From Pseudomonas saponiphila (GTDB lineage Bacteria > Pseudomonadota > Gammaproteobacteria > Pseudomonadales > Pseudomonadaceae): a DNA stretch of 64,000 bases. Position 1 is the first letter of the stretch. The number at the start of each line of letters is the position of its first letter. Under the pieces are notes generated by a model. It saw only the letters and a list, made by a program, of their open reading frames with translations. It had not been told where the DNA came from and did not search any database. The translations under genes and the position numbers were made by a program. Of this stretch, positions 1 to 64,000 are shown in pieces. The DNA is taken from contig NZ_FNTJ01000001.1 in NCBI RefSeq assembly GCF_900105185.1, positions 3,306,501-3,370,500 on the forward strand, given 5' to 3'.

Positions 1-208
1 GCTGCCCCAGCGTGCCGCCGAAACGACCTTACCCGGCGACCACGAGAACGTCCGTGGCGCCGACTACTACCAACCCCCGCAACAGGAGCTGTTCGATGAT
101 GCCGCAACACACCCTGAATCAACTGCACCAGCTACGCCTGGACGGCATGGCCCGCGCCCTGGAAGAGCAATGGACGCTGCCGGCCAGCCACAGCCTGAGC
201 TTCGATGA
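1..208 (+). CDS. istA: IstA transposase, C-terminal fragment cut by the window edge
   Basis: The reading frame (codons from base 2) matches the last 69 or so residues of the IstA at 26446-28131 and ends at a stop at 208. It overlaps the start of istB by about 113 bases, more than is usual in this family. The catalytic DDE core lies upstream of the window, so nothing can be said about whether this copy is intact. Confidence 0.85.
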
Positions 209-845
209 ACGCCTCGGCCTACTGCTCGACCGCGAACTGGCCTGGCGTGACAACCAGCGCCTGGTACGGCTGCGCAAGAAGGCCAAGCTCAAGTACGCCA
301 ACGCCTGCCTGGAAGATCTCGACCGCCGCACCGGACGCGCCCTGGACGAGCGTCTGATCGCCACCCTGGCCAGTGGCGACTGGATCCGCCAGCAGCACAA
401 CCTGCTGCTGACCGGCCCGACCGGTGCCGGCAAAACCTGGCTGGCCTGCGCCCTGGGCAACCAGGCCTGCCGCCAGGGCTATAGCACCCTGTACCTGCGC
501 ACCCCGCGCCTGCTGGAACAACTGCGCATCGCTCATGGCGACGGCAGCTTCGGCCGTACCCTGCAACAGCTGGCAAAGGTCGACGTCCTGGTGCTGGACG
601 ACTGGGCGCTAGCCCCGCTGGAGGAAGGAGCCCGGCATGACCTGCTGGAGGTGATCGACGACCGCGCTGGCAGCCGCTCCACCATCCTGACGAGCCAACT
701 GCCCATCGAGCACTGGCACGGCTGGATCAACGACCCGACCCTGGCCGATGCCATCCTCGACCGCCTGGTGCACAACGCCTACCGACTGACGATGAAAGGC
801 GAGTCGCTGCGCCGAAAAAAAGCCGAGGAACAAGCCGCATCGTGA
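96..845 (+). CDS. istB: IstB, IS21-family transposition helper ATPase
   Basis: About 249 residues, the normal IstB size. IstB is the AAA+ helper that works with IstA in target capture and strand transfer. The P-loop is [12 protein letters not shown] and the Walker B segment is [11 protein letters not shown]. The start is the ATGATG at 96-101, preceded by AGGAG at 84-88; a longer open frame from base 12 is only istA read in another phase. The stop codon (TGA, 843-845) overlaps a GTG at 842 that opens a frame running out of the element into the pirin gene. The same protein is encoded at 28019-28768. Confidence 0.93.
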
Positions 846-1576
846 CCGATGCGATTACAATCCAGAACCCGCGCAACCGGGGTGGAAGCACCGGTCACGT
901 ATTAGCGAAACGCTCGGTCACGTTCACCGAAATCCGCACTCATCACCATTTTTCCTTCGCCGAGTACTACGACCCCAAGCGCATGCACTGGGGCAACCTG
1001 CGGGTCTGGAACGATGACGTGATCGCTCCCGGCACCGGTTTTCCCCAGCACCCGCACCGGGACATGGAAATCATCACCTACGTCCGCGAAGGCGCCATCA
1101 GCCATCAGGACAACCTTGGCAACAAGGGCCGCACCGAGGCCGGCGACGTGCAGGTCATGAGCGCCGGGACCGGGATCGCCCACAGCGAATACAACCTGGA
1201 GGCCACGCCGACCAAGATTTTCCAGATCTGGATCATTCCCAACCAGGCCGGCTCTGCGCCGTCCTGGGGCGCCAAGCCTTTTCCCAAGGGGCTGCGCGAA
1301 GGTTTTGTGACCCTGGCCAGCGGCAAGGACGGCGACGAGGAAAGCTTGCGCATCCGAGCCGATGCACGGCTGGTGGCGGCCAATCTGAAGGCCGGGGAAA
1401 CCGCCGAGTACCATCTGGATGCTGGACGCCGGGCCTATCTGGTGCCCGCTACCGGGGCGATCGAGATCAACGGCTTGCGCGCCGAAGCTCGAGATGGGGT
1501 CGCGATCGAGGACGAACGCGTGCTGCGGGTGAGCGCGCTGCAGGACAGTGAAATCGTCCTGGTGGATCTGGCGTGA
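842..1576 (+). CDS. Pirin-family protein whose 5' end was replaced by IS21 (in-frame IS-pirin fusion)
   Basis: From 939 the frame encodes a typical pirin (cupin fold, non-haem iron; reported roles are quercetinase or regulator), starting [12 protein letters not shown]. The usual metal-binding pattern is kept: [10 protein letters not shown] in the N-terminal cupin and [10 protein letters not shown] after it. The native start and about 15-20 residues are missing because IS21 ends at 938. The frame stays open through the IS end back to a GTG at 842 that overlaps the istB stop (GTGA), giving a 244-residue hybrid whose first 32 residues come from the IS. Whether it is translated is unknown; if not, this is a 5'-truncated pseudogene. 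The C-terminal pirin part looks intact, and the gene ends at a bidirectional terminator. Confidence 0.8.
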
Positions 1577-1591
1577 AGCGCAGGGGCAACT

Positions 1592-1627
1592 AAAAAGGGG
1601 CGACCGTGATGGTCGCCCCTTTTTTTC
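1592..1627. terminator. Bidirectional rho-independent terminator between pirin and pgm
   Basis: The stem AGGGGCGACC / GGTCGCCCCT with loop GTGAT is flanked by an A-run on the left and a T-run on the right. It can therefore stop both the rightward pirin transcript and the leftward pgm transcript. The genes converge here. Confidence 0.85.
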
Positions 1628-1648
1628 GCCGGCAAGCCGGCTCCTACG
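1627..1648. repeat. Single REP-type element
   Basis: GCCGGCAAGCCGGCTCCTAC is one half of the REP pair that recurs throughout this window. It lies in the short gap before the pgm stop. Confidence 0.6.
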
Positions 1649-1652
1649 TGAA

Positions 1653-3299
1653 TCAGTTGCCGCTGATGGCGGTGTCCACCAGGGTCTGGGCTTCCTGCAC
1701 CAGTTGCTTGAGGTGATCGTCGCCGATGAAGCTTTCGGCGTAGATCTTGTAGATATCCTCGGTGCCCGATGGCCGGGCGGCGAACCAGCCGTTCTCGGTC
1801 ATGACTTTCAGGCCACCAATGGCCTGATCGTTGCCCGGGGCCTGGCTGAGGATCTGCTGGATCGGCTCGCCGGCCAGCTGGGTCGAGGTCACCTGTTGCG
1901 GCGAAAGCTTGCTGAGCAGGGCCTTTTGCTGCGGGTTGGCCTTGGCATCGACCCGCACCGAGAAGGGTTCGCCCAACTCGTCGCACAAGGCGCGGTAGGC
2001 CTGGTTCGGATCACGACCGGTGCGAGCGGTCATTTCAGCGGCCAGCAGCGACGGGATCAGGCCGTCCTTGTCGGTGCACCAGACGCCACCGTCCTTGCGC
2101 AGGAACGAGGCACCGGCACTTTCTTCACCGCCAAAGCCGAGGGAGCCGTCGAACAGGCCGTCGGCAAACCACTTGAAGCCCACGGGCACTTCATACAGGC
2201 GACGGCCCAGACGCGCGGCCACCCGATCGATCAGGCCGCTGCTGACCACGGTCTTGCCCACGGCGGCGTCGGCGCGCCATTGCGGACGGTTCTGGAACAG
2301 GTAGTCGATGGACACCGCCAGGTAGTTGTTCGGCGCCAGCAGGCCGCCGCTGGGGGTGACGATGCCGTGGCGGTCGTGATCGGGGTCGCAGGCGAAAGCC
2401 ACGTCAAAGCGCTCTTTCAGGCCGATCAATCCTTGCATGGCGTAGCTGGAGGATGGATCCATGCGGATCTGTCCGTCCCAGTCCACCGACATGAAGCGGA
2501 AGGTGGCGTCCACTTGCCGGTTCACCACATCCAGATCAAGGCGGTAGTGCTCGGCGATCGCCGACCAGTAGCGCACCCCTGCTCCACCCAGCGGATCCAC
2601 GCCCAGGCGCAGCTTGGCGTTGCGGATGGCGTCCAGGTCGATGACGTTGATCAGGTCGGCGACGTAGGTATTGAGGTAGTCGTGGCGATGGGTGGTATCG
2701 GCCTTCAGCGCCTGCTCGTAGCTGATGCGCTTGACTCCGACGAGCTTGGCCGCCAGCAGTTCGTTGGCCTTGGCTTCGATCCACTTGGTGATATGGGTGT
2801 CGGCCGGGCCGCCATTGGTGGGGTTGTACTTGTAGCCACCGCTTTGTGGCGGGTTGTGCGAGGGCGTGATGACGATCCCGTCCGCCAGGCCCGAGGTGCG
2901 GCCGCGGTTGTAGCAGAGAATGGCATGGGACACCGCCGGGGTCGGGGTGTACTCGTCACCGGCAGCGATCATCACGGTCACGCCGTTGGCCGCCAGGACT
3001 TCCAGCGCACTGGCCCCGGCCGGGGTCGACAGCGCGTGGGTGTCGATACCCACGAACAATGGACCATTGATGCCCTGGGATTCACGGTACAGGCAAATGG
3101 CCTGACTGATGGCCAGGACGTGCCATTCATTGAAACTCAGATCGAACGAACTGCCGCGATGCCCGGAGGTGCCGAAAGCCACGCGCTGGGTAGGCACCGA
3201 GGCATCGGGTTGACCGGTGTAATACGCCGTAACCAGTCGCGGGATATCGACCAGCAATTCAACCGGTGCCGGTTTGCCCGCAAAAGGACTGAGAGTCAT
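1653..3299 (-). CDS. pgm: Phosphoglucomutase, alpha-D-glucose-phosphate specific
   Basis: 548 residues, full length for the Pgm family. It interconverts glucose 1-phosphate and glucose 6-phosphate in the cytoplasm, feeding glycogen/trehalose and envelope sugar synthesis. The phosphoserine loop TPSHNPP is at residues 145-151 (Ser147), the Mg-binding loop CDPDHDR at 304-310, and the sugar-binding GGEESAG motif lies near residue 390. The ATG at 3299 is preceded by AGAGG. The gene stands alone: pirin converges from the left and mexS ends upstream behind its own terminator. Confidence 0.95.
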
Positions 3300-3398
3300 G
3301 CAAAACCTCTGGAAAAGGATGGTTCGGGAATGGAGCGCAGTTTACTGGCAGTTTGACCGCAGCGCGATGGAATCTATCCCGCAGCGCCACGCTTTTCT

Positions 3399-3424
3399 GT
3401 AGGCGTCGGCTTGCCGGCAAAAGG
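3399..3424. repeat. Degenerate single REP element
   Basis: TGTAGGCGTCGGCTTGCCGG matches the window's REP consensus with a few changes. It lies in the pgm-mexS gap (3300-3525), which otherwise holds only the mexS terminator and the pgm promoter region. Confidence 0.45.
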
Positions 3425-3490
3425 GCCCGCAAGCCTTGTGCAGTTTTCCGGAGAATCTTCGCCGACCGGCCGCTAGCCAAGGGCGCAGAT

Positions 3491-3518
3491 ACAAAAACGC
3501 CAGGCTAGGCCTGGCGTT
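3491..3518 (-). terminator. Rho-independent terminator of mexS
   Basis: The stem AACGCCAGGC / GCCTGGCGTT has a 3-base loop and is followed, on the minus strand, by TTTTTGT. It sits 8 bases past the mexS stop. Confidence 0.8.
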
Positions 3519-3525
3519 GGAGTCA

Positions 3526-4548
3526 TCAGGCCGGTTCGACCTGGAGCGCCACCCGCTCGCGGCATGGACACTCGTCCATGTAACGGTGCGCTTCGACAAA
3601 CTCGCTGAAAGGAAAGACCCGAGTCTTCAAGGGCAGCAGCACCCGGTCCGCGGTCAACTGGTTGATGTCGCGCAGCGCACGCTGCAACGCGACCTGATCC
3701 TGAATGATCCCCAGCTCCGGCTTGCCGGTGAAATTGCCGATGCAGTGGACGAAGAACTGAATGTTCTTCTGGAACGCCGCACAGGCCGGAAACGGTGTCT
3801 GGTTACCGCCTTGCAAGCCATACAGCACCAGGCTGCCGCGGGGCGCCAGGACATCGCCAAGCATCGACATTTGCGGACCGCCCAGGCCATCGAACACCAC
3901 ATCGACCCCACGATTGTCGGTGAGCTTGTTGATCTGCATCAGCAGGTCCTGCTCCTCGGTGACGATGACTTTCTCGGCTCCCAGGGACAGCAGGTACTCA
4001 CGTTCTTCTGCGCTCTTGGTGGCGGCAATCACCCGCACACCCAGGGCCTTGCCCAACTGGACAAAGGACGGACCGGCGCAGTGACTGGCGTCGGTCACCA
4101 GGGCGAACTGCCCGGGCTTGACCCGCGCCAGATCAGCGTAGGCGAAATAGGCGATCAACAGCGGCGTGTAGTGCACGGCCGCCTCGATGGGGCTCAGCAC
4201 CTCCGGGTAGCGGGTCAGGGCCGAGCGCGGCAGGACGATCAGCTCGCCGTATACCGGATAATCATTGGGACTTTCGGCGGGAAAGCTGGCGACCTTGTCA
4301 CCGACCGCGAGGTCGTCGACGCCCTCGCCCACTGCGGTGACCACGCCGGCCATTTCATGCCCCAGACCCGATGGCAGGCGGGCATGGGACGACGCCAGGT
4401 TCTGCCGCCAGAGCACGTCGTACCAACTGATACCAATGGCTTCGACTCGTACCTGCACTTCGCCTGGCGCAGGCAACGAGGCCGCATGCTCTTCGCATTT
4501 GAGCACCTCGGCCGGTCCAAACTTGTGAAAACGAATCGTGCGGGACAT
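3526..4548 (-). CDS. mexS: MexS, MDR/zinc-type quinone oxidoreductase
   Basis: 340 residues, almost the length of P. aeruginosa MexS (339). It is a medium-chain dehydrogenase/reductase with GroES-like and NAD(P)-binding domains (GLGHEMAGVV near residue 70; the GALGVRVIAAT-type segment begins the Rossmann part) and no clear zinc-ligand set. In P. aeruginosa loss of MexS raises MexT-dependent mexEF-oprN expression, probably through a build-up of reactive metabolites. The start chosen is the ATG at 4548 with GAGG 8 bases upstream; an in-frame TTG at 4563 has no such site. It is divergent from mexT, as in P. aeruginosa, and that pairing is the strongest support for the name. Confidence 0.85.
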   Translation of the reverse strand: MSRTIRFHKFGPAEVLKCEEHAASLPAPGEVQVRVEAIGISWYDVLWRQNLASSHARLPSGLGHEMAGVVTAVGEGVDDLAVGDKVASFPAESPNDYPVYGELIVLPRSALTRYPEVLSPIEAAVHYTPLLIAYFAYADLARVKPGQFALVTDASHCAGPSFVQLGKALGVRVIAATKSAEEREYLLSLGAEKVIVTEEQDLLMQINKLTDNRGVDVVFDGLGGPQMSMLGDVLAPRGSLVLYGLQGGNQTPFPACAAFQKNIQFFVHCIGNFTGKPELGIIQDQVALQRALRDINQLTADRVLLPLKTRVFPFSEFVEAHRYMDECPCRERVALQVEPA

Positions 4549-4607
4549 CGCAAACCTCGTCAAATTAACCTCTAATGCCGCGAACTTTATCCGGGCTTTG
4601 AAAGCAA

Positions 4608-4631
4608 GACTATCAGTGCCTATTAATAGTC
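4608..4631. promoter_or_regulatory. Inverted repeat between mexS and mexT, probable MexT operator
   Basis: GACTAT-N12-ATAGTC is a perfect 6-base dyad in the divergent mexS/mexT control region (4549-4814). LysR regulators usually bind such dyads beside the genes they control. It does not match the published MexT nod-box consensus well, so assignment to MexT is inference. Confidence 0.45.
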
Positions 4632-4814
4632 GACATGTCTGTCATTGATTCCGTGCCCTTGCTAAGCGGGGCGGACAGCACTTCCCGTGCGCGGCCTGAC
4701 TACAAACAACATTTAGCCGGTGCAGAGTACCAGCCTTTACCCGTAAGATTCACGCCGACCTTTTTACCCAAAGGGTCGCTCCCGTCAAGTTCGCTGACTC
4801 TGCCAGGACTCCAG

Positions 4815-5729
4815 ATGAATCGTAATGACCTGCGTCGTGTCGACCTGAACCTGTTGATCGTGTTCGAAACACTGATGCACGAACGCAGCGTGACCCGCGC
4901 CGCCGAGAAGCTGTTTCTTGGCCAGCCGGCCATCAGCGCCGCCTTGTCGCGCCTGCGCAATCTGTTCGACGACCCCCTGTTTGTGCGCACCGGCCGTAGC
5001 ATGGAGCCGTCGGCCCGGGCGGTGGAAATCTTCGCCCTGCTCTCGCCGGCCCTGGACTCGATCTCCACCGCCGTCAGTCGCGCCGCCGAATTCGATCCCG
5101 CCACCAGCACCGCGGTGTTCCGGATAGGCTTGTCCGACGACGTGGAGTTCGCCCTGCTGCCCATGCTGCTCAAGCGCCTGCGGGCCGAGGCGCCGGGTAT
5201 CGTGCTGGTGGTGCGCCGGGCCAACTACCTGCTGATGCCGTCGCTGCTGGCTTCCGGTGAAATATCCATCGGCGTCAGCTACACCGCCGACCTGCCGGCC
5301 AACGCCAAGCGCAAGGTATTGCGCCGCAGCCTGCCGAAACTGCTGCGTGCCGACACCGTTCCGGGCGCCCTGAGCCTGGACGACTTCTGCGCCCGCCCCC
5401 ATGCCCTGGTGTCGTTTGCCGGGGACCTGAGCGGCTTTATCGATGAAGAACTGGAGAAGCTCGGACGCAAGCGCCACGTGGTACTCGCCGTGCCGCAATT
5501 CAACGGCCTGAGCACCCTGCTGGCCGGCACCGACATCCTCGCCACCGTCCCCGACTACACCGCCGACGCCCTGACCGCTGCTGGCGGAGTACGTGCTGAA
5601 GACCCGCCCCTGCCAGTGCGCAGCTTCGAGTTGCACATGGCCTGGCGCGGCTCCCAGGACAACGACCCGGGAGAACGCTGGTTGCGTTCGCGGATTCAGA
5701 TGTTCTTTGGCGATCCGGATAGTCTTTGA
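4815..5729 (+). CDS. mexT: MexT, LysR-type activator of the MexEF-OprN efflux system
   Basis: 304 residues from the ATG at 4815 (AGGA upstream), the same length as active P. aeruginosa MexT. The sequence from MNRNDLRRVDLNLL to the C-terminus FFGDPDSL is nearly that of the P. aeruginosa protein as I know it. The winged HTH is at about residues 10-65 (AAEKLFLGQPAISAALSRL); the rest is the effector domain. The frame stays open 60 codons further upstream to 4635, as in the long P. aeruginosa annotation, but that part does not look like protein. MexT activates mexEF-oprN and mexS in response to electrophile or redox stress. Its expected target lies far away at 43609-49469. Confidence 0.92.
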   Translation: MNRNDLRRVDLNLLIVFETLMHERSVTRAAEKLFLGQPAISAALSRLRNLFDDPLFVRTGRSMEPSARAVEIFALLSPALDSISTAVSRAAEFDPATSTAVFRIGLSDDVEFALLPMLLKRLRAEAPGIVLVVRRANYLLMPSLLASGEISIGVSYTADLPANAKRKVLRRSLPKLLRADTVPGALSLDDFCARPHALVSFAGDLSGFIDEELEKLGRKRHVVLAVPQFNGLSTLLAGTDILATVPDYTADALTAAGGVRAEDPPLPVRSFELHMAWRGSQDNDPGERWLRSRIQMFFGDPDSL

Positions 5730-6224
5730 TGGCTAGGTGCCCAGCCTCAACCTTGAGGCGAGGGCATGCGCAAGGTCGGTATGCCGCCTCACGGCGCTAG
5801 TGCCAAAACCTCGTCTGCATGCCCAATGGGCCTGCGTGCAGGGCTAACTCTGGCGACCGGTTGCGCGGCAAACACTCCCATCATTGACCTCGGCGAGCAC
5901 AGACCTGTACTCGCCGCCCTTTGCGCATCGAATCCGCCCTCTCATGCCAGAGGATCAACTCGAGCGGATTTCAGCCTCCTTGATCCAGATGCCTTCGAGC
6001 CAGACATCCTGATGCTCTTGCGCAGTAACGCCGATGCCAAGGGCCGCCAGGTTCTCCTGGCCAACGGCACTCACCATGTCGGTCGGTTTCAAGAACCCCC
6101 GCGATGAACACCATCACCACTGCCGTCGACGTGTGCCCGGTTAAAGCTGCCAGCCAGGCTCTGAGCACTATCGACGAGCGGTACGGCCCCAGCCGCACCA
6201 TCCGTTGTCAGAAGGCCACTGCCG
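5730..6224. other. 495-bp stretch with no confident gene; possible gene remnants
   Basis: A short hairpin GCCTCAA-CC-TTGAGGC (5744-5759), without a T-run, follows mexT. On the minus strand a 40-codon frame (5955-6077) reads like real protein (MVSAVGQENLAALGIG...), but it has no convincing ribosome site or partner. On the plus strand a frame opening MNTITTAVDV at 6104 vaguely resembles the start of IS110-type transposases, then runs antisense into the next gene. This may be decayed DNA. Confidence 0.4.
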
Positions 6225-7235
6225 CTAAACCCGAAACATGTCCCCTAGCTGCCGATACAGCTCCATGGGCAAGCGAATCCCTTCTTTTTGCGCCCGAGCC
6301 CAGGCTTGCTGCTTGGCCTGCCCGGGTGGGTGGACGCCCAGACGTTGCAGACGCCGCAGCTGCTGTCCCAGTCGGTTCTCGAACTGTTCATCGAGCAGGT
6401 GCGGGGCGATGGCGATCACCAGCAGCCCTGCTCCGGGCGACTGCCCGCCGCTGCGAAAGTCGGGCGCATCCAGCGACCAGTTGGCCCCGGTAACACCGCC
6501 GGCCAGCACTTCCACCAGCAAGGCAATGTTGGCCCCGCGGCTGCCACCGAATGCCAGCAAGGCGCCGTGCATGGCCTCCCGGGCGCTCAGAGTGGCAGCG
6601 CCCTGGGCATCCACTGCCCAGCCTTGGGGGATCGCCTCCCCGGCCTCGGCAGCCTTGAGGATGTTGACGAAGGCCGTGGCGCTACTGGCCTGGTCGATCA
6701 ATAGCGCAGGCCCGTCACCGCAGGGGGCGGCGAACGCCAGGGGGTTGGTCGAATACATCGGCTGGCGCTGGCCGGCCACGGTCAATAACGGCGGGCCATT
6801 GCAGAAGGCCAGCGCTACCAACCCCTCGCCAGCCAGACGCCGGGTGTAATAGCCCAGTTCGCCACAGGTAAAGCCGTTGTACAGGGCAAACAGGCTGATG
6901 CCCAACTGCCGGGTATTGTCGCGCAAGGCAGCGAAGGCCTGGTCGAACCCCAATTGCGCGATGCCCTGGCGCGCATCACAACGAATCATCGCCGGCGCCA
7001 CCTGAGTCAGCTGCGGCTGGGCCAGGCCGACAATGCGCCCGCTGGCGAACCCTTCCAGGTAATCCAGCAGATGCTCGAAACCCAGGCTGGCCAGTCCATG
7101 GCCCTGGGCCGATACCGTGGCTTCGGCCAGGGCCCGAGCCACTTCCCGGCTGCTGCCGGCGCTCAGGCAGCAGCCCTGGGCAAAAGCCCTGGCCTCTGCC
7201 AGCGATAGGCATTTGAACGCTGCGCTCGCTTGCAT
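6225..7235 (-). CDS. Ldh2/malate-lactate dehydrogenase family oxidoreductase (possible cyclic imino acid reductase)
   Basis: 336 residues, whole family length. The Ldh2 fold is marked by STNPLAFAAP (near residue 160) and GGSRGANIALLVEVLAGG (near 225). These enzymes reduce 2-oxo acids or cyclic imines such as delta1-pyrroline- and delta1-piperideine-2-carboxylate with NAD(P)H; the exact substrate cannot be read from the sequence. It is the last gene of the leftward operon headed by the TMADH-like flavoprotein at 11843, 90 bases after the binding-protein gene. Next to a possible N-methylproline-type demethylase, a role in proline-like substrates is plausible but not shown. Confidence 0.75.
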   Translation of the reverse strand: MQASAAFKCLSLAEARAFAQGCCLSAGSSREVARALAEATVSAQGHGLASLGFEHLLDYLEGFASGRIVGLAQPQLTQVAPAMIRCDARQGIAQLGFDQAFAALRDNTRQLGISLFALYNGFTCGELGYYTRRLAGEGLVALAFCNGPPLLTVAGQRQPMYSTNPLAFAAPCGDGPALLIDQASSATAFVNILKAAEAGEAIPQGWAVDAQGAATLSAREAMHGALLAFGGSRGANIALLVEVLAGGVTGANWSLDAPDFRSGGQSPGAGLLVIAIAPHLLDEQFENRLGQQLRRLQRLGVHPPGQAKQQAWARAQKEGIRLPMELYRQLGDMFRV

Positions 7236-7325
7236 GGACGACTCCCTGAGGCTGCCGCGAAACAGTCTGGTGCACTTGGCCTGAGGCCCGCGCCAGCCGC
7301 CTGGCAGGCGTGTTTGGTGGCCAGG

Positions 7326-8177
7326 TCATTCCACCAGGCGCGGCGTACCGACGTTGGCGACTTGTTTATCCAGGCCGAACGAGCCGAGTATCTCGGCAAT
7401 TTCCCCAGACGCGTGCAAGGCCTGGATATTTTCGTTCAACGCCACCCCCAGCGCGACATTGGCCTTGGTGTGCGGGAAACCGGACTGCCCCGGCTGCAAG
7501 GTGGCCTTGACCCGAGGATCAGGCTCCGAGACTTTGATGCGCTTGCCCTGGTAAGCGCCCTTCTGCTGCGAAGCCACACCAACTGCGAAGCTGTCGATGC
7601 CCAGCGCAATCCGATTCGAGGCCAGGTCCTGCGCCATCGCCACCGGGTTGGGGTATAGCACCAGGTTGTCGCCAAAGGCCTTTTTCAGATCATCGACCCA
7701 CAAGTAACCCTGCACCGTACCGATGCGCTTGCCTTCAAGCTCGGAGATGGTCGAATACCCCTCGTTGGAGATAATCCCCATCATGTCCAGGTACAGCGGC
7801 GCGGACAGGCCCAGGGCCTTGCTGCGCTCGGCGGTACGGTACCAGTCACCGATGCCGACGTCGGCCCGCCGGGCGATCACTGACTGGATCACCGCCGCCG
7901 GGTCGACCACCGTCAGCTTGATGTCCAGGCACTCCCTGGCAGCGATACGCTTGATGATTTCGCCATCGATCCCGCTCAACTGGTTGCCCGGCCCGGGTAT
8001 CGAATAGGGCGGGAAGACCCAGGCCGCGACGCTCAGCACCCCTGGGGTCAGGGTGGTGAACTGGTGGGCCGGCTTGCAGTCCGCCAAGGCCAGGGGTACA
8101 CCGAGCAGGGCCGAGCCGCCCACCAGGGTGGAACAGAGGAATATCCAACGGGTAATGCATTTGAATGAGCGGATCAT
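7326..8177 (-). CDS. ABC transporter periplasmic solute-binding protein, polar amino acid type
   Basis: 283 residues with an N-terminal signal peptide (CITRWIFLCSTLVGGSALLG, cleaved after ...PLALA). It then shows the family 3 binding-protein pattern: GVLSVAAWVFPPYS, IDGEIIKRIAARE, ADVGIGDWYRT and KRIGTVQGYLW. It captures the substrate for the two permeases and ATPase encoded just upstream in the same operon. Family 3 binders bind amino acids, opines and some betaine-like compounds. The ligand is unknown; context with demethylase- and DddP-like enzymes suggests a small zwitterion. Confidence 0.85.
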   Translation of the reverse strand: MIRSFKCITRWIFLCSTLVGGSALLGVPLALADCKPAHQFTTLTPGVLSVAAWVFPPYSIPGPGNQLSGIDGEIIKRIAARECLDIKLTVVDPAAVIQSVIARRADVGIGDWYRTAERSKALGLSAPLYLDMMGIISNEGYSTISELEGKRIGTVQGYLWVDDLKKAFGDNLVLYPNPVAMAQDLASNRIALGIDSFAVGVASQQKGAYQGKRIKVSEPDPRVKATLQPGQSGFPHTKANVALGVALNENIQALHASGEIAEILGSFGLDKQVANVGTPRLVE

Positions 8178-8237
8178 GGCTTCACCTGTGCTTGGATTGC
8201 GTCAATGGAACAGCAGCCGAAAGACGGCCCGAACGGG

Positions 8238-8900
8238 TCACGCGTGCTGGCTGGGCGCCAGTCTTTTCTCCAGCGCCGCCACGCCCAGGGTCGCGGGCGC
8301 GCAGACAGCGGCATACATCAGGCCGGCCAGGGTCAGCACCGGCAGATACTCGAAGGTCGATGAACCGATGGCCGAGGCGCGGCTGACGAGCTCCGGCAGC
8401 GCGATGGTGAAACACAACGACGATGCCTGGAACATCATGATCGAGAACCCCAGCAACGACGGCAGGGCCACCCGCAGCGCCTGGGGCAGGATGATGAAGC
8501 GCAGCGCATCGAAGCGGTTCAGACCGATCACCTCGGCCGCCTCGTTCTGCCCCTGGGCCACGGCCTCGATACCGCCGCGGATGATCTCGCTGGTGTAGGC
8601 CGCGGTGCAGTAAGCCAACGCCACGGCCGCCGCCCAGAAGGAACTCAGGGTCAGGCCGGCCGAGGGCAGGCCGAAATAGACGTACTGCAACAGGATCAAC
8701 GCTGGCGCGCCGCGCCCCAGTTCGACAATCAGCAGCGAGGGATAGCGCACCACCCGACGGGTTGCCGCAACCCCCAGCGCCAGCAGCAAGCCCAGGACCA
8801 CCCCCAGCACCAGGCTGACGGCGGTGACCTGCATCGACAGCACAAAACCCTTCCACAGTTCGGGAAACCAGGCCAGCCACATCGTCAGGATCTCGTTCAT
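8238..8900 (-). CDS. Amino acid ABC transporter permease (HisM family), second permease
   Basis: 220 residues starting [18 protein letters not shown], with about five membrane segments and the permease EAA loop EAAEVIGLNRFDALRFIILPQALRVALP. The ATG at 8900 overlaps the stop of the previous permease (ATGA), with AGAGGG as ribosome site, so translation is probably coupled. A longer frame to 8936 would start inside the upstream gene. It forms a heterodimeric channel with the 8897-9538 product. Confidence 0.88.
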   Translation of the reverse strand: MNEILTMWLAWFPELWKGFVLSMQVTAVSLVLGVVLGLLLALGVAATRRVVRYPSLLIVELGRGAPALILLQYVYFGLPSAGLTLSSFWAAAVALAYCTAAYTSEIIRGGIEAVAQGQNEAAEVIGLNRFDALRFIILPQALRVALPSLLGFSIMMFQASSLCFTIALPELVSRASAIGSSTFEYLPVLTLAGLMYAAVCAPATLGVAALEKRLAPSQHA

Positions 8901-9538
8901 CGGGCCACCCTCTGCTTCAGGGTGGCCGCCAGCCAACGCGAGACTAGCGCCACCGGCACGCTGAGAATCAGGTAGACCAGGGCCGCCACGCTGTACACCC
9001 CCAGCCCCTGAAAGGTCTGCTGGGACAACTGATAGGCCTGGAAGCTGACGTCACCGACGCCAATGGTCGAAGCCACGGCCGAGTCCTTGAGCAAGCCGAT
9101 GGCATAGGTGGCCGAGGTGGGAATGGCGATGCGCACCAATTGCGGCAGCAGCACATCGAAAAACCCCTGGAACGGCGAAAGATTGAGTACCTGCGCCGCC
9201 TCGAACTGCCCCTGGGGAATCGCCGCGAAGGCACCGCGATAGACCTCCGACATGTGCGCTGCGGTGATCAGCCCCAGGCCCAGCACCGCGGCGGCGAACG
9301 GCGACAAGGCAAGGTAGCCGCCACCGATGCCGAAGAAGATGAAGAACAGCCAGACGATCGGCGGAATCGAACGCAACGTCAGCACCAGCATCGCCGCCAG
9401 CCAACGGCACGACTTCAGCTTCGACAGGCGCAGGGCGCAGAGTGGAAAACCCAGCACCACGCCCATGCAGAAGGCGCCAAGGGTCACGCTCAGGGTCCAG
9501 GGCACGCCGTGCAGCAGGACCAATAGAATATCCAGCAT
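8897..9538 (-). CDS. Amino acid ABC transporter permease (HisM family), first permease
   Basis: 213 residues from [15 protein letters not shown]. The EAA loop is [30 protein letters not shown]. The ATG at 9538 shares one base with the ATPase stop (TGATG), and the stop overlaps the next permease by 4 bases. This is a tightly coupled inner-membrane transporter module. The open frame that runs upstream of this ATG is the ATPase gene in another phase and is not coding. Confidence 0.88.
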
Positions 9539-10344
9539 CAGCGATTCCTCACGGCCTGGAGAAACTGCGCCACCCGCGCATGCTGCGGCTTGCGCATCAC
9601 CTCGGCACTGGGCCCCTGCTCGATGATCCGTCCTTCGGCCATGACCACCACGCGGTCGGAAACGGTCTCGGCAAAGTGCATCTCGTGGGTCACCACCAGC
9701 ATCGACATGCCCTCGCGCGCCAGCTCTTTCATCACCGCCAGTACCTCCAGGCCCAGCTCGGGGTCCAGGGCCGAGGTCGGCTCGTCGAACAGCATCAGCT
9801 CCGGCTCCAGCGCCAGGGCCCGGGCGATGGCGATGCGTTGTTGCTGGCCGCCGGAGCAACGTGCCGGGTAGGCGTTGGCCTTGTCCGCCAGGCCCACCCG
9901 GTCGAGCAACTGCAAAGAACGGGCGTCCGCTTCCTCGGCGCTGCGACCCAGGGTGCGGATCTGCGCCAGGCTGACATTGCGCAGCACCGTGAGATGGGGA
10001 AACAGGTTGAACGACTGGAACACCATGCCAATGCGCCGGCGCAGCTTGAGCAACTCGCTCCTGGGCAGCGGGCGCCCGGCCTCGATATGCACCCCACCCA
10101 TGCTGACCCGGCCGCGGGTTGCCGGCTCCAGCTGGTTGATGCAACGCAGCAAGGTGCTCTTGCCGGAGCCGCTGGGGCCGATAATCGCCACCACCTCGCC
10201 TTGGGCCATCTCGAAACACACGTCGTGCAACACCGGGTAAGGACCGAACTGCTTGTGAATCGCCTCCAGGCGCAGAAAGGGTTCGGCGCTGGCCACCGGG
10301 CGCGGCGCCAGGGTGGCGCTGTCGATCACGGTCATGCTGCTCAT
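9538..10344 (-). CDS. Amino acid ABC transporter ATP-binding protein (GlnQ/HisP type)
   Basis: About 268 residues from the ATG at 10344, which has GGAG 8 bases upstream; an in-frame ATG at 10374 lacks one. Walker A is GPSGSGKST, the Q-loop is [14 protein letters not shown], the signature is CSGGQQQR (the usual LSGGQQQR with Cys for Leu), Walker B is [12 protein letters not shown] and the switch is VVTHEM. It powers uptake by the two adjoining permeases. It overlaps the downstream permease by one base and lies 58 bases below the DddP-like gene. Confidence 0.9.
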
Positions 10345-10402
10345 TGTTTTTTCTCCGGACAGGGTAGACGCCATGCCTGCAAGAATCAGGCAACAACCGC
10401 TG

Positions 10403-11710
10403 TTATCGATCGTCGTCGACTAACGGGGTGCGCGAGAGCTTGACCGCTCCAGTCGCGCTGATCAGCACCTGCTCTTCGAGCTTCACGCCTTCATGGCCAC
10501 CTTGCTCGCCGATGTAACTCTCCACCGAGAGCACCATGTTTTCCGCGAAATGGCCGTCATAGCCCCACTCGGCAAAATCCACCGCATAAGCCACGCTGGG
10601 GTACTCGTCCACCAGGCCGACGCCGTGCAGCATCATCATGTAGCGGTTGTGTTCGAACGCTTTGGGCACCGGCCAGCAGCGCTCGGCGAACTCGCGGAAC
10701 GACAACCCCGGGCGCAGCAGATCGAGGTTGCAGCTGATTTGCTGCGAAGCGATGTCCAGCAGCTCGCGCTGGGCCGCCGTCGGCGCTTTGCCAGGGCAGA
10801 TGAAACTGCGGGAGATGTCCGAGAGATAGCCCCCCGGCCCGACCATGTCGGTGTCGAAACAGACCATCTCGCCGGCTTCGATGACCTTGTCCGAGGCGTC
10901 CTGGAACCAGGGGTTGGTGCGCGGCCCGGAGCTCAGCAGGCGGCTTTCGGCCCACTCCCCGCCATGGGCGACGTTGGTTCCATGCATGATGCTCCACAAC
11001 TGGTTTTCGGTGATGCCCGGCACCAGGCTGGCGCGCATGCGGGCAATCGCCAGGTCGCACACATCCATCGACACCCGGTGGCTGGCGATCTCCTGCACCG
11101 ACTTGATCAGCCGCGCCTGCTCCATCAGCGGCTGGGCGTCGAACAGCTGGATGCCCTGGGCCTTGAGTTTTTCCGCGCCCCAGGGGTCGCAGCGGTCCAC
11201 CGCCAGGCGCCGATTGCCAGCGCCATGCCGGGCCATCAGATCCGCCACTTCGAGGGCCCAGCGCTGGGCTTTTTCCTCGACCCGCGGGCCGGCGAGGAAG
11301 TACAGCCAGGGGATCGCCGGACGGATCTCGTCGATGGTTTCGATGGGCTCGCTGTTGTGCCGGCTGCTGCTGAACTCGAACAGCACCACTGGGCCATCGG
11401 TGGCCACGAATACGTAGCGGCTGGGGGAATGCATCACCCACAGACCAAGGTTGTTGGTATCGGTGGCGTAACGAATGTTGATCGGGTCGGCCAGTAGCAC
11501 GCCGGCGTAATCGTGCTTGCGCAATTGCTGGCGGATGCGCTCCAGGCGGTACTGGCGCAGCGCCGGCCGGTCAATCGCGGCATAGGCTGCCAGCAGGTGG
11601 TGATCAACCGGGGCCAAGGCATGGTCGGTGACGCCGGCATCGCTGCGATAGCGCAGCGGGCTTGGGGATACAGCATTGAGCAGCTCGGTGAAATCATTAT
11701 CCGTGTGCAT
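10403..11710 (-). CDS. DddP-like M24-fold protein (candidate DMSP lyase; otherwise M24 peptidase family)
   Basis: 435 residues, the length of DddP dimethylsulfoniopropionate lyases rather than of ordinary Xaa-Pro peptidases. Metal ligands line up with DddP at a constant offset of nine: Asp286, Asp288, Asp298, His362, Glu397, Glu412. The D-x-D start (FDTDMVG) is a DddP feature. Tyr357 and Asp368 match the DddP residues Tyr366 and Asp377 proposed for substrate cleavage. Blocks IRYATDTNNLGLW and GGEWAESRLLSSGPRTNPWF also recall DddP. The alignment is from memory of roseobacter DddP. The gene sits between a TMADH-like flavoprotein and an ABC transporter. An Xaa-Pro peptidase, or an ectoine-hydrolase-like activity, remains possible. 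Confidence 0.7.
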   Translation of the reverse strand: MHTDNDFTELLNAVSPSPLRYRSDAGVTDHALAPVDHHLLAAYAAIDRPALRQYRLERIRQQLRKHDYAGVLLADPINIRYATDTNNLGLWVMHSPSRYVFVATDGPVVLFEFSSSRHNSEPIETIDEIRPAIPWLYFLAGPRVEEKAQRWALEVADLMARHGAGNRRLAVDRCDPWGAEKLKAQGIQLFDAQPLMEQARLIKSVQEIASHRVSMDVCDLAIARMRASLVPGITENQLWSIMHGTNVAHGGEWAESRLLSSGPRTNPWFQDASDKVIEAGEMVCFDTDMVGPGGYLSDISRSFICPGKAPTAAQRELLDIASQQISCNLDLLRPGLSFREFAERCWPVPKAFEHNRYMMMLHGVGLVDEYPSVAYAVDFAEWGYDGHFAENMVLSVESYIGEQGGHEGVKLEEQVLISATGAVKLSRTPLVDDDR

Positions 11711-11842
11711 GCAACAACCTCCGTGGGGAAGAGTTTTGCGTTAATCAAAACCAATCGGACCAACATTCGGGGCAGTGACTTAAAGACCTGGAAAACGGAT
11801 GACGGCTGTCTTTCTTATGGTTCAGGGCACGGCAACAGGTGG

Positions 11843-13879
11843 CTAGAGGTCCTTGACCAGGCGCAGGGCGTCGTAAATCGCCGCGTGGGTGTTACGCGAT
11901 GACACCGCATCGCCGATTCGGAACAACTGGAAGCGCCCCTGGGGGTTGGTCAGCACCCGCTGCGGGTTGCCGGCAATCAGGTCCCGGTACTCCACGGCGC
12001 CCTCGTTGCTGGCCTGGGGCTGGAGCTCGAAATACAGCTCGTCCAGAGGCCGGGTGCCATGGTTGACCACGATCTGGTCCACCAACCGAGTCTTCTCCAG
12101 GTCGCTGTAATCGCTGCCAATGGTCGCCAGCAATTGCTCGCCCTGGCGCTCCACGGCTTTGAGTCGGTAGGTGACGGTGAAGGTGGTATCCAGCCGCTGC
12201 AGCGAGCGCATGTAGGGCACCAGGTTCATGCCCATGACCTCCGGCGCGAACGCGCGGTCGGGGGTCATGATCTCGGTCCTGGCTCCGCTGCGAGCAATGA
12301 ACTCGGCGGCCTGCAAGCCCGCGTGATCACCGGCGTCGTCATACACCAGCACGTTGCGCCCGGGTTTGACGTCGCCGGAAATGATGTCCCAGCTCGACAC
12401 CAGCCACTGGTTGCCGTGCTGCAGGACCTCGGTGTGCGGCAGCCCGCCGGTGGCGACGATCACCACGTCGGGGTTTTCATCGACAACCATCGCCGCGTCG
12501 GCCCAGGTGTTGAAGCGGAACTTGACGCCCAGGCGCTCGCACTGCGCCATGCGCCAATCGATGATGCTGATCATCTCCTTGCGCCGCTCGGACTGCGCGG
12601 TCAGGCGCACCTGCCCGCCGGGCTGATCGGCCACCTCCAGCACCAGCACCTCATGCCCGCGCTCGCCGGCTACCCGCGCCGCCTCCAGGCCGCCAGGGCC
12701 GGCACCGATGATCAGCACCTTGCGCTGTCGCGCAGCCTTGGGCACCTCATGCGGCATGCTGGTTTCGCGGCCGGTGGCGGCGTTGTGAATGCAGTAGGCG
12801 GCGCCGGCGTTGTAGATCCGGTCCAGGCAATAGTTGGCGCCGACGCAGGGCCGGATCTGGTCCTCACGGCCTTCGATGATCTTGCGCACGATATGCGGGT
12901 CGGTCATGTGCGCGCGGGTCATGCCCACCATGTCCACCAGGCCCGAGGCAATCGCATGGCGGGCGGTGGCGACATCCGGGATCTTCGCCGCGTGGAAGGT
13001 CGGGAAGCCGGTCAGGGCGCGAATCTCCCCGGCAAAGTCCAGGTGCGGCGCATTGCGCATGCCCTGGATCGGGATGATGTCGGTCAGCCCGGCATCGGTG
13101 GCGATATTGCCGCGAATCACGTTGAGAAAGTCGACCATGCCGCTGTCTTTGAGCAGTTGCGAAATCTGCAGCCCCTCCTCCTTCTCCAGGCCGCCGGCCA
13201 GTACCTCGTCGCCGGTGTAGCGAATGCCGACGATAAATTCCGGCCCCACCCGCTGGCGGATGGCGCTCAGCACCTCGAAGGTAAAGCGCAGGCGATTGTG
13301 CAGCGAACCGCCGTAGGCGCCCTCCAGCTCGTTGGTCAGCGGCGACCAGAACTGGTCCATGAGGTGGCCGTAGGCTTGCAGTTCGATGCCATCCAAACCG
13401 GCAGCCTGCATGCGTTCGGCGGCGTCGGCGTAATCGCCGATGATGCGTTCGATGTCCCAGATTTCCAGCTTCTTGGGAAAGGCCCGGTGCGCCGGTTCCT
13501 GATTGTGCGAAGGTGACACCACCGGCAGCCAGTCGCCCTTGTCCCAACGGGTGCGCCGCCCCAGGTGAGTGAGCTGGATCATCACCGCCGCGCCATGCTC
13601 GTGGCATTCGTCGGTGAGGTCTTTCATCCAGCCGACCACTTCGTCCTTGTACGCCAGGATGTTGTTGAACACCGGCGGGCTGTCGCGAGAGATCGCCGCC
13701 GAGCCTGCGGTCATGGTCATGGCCACGCCGGCCTTGGCACGCTCGACGTGATAGGCCCGATACAATTTCTTCGGCATGCCCTCTTCGGGGTACGCCGGCT
13801 CGTGGGAGGTGGTGATAATGCGGTTGCGAAGCGTCAGGTGCTTGAGGCGATAAGGCTGAAGAAGCGGATCGTTATTCAT
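11843..13879 (-). CDS. TMADH/2,4-dienoyl-CoA-reductase type flavoprotein, probable N-methyl demethylase
   Basis: 678 residues. An N-terminal old-yellow-enzyme FMN barrel (about 1-335) is followed by the iron-sulfur region and a C-terminal FAD/NAD(P) part with GAGPGG at 392-397. Relatives include trimethylamine and dimethylamine dehydrogenases, dimethylglycine-type demethylases and N-methylproline demethylase, all releasing formaldehyde. The cluster region has Cys345, Cys351 and Cys363 but Ala348 where TMADH has its second cysteine. It is the first gene of the leftward operon. Its promoter faces the TetR gene across a strong inverted repeat. Substrate unknown. Confidence 0.75.
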   Translation of the reverse strand: MNNDPLLQPYRLKHLTLRNRIITTSHEPAYPEEGMPKKLYRAYHVERAKAGVAMTMTAGSAAISRDSPPVFNNILAYKDEVVGWMKDLTDECHEHGAAVMIQLTHLGRRTRWDKGDWLPVVSPSHNQEPAHRAFPKKLEIWDIERIIGDYADAAERMQAAGLDGIELQAYGHLMDQFWSPLTNELEGAYGGSLHNRLRFTFEVLSAIRQRVGPEFIVGIRYTGDEVLAGGLEKEEGLQISQLLKDSGMVDFLNVIRGNIATDAGLTDIIPIQGMRNAPHLDFAGEIRALTGFPTFHAAKIPDVATARHAIASGLVDMVGMTRAHMTDPHIVRKIIEGREDQIRPCVGANYCLDRIYNAGAAYCIHNAATGRETSMPHEVPKAARQRKVLIIGAGPGGLEAARVAGERGHEVLVLEVADQPGGQVRLTAQSERRKEMISIIDWRMAQCERLGVKFRFNTWADAAMVVDENPDVVIVATGGLPHTEVLQHGNQWLVSSWDIISGDVKPGRNVLVYDDAGDHAGLQAAEFIARSGARTEIMTPDRAFAPEVMGMNLVPYMRSLQRLDTTFTVTYRLKAVERQGEQLLATIGSDYSDLEKTRLVDQIVVNHGTRPLDELYFELQPQASNEGAVEYRDLIAGNPQRVLTNPQGRFQLFRIGDAVSSRNTHAAIYDALRLVKDL

Positions 13880-13925
13880 ATCGGTCTCGCATACTGGTCA
13901 TCAGGCAAGGCAGACGATAGACCTC

Positions 13926-13966
13926 AATGTACACCTGTGTCAACGATACAGACAGTGGTGTACATT
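13926..13966. promoter_or_regulatory. Probable operator of the TetR regulator
   Basis: AATGTACACC (13926-13935) and GGTGTACATT (13957-13966) are perfect 10-base inverted arms with a 21-base spacer that itself carries CTGT...ACAG. It lies midway in the 127-base divergent control region between the flavoprotein operon and the TetR gene, so repression of both directions is plausible. Confidence 0.7.
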
Positions 13967-14006
13967 TGCACTTATCAAGGTTAAACGGACAAGGAAAAAA
14001 CGCCCA

Positions 14007-14654
14007 ATGAAAGCGATCAGCAACAGTGCCGAGGCCGCCGGACGCGGCTCCCTGGAAAGCTGGCTCAACGCAGCCTATGAAAGCCTCAAGGAGTCGGGAG
14101 TGGATGCGGTACGGGTGATGCCCCTGGCGAAGAAACTCAACCTGTCGCGCACCAGTTTCTACTGGTATTTCCAGGACCGCGAAGCCCTGCTCGAAGCCCT
14201 GGTGAACCTGTGGAAGAATAAGAACACCCTGAGCCTGGTGTCGCAGTCCGAGGCCTATGCCGAGTCCATCACCGAGGCGATTCTCAACGTCTTCGATTGC
14301 TGGCTGAACAGCGAATTGTTCGATTCGCAATTCGAATTCGCCATGCGCAGCTGGGCCCTGCAATCCCCCGAAGTGGCCCAGGAAATCCGCCAGGCCGACG
14401 CCCAGCGAGTACAAGCCCTGGCAAAGATGTTCGACCGTTTCGGCTTCACCGAGGACGCCGCCGTGACCCGCGCGCGCTCGATCTACCTGACCCAGATCGG
14501 CTACATCAGCATGAACACCCAGGAACCGCTGGCGCAGCGCATGCGCTACATCCCCGAATACCTGCAGATCTTCACCGGCGTTGAGCCCCAGCCCCGGGAG
14601 CTGGAGCGTTTCTTTCAGCGCAACGGCTTTTCATCGGCCGAACTGCAGCATTGA
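14007..14654 (+). CDS. TetR-family transcriptional regulator
   Basis: 215 residues. The N-terminal HTH is at about 15-60: AAYESLKESGVDAVRVMPLAKKLNLSRTSFYWYF is the classic TetR signature. A helical ligand-binding domain follows. The ribosome site AAGGA lies about 13 bases before the ATG. It is divergent from the TMADH/DddP/ABC operon and is therefore its most likely local regulator, acting through the dyad at 13926-13966. The inducer is unknown. Confidence 0.88.
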   Translation: MKAISNSAEAAGRGSLESWLNAAYESLKESGVDAVRVMPLAKKLNLSRTSFYWYFQDREALLEALVNLWKNKNTLSLVSQSEAYAESITEAILNVFDCWLNSELFDSQFEFAMRSWALQSPEVAQEIRQADAQRVQALAKMFDRFGFTEDAAVTRARSIYLTQIGYISMNTQEPLAQRMRYIPEYLQIFTGVEPQPRELERFFQRNGFSSAELQH

Positions 14655-14743
14655 AGCGAAGCGGATCAATCAAACAGGGCGCGGCCATTGAATGGGCGAT
14701 CATTGGCCGGCAACCACGCAGACGCGCCAACTCATGCGCTGGT

Positions 14744-16363
14744 CTATCGAGAGGCATCCTCAAGAATCAGATCAGCGCCCTTCTCCGCCACCATCAGCAC
14801 CGCCGCATGGGTGTTGCCGGAGGTGACGTTGGGGAAGATCGAGGCATCGACAATGCGCAGCCCGGCCAGGCCATGCACCTTGAGGCGTTTGTCCACCACC
14901 GCGCGCTGCTCGTCGCGGCCCATGGCGCAGGAGCCGCACAGGTGGTAGATCGAGCCGCTGTTCTCGCGAAAGTACTGCAGCATCTGCTCATCACTGGCCA
15001 CCGCCGGTCCCGGTAGCACTTCATCCAGGGTGATGCCCTTGAGCGCCGGGGCCTGCATGATCCTGCGCAGCAGGCGGCTGCCCTGGATCACCTCGGCAAT
15101 GTCCTTGTCGGTACTCAGGTAGTTGGGGTCGATCAGCGCCGCATCCCGAGGGTTCTTCGAAGCGATCCGGATGCTGCCGCGGCTGGTGGGCCGGCACGGG
15201 TTGAAACACAGCAGAAAGCCGGAGTACGGCTCGGGCTTGAGGCTGGCCTTGCTGCTCTTGGGAATCTGGTACGACAGCGGGTTGAAATACAGCTGCAGGT
15301 TGGGGTGCTCCTGCCCTTCGTCGCCGCGGAAAAAGCCACCGGCCTGGTTGACGCTCATCGCCAGCGCGCCCTTGCGCGTCAGCAGGTATTGCAGGCCCAG
15401 CTTGAGCTGGCCGAACAGCGAGCTGAGCTGGTCGTTGAGGGTCGGGACATTGGCCTTGTAGTAGTAGCTGACGCACAGGTGGTCCTGCAGGTTCTGCCCC
15501 ACCGCCGGCAGATGTCGCACCAGCGGAACCTGGTGCCGGGCCAATAACTCGCGATCACCCACCCCGGACAGTTGCAGGATCTTCGGCGTGTCCACCGCGC
15601 CGGCGCAGAGGATCACTTCCTTGCTGGCGCTGAAGGTCCGGACCACTCCGTGCTGGGTCACACTGACCCCCGTGGCGCGCTGCTTGTGCTCATCGAACAG
15701 CACCCGGTCGACCAGCGCGTAATGCTCGACCTTGAGGTTCGGCCGGCGCAACGCCGGATGCAGATGGGCAAAGCTGCTGGAGCAACGCTGACCGTTGCGG
15801 GTGTTGACGTCGTAGATCCCCGCGCCTTCGAATCTGGCTCCGTTGAAATCCTCGCTGCGCGGGTAGCCCAGTTCCTCGCAGCCTTTGAGGAACGCATCAC
15901 AGATGGGGTGGGTCTGCCCCTGCATCGGGGTGATGCTGATGGGACCGCTGGCACCGTGGTACTGGCTGTCTCCCAGGGGATGATTCTCCAACTTGCGGAA
16001 ATACGGCAGCACCTCGTCGAAGCTCCAACCGTCGTTGCCGTCGGCCGCCCAGTCGTCGAAATCATGGGCCTGGCCGCGCACGTAGATCATGGCGTTGATC
16101 GAGCCGGAACCACCCTGGACCTTGCCCCGTGGAGCATAAATGGCCCGGTCATTGAGCTGTTTCTGCGGTTGGCTGTAGTACATCCAGTTGAAACGCGGGT
16201 TGTAGTACATCTTGGCAAAACCCACCGGAATCTTGAACCAGAACGATGAGTCCTTGCCGCCCGCTTCCAGCAGCAATACCGAGTATTGGCCCGAGGCCGA
16301 GAGCCGGTTGGCCAGAACGCAGCCGGCGGCGCCGGCGCCGGCGATGATGTAGTCGTATGTCAT
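14744..16363 (-). CDS. GMC-family FAD oxidoreductase (choline/alcohol dehydrogenase-like)
   Basis: 539 residues. The FAD fold begins YDYIIAGAGAAGCVLANRL (GAGAAG at 8-13); GMC signatures are PRGKVQGGSGSINAMIYVRG (near 80-97) and the GAVDTPKILQLSGVG block (near 255). The C-terminal active-site region reads IYHLCGSCAMG...VVDKRLKVHG with the conserved histidine. Family members oxidise primary alcohols, choline or polyols to aldehydes. It is the last gene of a leftward operon after the enolase-superfamily dehydratase (78 bases between). The aldehyde dehydrogenase heading this operon could take its product further. Not convincingly BetA itself. Confidence 0.85.
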   Translation of the reverse strand: MTYDYIIAGAGAAGCVLANRLSASGQYSVLLLEAGGKDSSFWFKIPVGFAKMYYNPRFNWMYYSQPQKQLNDRAIYAPRGKVQGGSGSINAMIYVRGQAHDFDDWAADGNDGWSFDEVLPYFRKLENHPLGDSQYHGASGPISITPMQGQTHPICDAFLKGCEELGYPRSEDFNGARFEGAGIYDVNTRNGQRCSSSFAHLHPALRRPNLKVEHYALVDRVLFDEHKQRATGVSVTQHGVVRTFSASKEVILCAGAVDTPKILQLSGVGDRELLARHQVPLVRHLPAVGQNLQDHLCVSYYYKANVPTLNDQLSSLFGQLKLGLQYLLTRKGALAMSVNQAGGFFRGDEGQEHPNLQLYFNPLSYQIPKSSKASLKPEPYSGFLLCFNPCRPTSRGSIRIASKNPRDAALIDPNYLSTDKDIAEVIQGSRLLRRIMQAPALKGITLDEVLPGPAVASDEQMLQYFRENSGSIYHLCGSCAMGRDEQRAVVDKRLKVHGLAGLRIVDASIFPNVTSGNTHAAVLMVAEKGADLILEDASR

Positions 16364-16441
16364 GCAGGGTTACCGCTCAGATGGTATTGAAGGCAGCCGC
16401 AACGGCTGCCCATGCCCTGCCCGTCACCGGGCGGGAAGTGC

Positions 16442-17659
16442 TCAGCCCTTGGCCGGGGAGGTGTCCTTGACGTCGACCGGGCTCGCGGCCATTTGCAGGT
16501 GCAGACGTTCGCCGCTGTAGGGCGAGTGCCTGCGTACCACGTCCATGTTCAGCTCCACCCCCAGGCCCGGCTCGCTGGACGGGATGATGTAGCCGTCCTC
16601 CCATTGCAAAGGCTTGGTCAGTACTTCGGCGTGGAAGCCGCCCCAGGTCATGATGCTTTCCTGGATCAGGAAGTTCGGCGTGCAGGTGGCCAGCTGGAAG
16701 CTCGCCGCCGCGCCGATCGGCCCGTTGTACAGGTGCGGCGCGATCTGCGCGTAGTAGGCCTCGGCCATGCTGGCGATCTTCTTCGCCTCCAGCAGGCCGC
16801 CACAGCGCGCCACGTTCATCTGCAGGATCGAGGCACCACCGGCCTGCAGCAGCTTGAAGAACTCGTACTTGGTGGTCAGGCGTTCGCCGGTGGCGATCGG
16901 AATGCTGGTCTTGGCCGCCACTTGCGCCATGGCCTGCTCCTGGCCTGGCGGCACCGGCTCCTCGAACCACAGCGGGTCGTATTGCTCCAGGCGCCTGGCC
17001 AGTCGAATGGCCGAGGACGGCACCATCTGCCCGTGGGTACCGAACAGCAGGTCGCAGCGGTTGCCCACCGCTTCACGGATCTTGCGGCAGAAGCTTTCGC
17101 AACGCTCCAGCACTTCCAGCGACAGCTGATGCCCGGAGTACGCGGTGTAGGGCCCGGCCGGGTCGAACTTCAGGGCAGTGAAGCCCTGGTCCATGTTGCG
17201 TACCGCACACTCGGCGGCCAGGTCCGGGTCGTCGTAGTCGTATTCACCACGGCTGTTCTGCGGATACAGATAGGTGTAGGAGCGCAGGCGTTCGTGGACC
17301 TTGCCGCCCAAAAGCTCATACACCGGCTTGTTCGCCGCCTTGCCGATGATGTCCCAGCAGGCCATCTCCAGGCCGCTGACCACGCCCATCATGGTCAGGT
17401 CCGGGCGCTGGGTGAAACCGCTGGAATAGGCCTGGCGGAAGAAGCGTTCGATGTGGTGCGGATCCTGGTCCAGCAGGTAGCGCTGAAACACGTCCTCGAT
17501 GATCGGCCGCATCGCCTGGGGACCGAAGGTGGCAGCATAGATCTCGCCCACGCCTTCGATGCCGCAGGCAGTGCGCAGCTTGACGAACAACCAGTACATG
17601 CCGCCGATATGCGGTGGCGGAACAGCAACGATATGGGTTTCAAGGGCGACGATTTTCAT
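16442..17659 (-). CDS. Mandelate racemase/enolase-superfamily dehydratase, sugar-acid type
   Basis: 405 residues with the enolase-superfamily capping domain and barrel. Likely metal ligands are Asp203, Glu233 or Glu234 in WFEEP, and Glu259 in TGERLTTKYEF. The catalytic His309 sits in APHLYNGPIGAAASFQL, and a lysine occurs in TALKFDP at 161-167. These features fit the acid-sugar dehydratases (galactarate, gluconate, mannonate types) more than epimerases; the substrate cannot be fixed from sequence. Its ATG lies one base after the MFS stop (TGAGATG), so the two are coupled. With the carrier and AldA-like dehydrogenase it suggests catabolism of a sugar acid. Confidence 0.82.
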   Translation of the reverse strand: MKIVALETHIVAVPPPHIGGMYWLFVKLRTACGIEGVGEIYAATFGPQAMRPIIEDVFQRYLLDQDPHHIERFFRQAYSSGFTQRPDLTMMGVVSGLEMACWDIIGKAANKPVYELLGGKVHERLRSYTYLYPQNSRGEYDYDDPDLAAECAVRNMDQGFTALKFDPAGPYTAYSGHQLSLEVLERCESFCRKIREAVGNRCDLLFGTHGQMVPSSAIRLARRLEQYDPLWFEEPVPPGQEQAMAQVAAKTSIPIATGERLTTKYEFFKLLQAGGASILQMNVARCGGLLEAKKIASMAEAYYAQIAPHLYNGPIGAAASFQLATCTPNFLIQESIMTWGGFHAEVLTKPLQWEDGYIIPSSEPGLGVELNMDVVRRHSPYSGERLHLQMAASPVDVKDTSPAKG

Positions 17660-17660
17660 C

Positions 17661-18983
17661 TCAGGCTCCTGCTGGCAAATGCTGTTGGGTACGTTTGACG
17701 CGAGCGCGCAAAGCGATCGCGGCCAGGGTGCCGAGGGCGCCGACCGCGGCGATGTAGCCGAAGTACAGGCGGTAGCCCAGGGCCCCGGGGAAATGTTCGG
17801 TGAGGTAGCCGTTGATCAGCGGAATAAAGGCGTCCGGCAGGTAGCCCACCACCGAGACAATGCCGATGGCCAGGCCGGTGATGCGCAAGGGAATCCGGCA
17901 GGTATCGAGGATTGCCCAGTACAGCCCGCGGATGGCGTAGGTCATCAGGCCGATGAAGATCACCGTGGCAATCAACAGCCCCAGGCTGCCCAAAGCCGGA
18001 AACAGGATCAGCCCGACGACGCCCAGGGTGGCCAGCAACAGGGCGAAGATCAGCACCGAGATATTCGAGAAACGGTCGCCCAGCCAGCCGCCGCCAATGC
18101 CTCCCAGCGGCCGCATCCACAACTTGATGGTGGTGATGGTGCCGGCCATGACCGCGGTCATGCCATTGCCCTGCAGGTAGTCGGAGAAGCTGTAGGTGGC
18201 CCAGAAGATGTGGTAACCGCAGAACACGATGGCGGTCACCAGCCACAGCTCGGGGATCTTCACCAGGGTCGCCAGGTCGCTGAACAGGTTGAAACGCCCC
18301 TGCTCCACCGGCGCCGTGTCTTGCATGGACTTGGGGTCCTTGAGCAGCACCAGGACGCAGCCGATGGCAATGCAGGTGAAGGAATACAGATAGACCACAT
18401 GCCGGAACCCCTCGGCCGTCGACTCACCACGAGTCTCGGTGGCCAGGGCGAACAGCCCCAGGGCCAGGGTCGCCAGCAAGGCTTCCACCAGGCCACGGCC
18501 ACCGTCGAGGATGCCGAAGAAACGCCCCTGCTCGGTGTGGCGGGCGATCATCTTCACCCGCTTGAGCACCGAGGCCCAGAACGTCAGCCCGGTGGTCAGC
18601 CCCCAGCAGCCGAAGATGATCATCAGCCAGGTCAGTGACGGCGCCGTGGAGTACCACAGACCCAGGGCGCCGGTGGCCACCAGCGAGAAGAAGATCAGAA
18701 AGCGCGGAGCGATGCGGTCCGCCAGCCAGCCGCTGGGCAGGTAGCTGACCAGGAAGATGGTCCCGAGCATGGAGTACAGGTAGCCCAGCTCGCTGTGGTT
18801 GATGTGCAGCACCTCAAGCATGGTGGTCTGGTAGACCTGGCGCAGGTAGAGGATCGGGTAGATCGCCCCGGCGGCCAGCACCAGCAGCATCAGTTGAAAG
18901 TACCGACTGCCCTTGTCACTGTCGCTCGCTGGCAACCCGGCAGAATCCTGAGCCGAGATCAGATCGGCTGCATGCTTAGACAT
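17661..18983 (-). CDS. MFS transporter, probable sugar-acid carrier
   Basis: 440 residues, about 12 membrane segments. The start MSKHAADLISAQ at 18983 has GAGG upstream; the longer frame to 19058 lacks one. The loop after TM2 is SYLPSGWLADRIAPRFLIFFS, the usual MFS G-x-L-a-D/R signature in variant form. The protein resembles the anion/organophosphate-type MFS carriers. It lies between an aldehyde dehydrogenase and an acid-sugar dehydratase in one leftward operon and probably imports that pathway's substrate. The 143-base gap to the dehydrogenase holds repeated GGCTTGCGGCTT-like words. Confidence 0.82.
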   Translation of the reverse strand: MSKHAADLISAQDSAGLPASDSDKGSRYFQLMLLVLAAGAIYPILYLRQVYQTTMLEVLHINHSELGYLYSMLGTIFLVSYLPSGWLADRIAPRFLIFFSLVATGALGLWYSTAPSLTWLMIIFGCWGLTTGLTFWASVLKRVKMIARHTEQGRFFGILDGGRGLVEALLATLALGLFALATETRGESTAEGFRHVVYLYSFTCIAIGCVLVLLKDPKSMQDTAPVEQGRFNLFSDLATLVKIPELWLVTAIVFCGYHIFWATYSFSDYLQGNGMTAVMAGTITTIKLWMRPLGGIGGGWLGDRFSNISVLIFALLLATLGVVGLILFPALGSLGLLIATVIFIGLMTYAIRGLYWAILDTCRIPLRITGLAIGIVSVVGYLPDAFIPLINGYLTEHFPGALGYRLYFGYIAAVGALGTLAAIALRARVKRTQQHLPAGA

Positions 18984-19126
18984 AACGATGCCCTCGGGCG
19001 CCGGTATCCGGCGCCGCTCATTATTATTAGTGGGGCAGCGGCAAGCTTTGAGCTTCAAGCGGCAAGAACGACTGCGCTGCTCTGGCTTGCGGCTTGTGGC
19101 TTGCGGCTGATGACTTGCAACTGCCT

Positions 19127-20551
19127 TTAGAAAGGCATGACCACCAGGCGGGTCTGGGTGAACTCGAGCATGCCGTGCTTGCCGTCGTCACCGCCCAGCC
19201 CTGAGCGTTTCCAGCCGGCGTGGTAGCCCTGATAGGGGTCGGCCGGGGTCCGGTTGACGTACAGCTCGCCGGCCTGGATGGCCCCGGCAACCTTCATCGC
19301 GGTGCGGTAGTTCTCGGTGTAGAGCACCGAAGCCAGGCCGAACTGATGGTCGTTGGCCAAGGCCAGGGCTTCATCGATATCCCGGTATTTGAGCACCGGC
19401 AGCACCGGACCAAAGATTTCCTCCTGCACGATCTCCATGTCCTGACGGCAGGCGCTGAGCAGCGTCGGCGGATAGAAATGCCCTGGCCCTTGCGGCATCA
19501 CACCGCCGGTTTCGAGCACCGCACCTTGCGCGACGGCTCGCTGCACCAGGCCATGAATGGCGACCCGGGACGCCGCGCTGACCAGGGGCCCCATGCGGCT
19601 TGGGTCCTGGCGCCGGTCACCGAACTGCACGGCGGCGATCTTTGCCTTGAGCAGGGCCAGGAAGCGCTGATGCACGCTTTCGTGGACATAGACCCGCTCC
19701 ACCGCCGTGCACAACTGGCCGCAGTGGGTGGTCTTGGAAGCCACGATGGCGCTGGCGGCCTGCTCCAGGTCGGCGTCGGGCTCGATGATGGCCGGGGTCT
19801 TGCCCCCCAGTTCCAACGATGGCTTGGCGATATTGGCCTTGCAGTAGTCGAGCACGATACGCCCGGCATTGACGCTGCCGGTCAGGGTGATCATGCCCAC
19901 CGCCGGGTGGGTGCAGACCGTGGCGGCGGTGGCGTGGTCCATGGTCAGAATGTTCACCACTCCAGGCGGCAAACCCGCTTGCTGCACCGCCCGAGCGATT
20001 TCGAAAGCCGAAAGCGGCGTGTTGTTGCTCGGACGCACCACCACCGTGTTGCCGGCGATCAAAGCGGGCGCGACCTTGCGCAGCAGGGTGTAGACCGGGT
20101 AGTTGAACGGGATCAGGCAGGCCACTACGCCAATCGCTTCGCGGTGCAGAAACAGCTTCTCGTCGGGGCTGTCGCTGGGAATGATCTCGCCCTCGATACG
20201 CCGCGCCCACTCAGCGTGATAACGGGTGATCTGCGCGGCGTAGCGGGCCTCGTTGCTGGCGTCCGCCAGGCTTTTGCCCGACTCGGCCGCCAGCGCCCGG
20301 CCAATGGAATCGGCGCGGGCTTCCAGGGCGTCGGCCAAGGCACGCAGATAATCGCCACGCTGGATGCTGGTCAGCGCTGCCCATTTTTTCTGTGCCGCGC
20401 AGGCGGCAGTCACTGCACCGTGGGCCTCTTCCTGGGTGGCGGCCGAGACATGCCCCACAAGGCTTTCGTCGGCCGGGTCATAAACCGCGATGGATGCGCC
20501 GCTGGCTGGCTTGATGAAGTCGCCGTTAACAAAATTCTGTTCAAGTTGCAT
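19127..20551 (-). CDS. Aldehyde dehydrogenase, AldA (lactaldehyde/glycolaldehyde) type
   Basis: 474 residues from MQLEQNFVNGDFIKP at 20551; the open frame upstream to 20800 is not protein-like. NAD(P)-dependent ALDH motifs: LIPFNYPVYTLLRK, LTGSVNAGR, ELGGKTPAII with the catalytic Glu, HCGQLCTAVERVY with the catalytic Cys, and EEIFGPVLPVLKY. The C-terminal NRTPADPYQGYHAGWKRSGLGG is characteristic of AldA-like enzymes. It oxidises an aldehyde to the acid in the cytoplasm. It heads the operon with the MFS carrier, dehydratase and GMC oxidoreductase, and its promoter region carries a motif shared with the LysR/porin promoter. Confidence 0.85.
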   Translation of the reverse strand: MQLEQNFVNGDFIKPASGASIAVYDPADESLVGHVSAATQEEAHGAVTAACAAQKKWAALTSIQRGDYLRALADALEARADSIGRALAAESGKSLADASNEARYAAQITRYHAEWARRIEGEIIPSDSPDEKLFLHREAIGVVACLIPFNYPVYTLLRKVAPALIAGNTVVVRPSNNTPLSAFEIARAVQQAGLPPGVVNILTMDHATAATVCTHPAVGMITLTGSVNAGRIVLDYCKANIAKPSLELGGKTPAIIEPDADLEQAASAIVASKTTHCGQLCTAVERVYVHESVHQRFLALLKAKIAAVQFGDRRQDPSRMGPLVSAASRVAIHGLVQRAVAQGAVLETGGVMPQGPGHFYPPTLLSACRQDMEIVQEEIFGPVLPVLKYRDIDEALALANDHQFGLASVLYTENYRTAMKVAGAIQAGELYVNRTPADPYQGYHAGWKRSGLGGDDGKHGMLEFTQTRLVVMPF

Positions 20552-20806
20552 GAAGGTTGCCCCGTCGTTGGCAGAGAAATGGCGCAGGCAGCCTGGAGGC
20601 GATCCAGGCCCGGCGGTCAAAGGGTCTGGCGTGGTCGAGCGGGCACAGCACAGCGATCCACAAACATGGCGATGACGTGCGGGCAAGGCTGGGAAACGCC
20701 GACGAAGGGCAGCGACGGGCAATCGGCAAGGATCGGATACGGCATGGCTGAGCACTCGGGTTGTTGTTATGTGAGTGCTGGCAGTCTTGTCGTCCGGCAC
20801 GACAAG

Positions 20807-20838
20807 GACAAACGATTAATCGCGCGGACTAACATGCG
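20807..20838. promoter_or_regulatory. Promoter motif of the aldA-type operon shared with the LysR/porin control region
   Basis: GACAAACGATTAAT (20807-20820) overlaps AATC-N5-GACTAACATGCG (20818-20838). The second can be read as a LysR dyad, TTAATC-N5-GACTAA. Nearly the same two words occur at 21971-22028. A perfect hairpin CTTGTCGT-N5-ACGACAAG lies just before (20786-20806). The rest of the 419-base gap (20552-20970) holds the likely promoter and a REP pair. Confidence 0.6.
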
Positions 20839-20883
20839 AAAAACGCAGGTTATGACGCACTGATGATGGTGGCCTGACGGACC

Positions 20884-20956
20884 TCTTCGCTGGCAAGCCA
20901 GCTCCTACGCAGGTTGTGCATGTGGGCTTTGGTAGGAGTCGGCTTGCCGACGAAGG
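20884..20956. repeat. Inverted REP pair
   Basis: CTTCGCTGGCAAGCCAGCTC (from 20884) and GTAGGAGTCGGCTTGCCGAC (from 20932) face each other after the LysR stop. They match the REP family of this genome. Confidence 0.75.
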
Positions 20957-20970
20957 CGGTCGCGCGGCCT

Positions 20971-21912
20971 CTAGCCCAGGGGCCTGGAGGCTGTGGAGGG
21001 CTCAAGCTGGCGCTGCGCCAGCCAGACTTCCTCTTGCAGCCACTGGCCAAACACCTGCAGCTGCGGCAACGGAGCCTGGGCCGGACGCGTCACCAGCCAG
21101 TAGGACTGGTGACCTTCCACATGCACGTTATGCACCTGGGTCAACTGCCCCGCCGCCAGTTCCGCCGCCACCATGTGCCAGTCGGCAATGGTGATTCCCA
21201 GGCCATCGGTGGCCGCATGGATGGCCAAGTCCAGAAGATCGAATTCATAGCCGCCCTGAGTATCGACCCCGCTGATCCGCGCGGCATCCAGCCAGTGCTT
21301 CCAGGTCAGGTAACGCTGGTCTTCCCGGGCCAACACATGCAACAGGGTCATGCGGCCGAGGTCGATGCCCTGATCCGTGGACTCCCGGGCCAGGAGCGAA
21401 GGCGCGCAGACGGCGATGTGCCGTTCCTGAAACAACAGCGAACTGTCCAGGCCGTCCCACTCGCCATTGCCGAAGCGAATCGCGCAATCCAGGGTCGCGG
21501 TTTCCGCCAGGCTGTCCTGCAGACGCGTGGTCAGGCTCAGCTCCAGTTCCGGGTGCTGCTCGCGCAGCCGCCCCAGGCGCGGCAGCAGCCAGCGACTGGC
21601 GAAGGTCGGTGGCGCGTTGAGGTGCAAGCGATTGGTATGGGATTTCTGCGCGATGCCGCGCAGCGTCAGCTCGATCTTGTCGAAGGACTGGTGCAGGGCC
21701 CGCAGCAGCACACGCCCGGCGCTGGTCAGCTCCAGGTGATGATGGCGCCGTTGCAGCAGGCTTTCCCCCAGCTGTTCCTCCAGTTGCCGGACCTGGCGGC
21801 TGACCGCACTCTGGGTGACGTTGAGCAATTCGGCGGCCCGGGTAAAGCTGCCGGTGCTGCCGGCGACCTCAAAGGCCTTGAGCGCATTGAGCGCAGGCAT
21901 CTTGCGTTTCAC
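20971..21912 (-). CDS. LysR-family regulator (GcvA-like)
   Basis: 313 residues if started at the GTG at 21912 (VKRKMPALNALKAFEVAG), which has AGAGAG upstream; the ATG at 21900 is the alternative. HTH: FTRAAELLNVTQSAVSRQVRQLEEQLG. The effector domain is of the GcvA/AmpR type (NAPPTFASRWLLPRL, LDCAIRFGNGEW). It is divergent from the porin gene at 22234 and lies behind the aldA-type operon. A shared motif in both control regions makes it the likely regulator of both. Confidence 0.88.
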   Translation of the reverse strand: MKRKMPALNALKAFEVAGSTGSFTRAAELLNVTQSAVSRQVRQLEEQLGESLLQRRHHHLELTSAGRVLLRALHQSFDKIELTLRGIAQKSHTNRLHLNAPPTFASRWLLPRLGRLREQHPELELSLTTRLQDSLAETATLDCAIRFGNGEWDGLDSSLLFQERHIAVCAPSLLARESTDQGIDLGRMTLLHVLAREDQRYLTWKHWLDAARISGVDTQGGYEFDLLDLAIHAATDGLGITIADWHMVAAELAAGQLTQVHNVHVEGHQSYWLVTRPAQAPLPQLQVFGQWLQEEVWLAQRQLEPSTASRPLG

Positions 21913-21970
21913 GACAGTCTCTCTGTAACGGCTGCACAAGGCGCAGAGCATCGCATGCCATCACAGGCGG

Positions 21971-22028
21971 AATCTATCTGACTAACATTCGTTTTACTCA
22001 CGTCTGGGCAATGAATAAATCGTTTGTC
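21971..22028. promoter_or_regulatory. LysR/porin divergent control region with motifs shared with the aldA-type operon
   Basis: AATC-N5-GACTAACATTCG (21971-21991) differs by one base outside the spacer from the site at 20818-20838. ATAAATCGTTTGTC (22015-22028) is the reverse complement, with one change, of the word at 20807-20820. The 321-base gap (21913-22233) otherwise shows no gene. Confidence 0.6.
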
Positions 22029-22233
22029 GAGCCAAGGGCGCAAGGCAACACTGCCGCTACTTCACAAAAACAACAACGAGTAGCGCCCATGCCTCACCCC
22101 CTCCTCGCCTCCCTGCGCGCCACTGGCTGAAGCCACCGCGCTCGCAGTTCTGCAAGCCCTTTCCCCCTTGGCTGCTGCCCTTGCCGCGGCCGGGTTGATC
22201 GCACCTGACAATAACAATCCGGGAGAAAACCCC

Positions 22234-23406
22234 ATGCTTCAAAAACCCTCCGCCCTGCTGTGCAACGTGGCCCTGCTGGGCAGCCTCGCCACCCCCGCCC
22301 TGGCCGTGCAAGTCAGCGACCACCTGGACCTGGGCGGCGCCGTTCGCGCACGCTGGGACTACGACCCGGACCGGGATATCCAGACCTTCAACTTCGACAC
22401 TGCGATCCTCAGTGCCAAGTACAGCTCCGACACCTGGATCGGCGCCGCCAAGTACCGCTTTTACGGTGGTGCCTACCCCTACCGCTACACCGACAAGGTG
22501 GGTGACGTCGCCTTCGCCGAAAACGCCTGGATCGGCTACCGGTTCAACCCCGAGCAGCAGGTACAGGTCGGCCTGAACCAAATCCCCTTCGGCCTGCAGC
22601 CGTATTTCGGCAGCACCTTTTTCGAAACCCTGGGCAACGTGGTGGGCCTGGAGGACATCGAACAGGTCGGAGCCAAGTACATCCAGCAAAGCGCGGACTG
22701 GAATCTCCAGGCCGGCTACTACCTGCGCCCAGCCTGGCAGGGCAAGGGCACCAGCAACGGTCGGACCTACTCCAGCGTGGTGTCCTCGGCCGACAGCTAC
22801 GTGGCCGACGGCAGCCACAACCGCGAACGCAACACCCTGGTACTGCGCGTGGCCAGGGCCGTGCAGTTGGGTGACTGGGCCTCGGAAGTCGGAGTCTCGG
22901 GGCTGACCTCGACCCTGAAGAACAACGACACCGGCAACGACGGCCGACGCAATGCCATGGCGGTTCACTATCTGGGTAAAAACGGCCCGTGGGGCGTGCA
23001 ATTGCAGGCGGCGCGCCAGCAGATGTCGCCGCGCAATCCGGGCACCGACGAGCTGGTCACCCTGGGTGGCTACGACGGCACCTTCAACGTCGCCAGTCGC
23101 GGTAACCTGTACGTCGCCGACCTGAGCTACGACGTCGATGGCAAATACCTGTTCGACCAGCTCAGCGGGGTCAAGCTGTACGCCAACTACAGCGCGTTCG
23201 ACAAATCGGCCAGCGCCTATAAAACCTCCCAACGAATGATCCTCGGCAGCTCGTTCTCGCTGAGCAAGCTGTGGATCGCTACCGAATGGCTGTTCGGCAA
23301 GAACGATCCGTACATCGGGGGCAGCAGTTATGCCCAGAGCCTGGGAGCCGGTGGCAGCAACCAGTGGGAAAACCAGGTGTATGTGAATATCGGCTACTAC
23401 TTCTGA
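22234..23406 (+). CDS. Outer-membrane porin, substrate unknown
   Basis: 390 residues from MLQKPSALLCNVALLG at 22234 (GGGAG upstream), with signal peptide ending ...ATPALA. The body alternates aromatic and polar residues as in 16-stranded porins and ends in the outer-membrane sorting pattern NIGYYF. It resembles small pseudomonad porins of the phosphate/carbohydrate-selective sort, but no specific match is recognised. Divergent from the LysR gene. Shared promoter motifs suggest it lets in the substrate of the aldA/MFS/dehydratase/GMC operon. Confidence 0.8.
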   Translation: MLQKPSALLCNVALLGSLATPALAVQVSDHLDLGGAVRARWDYDPDRDIQTFNFDTAILSAKYSSDTWIGAAKYRFYGGAYPYRYTDKVGDVAFAENAWIGYRFNPEQQVQVGLNQIPFGLQPYFGSTFFETLGNVVGLEDIEQVGAKYIQQSADWNLQAGYYLRPAWQGKGTSNGRTYSSVVSSADSYVADGSHNRERNTLVLRVARAVQLGDWASEVGVSGLTSTLKNNDTGNDGRRNAMAVHYLGKNGPWGVQLQAARQQMSPRNPGTDELVTLGGYDGTFNVASRGNLYVADLSYDVDGKYLFDQLSGVKLYANYSAFDKSASAYKTSQRMILGSSFSLSKLWIATEWLFGKNDPYIGGSSYAQSLGAGGSNQWENQVYVNIGYYF

Positions 23407-23421
23407 ATCCTTGCCGGCCCT

Positions 23422-23498
23422 TTCGCTGGCAAGCCAGCTCCTGCGGTTGGCAGGAAAATGTGAATCTCTCTGTAGGAGCCGGCTTGCCGGCGAAGGCG
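23422..23498. repeat. Inverted REP pair after the porin gene
   Basis: TTCGCTGGCAAGCCAGCTCC and GTAGGAGCCGGCTTGCCGGC face each other 16-95 bases after the porin stop. The rest of the gap to 23672 shows no gene. Confidence 0.75.
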
Positions 23499-23672
23499 AT
23501 CGCGCGGTCCCCTTCGCGGCTCAGCCCGTGCCCGCAGAGGGCGGCCACAGGGTAAGATGGGCGCGCCAATAAGCGTCCTACAACAACAATAAACCTGCCC
23601 CGCCACTTCCAGCACTCAGCCCGCCAGACGCGGATCGCTGCTGCCTGGCGCCAGGTGCGGAGTCTGCCCGCC

Positions 23673-24548
23673 ATGCGCCAACTGCCCTCTCTGAACACGC
23701 TCCGGGTCTTCGAGGAAGTCGCCCGCCACCGCAGTTTCAGCCAGGCCGCTGTGGTGCTCAACGTCACCCAGGGCGCGGTCAGCCGACAGATCAAGCAACT
23801 TGAGGACTACCTCGGCGTGGCGCTGTTCAGCCGCTCCCCGCAAGGGCTGACGCTGACCGAAGCCGGCGCGGCCCTGGCGCCGAACCTGGGGCAGGCCTTC
23901 GATCATATGGAACGCGCCCTGCAAGCCCTGCGCGTGCCCAACCTTCGCCAGCGCCTGCGCATCGTCGCCCCACCGACCTGGGCCACCCGCTGGTTGTCCG
24001 CGCAACTGCGGGACTTCTGCCAGCGCTACCCGGATATCAGCCTCAGCGTGACCCAGCACAACAGCCACGACAGCCCGGCCGAAGTCGACTGCGAGATCCG
24101 CTTCGGCCTGCAGGCCGCCGCCCATGGCCAGAGCCAATTGCTGGTGATGGAACGGCACATTGCCGTGGCCAGCCCGGAGCTGTTCAGCAACGGCCAGGCA
24201 CCGGACCTCAAACGCTTTCCCCTGCTGCACATCCTCCATGGCGACAAGCGTTTACAGGTCTGGGAGAACTGGTTGGCAAGCATGGGCCGCGACGACATCG
24301 ACGCCCGGGCGGGATTGGAGTTCAGCACCCTGGACCAGGTGATCCACACCGCGCTGGCCGGCGGTGGGCTGGCGGTGATCGACCGGCAGATGATCGAGCG
24401 GGAGCTGGCGGACGGACGCCTGCTGCCGATCACCCCGGTGGAGGTGGTCGGCCCTTATGGCTATTGGCTGGACGTGGCGAACGACAAACAGGGGCTCTCC
24501 AAGGTGCAATTGTTCACCCAGTGGCTGAGCCTGGTGAGCAATCCCTGA
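23673..24548 (+). CDS. LysR-family regulator (GcvA-like)
   Basis: 291 residues from MRQLPSLNTLRVFEEVA (ATG at 23673, GGAG 10 bases upstream; a GTG at 23655 is less likely). HTH: FSQAAVVLNVTQGAVSRQIKQLEDYLG. GcvA-type effector domain with PPTWATRWLSAQL and EVDCEIRFGLQ. It converges with the MFS gene of the fae/akr/aldehyde-dehydrogenase operon and may regulate it; nothing in the sequence proves the target. Confidence 0.88.
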   Translation: MRQLPSLNTLRVFEEVARHRSFSQAAVVLNVTQGAVSRQIKQLEDYLGVALFSRSPQGLTLTEAGAALAPNLGQAFDHMERALQALRVPNLRQRLRIVAPPTWATRWLSAQLRDFCQRYPDISLSVTQHNSHDSPAEVDCEIRFGLQAAAHGQSQLLVMERHIAVASPELFSNGQAPDLKRFPLLHILHGDKRLQVWENWLASMGRDDIDARAGLEFSTLDQVIHTALAGGGLAVIDRQMIERELADGRLLPITPVEVVGPYGYWLDVANDKQGLSKVQLFTQWLSLVSNP

Positions 24549-24559
24549 GTCGGCTTCTC

Positions 24560-24639
24560 GTAGGAGCTGGCTCGCCAGCGAAGGCGCCAGCAAGCCATGC
24601 AAGACGCGGGGGCCGCTTCGCCGGCAAGCCGACTCCTAC
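24560..24639. repeat. Inverted REP pair between convergent genes
   Basis: GTAGGAGCTGGCTCGCCAGC and CTTCGCCGGCAAGCCGACTC fill the 111-base gap between the LysR stop and the MFS stop. They may serve as the shared transcript end. Confidence 0.7.
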
Positions 24640-24659
24640 AACGGTGGTGCGGTGTGGCA

Positions 24660-26021
24660 TCAGATCGGCGCGGCGGCCTTGGGCAGATCGCTTCTGATCG
24701 AGTCGGCAGTGCCGACGCTGCACGCCTGGCTCAGGGTCAAGGACTTGGTTTCTGGCGCCCAGGCCCAGGAAATCAGCGCCCCCAGGGCCAGAATCCCGGC
24801 AAGGATGCCCATGGTCGGGCTGAGGCCGATCCCGGCCACGCTCACCGGTAGCAGGAAGGTGCTGATGGCCGACCCCAGGCGGCTCACCGCGGTGGCCAGG
24901 CCAATGCCGCTGGCGCGCACTTCGGTGGGAAAACTCTCCGCCGGAAACACCCCCACCAGGTTGCTCACCGCCGACAGCACCAGGGTAAACAAGCCGAACA
25001 GCAGCACCATCAACCAGGCTGCGCTACCCGGCAGCACCGCCAGCAGCAACAGCGCCACCGCGAGGATGATGAAGGAGTTGATCAGGAACCCGCGCCGGGA
25101 AAACTTCACCGTGCACCCGATACCGATCAGCGCGCCAATGATCAGCAGCAGGTTGAGCATCAGTTCGGTGCCAAAACCCTCGGCCAGGCCCATCTTCTGC
25201 AGGATCGACGGCAGGAAGGTGTAGATGGCGAAGTACGGCATGACAATGCAGACGAAGAACAGGCAGTTGAACGCGGTGCGCTTGCGGTACTCGCGGCTGA
25301 ACAGCACGCCATAGCCGGAGCGGGTCTCGCCACAGGGCTGTTCGTCGAGGACCACGTTGGCCCCCAGGTGCTTGTGCACGATGGCCCGGGCCTCGGCAAT
25401 GCGCCCGCGGTTGACCAGCCAGCGCGGCGATTCCGGGGTGCCGATGCGCGCCAGCAGGATCAGCCCGGCGGGAATCGCCGAGGAAGCCAGCATCCAGCGC
25501 CAGGCATCGTCGCCGATGCTGAGCATCGCGGTGCCGACAAAGGTTGCGGCGACGTAGCCGAAGGTCCAGATCACGCTGAACGAGCCCAGCAGCACGCCAC
25601 GGTGCTTCTTCGGGGCGAATTCGGCGAGCATCGCGTGGCCGACGCTGAAATCACCGCCCAGGCCGATGCCGATCAGTACCCGGCAGAGAAACAGGCCCAT
25701 GGCAGTCTCGGCATAGAACTGCAACACCGAGGCCAGGGTGATCAGCACGAAACTGACCAGGAAGATCTTCTGCCGCCCCAGGTGATCGGAGATCCAACCG
25801 AAGAACAGGCTGCCGATGAACAGCCCCATCAGTGCCGAGGCACCGATCAGGCCCTGCCAGAACGCGTCCAGTTGCATCTGCGGGCTGAGCAGGGTGAAGG
25901 CGATACCGATCAGGCCGAGGATGTAGCCGTCGGTGAAGTGCGCGCCGAAGGTCAGGCCGGCGATTTTCAGATGGAACCGGCCAATGGGCAGGTCATCGAT
26001 CTTGAGAGTTGCAGCGCTCAT
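24660..26021 (-). CDS. MFS metabolite transporter (sugar-porter/aromatic-acid symporter type)
   Basis: 453 residues from MSAATLKIDDLPIGRFHLK at 26021 (GGAG 8 bases upstream; the ATG at 26033 is less likely). Twelve membrane segments. The signature FGWISDHLGRQKIFLVSF follows TM2, and the mid-loop PESPRWLVNRGRIAEARAIV is typical of the sugar/metabolite porter families. It lies 98 bases downstream of the aldehyde dehydrogenase stop in the leftward fae-akr-aldehyde dehydrogenase operon. IS21 in the dehydrogenase is probably polar on it, unless the element supplies a promoter. Substrate unknown. Confidence 0.82.
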   Translation of the reverse strand: MSAATLKIDDLPIGRFHLKIAGLTFGAHFTDGYILGLIGIAFTLLSPQMQLDAFWQGLIGASALMGLFIGSLFFGWISDHLGRQKIFLVSFVLITLASVLQFYAETAMGLFLCRVLIGIGLGGDFSVGHAMLAEFAPKKHRGVLLGSFSVIWTFGYVAATFVGTAMLSIGDDAWRWMLASSAIPAGLILLARIGTPESPRWLVNRGRIAEARAIVHKHLGANVVLDEQPCGETRSGYGVLFSREYRKRTAFNCLFFVCIVMPYFAIYTFLPSILQKMGLAEGFGTELMLNLLLIIGALIGIGCTVKFSRRGFLINSFIILAVALLLLAVLPGSAAWLMVLLFGLFTLVLSAVSNLVGVFPAESFPTEVRASGIGLATAVSRLGSAISTFLLPVSVAGIGLSPTMGILAGILALGALISWAWAPETKSLTLSQACSVGTADSIRSDLPKAAAPI

Positions 26022-26068
26022 GTTCGTCTCCATTTATTGTTCTTGGATAAGAGATGAATCGAACCACG

Positions 26069-26102
26069 CAGGCGCCGGCTTGCTGGCAAGCCAGCGCCTG
26101 CA
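26069..26102. repeat. REP-derived hairpin between MFS and aldehyde dehydrogenase genes
   Basis: GCAGGCGCCGGCTTGC and GCAAGCCAGCGCCTGC form a near-perfect stem, a back-to-back fusion of two REP halves, inside a leftward operon. Confidence 0.6.
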
Positions 26103-26238
26103 TTGGCGGGTGTGAGGGCTAGAGGCCGCCCATCAGCAGGTATTTGATCTCCAGGTAGTCATCCAGACCGTAGCGGGAGCCTTCGCGACCAAGGCCCGAC
26201 TCCTTGATCCCGCCAAAGGGTGCGGATTTCGGAGCACC

Positions 26239-26315
26239 GTGACCGGCCGTTTCGGTTGATCGTGACCGGTCATTTCGCTAACGCGTGACCGCTCATTTCG
26301 GTAGCAACGTGACCG
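26239..26315. repeat. IS21 left-end sub-terminal repeats (IstA binding sites)
   Basis: GTGACCG begins at 26239, 26262, 26285 and 26309, a spacing of 23-24 bases, each in a context like GTGACCGGTCATTTCG. Two reversed copies (CGGTCAC) follow within the next 60 bases. Multiple such sites at IS21 ends bind the transposase. Confidence 0.75.
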
Positions 26316-26445
26316 ATTTTCCGCCTGTTCCGAAACAGGTGGTCACGGCTTACCGAAATCGCCGGTCACGACTTAGCGAAAGCCTTCCCCTTCGTTGCGC
26401 ATGACCTGATGCGCCGCCATCCTCGACCGATTTCGGGAGAGGAAG

Positions 26446-28131
26446 ATGGCGGCGCCGCGAGTAGCCATGCGAAACATCAAAGAATGTCTGCGCCTCAAGT
26501 TTGAGGCCGGCTTGTCCCACGAGAAGATTGCCCGTGCCTTGCAGCTGTCCAAGGGCGTGGTTAGCAAGTACATCGCGGCGGCGCGGGTGGCCGGGCTGGA
26601 CTGGCCGGCGCTGGTGGCCATGGACGAGGCCGCGCTGGCGGCCGCCTTGTTTGCACCGACGTCGACGAACAAGCCGCGCGGTGAGCGAGTGCTGCCCGAT
26701 GTGCTGAGCATCCACCGCGAGTTGCGACGCAAGGGCGTGACCTTGCAGCTGCTGTGGGAGGAATATCTCGCCGCGCATGCGGGCCAGCCGACCTACCGCT
26801 ACACCCAGTTCGTCGAGCACTACCGGCGCTACGCCCAGACGCTCAAACGTTCGATGCGTCAGCTGCACCGTGCGGGCGAGAAGCTATTCATCGACTATGC
26901 CGGGCCGACGCTGCCGGTGGTCGACCCGGCCACCGGCGAAGTGCGCCGGGCGCACATCTTCGTCGCCGCCCTGGGCGCCTCGAATTACACCTATGCCTGC
27001 GCGACGCCAGGCGAAACCCAGGTGGACTGGCTGACCTCGCTGGGCCAGGCTCTGACCTACTTTGGCGGCGTGCCGGAAATGGTTGTGCCGGACAATCCGC
27101 GCGCCCTGGTCGCCCAGCCGGATCGCTACGAGCCGGGCCTGAACCGGGCCACGCTGGAGTGCGCGCGTCATTACCAGACGGTGATCCTGCCGGCACGGCC
27201 ACGCAAGCCTCAGGACAAGGCCAAGGCCGAGGTGGCGGTGCAGGTGGTCGAGCGCTGGATCATGGCGCGGCTGCGCCATCGGCAGTTCTTCAGCCTGCAT
27301 GCGCTTAACCAGGCCATCGCCGAGCTGCTGGAGGATCTGAATCGGCGCCCGTTCAAGCGGCTCGATGGCTGCCGGCGCGACTGGTTCGAGCGCCTGGATC
27401 GCCCGGCCTTGCGAGCGCTGCCGGTGCATCCCTACGAGGTCGCCACCTTCAAGCGCTGCAAGGTCAGCATCGACTACCACATCGAGGTCAATGGCAGCTT
27501 CTACAGCGTGCCCTCCGCCCTGGCCCGGCAGAACGTGGACGTGCGACTGACGGCACACACCCTGGAAGTGCTGCATGGCAACCGGCGGGTGGCCAGCCAC
27601 CTGCTGCTGGGGCGACGCGGCGCTTACAGTACCCAGCGCGAGCACATGCCCGCGGCGCACCAGGCGCATCGCGAATGGACGCCACAACGCCTGCTCGACT
27701 GGGGCGCGCGGATCGGCCCCTACACGCGCCAACTGATCGATCACCAACTGACCCACAAGCCGCACCCGGAGATGGGCTACCGCGCCTGCCTCGGCCTGCT
27801 CTCGCTGGCCCGGCGCTATGGCAATGCACGCCTGGAAGCCGCTGCCGAACGTGCCGTACACCTGCGCGCCTTCACCGGGCGCAGCGTGCGCAACCTGCTC
27901 CAGCAAGGCCTGGATCAACAGCCGCTGCCCCAGCGTGCCGCCGAAACGACCTTACCCGGCGACCACGAGAACGTCCGTGGCGCCGACTACTACCAACCCC
28001 CGCAACAGGAGCTGTTCGATGATGCCGCAACACACCCTGAATCAACTGCACCAGCTACGCCTGGACGGCATGGCCCGCGCCCTGGAAGAGCAATGGACGC
28101 TGCCGGCCAGCCACAGCCTGAGCTTCGATGA
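26446..28131 (+). CDS. istA: IstA, IS21-family DDE transposase
   Basis: 561 residues. N-terminal HTH ([23 protein letters not shown], about 20-45), then the retroviral-integrase-like core. Catalytic acids are likely the Asp of LFIDYAGPT, the Asp of [11 protein letters not shown] and the Glu of [11 protein letters not shown] beta-barrel domain follows ([13 protein letters not shown]). ATG at 26446 lies just inside the left-end repeats. The 3' end overlaps istB by 113 bases. All motifs look intact, so this copy could be active. Confidence 0.94.
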
Positions 28132-28768
28132 ACGCCTCGGCCTACTGCTCGACCGCGAACTGGCCTGGCGTGACAACCAGCGCCTGGTACGGCTGCGCAA
28201 GAAGGCCAAGCTCAAGTACGCCAACGCCTGCCTGGAAGATCTCGACCGCCGCACCGGACGCGCCCTGGACGAGCGTCTGATCGCCACCCTGGCCAGTGGC
28301 GACTGGATCCGCCAGCAGCACAACCTGCTGCTGACCGGCCCGACCGGTGCCGGCAAAACCTGGCTGGCCTGCGCCCTGGGCAACCAGGCCTGCCGCCAGG
28401 GCTATAGCACCCTGTACCTGCGCACCCCGCGCCTGCTGGAACAACTGCGCATCGCTCATGGCGACGGCAGCTTCGGCCGTACCCTGCAACAGCTGGCAAA
28501 GGTCGACGTCCTGGTGCTGGACGACTGGGCGCTAGCCCCGCTGGAGGAAGGAGCCCGGCATGACCTGCTGGAGGTGATCGACGACCGCGCTGGCAGCCGC
28601 TCCACCATCCTGACGAGCCAACTGCCCATCGAGCACTGGCACGGCTGGATCAACGACCCGACCCTGGCCGATGCCATCCTCGACCGCCTGGTGCACAACG
28701 CCTACCGACTGACGATGAAAGGCGAGTCGCTGCGCCGAAAAAAAGCCGAGGAACAAGCCGCATCGTGA
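28019..28768 (+). CDS. istB: IstB, IS21-family transposition helper ATPase
   Basis: Same 249-residue protein as at 96-845: P-loop GPTGAGKT, Walker [13 protein letters not shown] precedes the ATGATG start inside the end of istA. A GTG overlapping the stop (28765) opens a short frame that leaves the element and closes about 25 bases outside it; in the other copy the equivalent frame enters pirin. Confidence 0.94.
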
Positions 28769-28814
28769 CCGATGCGATTACAATCCAGAACCCGCGCAAC
28801 CGGGGTGGAAGCAC

Positions 28815-28844
28815 CGGTCACGTATTAGCGAAACGCTCGGTCAC
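28815..28844. repeat. IS21 right-end sub-terminal repeats
   Basis: CGGTCAC at 28815 and 28838, 23 bases apart, are the inverted counterparts of the left-end sites. The outer one adjoins the terminal inverted repeat. Confidence 0.7.
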
Positions 28845-30195
28845 GTTCACCGAAATCCGCAAAAGGGCGCCACTTCGGTGGAAATGATCCCTTCGTTGAT
28901 GCCCACCATGCCCGCTTCCAGGCCTTCGGCCATGCGCCAGACCCGACCGATATCGCGACTGTAGAAATAGGCCGACAGACCAAATGGCGTGTCGTTGGCC
29001 CGCTGCAGCACGTCGGCCTCGTCCCGGAAACGGAAGCACGCCGCCACCGGGCCGAAGGTTTCTTCCTGGGCGATCAGCATCTCGCCGTTGGCCTCGGTGA
29101 GGATGGTCGGTTCGAAGAAGGTGCCGCCCAGGGCATGGCGACGACCGCCGCAGAGCAGCCGGGCGCCCTTCTCCAGGGCATCGCCGACATGCGCCTCGAC
29201 CTTGGCCAGGGCCGCCGCATTGATCAGCGGCCCCTGCTCGGTATCGCCGTCCAGGGCGCTGCCGACCCGCAGCGCGGCAACCGCCTCGGCCAGCTTGGCG
29301 GTGAAGGCCTCATACACGCCGTCCTGGATGAAGAAGCGGTTGACGCAGACGCAGGTCTGCCCGGTGTTGCGGAACTTCGAGGCCATGGCGCCCTTGACCG
29401 CGGCATCCAGGTCGGCGTCGTCGAAGACAATGAACGGTGCATTGCCCCCCAACTCCAGGGAGACTTTCTTCAAGGTGTCGGCGGCCTGGCGCATCAGCAG
29501 TTTGCCGGTACGGGTCGAGCCGGTGAACGACAGCTTGCGCACCACGCTCGAAGCCTGCAGCGCCTGGCCAATGGCGGGCGCATCGCCGGAGACGATGTTC
29601 AGCACCCCGGCGGGAATGCCCGCCTGCTCCGCCAGCACGCCAAGGGCAAAGGCCGAAAGCGGGGTTTCTTCCGAGGGCTTGAGAATCATCGTGCAGCCGG
29701 CGGCCAGGGCCGGACCGACCTTGCGCGTGACCATGGCCAGGGGGAAGTTCCACGGAGTGATCGCCGCGACTACGCCAATCGGCTCCTTGGTCACGATGAT
29801 CCGCGCGTCGGCCTTGTGGCTGGGGATCACGTCCCCATAGGCGCGCTTGGCTTCCTCGCCGAACCACTCAAGGAAGCTTGCGGCGTAGACCACTTCGCCC
29901 ATGGCCTCGGCCAGGGGCTTGCCCTGTTCGCAGCTGAGCAAGGTGGCCAGTTCGCGCTGCTGGACCAGCATCAGCTCGCTCCAGCGCTTGAGCCGCTGGC
30001 TGCGCTCCTTGGCGGTGAGTGCGCGCCAGGCGGGCAAGGCGCGCTGGGCGGCGGCAATCGCCAGGCGAGTTTCTTCGGCGCCAGCCTTTTGCACCTGGGC
30101 AATCAGTTCGCCATTGGCCGGGTTGTACACCGGGTAGCTGACGCCGCCGCTGGACCATTGGCCATCGATGAAATGACCGGTACGGATCAATGCGC

Positions 30196-31230
30196 TCATG
30201 CCATGGCCTCGCTCAGGGAAAAGCGCTCCAGCCCCGGACGGGCCGTGCGCAGGATACGTTTGCCGGCGGTGTAGTCGTTGATCACATCGCAGGGGGTGTA
30301 GTTGCGCTCCAGCTCGTGCAGTTCCTCGGCATCCAGGGTGGTATCCAGCGCCGCCAGGGCGCTGTCGAACTGCGCCGTGGTATCGGCACCCACCAGCATG
30401 CAATCGACCCCGGCATGCTTGAGCACCCAGGCCTGGGCCACCTGGGCATTGGACAGGCCGCGGGCCCGGGCCACGCGCTGCACCGAGCGGGCGATCTGCA
30501 ACGAGGCCTCGTCGCTGTACATCTGCTGGGTGAAGAAGTCGGTCTGGTTGCGGGTCGACTGCACGTCGCCAGTGAGCAGGCCCCGGGCCAGCGGGCTGAA
30601 CACCGAGACGCCCAGGCCCTGGTCACGGCAGAACGGAATCATCTCGCGCTCTTCCTCGCGGTAGGCGCAGTTGAGCTGCAGCTGCATGTTGATCGGCTTG
30701 ACCCAGCCATGGCGCTCGCAGGCCATGAGCAGCTTCGCCAGTTGCCCGGTGAGCATGGTGGAGACGCCGATGTAGCGAGCCTTGCCGGCGCGGACGACGT
30801 CGTTCAGCGCCTGCATGGTTTCTTCCACCGGGGTGTTCACATCGAAGTAATGCAGCATGAACACGTCGACGTAATCCATGCCCAAGCGCTTGAGCGAGGC
30901 GTCGATGCTGTCGAGGATGTGCTTGCGCGAATGGCCGCTGGCATTGATCGCGCTGCGGGTGCCATAGCCGACCTTGGTGGTGATCACCAGGTCTTCGCGG
31001 CGCGCCAGGCGCTTGACGATGCGCCCCACCACTTCTTCGCCGACGCCTGCGGAATAGAAATCCGCCAGGTCGATGAAATTCACGCCGTGGTCTAGGGCGT
31101 GAGCGACGATGGGCTCACTCTGCTTTTCATCGAAGATCCAGGGCTTCCAGTCCGGGGTGCCCATGTTCATGGTGCCCAAGCACAGGCGCGACACTTGCAG
31201 GCCGGAGTGGCCCAGACGAATGTATTGCAT
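30196..31230 (-). CDS. Aldo/keto reductase
   Basis: 344 residues. The AKR barrel starts MQYIRLGHSGLQVSRLCLGTMNMG. The tetrad is visible: Asp and Tyr in NFIDLADFYSAG, Lys in DLVITTKVGY, His in VDVFMLHYFDV. It reduces or oxidises carbonyl/alcohol substrates with NADPH. GAGGAG precedes the ATG, within the end of the fae homologue (10-base gap). Its stop overlaps the aldehyde dehydrogenase ATG. So Fae homologue, AKR and dehydrogenase form one translation-coupled leftward operon. Substrate unknown. Confidence 0.9.
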   Translation of the reverse strand: MQYIRLGHSGLQVSRLCLGTMNMGTPDWKPWIFDEKQSEPIVAHALDHGVNFIDLADFYSAGVGEEVVGRIVKRLARREDLVITTKVGYGTRSAINASGHSRKHILDSIDASLKRLGMDYVDVFMLHYFDVNTPVEETMQALNDVVRAGKARYIGVSTMLTGQLAKLLMACERHGWVKPINMQLQLNCAYREEEREMIPFCRDQGLGVSVFSPLARGLLTGDVQSTRNQTDFFTQQMYSDEASLQIARSVQRVARARGLSNAQVAQAWVLKHAGVDCMLVGADTTAQFDSALAALDTTLDAEELHELERNYTPCDVINDYTAGKRILRTARPGLERFSLSEAMA

Positions 31231-31240
31231 GCTGCGCTCC

Positions 31241-31753
31241 TCAGGCCTTGGGGGTGTAGAACGGGTTGCTGATCTGATTCACCGCATCCGCCAACTGGGC
31301 GCGCTCGGGCTTGCCGTTCAGGGCCGCGCGGATCGCCGTGCGGCAGGCGTTGTAGTTGTTGAGGTAGACCGCATCCAGATCATCGCAGTCGGGATTGACC
31401 CAGTTGGCGGTGACGATTGCCCAGTGGTCTTCGGCTTCGGCCGGCAAGGTGCCGTCCAGCAGCGCTTCGAGCACCGCCTTGGCAATACCGGCCTGGGATG
31501 CGCCCCAGGTAGCGTTGCCATGCAGCTCGCTGGCAATCGCCGCCTTGTTCACATACAGGGTCATGGGCTTGACCGGGATGTTGGGCCGGGCAATCACCAT
31601 GAACGGGCAATGGCCCTGGCTCGGCGAGGCCAGGCTGTTGGCGAAGGCCTGGCCGGCAGGACCGTTGCGCGGCCCGATGAGGATGTTGATATGGGCGGCA
31701 TTGACGCCTGGGCCTTCGAAGCCCTCGCCGATGTAGAGGTCGAGTGGTTGCAT
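31241..31753 (-). CDS. Formaldehyde-activating enzyme (Fae) homologue
   Basis: 170 residues, the size of Fae from methylotrophs. The pattern IGEGFEGPGVNAAHINILIGPR matches Fae's [22 protein letters not shown]-type start; His21 aligns with the catalytic histidine. RPNIPVKPMTLYVNK and the C-terminal NPFYTPKA also fit. True Fae condenses formaldehyde with tetrahydromethanopterin, a cofactor pseudomonads are not known to make. The role here may be another formaldehyde or aldehyde adduct. It is the first gene of the AKR/aldehyde dehydrogenase/MFS operon. The ribosome site is weak (AAGAG). Confidence 0.85.
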   Translation of the reverse strand: MQPLDLYIGEGFEGPGVNAAHINILIGPRNGPAGQAFANSLASPSQGHCPFMVIARPNIPVKPMTLYVNKAAIASELHGNATWGASQAGIAKAVLEALLDGTLPAEAEDHWAIVTANWVNPDCDDLDAVYLNNYNACRTAIRAALNGKPERAQLADAVNQISNPFYTPKA

Positions 31754-32067
31754 GGGTGTTTACTCTTTGAGATCACAAGGAAAGAAATGACGCGGGATCG
31801 GCAGTGCCGCTTCCGCTACGTTTCGTTAGTCGGGTTCAAAGAGCGCGAGCGAGGAAGGCTGCAGAGATGGCCCTGCAAGTGAAGGGTAAGGGACTGAGTC
31901 ATGGCGCAAACGCTCTTTGTTGTTATGGATGAGCTGTGTTTGCGCTGTTTTAGCACCGGGCTGGCGAGGCCCCGTAACCATTAAAAGTCATGCGGCCATG
32001 AGCTTTTGTCATAGCCGCCGATCTGTAGTGCATGGGTTCGCCGGAAAGAACATGGATCCAGCCACGC
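31754..32067. promoter_or_regulatory. 314-bp control region of the fae-akr operon with inverted repeat
   Basis: No gene is seen. GCGCAAAC (31905-31912) and GTTTGCGC (31939-31946) are perfect 8-base inverted arms 34 bases apart, about 150 bases upstream of the fae start, and could bind a dimeric regulator. The 3' end of the YdiJ-type gene borders the region at 32068. Confidence 0.45.
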
Positions 32068-35000
32068 TCAAGCTTGCGAATCGCCTCCGGCGGCGTCGCG
32101 CATCAACCTCAGCAACGCCTGAAGCGGATGCGCAACAGACTGGCCGTCCTGGCGCTTGACCTGGCTTCGACACGAATAGCCATCCGCCAGCAGGCGCCCT
32201 GCCCCATTGAGACGGGCCACCAGTGGCCCCCAGGACTGACTGTAGATGACCCCGGAGGTCGCGGCGTTTTGGGTTTCGTGGCCGTAGGTTCCGGACATCC
32301 CGCAACAGCCGCTGGCCTGCACCTGCAACTTCAAGCCAACCCGCGCGAAGATCGTCTGCCACAGGGCCACGCTACCCGGCTCATTGGTTTTTTCGGTGCA
32401 GTGCGGCAGAAAGTGGTAAGCCTCCTGATCGGCGCCCAGCGTCGATGGCGCCAGTACCTGCACCAGCCATTCCTGGGGCAACAGCACCGTCGGCGCTTGA
32501 TCCTGCCCCAGGCTCTTGGCGTACTCCTGCCGATAGACCAGAGTCATCGCCGGATCAAGCCCCACCAAGGGAATCTGATATCGGTTCAGTTGGCGCAGCG
32601 ATCGGCCGTTGAAATGCGCGGCCTTGTCGAAGGCCCGCAAAAAGCCCTGGACCTGCAGCGGCTTGCCATTGGCGGCGAACGGCGCGATGTACACCTCAAA
32701 CCCCAGCCTGGAAATCAGTTCGATCCAGTCAGCCAGCAGCGGCGTTTCGAAGTAACGGGTAAAGGCGTCCTGCACCAGGATCACGCTGCGAGCGCGTTGC
32801 GCCTGGTCCAGTCCCTCAAGCAGTGCGGGGGACGCCACGCGCACGTTCCAGCGGCGGCAAACCTCATCGAAATTCAGCAAGCTCAGCAGCGGGCTGTCGA
32901 TCATCCCGGCCACCCGCCGCAGAAACGCCCCCGCCATCCGCGAGCCGATGATGCCGTTGTACAAGCGCGGCATACGGGCGAAGAAGGGAATCGTGTACTC
33001 CAGGGAACCGATGAGGTAATCCTTCAGCGGCCGCAGATAGCGGCTGTGGTACAGCTGCAGGAATCGCGAGCGAAACTCAGGCACATTGACTTTCACCGGG
33101 CACTGCCCCGCACAGGACTTGCAGGCCAGGCACCCGGCCATCGCATCGTAGACCTCATGGGAAAAGTCTTTCTGGCCCATCTTCTGCGCCAGCGTATTCA
33201 CCGCACGTCGCGGCAGGCCAAGAAGCGCGGAGCTGGACGACAGAGCCTCCTGGCAAGCCAGCACATCGACACCTTGCTGGCCCTGCAAGCGCAGCCACTC
33301 ACGCACCAGTGAGGCGCGGCCCTTGGGCGAGTGCACTCTGTCGCGGGTGCCTTTCCAGGAAGGACACATGGCGTCATCGGGATCGAAGTTGTAGCAGGCG
33401 CCGTTGCCATTGCAATGCACGGCGGCGTCATAGTGCGACCAGACCCGCTCATCAATGGTGCGATCAAGCTCGCCCCGCAACTGGACCTCATCCACCCGGG
33501 TCAACCGGGCGCCGGGCAGCGTCTTTGGCGTGGCGATCTTGCCCGGATTGAGTTGGTTGTGCGGGTCAAAAGCCGCCTTGAGCTCCTGCAGGGCCGGATA
33601 GAGTTCGCCGAAGTAATCGGGCACATATTGCGAGCGCAACCCTTTGCCGTGCTCGCCCCAGAGCAAGCCGCCGTACTTTTGCGTCAGCTCGGCGACGGCG
33701 TCCGAAATGGGCCGGACCAGGGCCGCCTGGGCCGGGTCCTTCATGTCCAGGATTGGCCGCACATGCAGGACTCCGGCGTCGACGTGGCCGAACATGCCAT
33801 ATTCCAGGCCATGGCTATCGAGCAGCGCGCGGAATTGCCCGATGAACTCGGCCAGGTGCTCGGGAGGAACCGCAGTATCTTCAACGAACGGCTGGGGCCT
33901 GGCGGCGCCTTTGACATTGCCCAGCAGCCCCACTGCCCGCTTGCGCATCGCGTAGACCCGCTTCAATGCCTCGGCGCCGACCGCCAGGGTGTGCCCCAAT
34001 CGCACCACGCTGGCATCACGCTGCAGGTGCAGGACAAATTCATTCACCCGTTGCAGCAGGGCCGCCTCGTCGTCGCCGCTGAATTCAACCAGGTTGATGC
34101 CCAGTGTCGGCACATCGGGGTCCTGGGGAAAGTACTCGGCGACGCCGTGCCAGACGATGTCGTTCATGGCCAGCGCGAGGACCTTGGAGTCCACCGTCTC
34201 GATGGACAGGGGCTTGAGCGCCATCAACGCCTTGGCGTCGCGCAATGCGTCCATGAAGCCGGCATAACGCACATTGACCAGGATCGAATACTGGGGAACG
34301 GGCAGCACATTCAGCGTGGCTTCGACAATGAACCCCAGCGAGCCTTCGGAGCCGCACAGGACACTGTTCAGGTTGAGCCGCTCACCCGGCTCCTGCAAAT
34401 GCGCCAGGTCGTACCCCGTGAGGCACCGGTTCAGCTTGGGAAAGGTATGTTCGATGAGCTCGGCATACTGCTGCGTGATCTGCGCTGCACAGCGATAGAT
34501 GGCGCCGACCTTGTCTTCGCGACGAGCCTGCGCCTGCCAGTGCTCAGGCTCCAGGGGCGCACTGTCGAGCCGCTCGCCACCGATGAGAATGGTCGACAGC
34601 GCCAGCACATGATCACGGGTTTTGCCGTAGGTGCAGCTGCCCTGGCCGCTGGCGTCGGTATTGATCATGCCGCCGATCGTGGCCCGATTCGAGGTCGACA
34701 GCTCGGGCGCGAAAAACAGTCCATGGGGTTTCAACGCGGCATTGAGCTGGTCTTTGACCACGCCGCTTTGCACCCGCACCCAACGCTCCTCGACATTGAT
34801 CTCAAGGATGCCGTTCAGGTGGCGTGACAAGTCCACCAGGATTCCACTGGTCAACGACTGGCCATTGGTGCCGGTTCCGCCGCCACGGGGCGTGAGCACC
34901 ACCGAACTGAAGGGCGCCAGCGCCGCGAGGCGGGCCAGCAACTGAACGTCTTGCACATTGCGCGGAAACACCGCGGCTTGCGGCAGGCGCTGATAGATCG

Positions 35001-35136
35001 AGTTGTCGGTTGCCAGCACGGTCCGCAGTCCATGATCGCGAGCGATTTCTCCCTGGAAACCTTCCTGTTCCAGGCGAGCCAGGAACAACTCGCAGGCTGG
35101 GTTTTTGACTTCTTGGGGAGACAACCGGGCAATCAT
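32068..35136 (-). CDS. ydiJ: FAD-binding and Fe-S-containing dehydrogenase, YdiJ type (probable D-2-hydroxyglutarate dehydrogenase)
   Basis: 1022 residues, the length of YdiJ proteins. A VAO-type FAD domain (VVLTPRGGGTGTNGQSL near residue 85; FGHVDAGVLHVRP near 490) is fused to a ferredoxin-like domain with CLACKSCAGQCPVKVNVPEF near 665. A GlpC-type C-terminal domain ends with CCGMSGTYGHE near 960. Characterised YdiJ homologues oxidise D-2-hydroxyglutarate, feeding electrons to the respiratory chain; glycolate/D-lactate oxidation is the alternative. Single-gene unit, divergent from a LysR gene with a dyad between them. Confidence 0.85.
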   Translation of the reverse strand: MIARLSPQEVKNPACELFLARLEQEGFQGEIARDHGLRTVLATDNSIYQRLPQAAVFPRNVQDVQLLARLAALAPFSSVVLTPRGGGTGTNGQSLTSGILVDLSRHLNGILEINVEERWVRVQSGVVKDQLNAALKPHGLFFAPELSTSNRATIGGMINTDASGQGSCTYGKTRDHVLALSTILIGGERLDSAPLEPEHWQAQARREDKVGAIYRCAAQITQQYAELIEHTFPKLNRCLTGYDLAHLQEPGERLNLNSVLCGSEGSLGFIVEATLNVLPVPQYSILVNVRYAGFMDALRDAKALMALKPLSIETVDSKVLALAMNDIVWHGVAEYFPQDPDVPTLGINLVEFSGDDEAALLQRVNEFVLHLQRDASVVRLGHTLAVGAEALKRVYAMRKRAVGLLGNVKGAARPQPFVEDTAVPPEHLAEFIGQFRALLDSHGLEYGMFGHVDAGVLHVRPILDMKDPAQAALVRPISDAVAELTQKYGGLLWGEHGKGLRSQYVPDYFGELYPALQELKAAFDPHNQLNPGKIATPKTLPGARLTRVDEVQLRGELDRTIDERVWSHYDAAVHCNGNGACYNFDPDDAMCPSWKGTRDRVHSPKGRASLVREWLRLQGQQGVDVLACQEALSSSSALLGLPRRAVNTLAQKMGQKDFSHEVYDAMAGCLACKSCAGQCPVKVNVPEFRSRFLQLYHSRYLRPLKDYLIGSLEYTIPFFARMPRLYNGIIGSRMAGAFLRRVAGMIDSPLLSLLNFDEVCRRWNVRVASPALLEGLDQAQRARSVILVQDAFTRYFETPLLADWIELISRLGFEVYIAPFAANGKPLQVQGFLRAFDKAAHFNGRSLRQLNRYQIPLVGLDPAMTLVYRQEYAKSLGQDQAPTVLLPQEWLVQVLAPSTLGADQEAYHFLPHCTEKTNEPGSVALWQTIFARVGLKLQVQASGCCGMSGTYGHETQNAATSGVIYSQSWGPLVARLNGAGRLLADGYSCRSQVKRQDGQSVAHPLQALLRLMRDAAGGDSQA

Positions 35137-35247
35137 GCTGGAATTCCTACTGGCGATACCGCTAATCTGAGCATTCTCGTTATGTATGCTTACTCCCCGG
35201 CCGTTGATTCATGGCAAGGGGCACACCTCCGATTCTGTGGGGCCAGA

Positions 35248-35264
35248 ACGTTTCACACAAACGT
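35248..35264. promoter_or_regulatory. LysR-type dyad between the YdiJ-type gene and its divergent regulator
   Basis: ACGTTT-CACAC-AAACGT is a perfect dyad of the T-N11-A class, 31 bases before the LysR start and 112 bases before the dehydrogenase start. This position suits autorepression and divergent activation. Confidence 0.6.
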
Positions 35265-35295
35265 AAAACCTGCAGCATTTGCATGAGCTTTATGA

Positions 35296-36189
35296 ATGAA
35301 CCCACGCCGACTGACTCCCTCAATGTCCCTGCTGGTCGCTTTCGAGGCCGCCGCCCGCCATTGCAGCTTCACCAAAGCCGCGGACGAACTTGCCCTGACG
35401 CAAAGCGCGGTGAGCCGACAAGTACAGGCCCTGGAGTCGCAGCTGGAGATCTCGCTGTTCAAGCGCGAGGGCAGAAAAATCGAACTCACCGCCGCCGGCG
35501 CCCTTTACCAGCACGAGCTCAGCGCCGCATTGGGCCGCATTCGCAGCGCCACCCTGCAGACCATTGCCTTCAAGGAAGAAGATGGCCCGTTGAACCTGGC
35601 GGTGCTTCCAACGTTCGGCTCAAAATGGCTGCTGCCGAAAATGCATGAGTTCTATGCCCTGCATCCCAGGAACCTGGTGCACATCCATTCAAGGATCATT
35701 CATGCCGACAACCCATCCAGCGTGGGCGACATGCAGGCGATCATCTGCGCGGGGAAAGGCGATTGGCCGGGCTACGTGTCGCACCTGTTGCTGCAAGAAA
35801 AGCTGATCGTTATCGCCAGCCCCAAAGCCCTGGCAGACAACCCCGGGCTATCGCTCGACGACATCACCCAGCATTTGCTGCTGAATGTGGTTTCTCGCCC
35901 CAACGGCTGGTCCGACTGGTTTGACCTCAACAACCTGGATCACCAGAAAATGCGCACGGGCCCCAGCTTCGAGCTCACCGCTCACCTGATCCAGGCGGTG
36001 GCCGCAGGAATCGGCATCGGGCTGGTTCCCGATATCCTGGTGCAGGACGAAATCGAGTCTGGAACCGTGGTCAAACTGTTCGGCCCCACGCAAAGCGGTC
36101 GCAACTATTACCTGACCTGTGCCGCGCGCTATCAGCATTTTCCGGCGTTCAAGACATTCAGCGCCTGGTTGCTGTCCCTCCCCTCCTGA
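35296..36189 (+). CDS. LysR-family regulator, divergent from the YdiJ-type dehydrogenase
   Basis: 297 residues. HTH: FTKAADELALTQSAVSRQVQALESQLE. GcvA-like effector domain with LPTFGSKWLLPKMHEFYALHP. Its position opposite the dehydrogenase gene and the dyad at 35248-35264 make that gene its probable target. The inducer is unknown. It converges with the VOC gene. Confidence 0.88.
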   Translation: MNPRRLTPSMSLLVAFEAAARHCSFTKAADELALTQSAVSRQVQALESQLEISLFKREGRKIELTAAGALYQHELSAALGRIRSATLQTIAFKEEDGPLNLAVLPTFGSKWLLPKMHEFYALHPRNLVHIHSRIIHADNPSSVGDMQAIICAGKGDWPGYVSHLLLQEKLIVIASPKALADNPGLSLDDITQHLLLNVVSRPNGWSDWFDLNNLDHQKMRTGPSFELTAHLIQAVAAGIGIGLVPDILVQDEIESGTVVKLFGPTQSGRNYYLTCAARYQHFPAFKTFSAWLLSLPS

Positions 36190-36222
36190 AGCGAGCGCAG
36201 CAGCGGGCACAGCAGCTGCGCA

Positions 36223-36879
36223 TCACCAACTGATGATCATCGGCAGCAGCGGACGCAAATCCTGGCGCCGGCCGCTGGCTCCATGATCGATCTGCACTTC
36301 GATCAGGTGCTCATCCCCCCGGACCAGGGCAAATCCCGGCAGCTGGTTCGCGCAGTGGGCAGCCGCTGAAAACGCCTGGCGGTCCGGCGTAGTGATGCGC
36401 ACGGCGGTCATCTCGCGAAAGCCGTTGGGATGTGCAAGCGGCTGGGCGCGCTCAATCGGCGCCTCATCGGGTCTTTTGGCAAAGCCAAGAAAAAACCACA
36501 TCGGCTCGCTGACCGGCGCCTGCCCTACCTCGACTTTCAGGGCCGCGGGCAAATAAACGGGTCGATATTCCCAAACCGGAAACAGCGGCGTCTCGCCCTC
36601 GGTGGAGGGCCGGAAGCAGACGCCAAAGGGCGCGGCGTTTGCATCGCCGCCCTTGAGGCGATCATAGAGTCGTGTCGGCGCGGTCAACTGACTTTGCGCC
36701 TCTGCCTCATCGGTGAGGTACAAAAGTTCGATGAACGCATTGCGCAAGAAGAACCTTCTGTTGGCAGTGCCTTGGCCCGGGTGGGTGTTCGGTGTCCCTT
36801 CAACCAGCCCCAGGGCTTGCAATGCCTCAGCGCTTTGCCCGTGATCATTCACGGCGATAAAAATGTGGTCTGTTTCCAT
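36223..36879 (-). CDS. VOC-superfamily (glyoxalase-like) protein
   Basis: 218 residues from METDHIFIAVNDHGQSAEAL at 36879 (AAGGG upstream); the longer frame to 37047 is not protein-like. The N-terminal TDHIFIAV and the mid FIELLYLTDEAEAQ show the glyoxalase-like fold with possible metal residues His and Glu. Function unknown: such proteins include lyases, dioxygenases and resistance factors. It is a single gene; the gap 36880-37112 holds its promoter region and no gene. Confidence 0.7.
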   Translation of the reverse strand: METDHIFIAVNDHGQSAEALQALGLVEGTPNTHPGQGTANRRFFLRNAFIELLYLTDEAEAQSQLTAPTRLYDRLKGGDANAAPFGVCFRPSTEGETPLFPVWEYRPVYLPAALKVEVGQAPVSEPMWFFLGFAKRPDEAPIERAQPLAHPNGFREMTAVRITTPDRQAFSAAAHCANQLPGFALVRGDEHLIEVQIDHGASGRRQDLRPLLPMIISW

Positions 36880-37112
36880 GCTCAATTCCCTTTGATTCTG
36901 ATCGCCAGTAGCGGCTTTTTGCCTGGGGCAAAAAAGCCGGCGAGCAGTCTGACATGGCCGATTGCGGCCATCCACCAACAATGCTCGAGCGCACTTTGGC
37001 CAGCGATCCGTTGCAGGGAGATGCCCCCCAACCGAGGCCGACATCAATAGCGCTGCCAGCTCAGCTATTGGCGGGGGGAAAGACGTTCAGCGAGCAGAGG
37101 GAGGGAGTCGGT

Positions 37113-37484
37113 TCAGGACTCGGGACAGTGATAGACGTTGCCCGAAAGCGTCACGTTGGTTTGTTCCAGGCGTTTGTCCGAACCGGTCTGTCCGGCGCGC
37201 TGAGTGAGCAGGTAAACCCGGTTGCCGCCCATCGCCGCGGCCTTGTTCTTCAGGTCGTTGCGAGCGCCGGTTTCGAGGTTGGCGTTGCCGGTGATGCTGC
37301 CCAGTAGAAAGTCGCCCTGACTGCCGGTGACATCGCCAAGAAACTTGCATTCACGTCCCGGTTCATTGTTGGTGATGCGCACATTGTTGGCCCCAGGCCC
37401 GGCGATTGAAGTGGGCGCACAACCTGCCAGGACAAACAACGCGGTACACAGACCGATCCCCGTGAGCCTATTAGAGAGATACAT
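37113..37484 (-). CDS. Small lipoprotein, DUF4156-like
   Basis: 123 residues. Type II signal peptide with lipobox LAGC (Cys22), so anchored to the outer membrane. The mature part has two further cysteines (ECKFLG and the C-terminal YHCPES) that could form a disulphide. The pattern GDVTGSQGDFLLG...ARNDLKNKAAAMGGNRVYLL is that of DUF4156/RcsF-fold lipoproteins. It may be an envelope stress or structural protein. It is a single gene with its promoter in 37485-37669. Confidence 0.75.
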   Translation of the reverse strand: MYLSNRLTGIGLCTALFVLAGCAPTSIAGPGANNVRITNNEPGRECKFLGDVTGSQGDFLLGSITGNANLETGARNDLKNKAAAMGGNRVYLLTQRAGQTGSDKRLEQTNVTLSGNVYHCPES

Positions 37485-37669
37485 CCGGATGATTCCTTTA
37501 GTGCATTTGCCGCGATACCCCGAGCGGAAAATCCTCCCGGGCGGTAGAGCGCGCAGTATCGAACTTTGCTAAAGCCGGAGTTGTATTTATCAGTGAATTT
37601 GCAGTGAAAAAATGTAAAGGGTGGCCAAGGGTTCGCCAGCGGCAGGATCACTACCAACCGCCGGAGTGT

Positions 37670-38668
37670 TCAGCAGGATTCGCGCTCCACCAGCGGGCAG
37701 GCCACTCGGTGAATCGCCGGTTGCTCCCTGCGCTCAATGAGGTATTGAGCAGCGCGCCGCCCCATCTCGTAATACGGCAATTGCACGGTACTGAGCGGCG
37801 GGTAGAACAGCTCGGCAACACCGATCATGTTGTCGTACCCCAGCACCGCTACCTGATCCGGAATACGCAGGCCGCGACTGAGCAAGTACTGGTAGGCGAG
37901 CAAAGCGATCCGGTCGTTACCGCACACCAGCAGGTCGAACGCCGGCCGGCCTTGCAGCTCGCCCAAGCGGCTCTCCAGCACGGCAATGGTTTCCTGGTAG
38001 GCGTCGTCCCGGGACAGGTTGTATTGAGGAACATCGGCCACGGCTATCCCGGCTTCGGCAAAGGCCCGGGCCAGTCCCAGCTGCCGCTGCTCCCAGGCCA
38101 GGCTGCTCTGCGGCAGGTTGATGCACAGCGGACTGCGGTAGCCCCGCTTGAGGGCGTAGCGCACCGCCTGATACTGACCGTCCGCGTCATCCGGCACGTA
38201 GCAGGCCACGCCGGGCTCAAGGCTCATGCAATTGCTCAGCACCAGCGGCAGGCTGCGCAGCACCGGGGGGATCTCGACGGTGCGCAGCTGCATGGCGCTG
38301 AAGATGATCCCGTCAGGCTGGTGGGACAGCATCAGATCGATGGTCTGCTGGTTCGGCGGCACTTCGAAGACGTTGACGATGAACAGGTTCCAGCCGTTTT
38401 CACGGGCGGTGCGCTCCATGGACAGGAGCATTTCCACCGCGAAGGGCGTGGTGGCGGTATCCAGGGCGAAGACACCGATGGTCTTGCCACCGGACGAGCC
38501 GCCACGGATCTTTCGCGCAGAAAGGCTGGGGACATACCCCAGGGTCTCGACCGCTTGCAGAACTTTCGCCAGGGTTTCCTGATTGACTTTTTCCGGGGTA
38601 TTGAGCGCCCTGGACACCGTCATGAAGGAAACCCCTGCCAGGCGCGCGACATCTTTGACTGAAGCCAT
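37670..38668 (-). CDS. cscR: LacI-family repressor of the sucrose genes (CscR-like)
   Basis: 332 residues. N-terminal LacI HTH VKDVARLAGVSFMTVSRALN, then a hinge and a periplasmic-binding-protein-like domain (GKTIGVFALDTATTPFAVEML; VLGYDNMIGVAELFYPPLSTV). It lies about 100 bases downstream of the GH32 gene, in the same direction. It most likely represses the hydrolase, permease and porin through the palindrome at 41575-41586. The name rests on gene context. Confidence 0.8.
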   Translation of the reverse strand: MASVKDVARLAGVSFMTVSRALNTPEKVNQETLAKVLQAVETLGYVPSLSARKIRGGSSGGKTIGVFALDTATTPFAVEMLLSMERTARENGWNLFIVNVFEVPPNQQTIDLMLSHQPDGIIFSAMQLRTVEIPPVLRSLPLVLSNCMSLEPGVACYVPDDADGQYQAVRYALKRGYRSPLCINLPQSSLAWEQRQLGLARAFAEAGIAVADVPQYNLSRDDAYQETIAVLESRLGELQGRPAFDLLVCGNDRIALLAYQYLLSRGLRIPDQVAVLGYDNMIGVAELFYPPLSTVQLPYYEMGRRAAQYLIERREQPAIHRVACPLVERESC

Positions 38669-38769
38669 TCGCAGGTGCCAATGCTGTTATGGCCGGGCAT
38701 CATGTCACGCTTGGCAAAAGCATGACAACACAGCGTCGGAACTCGTGCCAGACGCTCCTGGCCCAGGCA

Positions 38770-40245
38770 TCAGAGGCCCAGGTCGGCCAGGCGCCAGAGC
38801 GAAACCTCGCCGAAGGCACCGCAGCCATTGATGGCAAAAGCCGTGATCGCCTGACTGTCGGGACGGGGATAGATCCGACTGCTCAAGCAGTAGGCGCCAT
38901 CATCGACAAACACCTCGATGGAGGAACGGTCGAGAAAGATCCGCAGGGCGATCCGGGTTTGCCCCGCGGCTATCGGCACGCTGCGCACCCCGCTCACACC
39001 GGCTCCTGAATGCTGCCGGTCAAGCACCAGACGGCGCGCCATCGCATCGAAATACACCAGGGTCCGCTCCTGCCGATCCTCACTGCAGCGCAGGGCCAGG
39101 CCGAAGCGCTCGGCGGTACTGCCAGCCAGGTCCAGGGTCAGCTCGAACTCCAGCAACGTACCTCGCTCATCGAGCAGGCAATCGGCGGATTCCACCGCGC
39201 CAATCGACAAGCTCCGCAGCGACTGGCGCAACCCCGTCAACTCGCGGGCTGGCCGCATGCGCAGCCGTTCGCCGTCGCGGCTCAACTCCCGCGGCAGCGA
39301 CAGCGCTCCACACCAGTGATGCGCCTGACTCGGCATCGGGCTGTCCCACATGTCCATCCAGGCCCACAGCAGGCGGCGCCCGTCCGGCGCCAGCAGGGTC
39401 TGCGCGGCATAGAAGTCATGACCGTGATCCAGCTCGCGCACCTTGCCGCACTCGCTGAAAAACCCACGGTCGTCCAGCAGGCCGATTCGGTAGCTGTTCT
39501 GGAACTTGTTCCAGTTGTCATGGCCGCTGGGTTTCAGGCCCTGGGGCGAATAGAGAAACACGTCGCTGCCATCGAGCTCGAACAGGTCCGGACACTCCCA
39601 CATGTAGCCGTCCGGCTGACGTTGCCCTTGCAGGGCGCAGCTCAGGTACTCCCAGTGCTGCAGATCGTCCGATTGATAGAGCAGCAGCTGCGGGTCGTCG
39701 CCACGTCGAGCGCCAAGGGCCATCCACCACTGCCCTCCCCGCCGCCAGACCTTGGGATCGCGAAAATGCATGATGCCCGGCTCCGGCGCCGTCTCGATCA
39801 CCACCCCGTGCTTGTGAAACGACACGCCATCGCTGCTGCTGGCCAGGCACTGGACCTGACGGATGTTCTGGTCGTCCCCCGGAGCCCCCAGCCACACGTG
39901 CCCGGTGTAGATCAGGTACAGCCTGTCGTCCGCGACCACTGCCGACCCCGAGAAACAGCCGTCGCGGTCATAGGCATCACCAGGCGCCAGCGCGATGGGC
40001 AGATGCTCCCAATGCACCAGGTCACGACTCCTGGCATGCCCCCAGTGCATCGGCCCCCATTGCGCTGAATAGGGATGATGCTGGTAGAACACGTGATATT
40101 CGCCGCGAAAAAACACCAGGCCGTTGGGGTCGTTCATCCATCCCGCCGGCGGCGCAAGATGATAAGCGGGACGAAAGTCGTTGCCCCGCTCAGCCAAGGT
40201 TTTTTCGATAGCGCGGTGCGCTTGGTCCAACAGTGCCGCGTGCAT
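38770..40245 (-). CDS. cscA: GH32 sucrose hydrolase (invertase/sucrose-6-phosphate hydrolase)
   Basis: 491 residues from MHAALLDQAHRAIEK at 40245 (AGGA 8 bases upstream). Five-blade propeller motifs: WMNDPNG at 36-42 with nucleophile Asp39, FRDPKVW with the transition-state Asp, and WECPDLF with the acid/base Glu. A C-terminal beta-sandwich carries DRSSIEVFVDDG. It splits sucrose into glucose and fructose in the cytoplasm. It follows the permease by 13 bases. With a non-PTS permease upstream, free sucrose is the likely substrate. Confidence 0.9.
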   Translation of the reverse strand: MHAALLDQAHRAIEKTLAERGNDFRPAYHLAPPAGWMNDPNGLVFFRGEYHVFYQHHPYSAQWGPMHWGHARSRDLVHWEHLPIALAPGDAYDRDGCFSGSAVVADDRLYLIYTGHVWLGAPGDDQNIRQVQCLASSSDGVSFHKHGVVIETAPEPGIMHFRDPKVWRRGGQWWMALGARRGDDPQLLLYQSDDLQHWEYLSCALQGQRQPDGYMWECPDLFELDGSDVFLYSPQGLKPSGHDNWNKFQNSYRIGLLDDRGFFSECGKVRELDHGHDFYAAQTLLAPDGRRLLWAWMDMWDSPMPSQAHHWCGALSLPRELSRDGERLRMRPARELTGLRQSLRSLSIGAVESADCLLDERGTLLEFELTLDLAGSTAERFGLALRCSEDRQERTLVYFDAMARRLVLDRQHSGAGVSGVRSVPIAAGQTRIALRIFLDRSSIEVFVDDGAYCLSSRIYPRPDSQAITAFAINGCGAFGEVSLWRLADLGL

Positions 40246-40258
40246 GGCTGGTTCCTGT

Positions 40259-41548
40259 CTAGGGTTCATAACGAAGGGCAGATTGAGCGATGGCGGGCAG
40301 CTCCGGCGAATCGCCAGGCCCGTCTTGGGAGGTGCCGCGCACGGGATCCTTGCGCAACAGGGTCCATGACAGCAGCAGGCAGGCGCCGACCAGCCCTGCC
40401 ATGAGTACGTAAACGTTGGCGAAACCGAAGTGGTCGTAGCCGTAGCCCACCAGCGGCGACAGCAGCATGGCGGTCAATTGCTGGGCGAACTGAAAGCCCA
40501 CCAGGTAGATCGAGGCAGACAGCCGAGCGTCGAAGTTGAGCGAGATGTATTTGAAGATCGAGATCAGCAGGATGGGCACTTCCAGGGCGTGCAACATCTT
40601 GCAGGCGGCGATGGTCCAGGCCTCGGTTGCCAGCCCGGAGCCGAGGATGCGCACGAACATGATGCTGCCCGCCAGGATCAGCCCGTACTTGGCGCCTGTG
40701 CGGCTGACCAGCCAGGGGGCAAACAGCATCAGCACCGCCTCGACCAGCACCTGAGTCGAGTTCAGGTAGCCATAGGCGCGGGTGCCCTGCTCCGGGGTCG
40801 AGAAAAACGAGGAGAAATACACCGGGAACTGTTGCTCGTAGATCATGTAGATCCCGCAGACGCCGGTCAGATAGAGGCTGAAGGCCCAGAATCGCGGGAG
40901 TGCCAGCAACTTCCACAGATCGCTCAGCCGCACCGGATGGGCAGCCGTGCCTGCCTGCGCCGCCGGCTGGCTCAAGCGGCTCAGGTCCAGGCGCGACAGG
41001 ATCAGCAGGAACACGATACCGGCGGCGCTGCTCATGTAGAACGTGATGTCCGGATCAATGTTGAACACCACGCCGACCACGCCGGTGGCACTGGCCCAGC
41101 CCAAGGATCCCCACATTCGAGTGGTTCCAAACTCGAAACCGGCATGCCGCGACAGGCGCTCCGTGTAGGACTCGATCACCCCCACGCCGGCCAGCATCGC
41201 CAGCGCCAGGAACGCCGCGCCGACCAGGGCGCCAAGCACCACGTTGTGCGCCAGCAGGCCGGCGTAGAAGTAAATGGCAAAGGGAGCAGCCGTGCACAGC
41301 AGGATGCCAATCCACACCAGCAGCTTCTTGGACAGCCCGAGGCGGTCTTGAAGAGCGCCGTAGAACGGTTGGACCAGCAGCGCCGCGATGGCGTTGGCGG
41401 CGAAGATGAAGCCGGTTTCCGTGCCATTCAGGCCAATGACTCGGTGCAACCAGATGGAAAACAGCGAATAGCTGGATGACCAGGAAAAGAAGAAGAAAAA
41501 CAACAGACCACTGATAAGCCAGTACTCGCGTTTGGCGGCAAGCTGCAT
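40259..41548 (-). CDS. cscB: Sucrose:proton symporter (CscB-like, LacY family)
   Basis: 429 residues, 12 membrane segments. The N-terminus YWLISGLLFFFFFSWSSSYSLFSIWL and FIFAANAIAALLVQPFYGALQDRLGLSKKLL are typical of the oligosaccharide:H+ symporters (LacY/CscB/RafB). Residues near TM4-5 (Glu in VGVIESYTER and Arg in FGTTRMWGSLG) match positions used for sugar binding in LacY. First gene of the leftward sucrose operon, divergent from the ScrY-like porin, with a LacI-type palindrome between them. Confidence 0.88.
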   Translation of the reverse strand: MQLAAKREYWLISGLLFFFFFSWSSSYSLFSIWLHRVIGLNGTETGFIFAANAIAALLVQPFYGALQDRLGLSKKLLVWIGILLCTAAPFAIYFYAGLLAHNVVLGALVGAAFLALAMLAGVGVIESYTERLSRHAGFEFGTTRMWGSLGWASATGVVGVVFNIDPDITFYMSSAAGIVFLLILSRLDLSRLSQPAAQAGTAAHPVRLSDLWKLLALPRFWAFSLYLTGVCGIYMIYEQQFPVYFSSFFSTPEQGTRAYGYLNSTQVLVEAVLMLFAPWLVSRTGAKYGLILAGSIMFVRILGSGLATEAWTIAACKMLHALEVPILLISIFKYISLNFDARLSASIYLVGFQFAQQLTAMLLSPLVGYGYDHFGFANVYVLMAGLVGACLLLSWTLLRKDPVRGTSQDGPGDSPELPAIAQSALRYEP

Positions 41549-41574
41549 GTGACAACCCTCTTGTTTTTATTTAG

Positions 41575-43367
<1,793 letters not shown>

Positions 43368-43509
43368 AAGCGCGCAAAGCGGGCCGGCGCAGCAAGGTGG
43401 CAGCTCTCGCAGCGGCCAATGTTGCACCGGCGGCAACACTGAATTGCACGTCAGGGAATTGATAGCCACCAACCAGAGGCGCAGGCTAGAGGGCTGGCTT
43501 TGGTCTTAT

Positions 43510-43533
43510 ATCATTCCGAATGATAGTTACCTT
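43510..43533 (+). promoter_or_regulatory. Nod-box-like MexT binding site upstream of mexE
   Basis: ATCATTCCGAATGAT (43510-43524) is a perfect dyad with the ATC-N9-GAT nod-box core. Extended as ATCA-N5-AATGAT-N4-ACCTT it matches the published MexT consensus ATCA-N5-GTCGAT-N4-ACYAT in the ATCA, GAT and most of the ACYAT parts. It ends 75 bases before the mexE ATG. The remaining gap after scrY (43368-43509) shows nothing else. Confidence 0.65.
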
Positions 43534-43608
43534 CGCTTCATTCGATTCGTGAGATACCAGCCTGCCGAGCATCATCCGCCCATCTCAAATTACCTTGGCG
43601 GATGAACC

Positions 43609-44856
43609 ATGGACCAGTCAGTCAAATTCTTGCGTTACCCCCTAGCCGCCCTCGCCGTACTGGTAATGAGTGCCTGCGGCAAGGCCCCGGAAACCGCCTC
43701 CGCCCCACCCGCCGCCAAGGTCAGCGTGGCCAAGGTGCTGGAGCAGCCGGTCAACGAATGGGACGAGTTCACCGGGCGCCTGGAAGCCCCGGAAACCGTG
43801 GAAATCCGTCCGCGAGTCTCGGGCCAGATCGATCAGGTGGCCTTCACCGAAGGCGCCCTGGTGAAGAAAGGCGACCTGCTGTTCCAGATCGACCCGCGTC
43901 CGTTCCAGGCGGAAGTCCGCCGCCTCGAAGCCCAACTGCAGCAAGCCCGGGCCACCGCCACCCGCAGCGCCAACGAAGCCCAGCGCGGCCAGCGCCTGCT
44001 GACCAGCAATGCGATTTCCGCCGAGCTGGCCGATACCCGCAGCAGCGCCGCCCAGGAAGCCCGGGCCGGGGTCGATGCGATCCAGGCCCAGCTGGACCTG
44101 GCCAAGCTCAACCTGAGCTTCACCCGGGTGGTGGCGCCCATCAGCGGTCGCGTCAGCCGCGCGCAGATCACCGCCGGCAACCTGGTGACCGCCGATGTCA
44201 CCCCGCTCACCAGCCTGGTGTCCACCGACAAGGTCTACGCCTACTTCGACGCCGACGAGCGCGTGTACCTCAAGTACACCCAGCTCGCCCGCCAGGGCCA
44301 GCGCGGCCAGACCACCCCGGTGTACCTGGGCCTGTCCAATGAAGAAGGCCACCCGCACCTGGGCCAGATGAACTTCGTCGACAACCAGGTCAACCCCAAG
44401 ACCGGCACCATCCGCGGCCGCGCGGTGTTCGACAACCGTGACGGCAGCTACACCCCGGGCCTGTATGCGCGCCTGAAACTGGTGGGCAGCGGCACCTACT
44501 CGGCGATGCTGATCAACGACGAGGCCGTGGGCACCGACCTGGGCAAGAAGTTCGTGCTGGTGATGGACGCCGACAACAAGCCGGCCTACCGCGCCGTGGA
44601 ACTGGGGCCGAAGATCGAAGGCCTGCGCATCGTGCGCAGCGGCCTGAACAAGGACGACACCATCATCGTCAAGGGCCTGCAGCGGGCGCGTCCCGGGGCG
44701 CCGGTGACGCCTGAGGTGATCCCCATGGCTAGCCAGGAAACCCTCGCCGCCCTGGCCCAGCAACGCCAGGCACTGGAAGCCAGCAACCTGCAGCAGGCCA
44801 CCCCTGCCAAGGCGGCTCCGGCTGTGAAACTCGCCGCCGCGACTCCACGCGGTTAA
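43609..44856 (+). CDS. mexE: MexE, RND efflux periplasmic adaptor
   Basis: 415 residues. Lipoprotein signal with lipobox MSAC (Cys24), then barrel-sandwich/lipoyl, hairpin and membrane-proximal domains: GRLEAPETVEIRPRVSGQI, coiled hairpin VRRLEAQLQQARATATRS, and LNLSFTRVVAPISGRVSRA. Length and sequence fit P. aeruginosa MexE. It links MexF to OprN in exporting chloramphenicol, fluoroquinolones, trimethoprim and quinolone signal precursors. First gene of mexEF-oprN, 15 bases before mexF. Confidence 0.93.
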   Translation: MDQSVKFLRYPLAALAVLVMSACGKAPETASAPPAAKVSVAKVLEQPVNEWDEFTGRLEAPETVEIRPRVSGQIDQVAFTEGALVKKGDLLFQIDPRPFQAEVRRLEAQLQQARATATRSANEAQRGQRLLTSNAISAELADTRSSAAQEARAGVDAIQAQLDLAKLNLSFTRVVAPISGRVSRAQITAGNLVTADVTPLTSLVSTDKVYAYFDADERVYLKYTQLARQGQRGQTTPVYLGLSNEEGHPHLGQMNFVDNQVNPKTGTIRGRAVFDNRDGSYTPGLYARLKLVGSGTYSAMLINDEAVGTDLGKKFVLVMDADNKPAYRAVELGPKIEGLRIVRSGLNKDDTIIVKGLQRARPGAPVTPEVIPMASQETLAALAQQRQALEASNLQQATPAKAAPAVKLAAATPRG

Positions 44857-44871
44857 GGGACGACTCTCAAG

Positions 44872-47800
44872 ATGAATTTTTCCCAGTTCTTCATTTCAAG
44901 GCCGATCTTCGCCGCGGTGCTGTCGCTGCTGATCCTGATCGCCGGCGCCATCTCGCTGTTCCAGCTGCCCATCAGCGAATACCCGGAAGTGGTACCGCCC
45001 ACCGTGGTGGTACGCGCCAACTTCCCCGGAGCCAACCCGAAAGTCATCGGTGAAACCGTGGCCGCGCCCCTGGAACAGGCGATCACCGGGGTCGAGAACA
45101 TGCTCTACATGTCCTCGCAATCCACTGCCGACGGCAAGATCACCCTGACCATCACCTTCGCCCTGGGCACCGACCTGGACAACGCCCAGGTCCAGGTGCA
45201 GAACCGCGTGACCCGCACCCAGCCCAAGCTGCCGGAAGAAGTGACGCGCATCGGCATCACCGTGGACAAGGCCTCTCCGGACCTGACCATGGTGGTCCAC
45301 CTGACCTCGCCGGACAAACGCTACGACATGCTCTACCTGTCCAACTACGCCCTGCTCAACATCAAGGATGAGCTGGCGCGCCTGGGCGGCGTAGGCGATG
45401 TGCAATTGTTCGGCATGGGCGACTACTCGCTGCGGGTCTGGCTCGATCCGAACAAGACCGCCTCGCGCAATCTGACCGCCACCGACGTGGTCACTGCAAT
45501 TCGCGAACAAAACCGCCAGGTCGCCGCCGGGGCCCTGGGCGCGCCGCCCGCCCCTAGCGCCACCAGCTTCCAGCTGTCGGTCAACACCCAGGGTCGCCTG
45601 GTCACCGAGGAAGAGTTCGAGAACATCATCATCCGTTCGGGTGAAGACGGCGAAATCACTCGCCTGAAGGACATCGCCCGCATCGAGCTGGGGTCGAGCC
45701 AGTACGCCCTGCGTTCCCTGCTCAACAACCAGCCGGCGGTGGCGATCCCGATCTTCCAGCGCCCGGGCTCCAATGCCATCGAGATCTCCAATGAAGTGCG
45801 GGCCAAGATGGCCGAGCTCAAGCAGAGCTTCCCGCAGGGCATGGACTTCAGCATCGTCTACGACCCGACCATCTTCGTCCGCGGTTCCATCGAAGCGGTG
45901 GTCCACACCCTGTTCGAAGCGCTGATCCTGGTAGTGCTGGTGGTGATCCTGTTCCTGCAGACCTGGCGCGCCTCGATCATCCCGCTGGTGGCGGTACCGG
46001 TATCGCTGATCGGCACCTTCGCGGTCATGCACCTGTTCGGTTTCTCCCTCAATGCCCTGTCGCTGTTCGGCCTGGTGCTGGCCATCGGCATCGTGGTGGA
46101 CGACGCCATCGTGGTGGTGGAGAACGTCGAACGCAACATCGGCCTGGGCCTGACCCCGGTGGAAGCCACCAAGCGCGCCATGCGTGAAGTGACCGGCCCG
46201 ATCATCGCCACCGCCCTGGTGCTGTGCGCGGTGTTCGTACCGGCGGCCTTCATCAGCGGCCTGACCGGGCAGTTCTACAAGCAGTTCGCCCTGACCATCG
46301 CCATTTCCACGGTGATCTCGGCCTTCAACTCCCTGACCCTGTCGCCGGCCCTGGCCGCGGTACTGCTCAAGGAACACCATGCGCCCAAGGACCGCTTCTC
46401 CAAGCTCCTCGACAAGCTGCTGGGTGGCTGGCTGTTCACGCCGTTCAACCGCTTCTTCGAGCGTGCAAGTGGTGGCTACGTCGGCACCGTGCGCCGGGTC
46501 ATCCGCGGCAGCGGCATCGCCCTGTTCCTCTATGCCGGCCTGATGGTGCTGACCTGGTTCGGCTTCGCCCACACCCCGACCGGTTTCGTTCCGGCCCAGG
46601 ACAAGCAATACCTGGTGGCTTTCGCCCAACTGCCGGACGCCGCCAGCCTGGACCGCACCGAAGACGTGATCAAGCGCATGTCCGACATCGCCTTGAAGCA
46701 ACCCGGCGTGGAAAGCGCGGTGGCCTTCCCCGGCCTGTCGATCAACGGCTTCACCAACAGCCCGAACAACGGCATCGTCTTCGTCACCTTGAAGCCCTTC
46801 GATGAGCGCAAGGACCCGAGCATGTCCGCCGGCGCCATCGCCGGTGCCCTGAACGGCAAGTACGCGGACATCCAGGACGCCTACATGGCGATCTTCCCAC
46901 CGCCGCCGGTACAGGGCCTGGGGACCATTGGCGGCTTCCGCCTGCAAGTGGAGGACCGCAGCGGCCTGGGTTACGACGAGCTGTATAAAGAGGTGCAGAA
47001 CGTCATCGCCAAGAGCCGCAGCGTGCCGGAACTGGCCGGGCTGTTCACCAGCTACCAGGTCAACGTGCCCCAGGTGGACGCGGCCATCGACCGGGAAAAG
47101 GCCAAGACCCATGGCGTGGCGATTTCCGACATCTTCGACACCCTGCAGGTCTACCTGGGTTCGCTGTATGCCAACGACTTCAACCGCTTTGGCCGCACCT
47201 ACCAGGTCAACGTCCAGGCCGAGCAGCAGTTCCGTCTTGAACCTGAACAGATCGGCCAGCTGAAAGTGCGCAACAACAAGGGCGAGATGATCCCCCTGGC
47301 GACCTTCATCAAGGTCAGCGACACCGCCGGTCCCGACCGCGTGATGCACTACAACGGCTTCGTCACCGCGGAAATCAACGGCGCGGCGGCCCCGGGCTAC
47401 AGCTCCGGGCAAGCAGAAGCGGCGATCGAGAAACTGCTCAAGGAAGAACTGCCCAATGGCATGACCTACGAGTGGACCGAGTTGACCTACCAGCAAATCC
47501 TGGCCGGCAACACCGCGCTGTTCGTCTTCCCGCTCTGCGTACTGCTGGCCTTCCTGGTGCTGGCCGCGCAATACGAGAGCTGGAGCCTGCCATTGGCGGT
47601 GATCCTGATCGTGCCGATGACCCTGCTGTCGGCCATTACCGGGGTGATCGTCTCCGGTGGCGACAACAACATCTTCACCCAGATCGGCCTGATCGTACTG
47701 GTGGGCCTGGCGTGCAAGAACGCGATCCTGATCGTCGAGTTCGCCAAGGACAAGCAAGAGGAAGGCCTCGACCCGCTGGCCGCAGTGCTGGAAGCCTGCC

Positions 47801-48051
47801 GCCTGCGTCTGCGGCCGATCCTGATGACCTCCTTCGCCTTCATCATGGGCGTGGTGCCCCTGGTGATCTCCAGCGGCGCCGGCGCGGAAATGCGCCACGC
47901 CATGGGTGTGGCGGTGTTCGCCGGGATGCTCGGGGTGACCTTCTTCGGCCTGCTGCTGACCCCGGTGTTCTATGTCCTGATCCGCAATTACGTGGAGCGC
48001 AGCGAGGCCCGCAAGGCCGCCCGCGCCCTGCAACTGGAGGCGCAACAATGA
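44872..48051 (+). CDS. mexF: MexF, RND efflux inner-membrane transporter
   Basis: 1059 residues, close to MexF of P. aeruginosa (1062). Starts MNFSQFFISRPIFAAVLSLL. The TM4 proton-relay motif is GIVVDDAIVVVENVERN, followed by TKRAMREVTGPIIATALVL; the TM10-12 block contains GLACKNAILIVEFAKD. HAE1-type proton-driven drug exporter in the inner membrane. The stop overlaps the oprN ATG (ATGA). Confidence 0.95.
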   Translation: MNFSQFFISRPIFAAVLSLLILIAGAISLFQLPISEYPEVVPPTVVVRANFPGANPKVIGETVAAPLEQAITGVENMLYMSSQSTADGKITLTITFALGTDLDNAQVQVQNRVTRTQPKLPEEVTRIGITVDKASPDLTMVVHLTSPDKRYDMLYLSNYALLNIKDELARLGGVGDVQLFGMGDYSLRVWLDPNKTASRNLTATDVVTAIREQNRQVAAGALGAPPAPSATSFQLSVNTQGRLVTEEEFENIIIRSGEDGEITRLKDIARIELGSSQYALRSLLNNQPAVAIPIFQRPGSNAIEISNEVRAKMAELKQSFPQGMDFSIVYDPTIFVRGSIEAVVHTLFEALILVVLVVILFLQTWRASIIPLVAVPVSLIGTFAVMHLFGFSLNALSLFGLVLAIGIVVDDAIVVVENVERNIGLGLTPVEATKRAMREVTGPIIATALVLCAVFVPAAFISGLTGQFYKQFALTIAISTVISAFNSLTLSPALAAVLLKEHHAPKDRFSKLLDKLLGGWLFTPFNRFFERASGGYVGTVRRVIRGSGIALFLYAGLMVLTWFGFAHTPTGFVPAQDKQYLVAFAQLPDAASLDRTEDVIKRMSDIALKQPGVESAVAFPGLSINGFTNSPNNGIVFVTLKPFDERKDPSMSAGAIAGALNGKYADIQDAYMAIFPPPPVQGLGTIGGFRLQVEDRSGLGYDELYKEVQNVIAKSRSVPELAGLFTSYQVNVPQVDAAIDREKAKTHGVAISDIFDTLQVYLGSLYANDFNRFGRTYQVNVQAEQQFRLEPEQIGQLKVRNNKGEMIPLATFIKVSDTAGPDRVMHYNGFVTAEINGAAAPGYSSGQAEAAIEKLLKEELPNGMTYEWTELTYQQILAGNTALFVFPLCVLLAFLVLAAQYESWSLPLAVILIVPMTLLSAITGVIVSGGDNNIFTQIGLIVLVGLACKNAILIVEFAKDKQEEGLDPLAAVLEACRLRLRPILMTSFAFIMGVVPLVISSGAGAEMRHAMGVAVFAGMLGVTFFGLLLTPVFYVLIRNYVERSEARKAARALQLEAQQ

Positions 48052-49469
48052 GTGCCAAAGTCTTCCTGCCGAGCCTCTTGGTACTGGCCCTCGGCGCCTG
48101 CGCCGTCGGCCCGGACTACCAGACCCCGACCACCGAGGCGGCGCATATCAGCGCCGCCACCGACGGCGCCGCGGGCCAGAAGAACTTCGACCGCGCGCGT
48201 TTCGAAGGCATCTGGTGGCAGCAATTCGATGACCCGACCCTCAACCAGCTGGTGAGCAAGTCCTTGCAGGGCAACCGTGAACTGCGGGTGGCCTTTGCCC
48301 GCCTGCGGGCCGCCCGGGCGATCCGCGATGACGCCAGCAATGACGCCATGCCGACCATCACCAGCCGCGCCAGCAGCGACCTGGGCAAGGGCCAGATCCC
48401 TGGCCAGACCACCAGCCGGGTCAAGACCGAGCGCTACGACCTGGGCCTGGACATGGCCTGGGAACTGGACCTGTTCGGACGCATCCAGCGCAACCTGGAA
48501 GCCACCGAAGCCGACCAGCAGGCCGCCGAGGCCGACCTCTACCAGCTGCAGGTGACCATGATCGCCGAGCTGGTAGACGCCTACGGCCAGCTGCGCGGCG
48601 CGCAACTGCGGGAAAAGATCGCCCTGGCCAACCTGGACAACCAGCAGGCCTCGCGCAAGATCACCGAAAGCCTGCGCGACGCAGGCGTCGGCGACCAGCT
48701 CGACGTGGTCCGCGCCGATGCCCGCCTGGCCTCGGTGGAAGCCAGCGTGCCGCAATTGCAGGCCGAGCAGACCCGCCAGCGCAACCGCATCGCCACCCTG
48801 CTGGGTGAGCGCCCGGACCAGCTCAGCGTCGACCTGTCGCCGGCGCAACTACCGGCGATTGCCAAGGCCCTGCCGATCGGCGACCCGGGCCAGCTGCTGC
48901 AGCGCCGCCCGGACATCCTCAGCGCCGAACGCCAGCTGGCCGCCGCCACCGCGCGCATCGGCGTGGCCAAGGCCGACCTGTTCCCCAAGGTCAGCCTTAG
49001 CGGCTTCCTCGGCTTCACCGCCGGACGCGGTTCGCAGATCGGCTCCTCGGCAGCCAATGCCTGGGCCCTGGGCCCGAGCATCACCTGGGCGGCCTTTGAC
49101 CTGGGCAGCGTGCGCGCCCGCCTGCGTGGCGCCGACGCCAATGCCGACGGCGCCCTGGCCAACTACGAACAGCAAGTACTGCTGGCCCTGGAAGAATCGG
49201 AAAACGCCTTCAGCGACTACGGCAAGCGCCAGCAACGGCTGATCTCGCTGATCCGCCAGAGCGAGTCCAGCCGCAAGGCCGCGGACCTGGCCGAGATCCG
49301 CTACCGCGAAGGCACCGTGGACTTCCTGGTGTTGCTGGACGCCCAGCGTGAACGTCTGGCGGCCGAAGATGCCCAGGCCCAGGCCGAAGTCGACCTGTAC
49401 CGCGGCATTGTCGCCATCTACAAGGCCCTGGGTGGTGGCTGGCAGCCAGAGACACTGGCCAGCCGGTAA
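48048..49469 (+). CDS. oprN: OprN, outer-membrane efflux channel
   Basis: 473 residues from the ATG at 48048 overlapping the mexF stop. Lipoprotein signal with LGAC, then VGPDYQTP, the standard NodT-type start. Two outer-membrane efflux repeats: LVSKSLQGNRELRVAFARLRAARA and ILSAERQLAAATARIGVAKADLFPKVSLSG. It is the exit duct of MexEF. The open frame upstream to 47472 is mexF in another phase. Followed by a strong terminator. Confidence 0.94.
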   Translation: MSAKVFLPSLLVLALGACAVGPDYQTPTTEAAHISAATDGAAGQKNFDRARFEGIWWQQFDDPTLNQLVSKSLQGNRELRVAFARLRAARAIRDDASNDAMPTITSRASSDLGKGQIPGQTTSRVKTERYDLGLDMAWELDLFGRIQRNLEATEADQQAAEADLYQLQVTMIAELVDAYGQLRGAQLREKIALANLDNQQASRKITESLRDAGVGDQLDVVRADARLASVEASVPQLQAEQTRQRNRIATLLGERPDQLSVDLSPAQLPAIAKALPIGDPGQLLQRRPDILSAERQLAAATARIGVAKADLFPKVSLSGFLGFTAGRGSQIGSSAANAWALGPSITWAAFDLGSVRARLRGADANADGALANYEQQVLLALEESENAFSDYGKRQQRLISLIRQSESSRKAADLAEIRYREGTVDFLVLLDAQRERLAAEDAQAQAEVDLYRGIVAIYKALGGGWQPETLASR

Positions 49470-49517
49470 GGATTGGCAACGAGCTCCTTTGGTTGGCCGC
49501 AACCAACCAATGTTTGG

Positions 49518-49550
49518 CCCCGCGACTTATTCGGTCGCGGGGCTTTTTTT
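49518..49550 (+). terminator. Rho-independent terminator of mexEF-oprN
   Basis: CCCCGCGAC / GTCGCGGGG stem with a 7-base loop, followed by C and seven T's, 49 bases after the oprN stop. Confidence 0.9.
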
Positions 49551-49570
49551 CGCTCGTCCCAAGGGCCCCT

Positions 49571-49961
49571 TCGCCGGCAAGCCGGCTCCTACAAGGCCCC
49601 ACGCGATGTACCTGCCTACCGTAGGAGCTGGCTTGCCAGCGAAAGCGCCCACAAGACCGCCCTCGCCGGCAAGCCGGCTCCCACAAGGCCCCACGCGATG
49701 TACCTGCCTACCGTAGGAGCTGGCTTGCCAGCGAAAGCGCCCGCAAGAACGCCCTCGCCGGCAAGCCGGCTCCTACAAGGCCTCACGCGATGTACCTGCC
49801 TACCGTAGGAGCTGGCTTGCCAGCGAAAGCGCCCGCAAGAACGCCTTCGCCGGCAAGCCGGCTCCTACAAGGCCCCACGCGATGTACCTGCCTACCGTAG
49901 GAGCTGGCTTGCCAGCGAAAGCGCCCGCAAGAACGCCTTCGCCGGCAAGCCGGCTCCTACA
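49571..49961. repeat. Tandem REP (BIME-like) array, 92-bp unit, four copies plus a partial
   Basis: TCGCCGGCAAGCCGGCTCCT begins at 49571, 49663, 49755, 49847 and 49939, an exact 92-base period. Each unit holds that REP, the filler AAGGCCCCACGCGATGTACC, and an inverted REP, GTAGGAGCTGGCTTGCCAGC. Copies differ by only a few bases. The gap 49470-50003 holds only this array and the terminator. Confidence 0.93.
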
Positions 49962-50003
49962 GGTAGAACCGCGCGCGGTGCAAACCCTGCTGGAGCCGGC
50001 GGG

Positions 50004-50498
50004 TCAGCGGCGGCGGAACAAGGGGCGCGGTTCGATCACCGAGCGGCCGTAGAGCACGCTCATGCCCGCCAGGCCCTTGAGGGCGTCCTGGGCGCATTTG
50101 TCTTCGCGCACGGCAAAGCTGTCGAAACCGCATTGGCGCATGTGGCTGAGCTGGTCGCGCAGCACGTCGCCGATGGCGCGCAACTCGCCCATCCAGCCCA
50201 GGCGGGTGCGCAGCAGGTACGCCTGGCTGTAGCCCCGGCCATCACGAAAGCTGGGGAAGTCCACGGCAATCAGCGGAATCAGCTTGAGCCAGGGCTTGAG
50301 GCTCTCCACCTCGTCGTCCGGACCGATCCATACCCCGTCCCGGGCCGGGTGATGCTCGATGCGGCGGATCAGCCACAGGGCCAGCGGCAAAATCAGCGGC
50401 CCCTCGGGCAGCACCGCGTCGACTTCGCGTACCAGGCTCCAGGCATCGTCCGCCACCAACAGGGCTTCACCTTCATGCAAACGCAGCAGGTTGTTCAT
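50004..50498 (-). CDS. DUF934 protein, partner of the siroheme reductase
   Basis: 164 residues. DUF934 is common beside sulfite/nitrite reductase genes in proteobacteria; motifs LPLALWLI...GVWIGPDDEVE and IAVDFPSFRDGRGYSQAYLLR are typical. No catalytic function is known; a role in reductase maturation or electron supply is supposed. The ATG overlaps the reductase stop by 4 bases (ATGA). Confidence 0.85.
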   Translation of the reverse strand: MNNLLRLHEGEALLVADDAWSLVREVDAVLPEGPLILPLALWLIRRIEHHPARDGVWIGPDDEVESLKPWLKLIPLIAVDFPSFRDGRGYSQAYLLRTRLGWMGELRAIGDVLRDQLSHMRQCGFDSFAVREDKCAQDALKGLAGMSVLYGRSVIEPRPLFRRR

Positions 50499-52168
50499 GC
50501 CAGTGCCTCCACGGCCTTGGGATAGACCCGCTCCTTGAACGGCTCCAGGCCAATGCGCTGCAGAGTATCGACGAAGGGTTCGTCGCTTTCGCGGTAGCGC
50601 ACGAAGGTGGCGATGATGCGCTCGATCACCTCGGGAATTTCCTCGGCGCTGAAGGACGGGCCGATCACCTTGCCCAGTGCGCTGTCACGGCCCTTGGCCC
50701 CGCCCAGGGTGACCTGGAACCACTCGCTGCCGTTCTTGTCGACCCCGAGGATGCCAATGTTGCCGATGTGGTGGTGACCGCAGGCGTTCATGCAGCCGGA
50801 GATGTTCAGGCTGATGTCCCCCAGGTCGTGGAGGTAGTCCAGGTCGTCGAAACGCTGCTGGATGGCCAGGGTGATCGGCAACGAGCGGGCGTTGGCCAGG
50901 GCGCAGAAGTCGCCGCCCGGGCAGGCGATGATATCGGTCAGCAAACCGACGTTGGCGGTGCCCAGGCCGTGCTCGCAGGCCCGCTGCCAGAGCTCGAACA
51001 GCCGCGACTTGGGCACGTCCGGCAAGACGATGTTCTGTTCGTGGGCAATGCGGATCTCGCCGAAGCCGTAGTCCTCGGACCAGTCGGCCACCGCTTCCAT
51101 CTGCTGGCCGGTGACATCCCCGGGAGGCGACGCCGGGCCCGGCTTGGTCGACAGCACCACGCAGGTGTAGCCCGGCACCTTGTGCGGGTGCACGTTGCGC
51201 GCTACCCAGCGGGCGAAGGCCGGCGACTCGGCCAGGTGACTGCCGTAGTCCAGGTCGGTGTCCGCCAGGTGCTCGTAGATCGGCGGCACAAAGGCGCTGG
51301 CCACCCGCTGGTACTCCTCGTCGGTGAGCTGCGCCGGACCGTCCTTGAGGTGCTGCCACTCCTCTTCCACTTCCTTGGCGAAGGCCTCGATGCCCAGGGC
51401 CTTGACCAGGATCTTGATCCGCGCCTTGTACTTGTTGTCGCGCCGGCCGTAGCGGTTGTAGACCCGCAGCACCGCCTCGACGTGGGACAGCAGGTGCTGC
51501 CAGGGCAAGCCGTCGCGGATCTGCAGGCCAAGGATCGGCGTGCGCCCCAGGCCGCCACCGACGATCACCCGCAGCAGCATCTGGCCACTGCGGTCGCGGT
51601 ACAGGTACAGGCCGATGTCATGCATCATGATCGCCGCGCGGTCCTGCCTGGCCGAGCAGATGGCGATCTTGAACTTGCGCGGCAGGAACAGGAATTCCGG
51701 GTTGATGGTGGACCACTGCCGAAGGATCTCCGCCAGCGGGCGCGGATCGAGGTATTCATCGGCAGCGACCCCGGCGAAGGCCTCGGTGGTGATGTTGCGC
51801 ACGCAGTTGCCGGAGGTCTGGATCGCGTGCATCTCCACCTCGGCCAGACGCTGCAGGATGTCCGGCACCTGGGCCAGCTCGATCCAGTTGAACTGCAGGT
51901 TCTGCCGGGTGGTGAAGTGGCCGTAGCCGCGGTCGAAGTCCCGGGCGATGCTGGCCAGGGTACGCATCTGCCGGGCGCTCAGGGTGCCGTAGGGAATCGC
52001 CACCCGCAGCATGAACGCATGCTTCTGCATATAGAGACCGTTCTGCAGGCGCAGAGGCAGGAACTCCTCTTCACTGAGCTGGCCGCCCATGAAGCGCTCG
52101 ACCTGATCACGAAACTGTGCCACCCGCTCAAAGACCAGGGCCCGGTCATATTCGTCGTACTGATACAT
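50495..52168 (-). CDS. Siroheme/4Fe-4S nitrite or sulfite reductase (PA4130-like paralogue of CysI)
   Basis: 557 residues with two ferredoxin-reductase-like halves. The cluster/siroheme cysteines are CPGGDFC (C-x5-C) and CMNAC (C-x3-C). An N-terminal TSGNCVRN block and an arginine/lysine-rich siroheme pocket (RKFKIAIC, YGRRDNKYKAR) are present. It reduces sulfite to sulfide or nitrite to ammonia. It differs clearly from the usual pseudomonad CysI, as I recall it, over its whole length. It is divergent from the orphan ccoN, an arrangement reminiscent of the PA4129-PA4134 region of P. aeruginosa. Confidence 0.85.
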   Translation of the reverse strand: MYQYDEYDRALVFERVAQFRDQVERFMGGQLSEEEFLPLRLQNGLYMQKHAFMLRVAIPYGTLSARQMRTLASIARDFDRGYGHFTTRQNLQFNWIELAQVPDILQRLAEVEMHAIQTSGNCVRNITTEAFAGVAADEYLDPRPLAEILRQWSTINPEFLFLPRKFKIAICSARQDRAAIMMHDIGLYLYRDRSGQMLLRVIVGGGLGRTPILGLQIRDGLPWQHLLSHVEAVLRVYNRYGRRDNKYKARIKILVKALGIEAFAKEVEEEWQHLKDGPAQLTDEEYQRVASAFVPPIYEHLADTDLDYGSHLAESPAFARWVARNVHPHKVPGYTCVVLSTKPGPASPPGDVTGQQMEAVADWSEDYGFGEIRIAHEQNIVLPDVPKSRLFELWQRACEHGLGTANVGLLTDIIACPGGDFCALANARSLPITLAIQQRFDDLDYLHDLGDISLNISGCMNACGHHHIGNIGILGVDKNGSEWFQVTLGGAKGRDSALGKVIGPSFSAEEIPEVIERIIATFVRYRESDEPFVDTLQRIGLEPFKERVYPKAVEALA

Positions 52169-52316
52169 ATCCCTACCTCATCGAAACTGGTCGTGCTCTA
52201 ACGGCGCGTGCTGTGAGGGGGCGACTATGCGCGTGCAGCGCAGAACGTTACAGATTCAGGTAAAAACTAAAAAACCATATCAGCCATGACCACGACGCCG
52301 TGTACGCGAGATAAAT

Positions 52317-52330
52317 CTGATCCGTATTAA
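52317..52330. promoter_or_regulatory. Weak Anr/FNR-like box upstream of ccoN
   Basis: CTGAT-CCGT-ATTAA matches TTGAT-N4-ATCAA at 8 of 10 positions and lies about 105 bases before the ccoN start in the divergent 266-base control region (52169-52434). Nothing else in this gap is gene-like. Confidence 0.35.
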
Positions 52331-52434
52331 TGCGGTTTTTCTGAGCCTGTTTTGTTTCCTCGCTGATTCCTACAGTGCACCCCGTGCCAGACCGGGTGGC
52401 CTGGCAAGACTTTGCAACCGTGGAAGCATTGACC

Positions 52435-53862
<1,428 letters not shown>

Positions 53863-53875
53863 GCCGAACCTTGCC

Positions 53876-53903
53876 CGCCGGCCCCAGTGGCCGGCGTTTT
53901 CTT
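53876..53903 (+). terminator. Hairpin with T-run between ccoN and the 72-aa gene
   Basis: CGCCGGCC / GGCCGGCG with a 5-base loop and TTTTCTTT. It could end the ccoN transcript or reduce read-through into the small gene 20 bases downstream. Confidence 0.7.
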
Positions 53904-53921
53904 TCAGGGAGCCTTTGGCCG

Positions 53922-54140
53922 ATGGATATTCTGTTCAACCTGCTGGGGGTGGCGTTTCTCTACCTCTGCATCGAGTACTGCCTGCGCCACCAGAGTGCCA
54001 AGAGCCTGGACGACGCCAGCCTGATCCCCTTCGCCGACGACCCCGAGGTGGCCCACCGGGTCGAGCTGGCCACGGGCAAGAAGGTCAACGCCGTGGCCCC
54101 GGAGGAAGCCAAGCCGGGCTGGATCAACCTGGACATGTAA
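53922..54140 (+). CDS. Small single-span membrane protein downstream of ccoN
   Basis: 72 residues, MDILFNLLGVAFLYLCIEYCLRHQ then a charged cytoplasmic tail ending GWINLDM. AGGGAG lies 11 bases before the ATG. It resembles the hypothetical protein that follows ccoN4 in P. aeruginosa, and its shape recalls CcoQ-like accessory subunits. Function unknown. Confidence 0.7.
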   Translation: MDILFNLLGVAFLYLCIEYCLRHQSAKSLDDASLIPFADDPEVAHRVELATGKKVNAVAPEEAKPGWINLDM

Positions 54141-54206
54141 CCCGCTGGCGCCTGCAGGCTCGCGTCGCAACTCCAGCAGGTCCGGCAGCGGCGATGCAGG
54201 CGCTGG

Positions 54207-54995
54207 CTACAGGGTGAAATCCGCGGCGCGCGTGGCAAACCGCAGCCGGTACTGACGCGGGGTCAAGCCCGTGGCCTGGCGCAAGGCACTGCCCAAATGG
54301 GACTGGTGGGCAAAACCACAGTCCTGGGCAATCGCCGCCAAGGGCAGGTCCGTGCGCTCCAGCAGGCGCCGGGCGGCTTGCACCCGCACCTCGGTGAGCC
54401 AGGCATGGGGGGTGATCCCCACGGCACGGCGAAAATCCCGCAACAGCCGCAGTTCGTTGTGCCCATAGGTCAGCGCCAGTTGCGCCAGGGACAGCGGCAG
54501 CGAGTATTCATCGGCCATCCGTTGCAGCACCGGCGCAAGCTTCGCCGCGGGGGACGGTGTTGCGCGCTCGCCTTGAACCAGCCCGAGAAACTCCAGCGCG
54601 CAGTGCTCCAGGGCCAGTTGATCGCGGTCTTGCGCCAGCAGCAGGCGCCGGGCCTCGCGCCCCAGGGCCAGGGCACTGGCATGCCCCGGGCTCTGCCGGC
54701 GCTGCTGGCCGGCAATCAGCGGCGTCGCACCCTGCCAGCGCAGCAACAGGTACTCGCCGCCCTGGGCGGATTCGGAAAATACTTCGATGCCGGCGGGTGT
54801 CAGGGCCAGGGTCCCGGGCCAGGTGTCGAAATCCTCGCGCCGGTCGGAATCGATGGCATGCACCCCGCGCTGGCGCTCCAGGGTCACCCCCAGGGTCTGC
54901 CATTGCACCGGGTCACGGGCGCTGTAGGCCGCTGCCGGCAGCAGTTGCAAAACCAGCCGGTCATCCAGCAGACGCTGTTCGAGAACCTCGGGCAT
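54207..54995 (-). CDS. AraC-family regulator
   Basis: 262 residues. The N-terminal part is cupin-like (about 1-140). The C-terminal double HTH is at about 165-255: LPLSLAQLALTYGHNELRLLRDFRRAVGITPHAWL and LPLAAIAQDCGFAHQSHLGSALRQATGLTPRQYR. Divergent from the Asp/Glu racemase gene (78 bases apart), its likely target. Effector unknown. Confidence 0.88.
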   Translation of the reverse strand: MPEVLEQRLLDDRLVLQLLPAAAYSARDPVQWQTLGVTLERQRGVHAIDSDRREDFDTWPGTLALTPAGIEVFSESAQGGEYLLLRWQGATPLIAGQQRRQSPGHASALALGREARRLLLAQDRDQLALEHCALEFLGLVQGERATPSPAAKLAPVLQRMADEYSLPLSLAQLALTYGHNELRLLRDFRRAVGITPHAWLTEVRVQAARRLLERTDLPLAAIAQDCGFAHQSHLGSALRQATGLTPRQYRLRFATRAADFTL

Positions 54996-55073
54996 GTGAA
55001 ATTTCCTGATAGATCGCCAGCTCGGGCGCGACCAAACTGCGGCTCACTGACCCACACCACAGAGGAGTTGCCC

Positions 55074-55799
55074 ATGCGCACCATCGGCCTGATTGGCGGC
55101 ATGAGCTGGGAGTCCAGCGCCGAATACTATCGCCTGATCAACCAGCAGGTTCGGGACCGGCTGGGGCCGCTGCGCTCGGCGCGGCTGCTAATGTACAGCG
55201 TCGACTTCGGGCCTGTCGAACAGGCCCAGCATGCCGGGCGCTGGGACCAGGCGGCCGCGATCCTGGTGGACGCGGCCCTGCGCCTGCAGGCCGGCGGCGC
55301 CGAGTGCGTGGTGCTCTGCACCAACACCATGCACAAGGTGGCGCAGCAGATTCAGGCGGCCATCAGCGTGCCCTTCCTGCACATCGCCGACCCCACCGCG
55401 CAAGCGGCGGTGGACGCCGGCACCCTGCACGTCGGCCTCCTGGGCACCGCCTTCACCATGGAAGAAAGCTTCCTGAAGCAGCGCCTGGCGCAACGCGGGC
55501 TCAGCGTGCTGGTGCCCGATGAACAGCAACGCCAGGCAGTGCACCGGATCATCTACCAGGAGCTGTGCGTGGGCCTGGTCAGCGAGGCTTCGCGTCGGGT
55601 GTATCAGCAAGTGATCGACACGCTCCAGGCCCGGGGCGCCCAGGCGATCATCCTCGGTTGCACGGAAATCGGCCTGCTGCTCAAACCCGAGCACAGTCCC
55701 CTGCCCCTGCTCGACACCACCGCGCTGCATGCCCGGGCGGCGGTGGCCTTTGCCCTGGCGGACGACAACAGCGACTCGGGCTCGGCACCGGCCCCGTAG
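55074..55799 (+). CDS. Aspartate/glutamate racemase family protein
   Basis: 241 residues from MRTIGLIGGMSWESSAEYYR (AGAGGAG upstream; the frame open from 54297 is antisense to the AraC gene). Two catalytic cysteines are in VVLCTNTMHK (near residue 84) and ILGCTEIGLLL (near 196), both present as needed for a cofactor-free racemase. Likely a broad amino acid racemase (YgeA/RacD type). A perfect 12-base hairpin follows at 55873-55899. Confidence 0.88.
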   Translation: MRTIGLIGGMSWESSAEYYRLINQQVRDRLGPLRSARLLMYSVDFGPVEQAQHAGRWDQAAAILVDAALRLQAGGAECVVLCTNTMHKVAQQIQAAISVPFLHIADPTAQAAVDAGTLHVGLLGTAFTMEESFLKQRLAQRGLSVLVPDEQQRQAVHRIIYQELCVGLVSEASRRVYQQVIDTLQARGAQAIILGCTEIGLLLKPEHSPLPLLDTTALHARAAVAFALADDNSDSGSAPAP

Positions 55800-55872
55800 C
55801 CGCTATCGAGCCAAGGCGAGATTGCGAAACGGCCCGCAGGGCCTTGCCTGATGATCGGCAGAAGCGCCTTTG

Positions 55873-55899
55873 GCGCCCGCAAGATCCTTGCGGGCGCCA
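55873..55899. terminator. GC-rich hairpin between convergent racemase and GNAT genes
   Basis: GGCGCCCGCAAG-ATC-CTTGCGGGCGCC is a perfect 12-base stem with a 3-base loop but no T-run. It may end transcripts weakly or act as a transcript-stabilising element. Confidence 0.45.
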
Positions 55900-55945
55900 A
55901 GCACTGGTTCGCCGCCTGCGGCAGCGGCTGCAAGGTGCGGCGGGG

Positions 55946-56464
55946 TCAGGCGGGGCGGCGCAGCCGTGCCATGCTCAGCACGTCAACGAATTGCCCGCCA
56001 CGGATGGCGTAGTCGCGCAGCCGGCCTTCGGTTTCGAAGCCGAATTTCTGGTACAGCGCAATGGCCGGCTGGTTGTCGACATACACCGTCAATTCGACCC
56101 GGCGCAGGTTCATCCAGTTGTCGGCCACATCCAGCACCGCCGCCAGCAGACGGCTGCCGATGCCCTGGCCCTGCCAGCTTGGGGACACGCCCATGGCCAC
56201 ATCCGCACAATGGGCGCGGCGCACCCGCGCCACCTGGTTCAGGCTGCAACTGCCGATCACCGAGCCCTGATGCAGAGCGACCAGAGCCACCCGCCCTTCG
56301 TGGTCCTGCCCCAGCCCTACCCGCTTGTGCCACAGCTCGCGGGATTGGTAGGGCAGTTGCAGGGTCTGGGCGGCCACGCTGGGTTCGCTGTACAGCGCGG
56401 TGAGGCCATCGATATGGGCTTCGGTGCAGCGCTCGATGACGATGGAGGGTTGGGCGTTGGGCAT
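55946..56464 (-). CDS. GNAT-family N-acetyltransferase
   Basis: 172 residues. Acetyl-CoA binding block VSPSWQGQGIGSRLLAAVLDVADNW (Q-x-x-G-x-G/A near 95-100), then VELTVYVDNQPAIALYQKFGFETEGRLRDYAI. This fits the amino-acid acetyltransferase subgroup (AaaT/YhhY-like). Substrate unknown. It converges with the racemase gene. Confidence 0.88.
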   Translation of the reverse strand: MPNAQPSIVIERCTEAHIDGLTALYSEPSVAAQTLQLPYQSRELWHKRVGLGQDHEGRVALVALHQGSVIGSCSLNQVARVRRAHCADVAMGVSPSWQGQGIGSRLLAAVLDVADNWMNLRRVELTVYVDNQPAIALYQKFGFETEGRLRDYAIRGGQFVDVLSMARLRRPA

Positions 56465-56607
56465 GGCGACGTCGTCCTTGAAGTTGAAGTGGCCAGGGAG
56501 TGTAAGGCGATCAGCCTGGAGCTGACGAGGGGATGGTTGCGCAGGCTTGTCGGCTCTTTGCCGACACCCGGGCCTTCACCACGGCTATGCGCAGATCAAG
56601 CGCGGTT

Positions 56608-56687
56608 CAGGAGCTGGCTTGCCGACGAAGGCGAATCTGCGGCCGGGGCCAGGCTTGCGGGCCCTTCGCCGGCAAGCCGGCTCCTAC
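56608..56687. repeat. Inverted REP pair in the GNAT-LysR gap
   Basis: CAGGAGCTGGCTTGCCGACG and CTTCGCCGGCAAGCCGGCTC lie in the 249-base gap 56465-56713. No gene is seen there. Confidence 0.7.
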
Positions 56688-56713
56688 AGGCGGGGGGGGT
56701 GTGGCGGGCTCGC

Positions 56714-57691
56714 TCAGACAAACCAGTCCTGGCGCTCGCTGAAGGTATTGAGGATCAGCTCCACCAGTTGCTGCACCTGTTCCTCATGCTCCACCCGGGC
56801 ATTCACCGCCAGCCAGGCGCGGCGCTGCATGCTGTCCTGGAACAGCCCCGGCAAGGCGATCAGGCCGCGGTCGAAGTGGCTCATGTACTGCGGCAGCAGG
56901 CCAATGCAGGCGCTGCAGCGGATCATTTCCAGCATCAGTTCATAAGAGTGCACCTGCACCACGCCGGCCAGGCGCTGTTCCACCAGGCTGTTCCAGGGCC
57001 GGAACGGTTCCACCTGACGGTCGTGCTGCCATTGCACCAACATGTAGTCGCTGAGGTCGTCGAGGCTGTCGGGACGCGCCGCCACCCGCGAGTAGCGCTT
57101 GGCGATGTGCGGCAGATAGTCGATGCGCGCCAGGGGCATGGGTTCGCGAGTGGCGAAGCTGGGGCCCGGCAGCGGCGAATCTTCGGCCGCCAGCCACAGC
57201 ACCAGGTCGGCGCTCAGGGCCTGCAGGGACAGGTCGCTGTCGATGGAGATGATCTCCAGGCGCGCGCTGGCGTTGCGCCGCAGCAAGGCGATCAGGTCGC
57301 GGCCGAGGATGTCGTGAAGAATGGCTTCCGCCACGGCCAGGCGAATCAGCGGCTGTTCCACCACCGGCAGCCGGCGCTGGTGCGCCAGGGCCAGCAGCTG
57401 GCCCTGCAGTTGCTGGCCTTCGCGGCTCAGGCTCAGGACATTGCCCTGGTAACAGAACAGCGAACGGCGCAGGTGCTCTTCCAGCAGCGCCAGTTGCTTG
57501 CGCAACAGGGTGGCCTTGATGTTCAGGCTGCGCGCCGCCTGCATGAAGCAGCCGCAACGGGCACTGACCAGGAAATACTGGGCGACCTCCGGATCGATCC
57601 CGGCGGCCAGGGCCAGCCAGGCCTCCCGGGGTTCCTGCGGCGTGGTGTACGGCGCTACGCCCTGAAGTGGAGCGGGTTCGAGAAATGCCAT
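56714..57691 (-). CDS. LysR-like regulator, divergent type
   Basis: 325 residues from MAFLEPAPLQGVAPYTTP at 57691 (GGGAG upstream; the frame further upstream runs into REP sequence). The HTH is unusual: FLVSARCGCFMQAARSLNIKATLLRKQLALLEEHL sits about 45 residues from the N-terminus instead of the normal few, and the usual turn residues are changed. The effector domain is LysR-like (ALSADLVLWLAAEDSPLPG). Next to the TonB/porin cluster; a regulatory link is possible but unproven. Confidence 0.75.
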   Translation of the reverse strand: MAFLEPAPLQGVAPYTTPQEPREAWLALAAGIDPEVAQYFLVSARCGCFMQAARSLNIKATLLRKQLALLEEHLRRSLFCYQGNVLSLSREGQQLQGQLLALAHQRRLPVVEQPLIRLAVAEAILHDILGRDLIALLRRNASARLEIISIDSDLSLQALSADLVLWLAAEDSPLPGPSFATREPMPLARIDYLPHIAKRYSRVAARPDSLDDLSDYMLVQWQHDRQVEPFRPWNSLVEQRLAGVVQVHSYELMLEMIRCSACIGLLPQYMSHFDRGLIALPGLFQDSMQRRAWLAVNARVEHEEQVQQLVELILNTFSERQDWFV

Positions 57692-57787
57692 GGGTGACTC
57701 CCTGTCTTGTTGAGTATTGCTTCCTTGGCTGGCGCGCGGCGGGGCCGGTGAAATCGCCATCGCTGGCCCGCTGCTGCGTATCGCCCT

Positions 57788-58121
57788 GTAGGAGCCGGCT
57801 TGCCGGCGAAGAGGACCGTGAGATCGCTTTCGCTGGCAAGCCAGCTCCTACGCTGGCCTGATGCTGCGTATTGCCTTGTAGGAGCCGGCTTGCCGGCGAA
57901 GAGGACCGTGAGATCGCTTTCGCTGGCAAGCCAGCTCCTACGCTTGCCTGATGCTGCGTATCGCCCTGTAGGAGCCGGCTTGCCGGCGAAGAGGACCGTG
58001 AGATCGCTTTCGCTGGCAAGCCAGCTCCTACGCTTGCCCAATGCTGCGTATTGCCCTGTAGGAGCCGGCTTGCCGGCGAAGAGGACCGCAAGATCGCCTT
58101 CGCTGGCAAGCCAGCTCCTAC
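57788..58121. repeat. Tandem REP (BIME-like) array, 90-bp unit, four copies
   Basis: GTAGGAGCCGGCTTGCCGGC begins at 57788, 57878, 57968 and 58058, an exact 90-base period. Each unit also carries TTCGCTGGCAAGCCAGCTCC in the opposite sense. Filler sequence differs from the array at 49571. The array runs up to the parvulin stop codon and makes up most of the gap 57692-58117. Confidence 0.93.
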
Positions 58122-59056
58122 AGTTTGTCGTCCAGGACTTGATTCAATGCCGCGCCATCGATGCTCAGGGTCGCGGTGTTGAGCATGCCTTCCAGGTAGG
58201 CCTTGGCGATCTGTTCCTGACGCTGGGCACGCAGGGCCTGGGTCAGGCGCTCGCGCAACTCGTCCAGGGTCGCGGTACGCGCCGGTTGCTGTTCGGTGAG
58301 CTTGAGCACGTGGAAACCCGCCGCGCTCTGCACCACCTCGGACACGCCACCAACCTTGAGCCGGGCCACCGCGCTGCGCACTTCCGGCAGCAGTTGCTGC
58401 AAGGGTTGCAGCCCCGAGTCGCTGTCGCGGTCCTGGGAGTACTGCGCCGCCAGGGCGGCGAAGTCAGCCGGCGCGGCCTGGGCCTTGCGGCTCAGTTCCT
58501 GGGCCTGGCGCCGTAACTGCTCAACGGCCTGCGGCTCGGCGACGGCGAGGAAGATCTGGCTAACCCGGTACAGCGGCGGGGTCATCCAGGCCGCCTTGCC
58601 GCTGTCATAGGCCTGCTGCAACTCCGCCGCGCTGGGGTAGTCCGCCGGGACCTGGCTGACCGACTGCATATAGTCGCGAAACACGATCTGTTCAGTGGCG
58701 GCGCGGGTCTGCTGCTCCACCTCCGGGCGCTGGCGCCAGCCCTGGGCATCGGCCTGCTCCAACACGGCCTTTTGCGCCAGCCGCGAGCGAATCCAGGCGT
58801 CCAGCGCCGCACGGTTGCCCCGCAGTTGCGCACGGGCGTCCTCGGGCAGGCTGGCGAACAGCGCCTTCAACTCCTCGGCCGCCACTTGCTGGTTGCCCAG
58901 GCGCGCCACCGCCGGGGAGCTCGCCGTTTGCTGCAGCACGGCCGACGCCGGTTGCTGGGCCGCCACCGGCTCGCTGCCCGGACGCAGGGCCAGCCCCAGC
59001 GCCAGGCCGAGCAGGGTCAGTGCCCCAGCACCGACCACCAGGGTCGGCTTCTTCAC
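58118..59056 (-). CDS. Membrane-anchored parvulin-type peptidyl-prolyl isomerase
   Basis: 312 residues from a GTG at 59056 that overlaps the upstream stop (GTGA). An N-terminal membrane anchor (TLVVGAGALTLLGLALGLAL) is followed by a SurA/PpiD-like helical part and a parvulin domain: YRVSQIFLAV, DFAALAAQYSQDRDSDSG, GGVSEVVQSAAGFHVLKLTEQ. It would fold periplasmic or outer-membrane proteins; as the last gene of the TonB/porin cluster, the porin is an obvious client. The stop lies inside the edge of the REP array. Confidence 0.85.
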   Translation of the reverse strand: MKKPTLVVGAGALTLLGLALGLALRPGSEPVAAQQPASAVLQQTASSPAVARLGNQQVAAEELKALFASLPEDARAQLRGNRAALDAWIRSRLAQKAVLEQADAQGWRQRPEVEQQTRAATEQIVFRDYMQSVSQVPADYPSAAELQQAYDSGKAAWMTPPLYRVSQIFLAVAEPQAVEQLRRQAQELSRKAQAAPADFAALAAQYSQDRDSDSGLQPLQQLLPEVRSAVARLKVGGVSEVVQSAAGFHVLKLTEQQPARTATLDELRERLTQALRAQRQEQIAKAYLEGMLNTATLSIDGAALNQVLDDKL

Positions 59057-59538
59057 AGGCTGGCCGCCTCTTCCCGGGGCTGCTGCTCGGGCACCGGCGG
59101 CTGTTCGCCCCGGGCCTGCAACTGGGCCGCCTGCTGGCTGTATTCGCGCAGGTAAACGATGAACTCCTGCAGCAGCCGGTCCCACAGTTCCAGCTGGCTG
59201 CGCAGGTGAGTCTCGCCGACCCCGGCCACCACCACGTCCATCTCCATCAGCAAAAACTCGCCCTGCAGCGACAGCCGGGCAAAGCGCCGCGAGGCGTTCC
59301 ACAGTTCCGCCAGCCCGGCCGGCAGCTCACCCTGCACTCGCAAGGCGCAGCTGTAGGTGAAGTCCACATAGTGCCCGGCCTCGCTGCCCGGGTTGCCGAA
59401 ACGCACGGCATAGCCGATGCCCTGGCTGGCGCTGAGCAGTTGCACGATGCCGTTCTGCTCGGTCTGGTTGACCCGGTAGCCGGCGCCTTGCAGCAGGTCG
59501 GTGAGGCTGTCGGTGGTGACGCTGTCAATCAAAGTCAT
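59053..59538 (-). CDS. YbjN-like protein of the TonB/porin cluster
   Basis: About 161 residues from MTLIDSVTTDSLTDLLQ at 59538 (GAAGAG upstream; ATG at 59544 also possible). The fold pattern GAGYRVNQTEQNG...YAVRFGNPGSEAGHYVDFTYSCALRV matches YbjN/T3SS-chaperone-like proteins. No signal peptide, so cytoplasmic; the C-terminal tail is rich in Gln, Pro and Glu. Overlaps the parvulin start by 4 bases. Function unknown. Confidence 0.7.
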   Translation of the reverse strand: MTLIDSVTTDSLTDLLQGAGYRVNQTEQNGIVQLLSASQGIGYAVRFGNPGSEAGHYVDFTYSCALRVQGELPAGLAELWNASRRFARLSLQGEFLLMEMDVVVAGVGETHLRSQLELWDRLLQEFIVYLREYSQQAAQLQARGEQPPVPEQQPREEAASL

Positions 59539-59558
59539 GGTCATCTCTTCCCTGGTGA

Positions 59559-60206
59559 TCAATGGGCGCTCGCCGCCCGCGGGGCGTCGAACTGGGTCTG
59601 GTAAAGCTCGTCGCCAAAACCCTGGGCCAATTCTTCGAACTTGACCCGGGCCTTGCCGGCGAAGGGCTGGCGGATATTCACCACCTCGGCCACGTCGATC
59701 TTTTCGTAGGCCGTCAGAATCTGTTTGGCGATGCCGTACATCTGCTGATTCTTGACCGCACATTGCTGCACTTGTGTGTCACGTTCGCTCAATTGCGCCT
59801 GCAATTTCGCGCGCTCGGCCTCTTTGCCCCGGGCCAGCACCAGCAAGTCTTCGTAGGCTTTCTTGAACTTGCCCAACTGCTCGCTGCTGGCCGCCGCCTG
59901 GGCCTGCGCCTGGCTTTGCAGGTTCTGCTGCTGGCCGGCCAGTTGCTCGGCCACGCCGCGGGTCTTGGCCAGCTCGGCGCTCAGTTGCTTGACCTGGGCC
60001 TGGGCTTCCCTGGCCGCGTTCTCGGCGGCAAGCCGCGCGGCCGCGGCCTGGGCCTGCTCGCTTTGCAGGGCCTGCAACTGCTGGGTGGTGCTGCGCAACT
60101 GGGTGCGCAGGCGTTCCTCCATGCCTTCGGCACTGGCTCCGGCGCAGGCCAGCACACTGCAGGCCAGCAACAGGCTGACCGCCCCTGCCCTCACTCGGCT
60201 GTTCAT
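59559..60206 (-). CDS. Periplasmic coiled-coil protein of the TonB/porin cluster
   Basis: 215 residues. The signal peptide ends ...CAGASA; residues about 30-145 are one long Ala/Gln/Glu-rich coiled coil. A short conserved-looking tail follows (CAVKNQQMYGIAKQILTAYEKIDVAEVVNIRQPFAG). The order of genes (porin, this, YbjN-like, parvulin) with 17-20-base gaps implies a shared role at the envelope. No known enzyme domain. Confidence 0.75.
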   Translation of the reverse strand: MNSRVRAGAVSLLLACSVLACAGASAEGMEERLRTQLRSTTQQLQALQSEQAQAAAARLAAENAAREAQAQVKQLSAELAKTRGVAEQLAGQQQNLQSQAQAQAAASSEQLGKFKKAYEDLLVLARGKEAERAKLQAQLSERDTQVQQCAVKNQQMYGIAKQILTAYEKIDVAEVVNIRQPFAGKARVKFEELAQGFGDELYQTQFDAPRAASAH

Positions 60207-60223
60207 AACCTTCCTCCCGATGC

Positions 60224-61927
60224 TTAGAAGCGCGTGTTGAGTTCAAGCTGCATGACATCGACTTCGTAGCGCGGCCCGTAGACTTCCGAGGCGCTCATGT
60301 AGCGGGCCGTGGCGTAGATGTTCTTGTCGATGCCGTAGTTGCCGCCGACGAAATAGCCCTTGGCGTTGGTGCCCCCCAGGTGGAACGAGGAATCGTTGAA
60401 GCCGTCGGGCAAGGCATCGGGCTGGATGTACTTGTAGCCAGCCAGCAGGTTCCAGTCGCCGGACTTCTTCATCTCCAGGGCGTTGCCCAGGGTGAACTGC
60501 ACCATCAAGGCATTGCCGCCGCTTTCGAACTCGCCGTTGCGGTTGATGTTGTTGACGATCTGGCCTTCGCTGCGCTTGAGCATCTCGCCCTTGTCGTAGG
60601 CCAGGTTGCGGATGTAGTTGGTCTGGCTGCGCAGGCGCAGGTCGTCCGGCAGCTCGGTGTCCCAGGCCAGGTTCAGGTCGAGCACGTCGAACTTGGAGGC
60701 CAGGCCGACGAACTGCGGCTGCGGAGTCAGGCCCGGGGTGGCCGGGTTGGGGGTGATGTTGCGCAGCAGGAACACGCTGTTGCCCTTCTGCATGAAGGCC
60801 ACGCGCGAGCCGTCAGTGTCGCAGCCCGGGGCCCCGGCCCAGGGCGCGCAAGGGCTGGAGCGCTGGCCTTCGATGTCATCGAAGCGGTAGTAGGCCAGGG
60901 CACCCTTGAGGCTGTTGCTGCGGTTGATCTTCCAGTTGGCGCCGATCTGCCCGCCGAACAGCCACTTGGTGTCGCTCTCGTTCTTGTCGAAGCCGTTGCT
61001 GGTGGCGGTGTCGTTGGTGTACTCCACCGGGAACACGCCGAGGGTGCCGAACAGGCCCCAGTCGCTGCTGAGCTTGTGGTTGAACAGCGCCGCCACGCCG
61101 TCGAAGTTCAGGTCGTTGGAATACAGCATGTCGGTGGAATAGAACGGGTTGGCGAAACGCCCGCCGGTCAGGGTCAGGTCCTGGCTGGCCTTCCAGGTCA
61201 GGTAGCCCTGGTCGAGCCAGATGTCCTTCTTGCCAAAGCCCCCGCCCAGGGTCTGGGTGGTGGACACCGGGTTGTTGTCGGAACCTGTGCCGATGCGGAT
61301 GCCGGCGGTCCATTCCGGCGAGATCACCGCCTTCATCCCCAGGCGCGCGCGCAGGCGGAACAGGTTGTCACGGTCTTCACGGCTGTTGAGCAGTGGCGGC
61401 AGCTTGCTGTTGGTGTCCTTGTTGACGTCGTAGGGGCCGTTGTCGTTGAGCTTGGCGTAGTCGACGATCTCGTTGCTGTTGTTGTCGGCAAAGAACCGCG
61501 ACTCCTCGCGCAGGCGGATATCGCCGTCAAAGCTGATGCGCGACACCCAGTCCGGAAAGGTGTTGGGCTGGGCCCAGTTTTCCTGCTTGGCGGTGGCCAT
61601 GACCTCGGCCTTGACCTGATCGCGGATCTGCTCGCGGACGATCGCCGGCACGTATTGCACTCGCACATCCCCCGGCGCCGCCGTGGGGCCAGGGGCCGCC
61701 ACGACGGTGGCGGCGCTGGCCTGCCGGGCCTGCTGGGCCTCTTGTTCGGCCTGGGCGATCAGTGCCTCGGCCTTGGCCTGCGGCAGTACCCCCTGCTGCA
61801 CCAACAGACGGATCAGGTTGATCGTGGCGTTCTCCGAAGGCGCGGCCGCGGCGGCCGAGGCCTGTCCGGCCAGGGTCAGGGCGACCATGCCGAGCGCCAG
61901 GGTCAATCGATTCACGGTGGAAATCAT
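60224..61927 (-). CDS. Large putative outer-membrane porin
   Basis: 567 residues from MISTVNRLTLALGMVALTLA at 61927 (AGGAG 10 bases upstream; GTG at 61933 is an alternative). Signal peptide, then a helical N-terminal segment (INLIRLLVQQGVLPQAKAEALIAQAEQEAQQAR), then a beta-barrel ending MQLELNTRF with terminal Phe. There is no TonB plug domain or TonB box, although a complete TonB-ExbB-ExbD set is encoded directly upstream. Ligand unknown. Confidence 0.82.
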   Translation of the reverse strand: MISTVNRLTLALGMVALTLAGQASAAAAAPSENATINLIRLLVQQGVLPQAKAEALIAQAEQEAQQARQASAATVVAAPGPTAAPGDVRVQYVPAIVREQIRDQVKAEVMATAKQENWAQPNTFPDWVSRISFDGDIRLREESRFFADNNSNEIVDYAKLNDNGPYDVNKDTNSKLPPLLNSREDRDNLFRLRARLGMKAVISPEWTAGIRIGTGSDNNPVSTTQTLGGGFGKKDIWLDQGYLTWKASQDLTLTGGRFANPFYSTDMLYSNDLNFDGVAALFNHKLSSDWGLFGTLGVFPVEYTNDTATSNGFDKNESDTKWLFGGQIGANWKINRSNSLKGALAYYRFDDIEGQRSSPCAPWAGAPGCDTDGSRVAFMQKGNSVFLLRNITPNPATPGLTPQPQFVGLASKFDVLDLNLAWDTELPDDLRLRSQTNYIRNLAYDKGEMLKRSEGQIVNNINRNGEFESGGNALMVQFTLGNALEMKKSGDWNLLAGYKYIQPDALPDGFNDSSFHLGGTNAKGYFVGGNYGIDKNIYATARYMSASEVYGPRYEVDVMQLELNTRF

Positions 61928-61967
61928 CTGCACACAACTCCTGTAGAAACTGCAAATAGGGGTTCGC

Positions 61968-62684
61968 TCATTCCGGTCGCCGGCCCTTGAGGGACAAGCG
62001 CACCGGCAAGGTCAGGGACGCCGGCATACGTTCTTTCAGGCGCGGCGTGGCCCGCAGCGCCGCCAGCACCTGCTGGTCGGTCTCGGGGTTGCCGCTGGAG
62101 CCGGCCAGCTCGGCGCGGGTCACCTGGCCGTCGGCGCCGAGCCACAGGTCGACCTGCAGCGCATAGGCCTTCTTGCGCAGCTCCGGGTCCTCGCGCAGCA
62201 CCCGTTGAAAGGTCGCCGCCAGGTACTGCTTGTAAGTCCCAGTGCCCAGCCCGCCGCCACCGGCGCCGGCCATGCCGCCGCCCTTGCCAGCGCCGACGTT
62301 GAAGCCGTCGTTGCCGGCCTGGGCGTCGCCATCGATCTGCATCGGGTTGGCTAGGTCGTCCGCCGGCGATGGCGGGGCTTCCTCCTCCGGTTTGACCTCA
62401 TCGGGGGTCGGCGTGGGTTCGGGTTCCGGCACCTTGTCCTCCACCGGTTCCGGCTCCTTGGGCTGCTCCGGAGGCGGCGGTGGGGGCGGCGGCGGAGGCG
62501 GCAACGGGATGATGGTCGGCACCTTCGGCGCTTCCCGGCGCACCCCGGCCATGTCATTGGCCCACTGCCACAGCAGCCAGGCAGCCACGGCCCCCAGCAG
62601 CAGCCCGGCGCCCCACTTCAGCAGGCGCACGGCGCGCGGCTTGTGCTGCACCGGCGGCAGCTCGATCGGTTGTTGTGCGGTCAT
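61968..62684 (-). CDS. TonB-family energy transducer
   Basis: 238 residues. Membrane anchor at about 20-42 (LLKWGAGLLLGAVAAWLLWQ), a proline-rich periplasmic spacer with eleven consecutive prolines and PEPTPTP repeats, and a Gly-rich hinge. A TonB-like C-terminal domain follows (YLAATFQRVLREDPELRKKAYALQVDLWLGADGQV...LTLPVRLSLKGR). It transmits proton-motive energy to an outer-membrane partner. Four bases separate it from exbD. Confidence 0.88.
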   Translation of the reverse strand: MTAQQPIELPPVQHKPRAVRLLKWGAGLLLGAVAAWLLWQWANDMAGVRREAPKVPTIIPLPPPPPPPPPPPEQPKEPEPVEDKVPEPEPTPTPDEVKPEEEAPPSPADDLANPMQIDGDAQAGNDGFNVGAGKGGGMAGAGGGGLGTGTYKQYLAATFQRVLREDPELRKKAYALQVDLWLGADGQVTRAELAGSSGNPETDQQVLAALRATPRLKERMPASLTLPVRLSLKGRRPE

Positions 62685-62687
62685 GGC

Positions 62688-63113
62688 TCAGCCCTGGCTC
62701 GGTTTGCCGGTGACCAGGCCGACCTGGGACAACTCCAGGCGGCGCAGCAGGTCGAGGACTTCAATGACCTTCTGGTACTGCACCGTGGCATCGCCACGGA
62801 CGATGATCGGGAAGTCCGGGTTCTGTGCCTTCTCGATGCGCAGCCGCTCTTCCAGCTCGCCCAGGGTCACCGGGTAGGCATCGAGGAACACCTGGCCGCC
62901 ATCGTTCACCGAAATGGCCTTGGTCTTGGCCTCGGACAGCGACACCGAGGCACTGGCCTTGGGCAGGTGGATCTGGATGCCCGAAACCTGGGCGGTGGCG
63001 GTGAGGATGAACATCACCAGCACCACCATCAGCACGTCCACCAGGGGCGTGATGTTGATGCTGTCGACGGCGGCGTCGTCTTCGTCGTCATGGGAGGCGT
63101 TCACGGAAGCCAT
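62688..63113 (-). CDS. ExbD-family biopolymer transport protein
   Basis: 141 residues. A single membrane segment carries the conserved Asp (INITPLVDVLMVVLVMFIL, Asp26) used in proton transfer, then a periplasmic domain (IIVRGDATVQYQKVIEVLDLLRR). Works with the adjoining ExbB-like and TonB proteins. Eleven bases after the exbB-like gene. Confidence 0.92.
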   Translation of the reverse strand: MASVNASHDDEDDAAVDSINITPLVDVLMVVLVMFILTATAQVSGIQIHLPKASASVSLSEAKTKAISVNDGGQVFLDAYPVTLGELEERLRIEKAQNPDFPIIVRGDATVQYQKVIEVLDLLRRLELSQVGLVTGKPSQG

Positions 63114-63124
63114 GGCAGTTCTCC

Positions 63125-64000
63125 TCAGGCCGGAACCGACGCGTTGCTGTGACTGACCCGCCAGTGGGCGTTCTCGCTGTGCTGGCTCTCGCCATGCAGC
63201 TCCGCCAGGCGGGTGATGAACTCGTCGACGAACACCCGCATGTCGGCGCCGACTTCCTTGTTGCGGGTGATCAGGCGGTTGTAGCCAAACAGCGCCGGAA
63301 TCGCGACGAACAGGCCCATGGCGGTGGCCAGCAAGGCCGCGGCCATGCCCGGGGCGATCGCGTTGATGTTGACGTCACCGGCCATGGCGGTGCCGAGGAA
63401 CACCACCATGATCCCCAGCACCGTGCCCAACAGGCCGATATACGGGCCGCCGGCAATGGCGTTGGACAGGGTCGAGAGCTTGGCACTGAGCTGCTGGTTT
63501 TCCCGGGTGCGCACCCCGTCCATGGAGCAGCGAATGGCTTCGATGGTGGCCGCCGACACCGAGGAGGTATCGGCGCCCTGCTCGCGGCGGGTGCGGATCT
63601 CCTTCACCGCCACCAGGTACAGGCGCCACAGCGAGGAATGCTCCAGGCGGCTGGCCAGTACCTGATCGTCGGCGAACATCTCCAGGCGGGTGCCGACCTT
63701 GGCGAACTGCTCGCGAAACAGCCCATTGGCGGCGCTGACCCGGCTGACCATGCGGTTCTTGCGCAGCATGATCACCCAGGACTGGATCATCATTGCCACC
63801 AGCACCAGGATGATCACCCAGGCATCCACCGGCACCGCCTTGAGCAAAAAGCCCAGGCTGCCGAAACCAAAACCCGACTGCTCTTCATCGACGCCGTAGG
63901 CCACCAGCTTCGACTCCGCGCCCTGGGCGCTGGCATCGGCCAGGATCAGCGCCGCCGGACGCGCCACCTTGGACAGGCGCAGCTCGTCCAGGGCCCCGGT
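63125..64000 (-). CDS. ExbB/TolQ/MotA-family protein with N-terminal LamG-like extension (partial, runs off the window)
   Basis: The C-terminal 280 or so residues carry the proton-channel domain: membrane segments WVIILVLVAMMIQSWVIML, IGLLGTVLGIMVVFLG and MAAALLATAMGLFVAIPALFGYN. The frame stays open to the window edge, giving TGALDELRLSKVARPAAL ahead of it; GALDELRLS is typical of the end of a LamG/DUF2341-type domain. The GTG at 63967 is thus internal, not the start. An ExbB carrying a periplasmic carbohydrate-binding-like domain differs from the iron-uptake ExbB. Confidence 0.88.
   Translation of the reverse strand, partial: TGALDELRLSKVARPAALILADASAQGAESKLVAYGVDEEQSGFGFGSLGFLLKAVPVDAWVIILVLVAMMIQSWVIMLRKNRMVSRVSAANGLFREQFAKVGTRLEMFADDQVLASRLEHSSLWRLYLVAVKEIRTRREQGADTSSVSAATIEAIRCSMDGVRTRENQQLSAKLSTLSNAIAGGPYIGLLGTVLGIMVVFLGTAMAGDVNINAIAPGMAAALLATAMGLFVAIPALFGYNRLITRNKEVGADMRVFVDEFITRLAELHGESQHSENAHWRVSHSNASVPA

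Follow-up and report, generated by a model that had tools for sequence, protein, structure and literature searches.

A DddP-like M24 protein in a putative N-methylproline-type operon of Pseudomonas saponiphila

What might a relative of DddP do in a soil Pseudomonas? M24 proteins of the DddP type and cupins of the DMSP_lyase type are the folds that contain the best-known bacterial lyases of dimethylsulfoniopropionate (DMSP), which cleave this compound with millimolar Km values. The window, i.e., the whole 64,000-nucleotide stretch of Pseudomonas saponiphila DNA analyzed here, comes from a host that belongs to the P. protegens group, with 96% to P. idahonensis and 94% to P. protegens, and encodes a DddP-like M24 protein that an earlier note, made from the sequence alone, had called a candidate DMSP lyase. 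Such an operon in a soil Pseudomonas hints at a role of DddP-like enzymes before marine DMSP, and may give this host access to a nutrient of plant origin.

An operon with an HpbA/StcD-type flavoprotein

The operon runs in the order hpbA-like gene, M24 gene, ATPase, two permeases, substrate-binding protein (SBP) and Ldh2, with every gene on the minus strand and intergenic gaps of 132, 28, -1, -40, 60, and 90 bases. A TetR gene is encoded divergently at a distance of 127 bases from hpbA (Table 1). Gene order, strand and spacing thus bear out the earlier view that a demethylase-like flavoprotein, an ABC transporter and an Ldh2-type reductase share an operon with the M24 gene.

Table 1. Genes of the operon and its divergent regulator (window coordinates).
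Feature	Position	Strand	Remarks
Ldh2 (MLD2) family reductase	6225..7235	-	PF02615, 241 bits
ABC substrate-binding protein	7326..8177	-	SBP_bac_3
ABC permease 2	8238..8936	-	EhuD/EhuC-like
ABC permease 1	8897..9538	-	213 aa; start overlaps ATPase stop; from ORF list
ABC transporter ATPase	9538..10374	-	polar amino-acid type, GlnQ/EhuA-like
DddP-like M24 enzyme	10403..11710	-	435 aa; full-length real ORF; metal ligands, Y357, D368, W91
hpbA/stcD-like N-methylproline N-demethylase	11843..13879	-	678 aa; Oxidored_FMN + FAD domain, TMADH/OYE type
TetR regulator	14007..14654	+	divergent from hpbA; often retained beside hpbA

The flavoprotein is 74.9% identical over 100% of its length to HpbA of Paracoccus aestuarii, which is named N-methyl-L-proline N-demethylase, and ca. 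75% identical to its counterparts in rhizobia, among them a protein that carries the name N-methylproline demethylase. Its nearest paralogue in this genome shares 43% identity and is presumably DgcA-like, as its position near a GbcA-like Rieske gene suggests. The match on pSymB of S. meliloti (75.1% identity) would be stcD itself, described in PMC12239276 as the N-methylproline demethylase of stachydrine catabolism. By homology, the flavoprotein is an HpbA/StcD-type N-methylproline demethylase, and because of this ca. 75% identity to HpbA and an N-methylproline demethylase the operon most likely serves an N-methylproline-type compound. We put the probability that the genes at 6225-13879 and the TetR gene are dedicated to uptake and breakdown of an N-methylated proline-type compound at roughly 80%. 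The flavoprotein thereby lends support to the other half of the earlier proposal, in which the substrate was DMSP "or another methylated zwitterion".

The HpbA/StcD loci of Paracoccus and rhizobia share hpbA (ca. 75%) with this operon as well as the divergent TetR gene in L201, L202, L204, and L205, and L202 and L204 additionally have a betaine-type ABC importer and a ProC-type reductase; among 37 phylum-wide loci (L201-L237), a TetR gene adjoins hpbA in 20. However, the gene following hpbA is a cupin in L204 and L205 (and, by position, in L210 and L213), a Rieske gene in L203 and something else in L201 and L202, and no M24 gene was found within 6 kb downstream of hpbA at any of the 37 loci. 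Genes for electron-transfer flavoprotein subunits, possibly encoding the electron acceptor of HpbA, lie near hpbA in L204 (16722-18426), L210, L213, L237, L283-L286, and L290.

Relationship of the M24 protein to DddP

In a phmmer search against solved structures, the M24 protein matched RdDddP (4b28, E 3.2e-83) and RlDddP (4rzy, 3e-82) well ahead of the first other M24 structure (1.6e-13), so that the likeness to DddP is not due to chance. The metal ligands D286, D288, D298, H362, E397, and E412 align with D295, D297, D307, H371, E406, and E421 of RlDddP, and Y357 and D368 pair with Y366 and D377. The constant offset of nine that had been pointed out for the six ligands and two proposed catalytic residues was thus confirmed, if only for the C-terminal domain; it is four in the N-terminal domain, where W91 aligns with RlDddP W95, which is probably the tryptophan at the sulfur. 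A Trp and a Tyr are described as binding the DMSP sulfur, and where peptidases have two histidines, DddP has Asp and Phe instead (PMC5395565); in our own alignment, D368 and F269 occupy both of these places. A predicted structure ranked four DddP chains at the top (TM 0.84-0.86, 35-38% identity), followed among the 50 matches listed by prolidases and other M24 enzymes (TM 0.59-0.69), though the model is of moderate quality (mean pLDDT 76, with values under 50 in several loops of the active site) and too weak for pocket arguments. With DddP as its closest solved relative, the protein has rightly been called DddP-like.

Membership in DddP proper is a different matter. The M24 protein scores 353.5 bits with the NCBIfam model for DddP (NF043017) and does not reach its cut-off of 600, which is passed in 17 of 398 sampled Pseudomonadota genomes (41 of the 398 match at E<=1e-60); the wider family is large, with 6862 of 7999 scored candidates matching at E<=1e-30. 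A tree was built from 82 of 186 rows by taking a single representative of each 80% cluster, after removal of four copies of the gene itself, a short fragment, and two outgroup sequences with a wrong longest ORF. Its 13 DddP rows formed one group (SH-aLRT 100), and the query fell outside this clade of characterized DddP proteins into a separate 18-row clade (SH-aLRT 99) together with Burkholderiaceae, alphaproteobacterial, and actinobacterial proteins. A topology test, whose groups were named after inspection of the tree and which omitted nine further outgroup or long-branch rows, rejected a tree in which the query's group of eight shared one clade with 15 DddP rows (p-AU 1.6e-54). There are 31 positions that hardly vary among the DddP rows or within the 18-row clade of the query but carry different residues in the two.

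The query grouped neither with peptidases nor with ectoine hydrolases, the two placements that a phylogeny had been expected to distinguish from DddP. An Xaa-Pro peptidase (M24B) was rejected on model scores and on the residues at the two substrate-binding histidines. The ectoine hydrolase DoeA/EutD shares the M24 fold, and ectoine-type ABC models match a permease of the operon below their cut-off, but the M24 protein reaches only 27.8 bits against a cut-off of 575 for NF038259; TIGR02993 had no match in this genome at E<=1e-40.

Nearly all subclades of the superfamily keep the six ligands, Y357, and D368; the exceptions are a seven-row subclade with Gly368, the outgroups, row L137 on its long branch, and a single row of the query group that is gapped there. 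These diagnostic DddP residues are also present in subclades adjoining Rieske, MttB, or DMGDH genes. Being common to the superfamily, they place the protein within it and not among DMSP lyases, and we no longer read them as demonstrating DMSP cleavage. Both flanking blocks and the D-x-D variant, which had been thought to fit DddP, are indeed present, though they mark the DddP-like superfamily and are not specific for DddP. The subclade with the catalytic Asp changed to Gly (L165, L142, L166, L136, L139, L143, L052) has Arg at position 94 and keeps the metal ligands; it probably catalyzes a different reaction. Another M24 clade of Pseudomonas (L159-L164) is nearer to DddP than the query is, and several of its members lie in Rieske, glycine-betaine transporter, or hydroxyproline-type clusters.

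A DMSP (or DMSOP) lyase in an operon that uses DMSP would explain the presence of every DddP catalytic residue with the Trp/Tyr pair and the RlDddP and RdDddP structures as nearest relatives. Moreover, FgDddP from a fungus shares 32% identity with RdDddP and is active (PMC4108388), and a side activity of the M24 protein on DMSP is therefore quite possible. This explanation is nevertheless opposed by the model score, by the position outside the DddP clade, and by the sharing of the residues with subclades that adjoin N-demethylation genes. It also fits poorly with the operon, in which the adjoining gene encodes an N-methylproline demethylase homologue, no acrylate or DMSP gene was found among the genes scanned, and the TetR regulator scores 21.4 bits against an AcuR cut-off of 247; conversely, none of eight DddP-clade loci has any of the demethylation or ketimine-reductase genes sought. 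In addition, R. leguminosarum J391 was used as a host unable to catabolize DMSOP (PMC10686828), although relatives of both the M24 and the cupin family occur in R. leguminosarum strains other than J391. We thus consider a DMSP lyase very improbable, and "candidate DMSP lyase" does not hold up as a physiological role: the M24 protein is probably not primarily a DMSP lyase and would instead be a DddP relative that may well cleave DMSP in vitro as a side activity.

Recurring gene neighborhoods

The module of TetR, hpbA, M24, ATPase, two permeases, and SBP genes recurs in Pseudomonas (L007-L009, L148-L150) and Burkholderiaceae (L011-L015), with a few genes intervening between hpbA and M24 in L015. 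A ketimine-reductase-family gene is present in eight of the ten modules with sequence well beyond the SBP gene, as Ldh2 in the window, L148, L149, and L015 and as the unrelated OCD family in L011-L014, and none was found nearby in L007 and L150. This count leaves out L008, where the contig stops just behind the SBP gene, L009, which is probably from the strain of L150, and L010, where the contig begins after hpbA and OCD is present, and does not cover G609 and G663. OCD and MLD2 (Ldh2) are described in PMC4113996 as alternative reductases of Delta1-pyrroline-2-carboxylate, the proline ketimine. The nearest solved structure to the Ldh2 protein, a PF02615 member, is the Delta1-piperideine-2-carboxylate (Pip2C) reductase 1wtj (151 bits), and the Ldh2 protein reaches no NCBIfam equivalog cut-off; the best model for the OCD protein of L014 is a Pyr2C/Pip2C reductase (249.6 bits, under the cut-off of 322).

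Two MAGs show related arrangements: the Acetobacteraceae MAG L019 has the gene order M24, OCD, hpbA, and in L018 PutA comes after the M24 and OCD genes, an arrangement that suggests proline as the product. As a point against ketimine formation by M24, L012 carries a D-amino-acid-oxidase-family gene that could be a ketimine source, as could a similar gene in L018 judged by its first residues only. Across 298 Pseudomonas genomes, a DddP-like M24 protein was detected in 56 at E<=1e-60, and only six, including this genome, encode one that is at least 80% identical to the query.

The relative G427 resembles a natural knock-out: hpbA (87%) is accompanied by the same TetR and ABC genes, but the stretch separating hpbA from the ATPase gene measures only ca. 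0.4 kb, and there is no M24 match to the query at E<=1e-60; instead, a Rieske oxygenase (74% to that of R. etli L004) and its reductase (61%) are encoded ca. 5 kb downstream. This pattern suggests that the same N-methylproline step can be entered either through M24 (with Ldh2) or through the Rieske pair, with the counterexample of L015, where M24, Ldh2, and a Rieske gene occur together. No Rieske oxygenase dedicated to stachydrine was found in the genome under study, where the best of ten Rieske loci matches the quaternary-amine references at 37-45%.

For a wider view, we compared 56 hand-picked loci representing non-DddP M24 clusters (some clusters by more than one locus, some loci with incomplete flanks) with 40 control stretches drawn from M24- or DddP-bearing genomes and with the eight DddP-clade loci. 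In a separate reading of gene neighborhoods, nine loci gave no M24 ORF with the ORF picker used. N-demethylation genes (HpbA, Rieske, MttB, or DMGDH/Sox type) were found at 24 of the 56 loci and ketimine reductases (Ldh2, OCD, or ProC type) at 12, compared to 0/40 and 0/8 for either category. Without the seven loci that had supplied references, the numbers are 18/49 versus 0/40 (p 3.8e-6) and 10/49 versus 0/40 (p 0.0016), where the p-values are descriptive only because the neighbor categories were picked after the loci had been seen. Of 14 loci in the query's own clade, eight have a ketimine reductase and seven a demethylation gene; the link to ketimine reductases is therefore thin outside this clade (4/42 M24 loci). 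Several relatives in Rhizobium, Paraburkholderia, and Pseudomonas lie in hydroxyproline-type clusters, which hold a Rieske oxygenase, a glycine-betaine transporter, and hydroxyproline catabolic genes beside M24. At 32 Mesorhizobium/Aminobacter loci in the range between L036 and L085, a DddP-like M24 gene lies a few kb from genes for an MttB-family methyltransferase and a DMGDH-like protein, in an arrangement that is conserved across these loci.

A candidate elimination reaction and the cupin lyases

At the level of sequence, the operon combines an HpbA/StcD-type demethylase, an amino-acid ABC importer, Ldh2, and an M24 protein with intact metal, base, and onium-binding residues. In the mechanism proposed for DddP, the DMSP carboxylate sits on iron with the sulfonium held by Trp/Tyr, and Asp377 takes the alpha proton upon which dimethyl sulfide is expelled (PMC4108388, PMC5395565); the M24 protein retains equivalents of all these residues. 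From the observed residues, gene set, conserved partners, and non-orthologous replacements, we infer the following substrate, reaction, and direction. The substrate carboxylate would be bound at the binuclear metal site with its cationic nitrogen held against W91/Y357, and D368 would abstract the alpha proton so that the beta substituent is expelled. From the chemistry, a candidate substrate would be a beta-hydroxylated (N-methyl)proline such as 3-hydroxy-N-methylproline, whose dehydration would give Delta2/Delta1-pyrroline-2-carboxylate. This ketimine may then be reduced to (N-methyl)proline by Ldh2 (or OCD in Burkholderiaceae), and HpbA would strip the methyl group to yield proline. Such an alpha,beta-eliminase feeding a ketimine reductase in an N-methylproline-type operon is our tentative preference for the M24 protein, at somewhat less than even odds.

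The trans-3-hydroxyproline pathway (t3HypD with OCD or MLD2) shares the proposed product and the families of its reductase. Its known dehydratases are, however, proline-racemase-family enzymes according to PMC4113996, in place of the M24 protein and N-demethylase of this operon. We detected no member of the proline-racemase family around the Halobacillus-type relatives L052, L054, L070, L078, and L079. PMC4113996 also describes 3-hydroxyproline dehydratase neighborhoods in Bacilli that hold unspecified peptidase families beside OCD, where a peptidase partner would fit better than a second dehydratase, and this counts against an eliminase. The M24 protein could accordingly be read as a hydrolase, i.e., a dipeptidase or amidase that releases a proline-type amino acid from a conjugate, and besides the Bacilli neighborhoods this reading can draw on the prolidases as next-best fold matches behind DddP and on relatives in L018, L019, and L027 that adjoin peptide-type ABC transporters. 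We regard it as decidedly unlikely given that Asp and Phe replace both peptidase histidines, that RlDddP is inactive on Val-Pro (PMC5395565), and that family models assign the importer of the window to the amino-acid and not the peptide type.

Alternatively, the M24 protein might be an epimerase that removes and returns the alpha proton of (N-methyl)proline or a betaine to serve stereospecific enzymes. The D368 base and the metal site suit such proton abstraction, and related M24 proteins are found in clusters with proline-racemase-family and D-hydroxyproline-dehydrogenase-type genes. Yet these clusters already have an annotated racemase or 4-hydroxyproline epimerase gene, and DddP, to our knowledge the only characterized relative, eliminates and does not epimerize, which makes an epimerase unlikely in our judgment.

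The eliminase reading gains support from the cupins at hpbA loci, whose DMSP_lyase family brings this type of elimination in a second, unrelated fold. The gene immediately after hpbA in R. leguminosarum (L204) and on pSymB of S. meliloti (L205) is annotated as dimethylsulfoniopropionate lyase and matches Pfam PF16867 (DMSP_lyase) with 188.7 and 221.8 bits, respectively, and the four PDB matches of the L204 cupin are all DMSP lyases including DddQ. Just 5 of the 37 phylum-wide loci have a cupin within 5 kb of hpbA; other rhizobial hpbA loci such as L202 have none, and no PF16867 protein was found in the genome under study. Among the 298 Pseudomonas genomes, hpbA is present in 56 and the cupin in 18, of which 14 have hpbA (co-occurrence, Fisher p 2.7e-8) and 12 have the cupin within 5 kb of it. 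Six Pseudomonas genomes have M24 within 150 bases of hpbA, none of them with a cupin, and five further ones have it at 6-10 kb. In four of these five (G518, G519, G564, and G600), cupin and M24 lie within one cluster; with both near hpbA, M24 and cupin are not simply interchangeable, which weakens a one-for-one replacement.

It is conceivable, if rather doubtful, that both unrelated folds share an older task, the alpha,beta-elimination of a (N-methyl, hydroxy) proline-type compound after its uptake and ahead of HpbA, and that DMSP cleavage is a marine recruitment of both from proline-betaine catabolism. If both folds indeed belong to N-methylproline operons in bacteria from soil and plants, the ancestral substrate would be directly testable, and counts of "dddP" or cupin "DMSP lyase" genes in soil and plant metagenomes could exaggerate DMSP cycling. 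Our literature search, in which subscription literature was thinly covered, returned no paper that ties DMSP lyases to proline-betaine catabolism (PMC10030565 and PMC7876524 contain both phrases) and no M24 gene named in betaine clusters.

Two other features of the window lie outside this operon. The block at 14744-21951 encodes a GMC oxidoreductase, a mandelate-racemase-type enolase, an MFS transporter, an aldehyde dehydrogenase, and a LysR regulator, and is found again at 82-94% in Pseudomonas L165 and L167 (the GMC oxidoreductase seen in L165 only), where it adjoins a different M24 protein. At the left window edge, positions 12-845 encode an IS21-like IstB helper ATPase.
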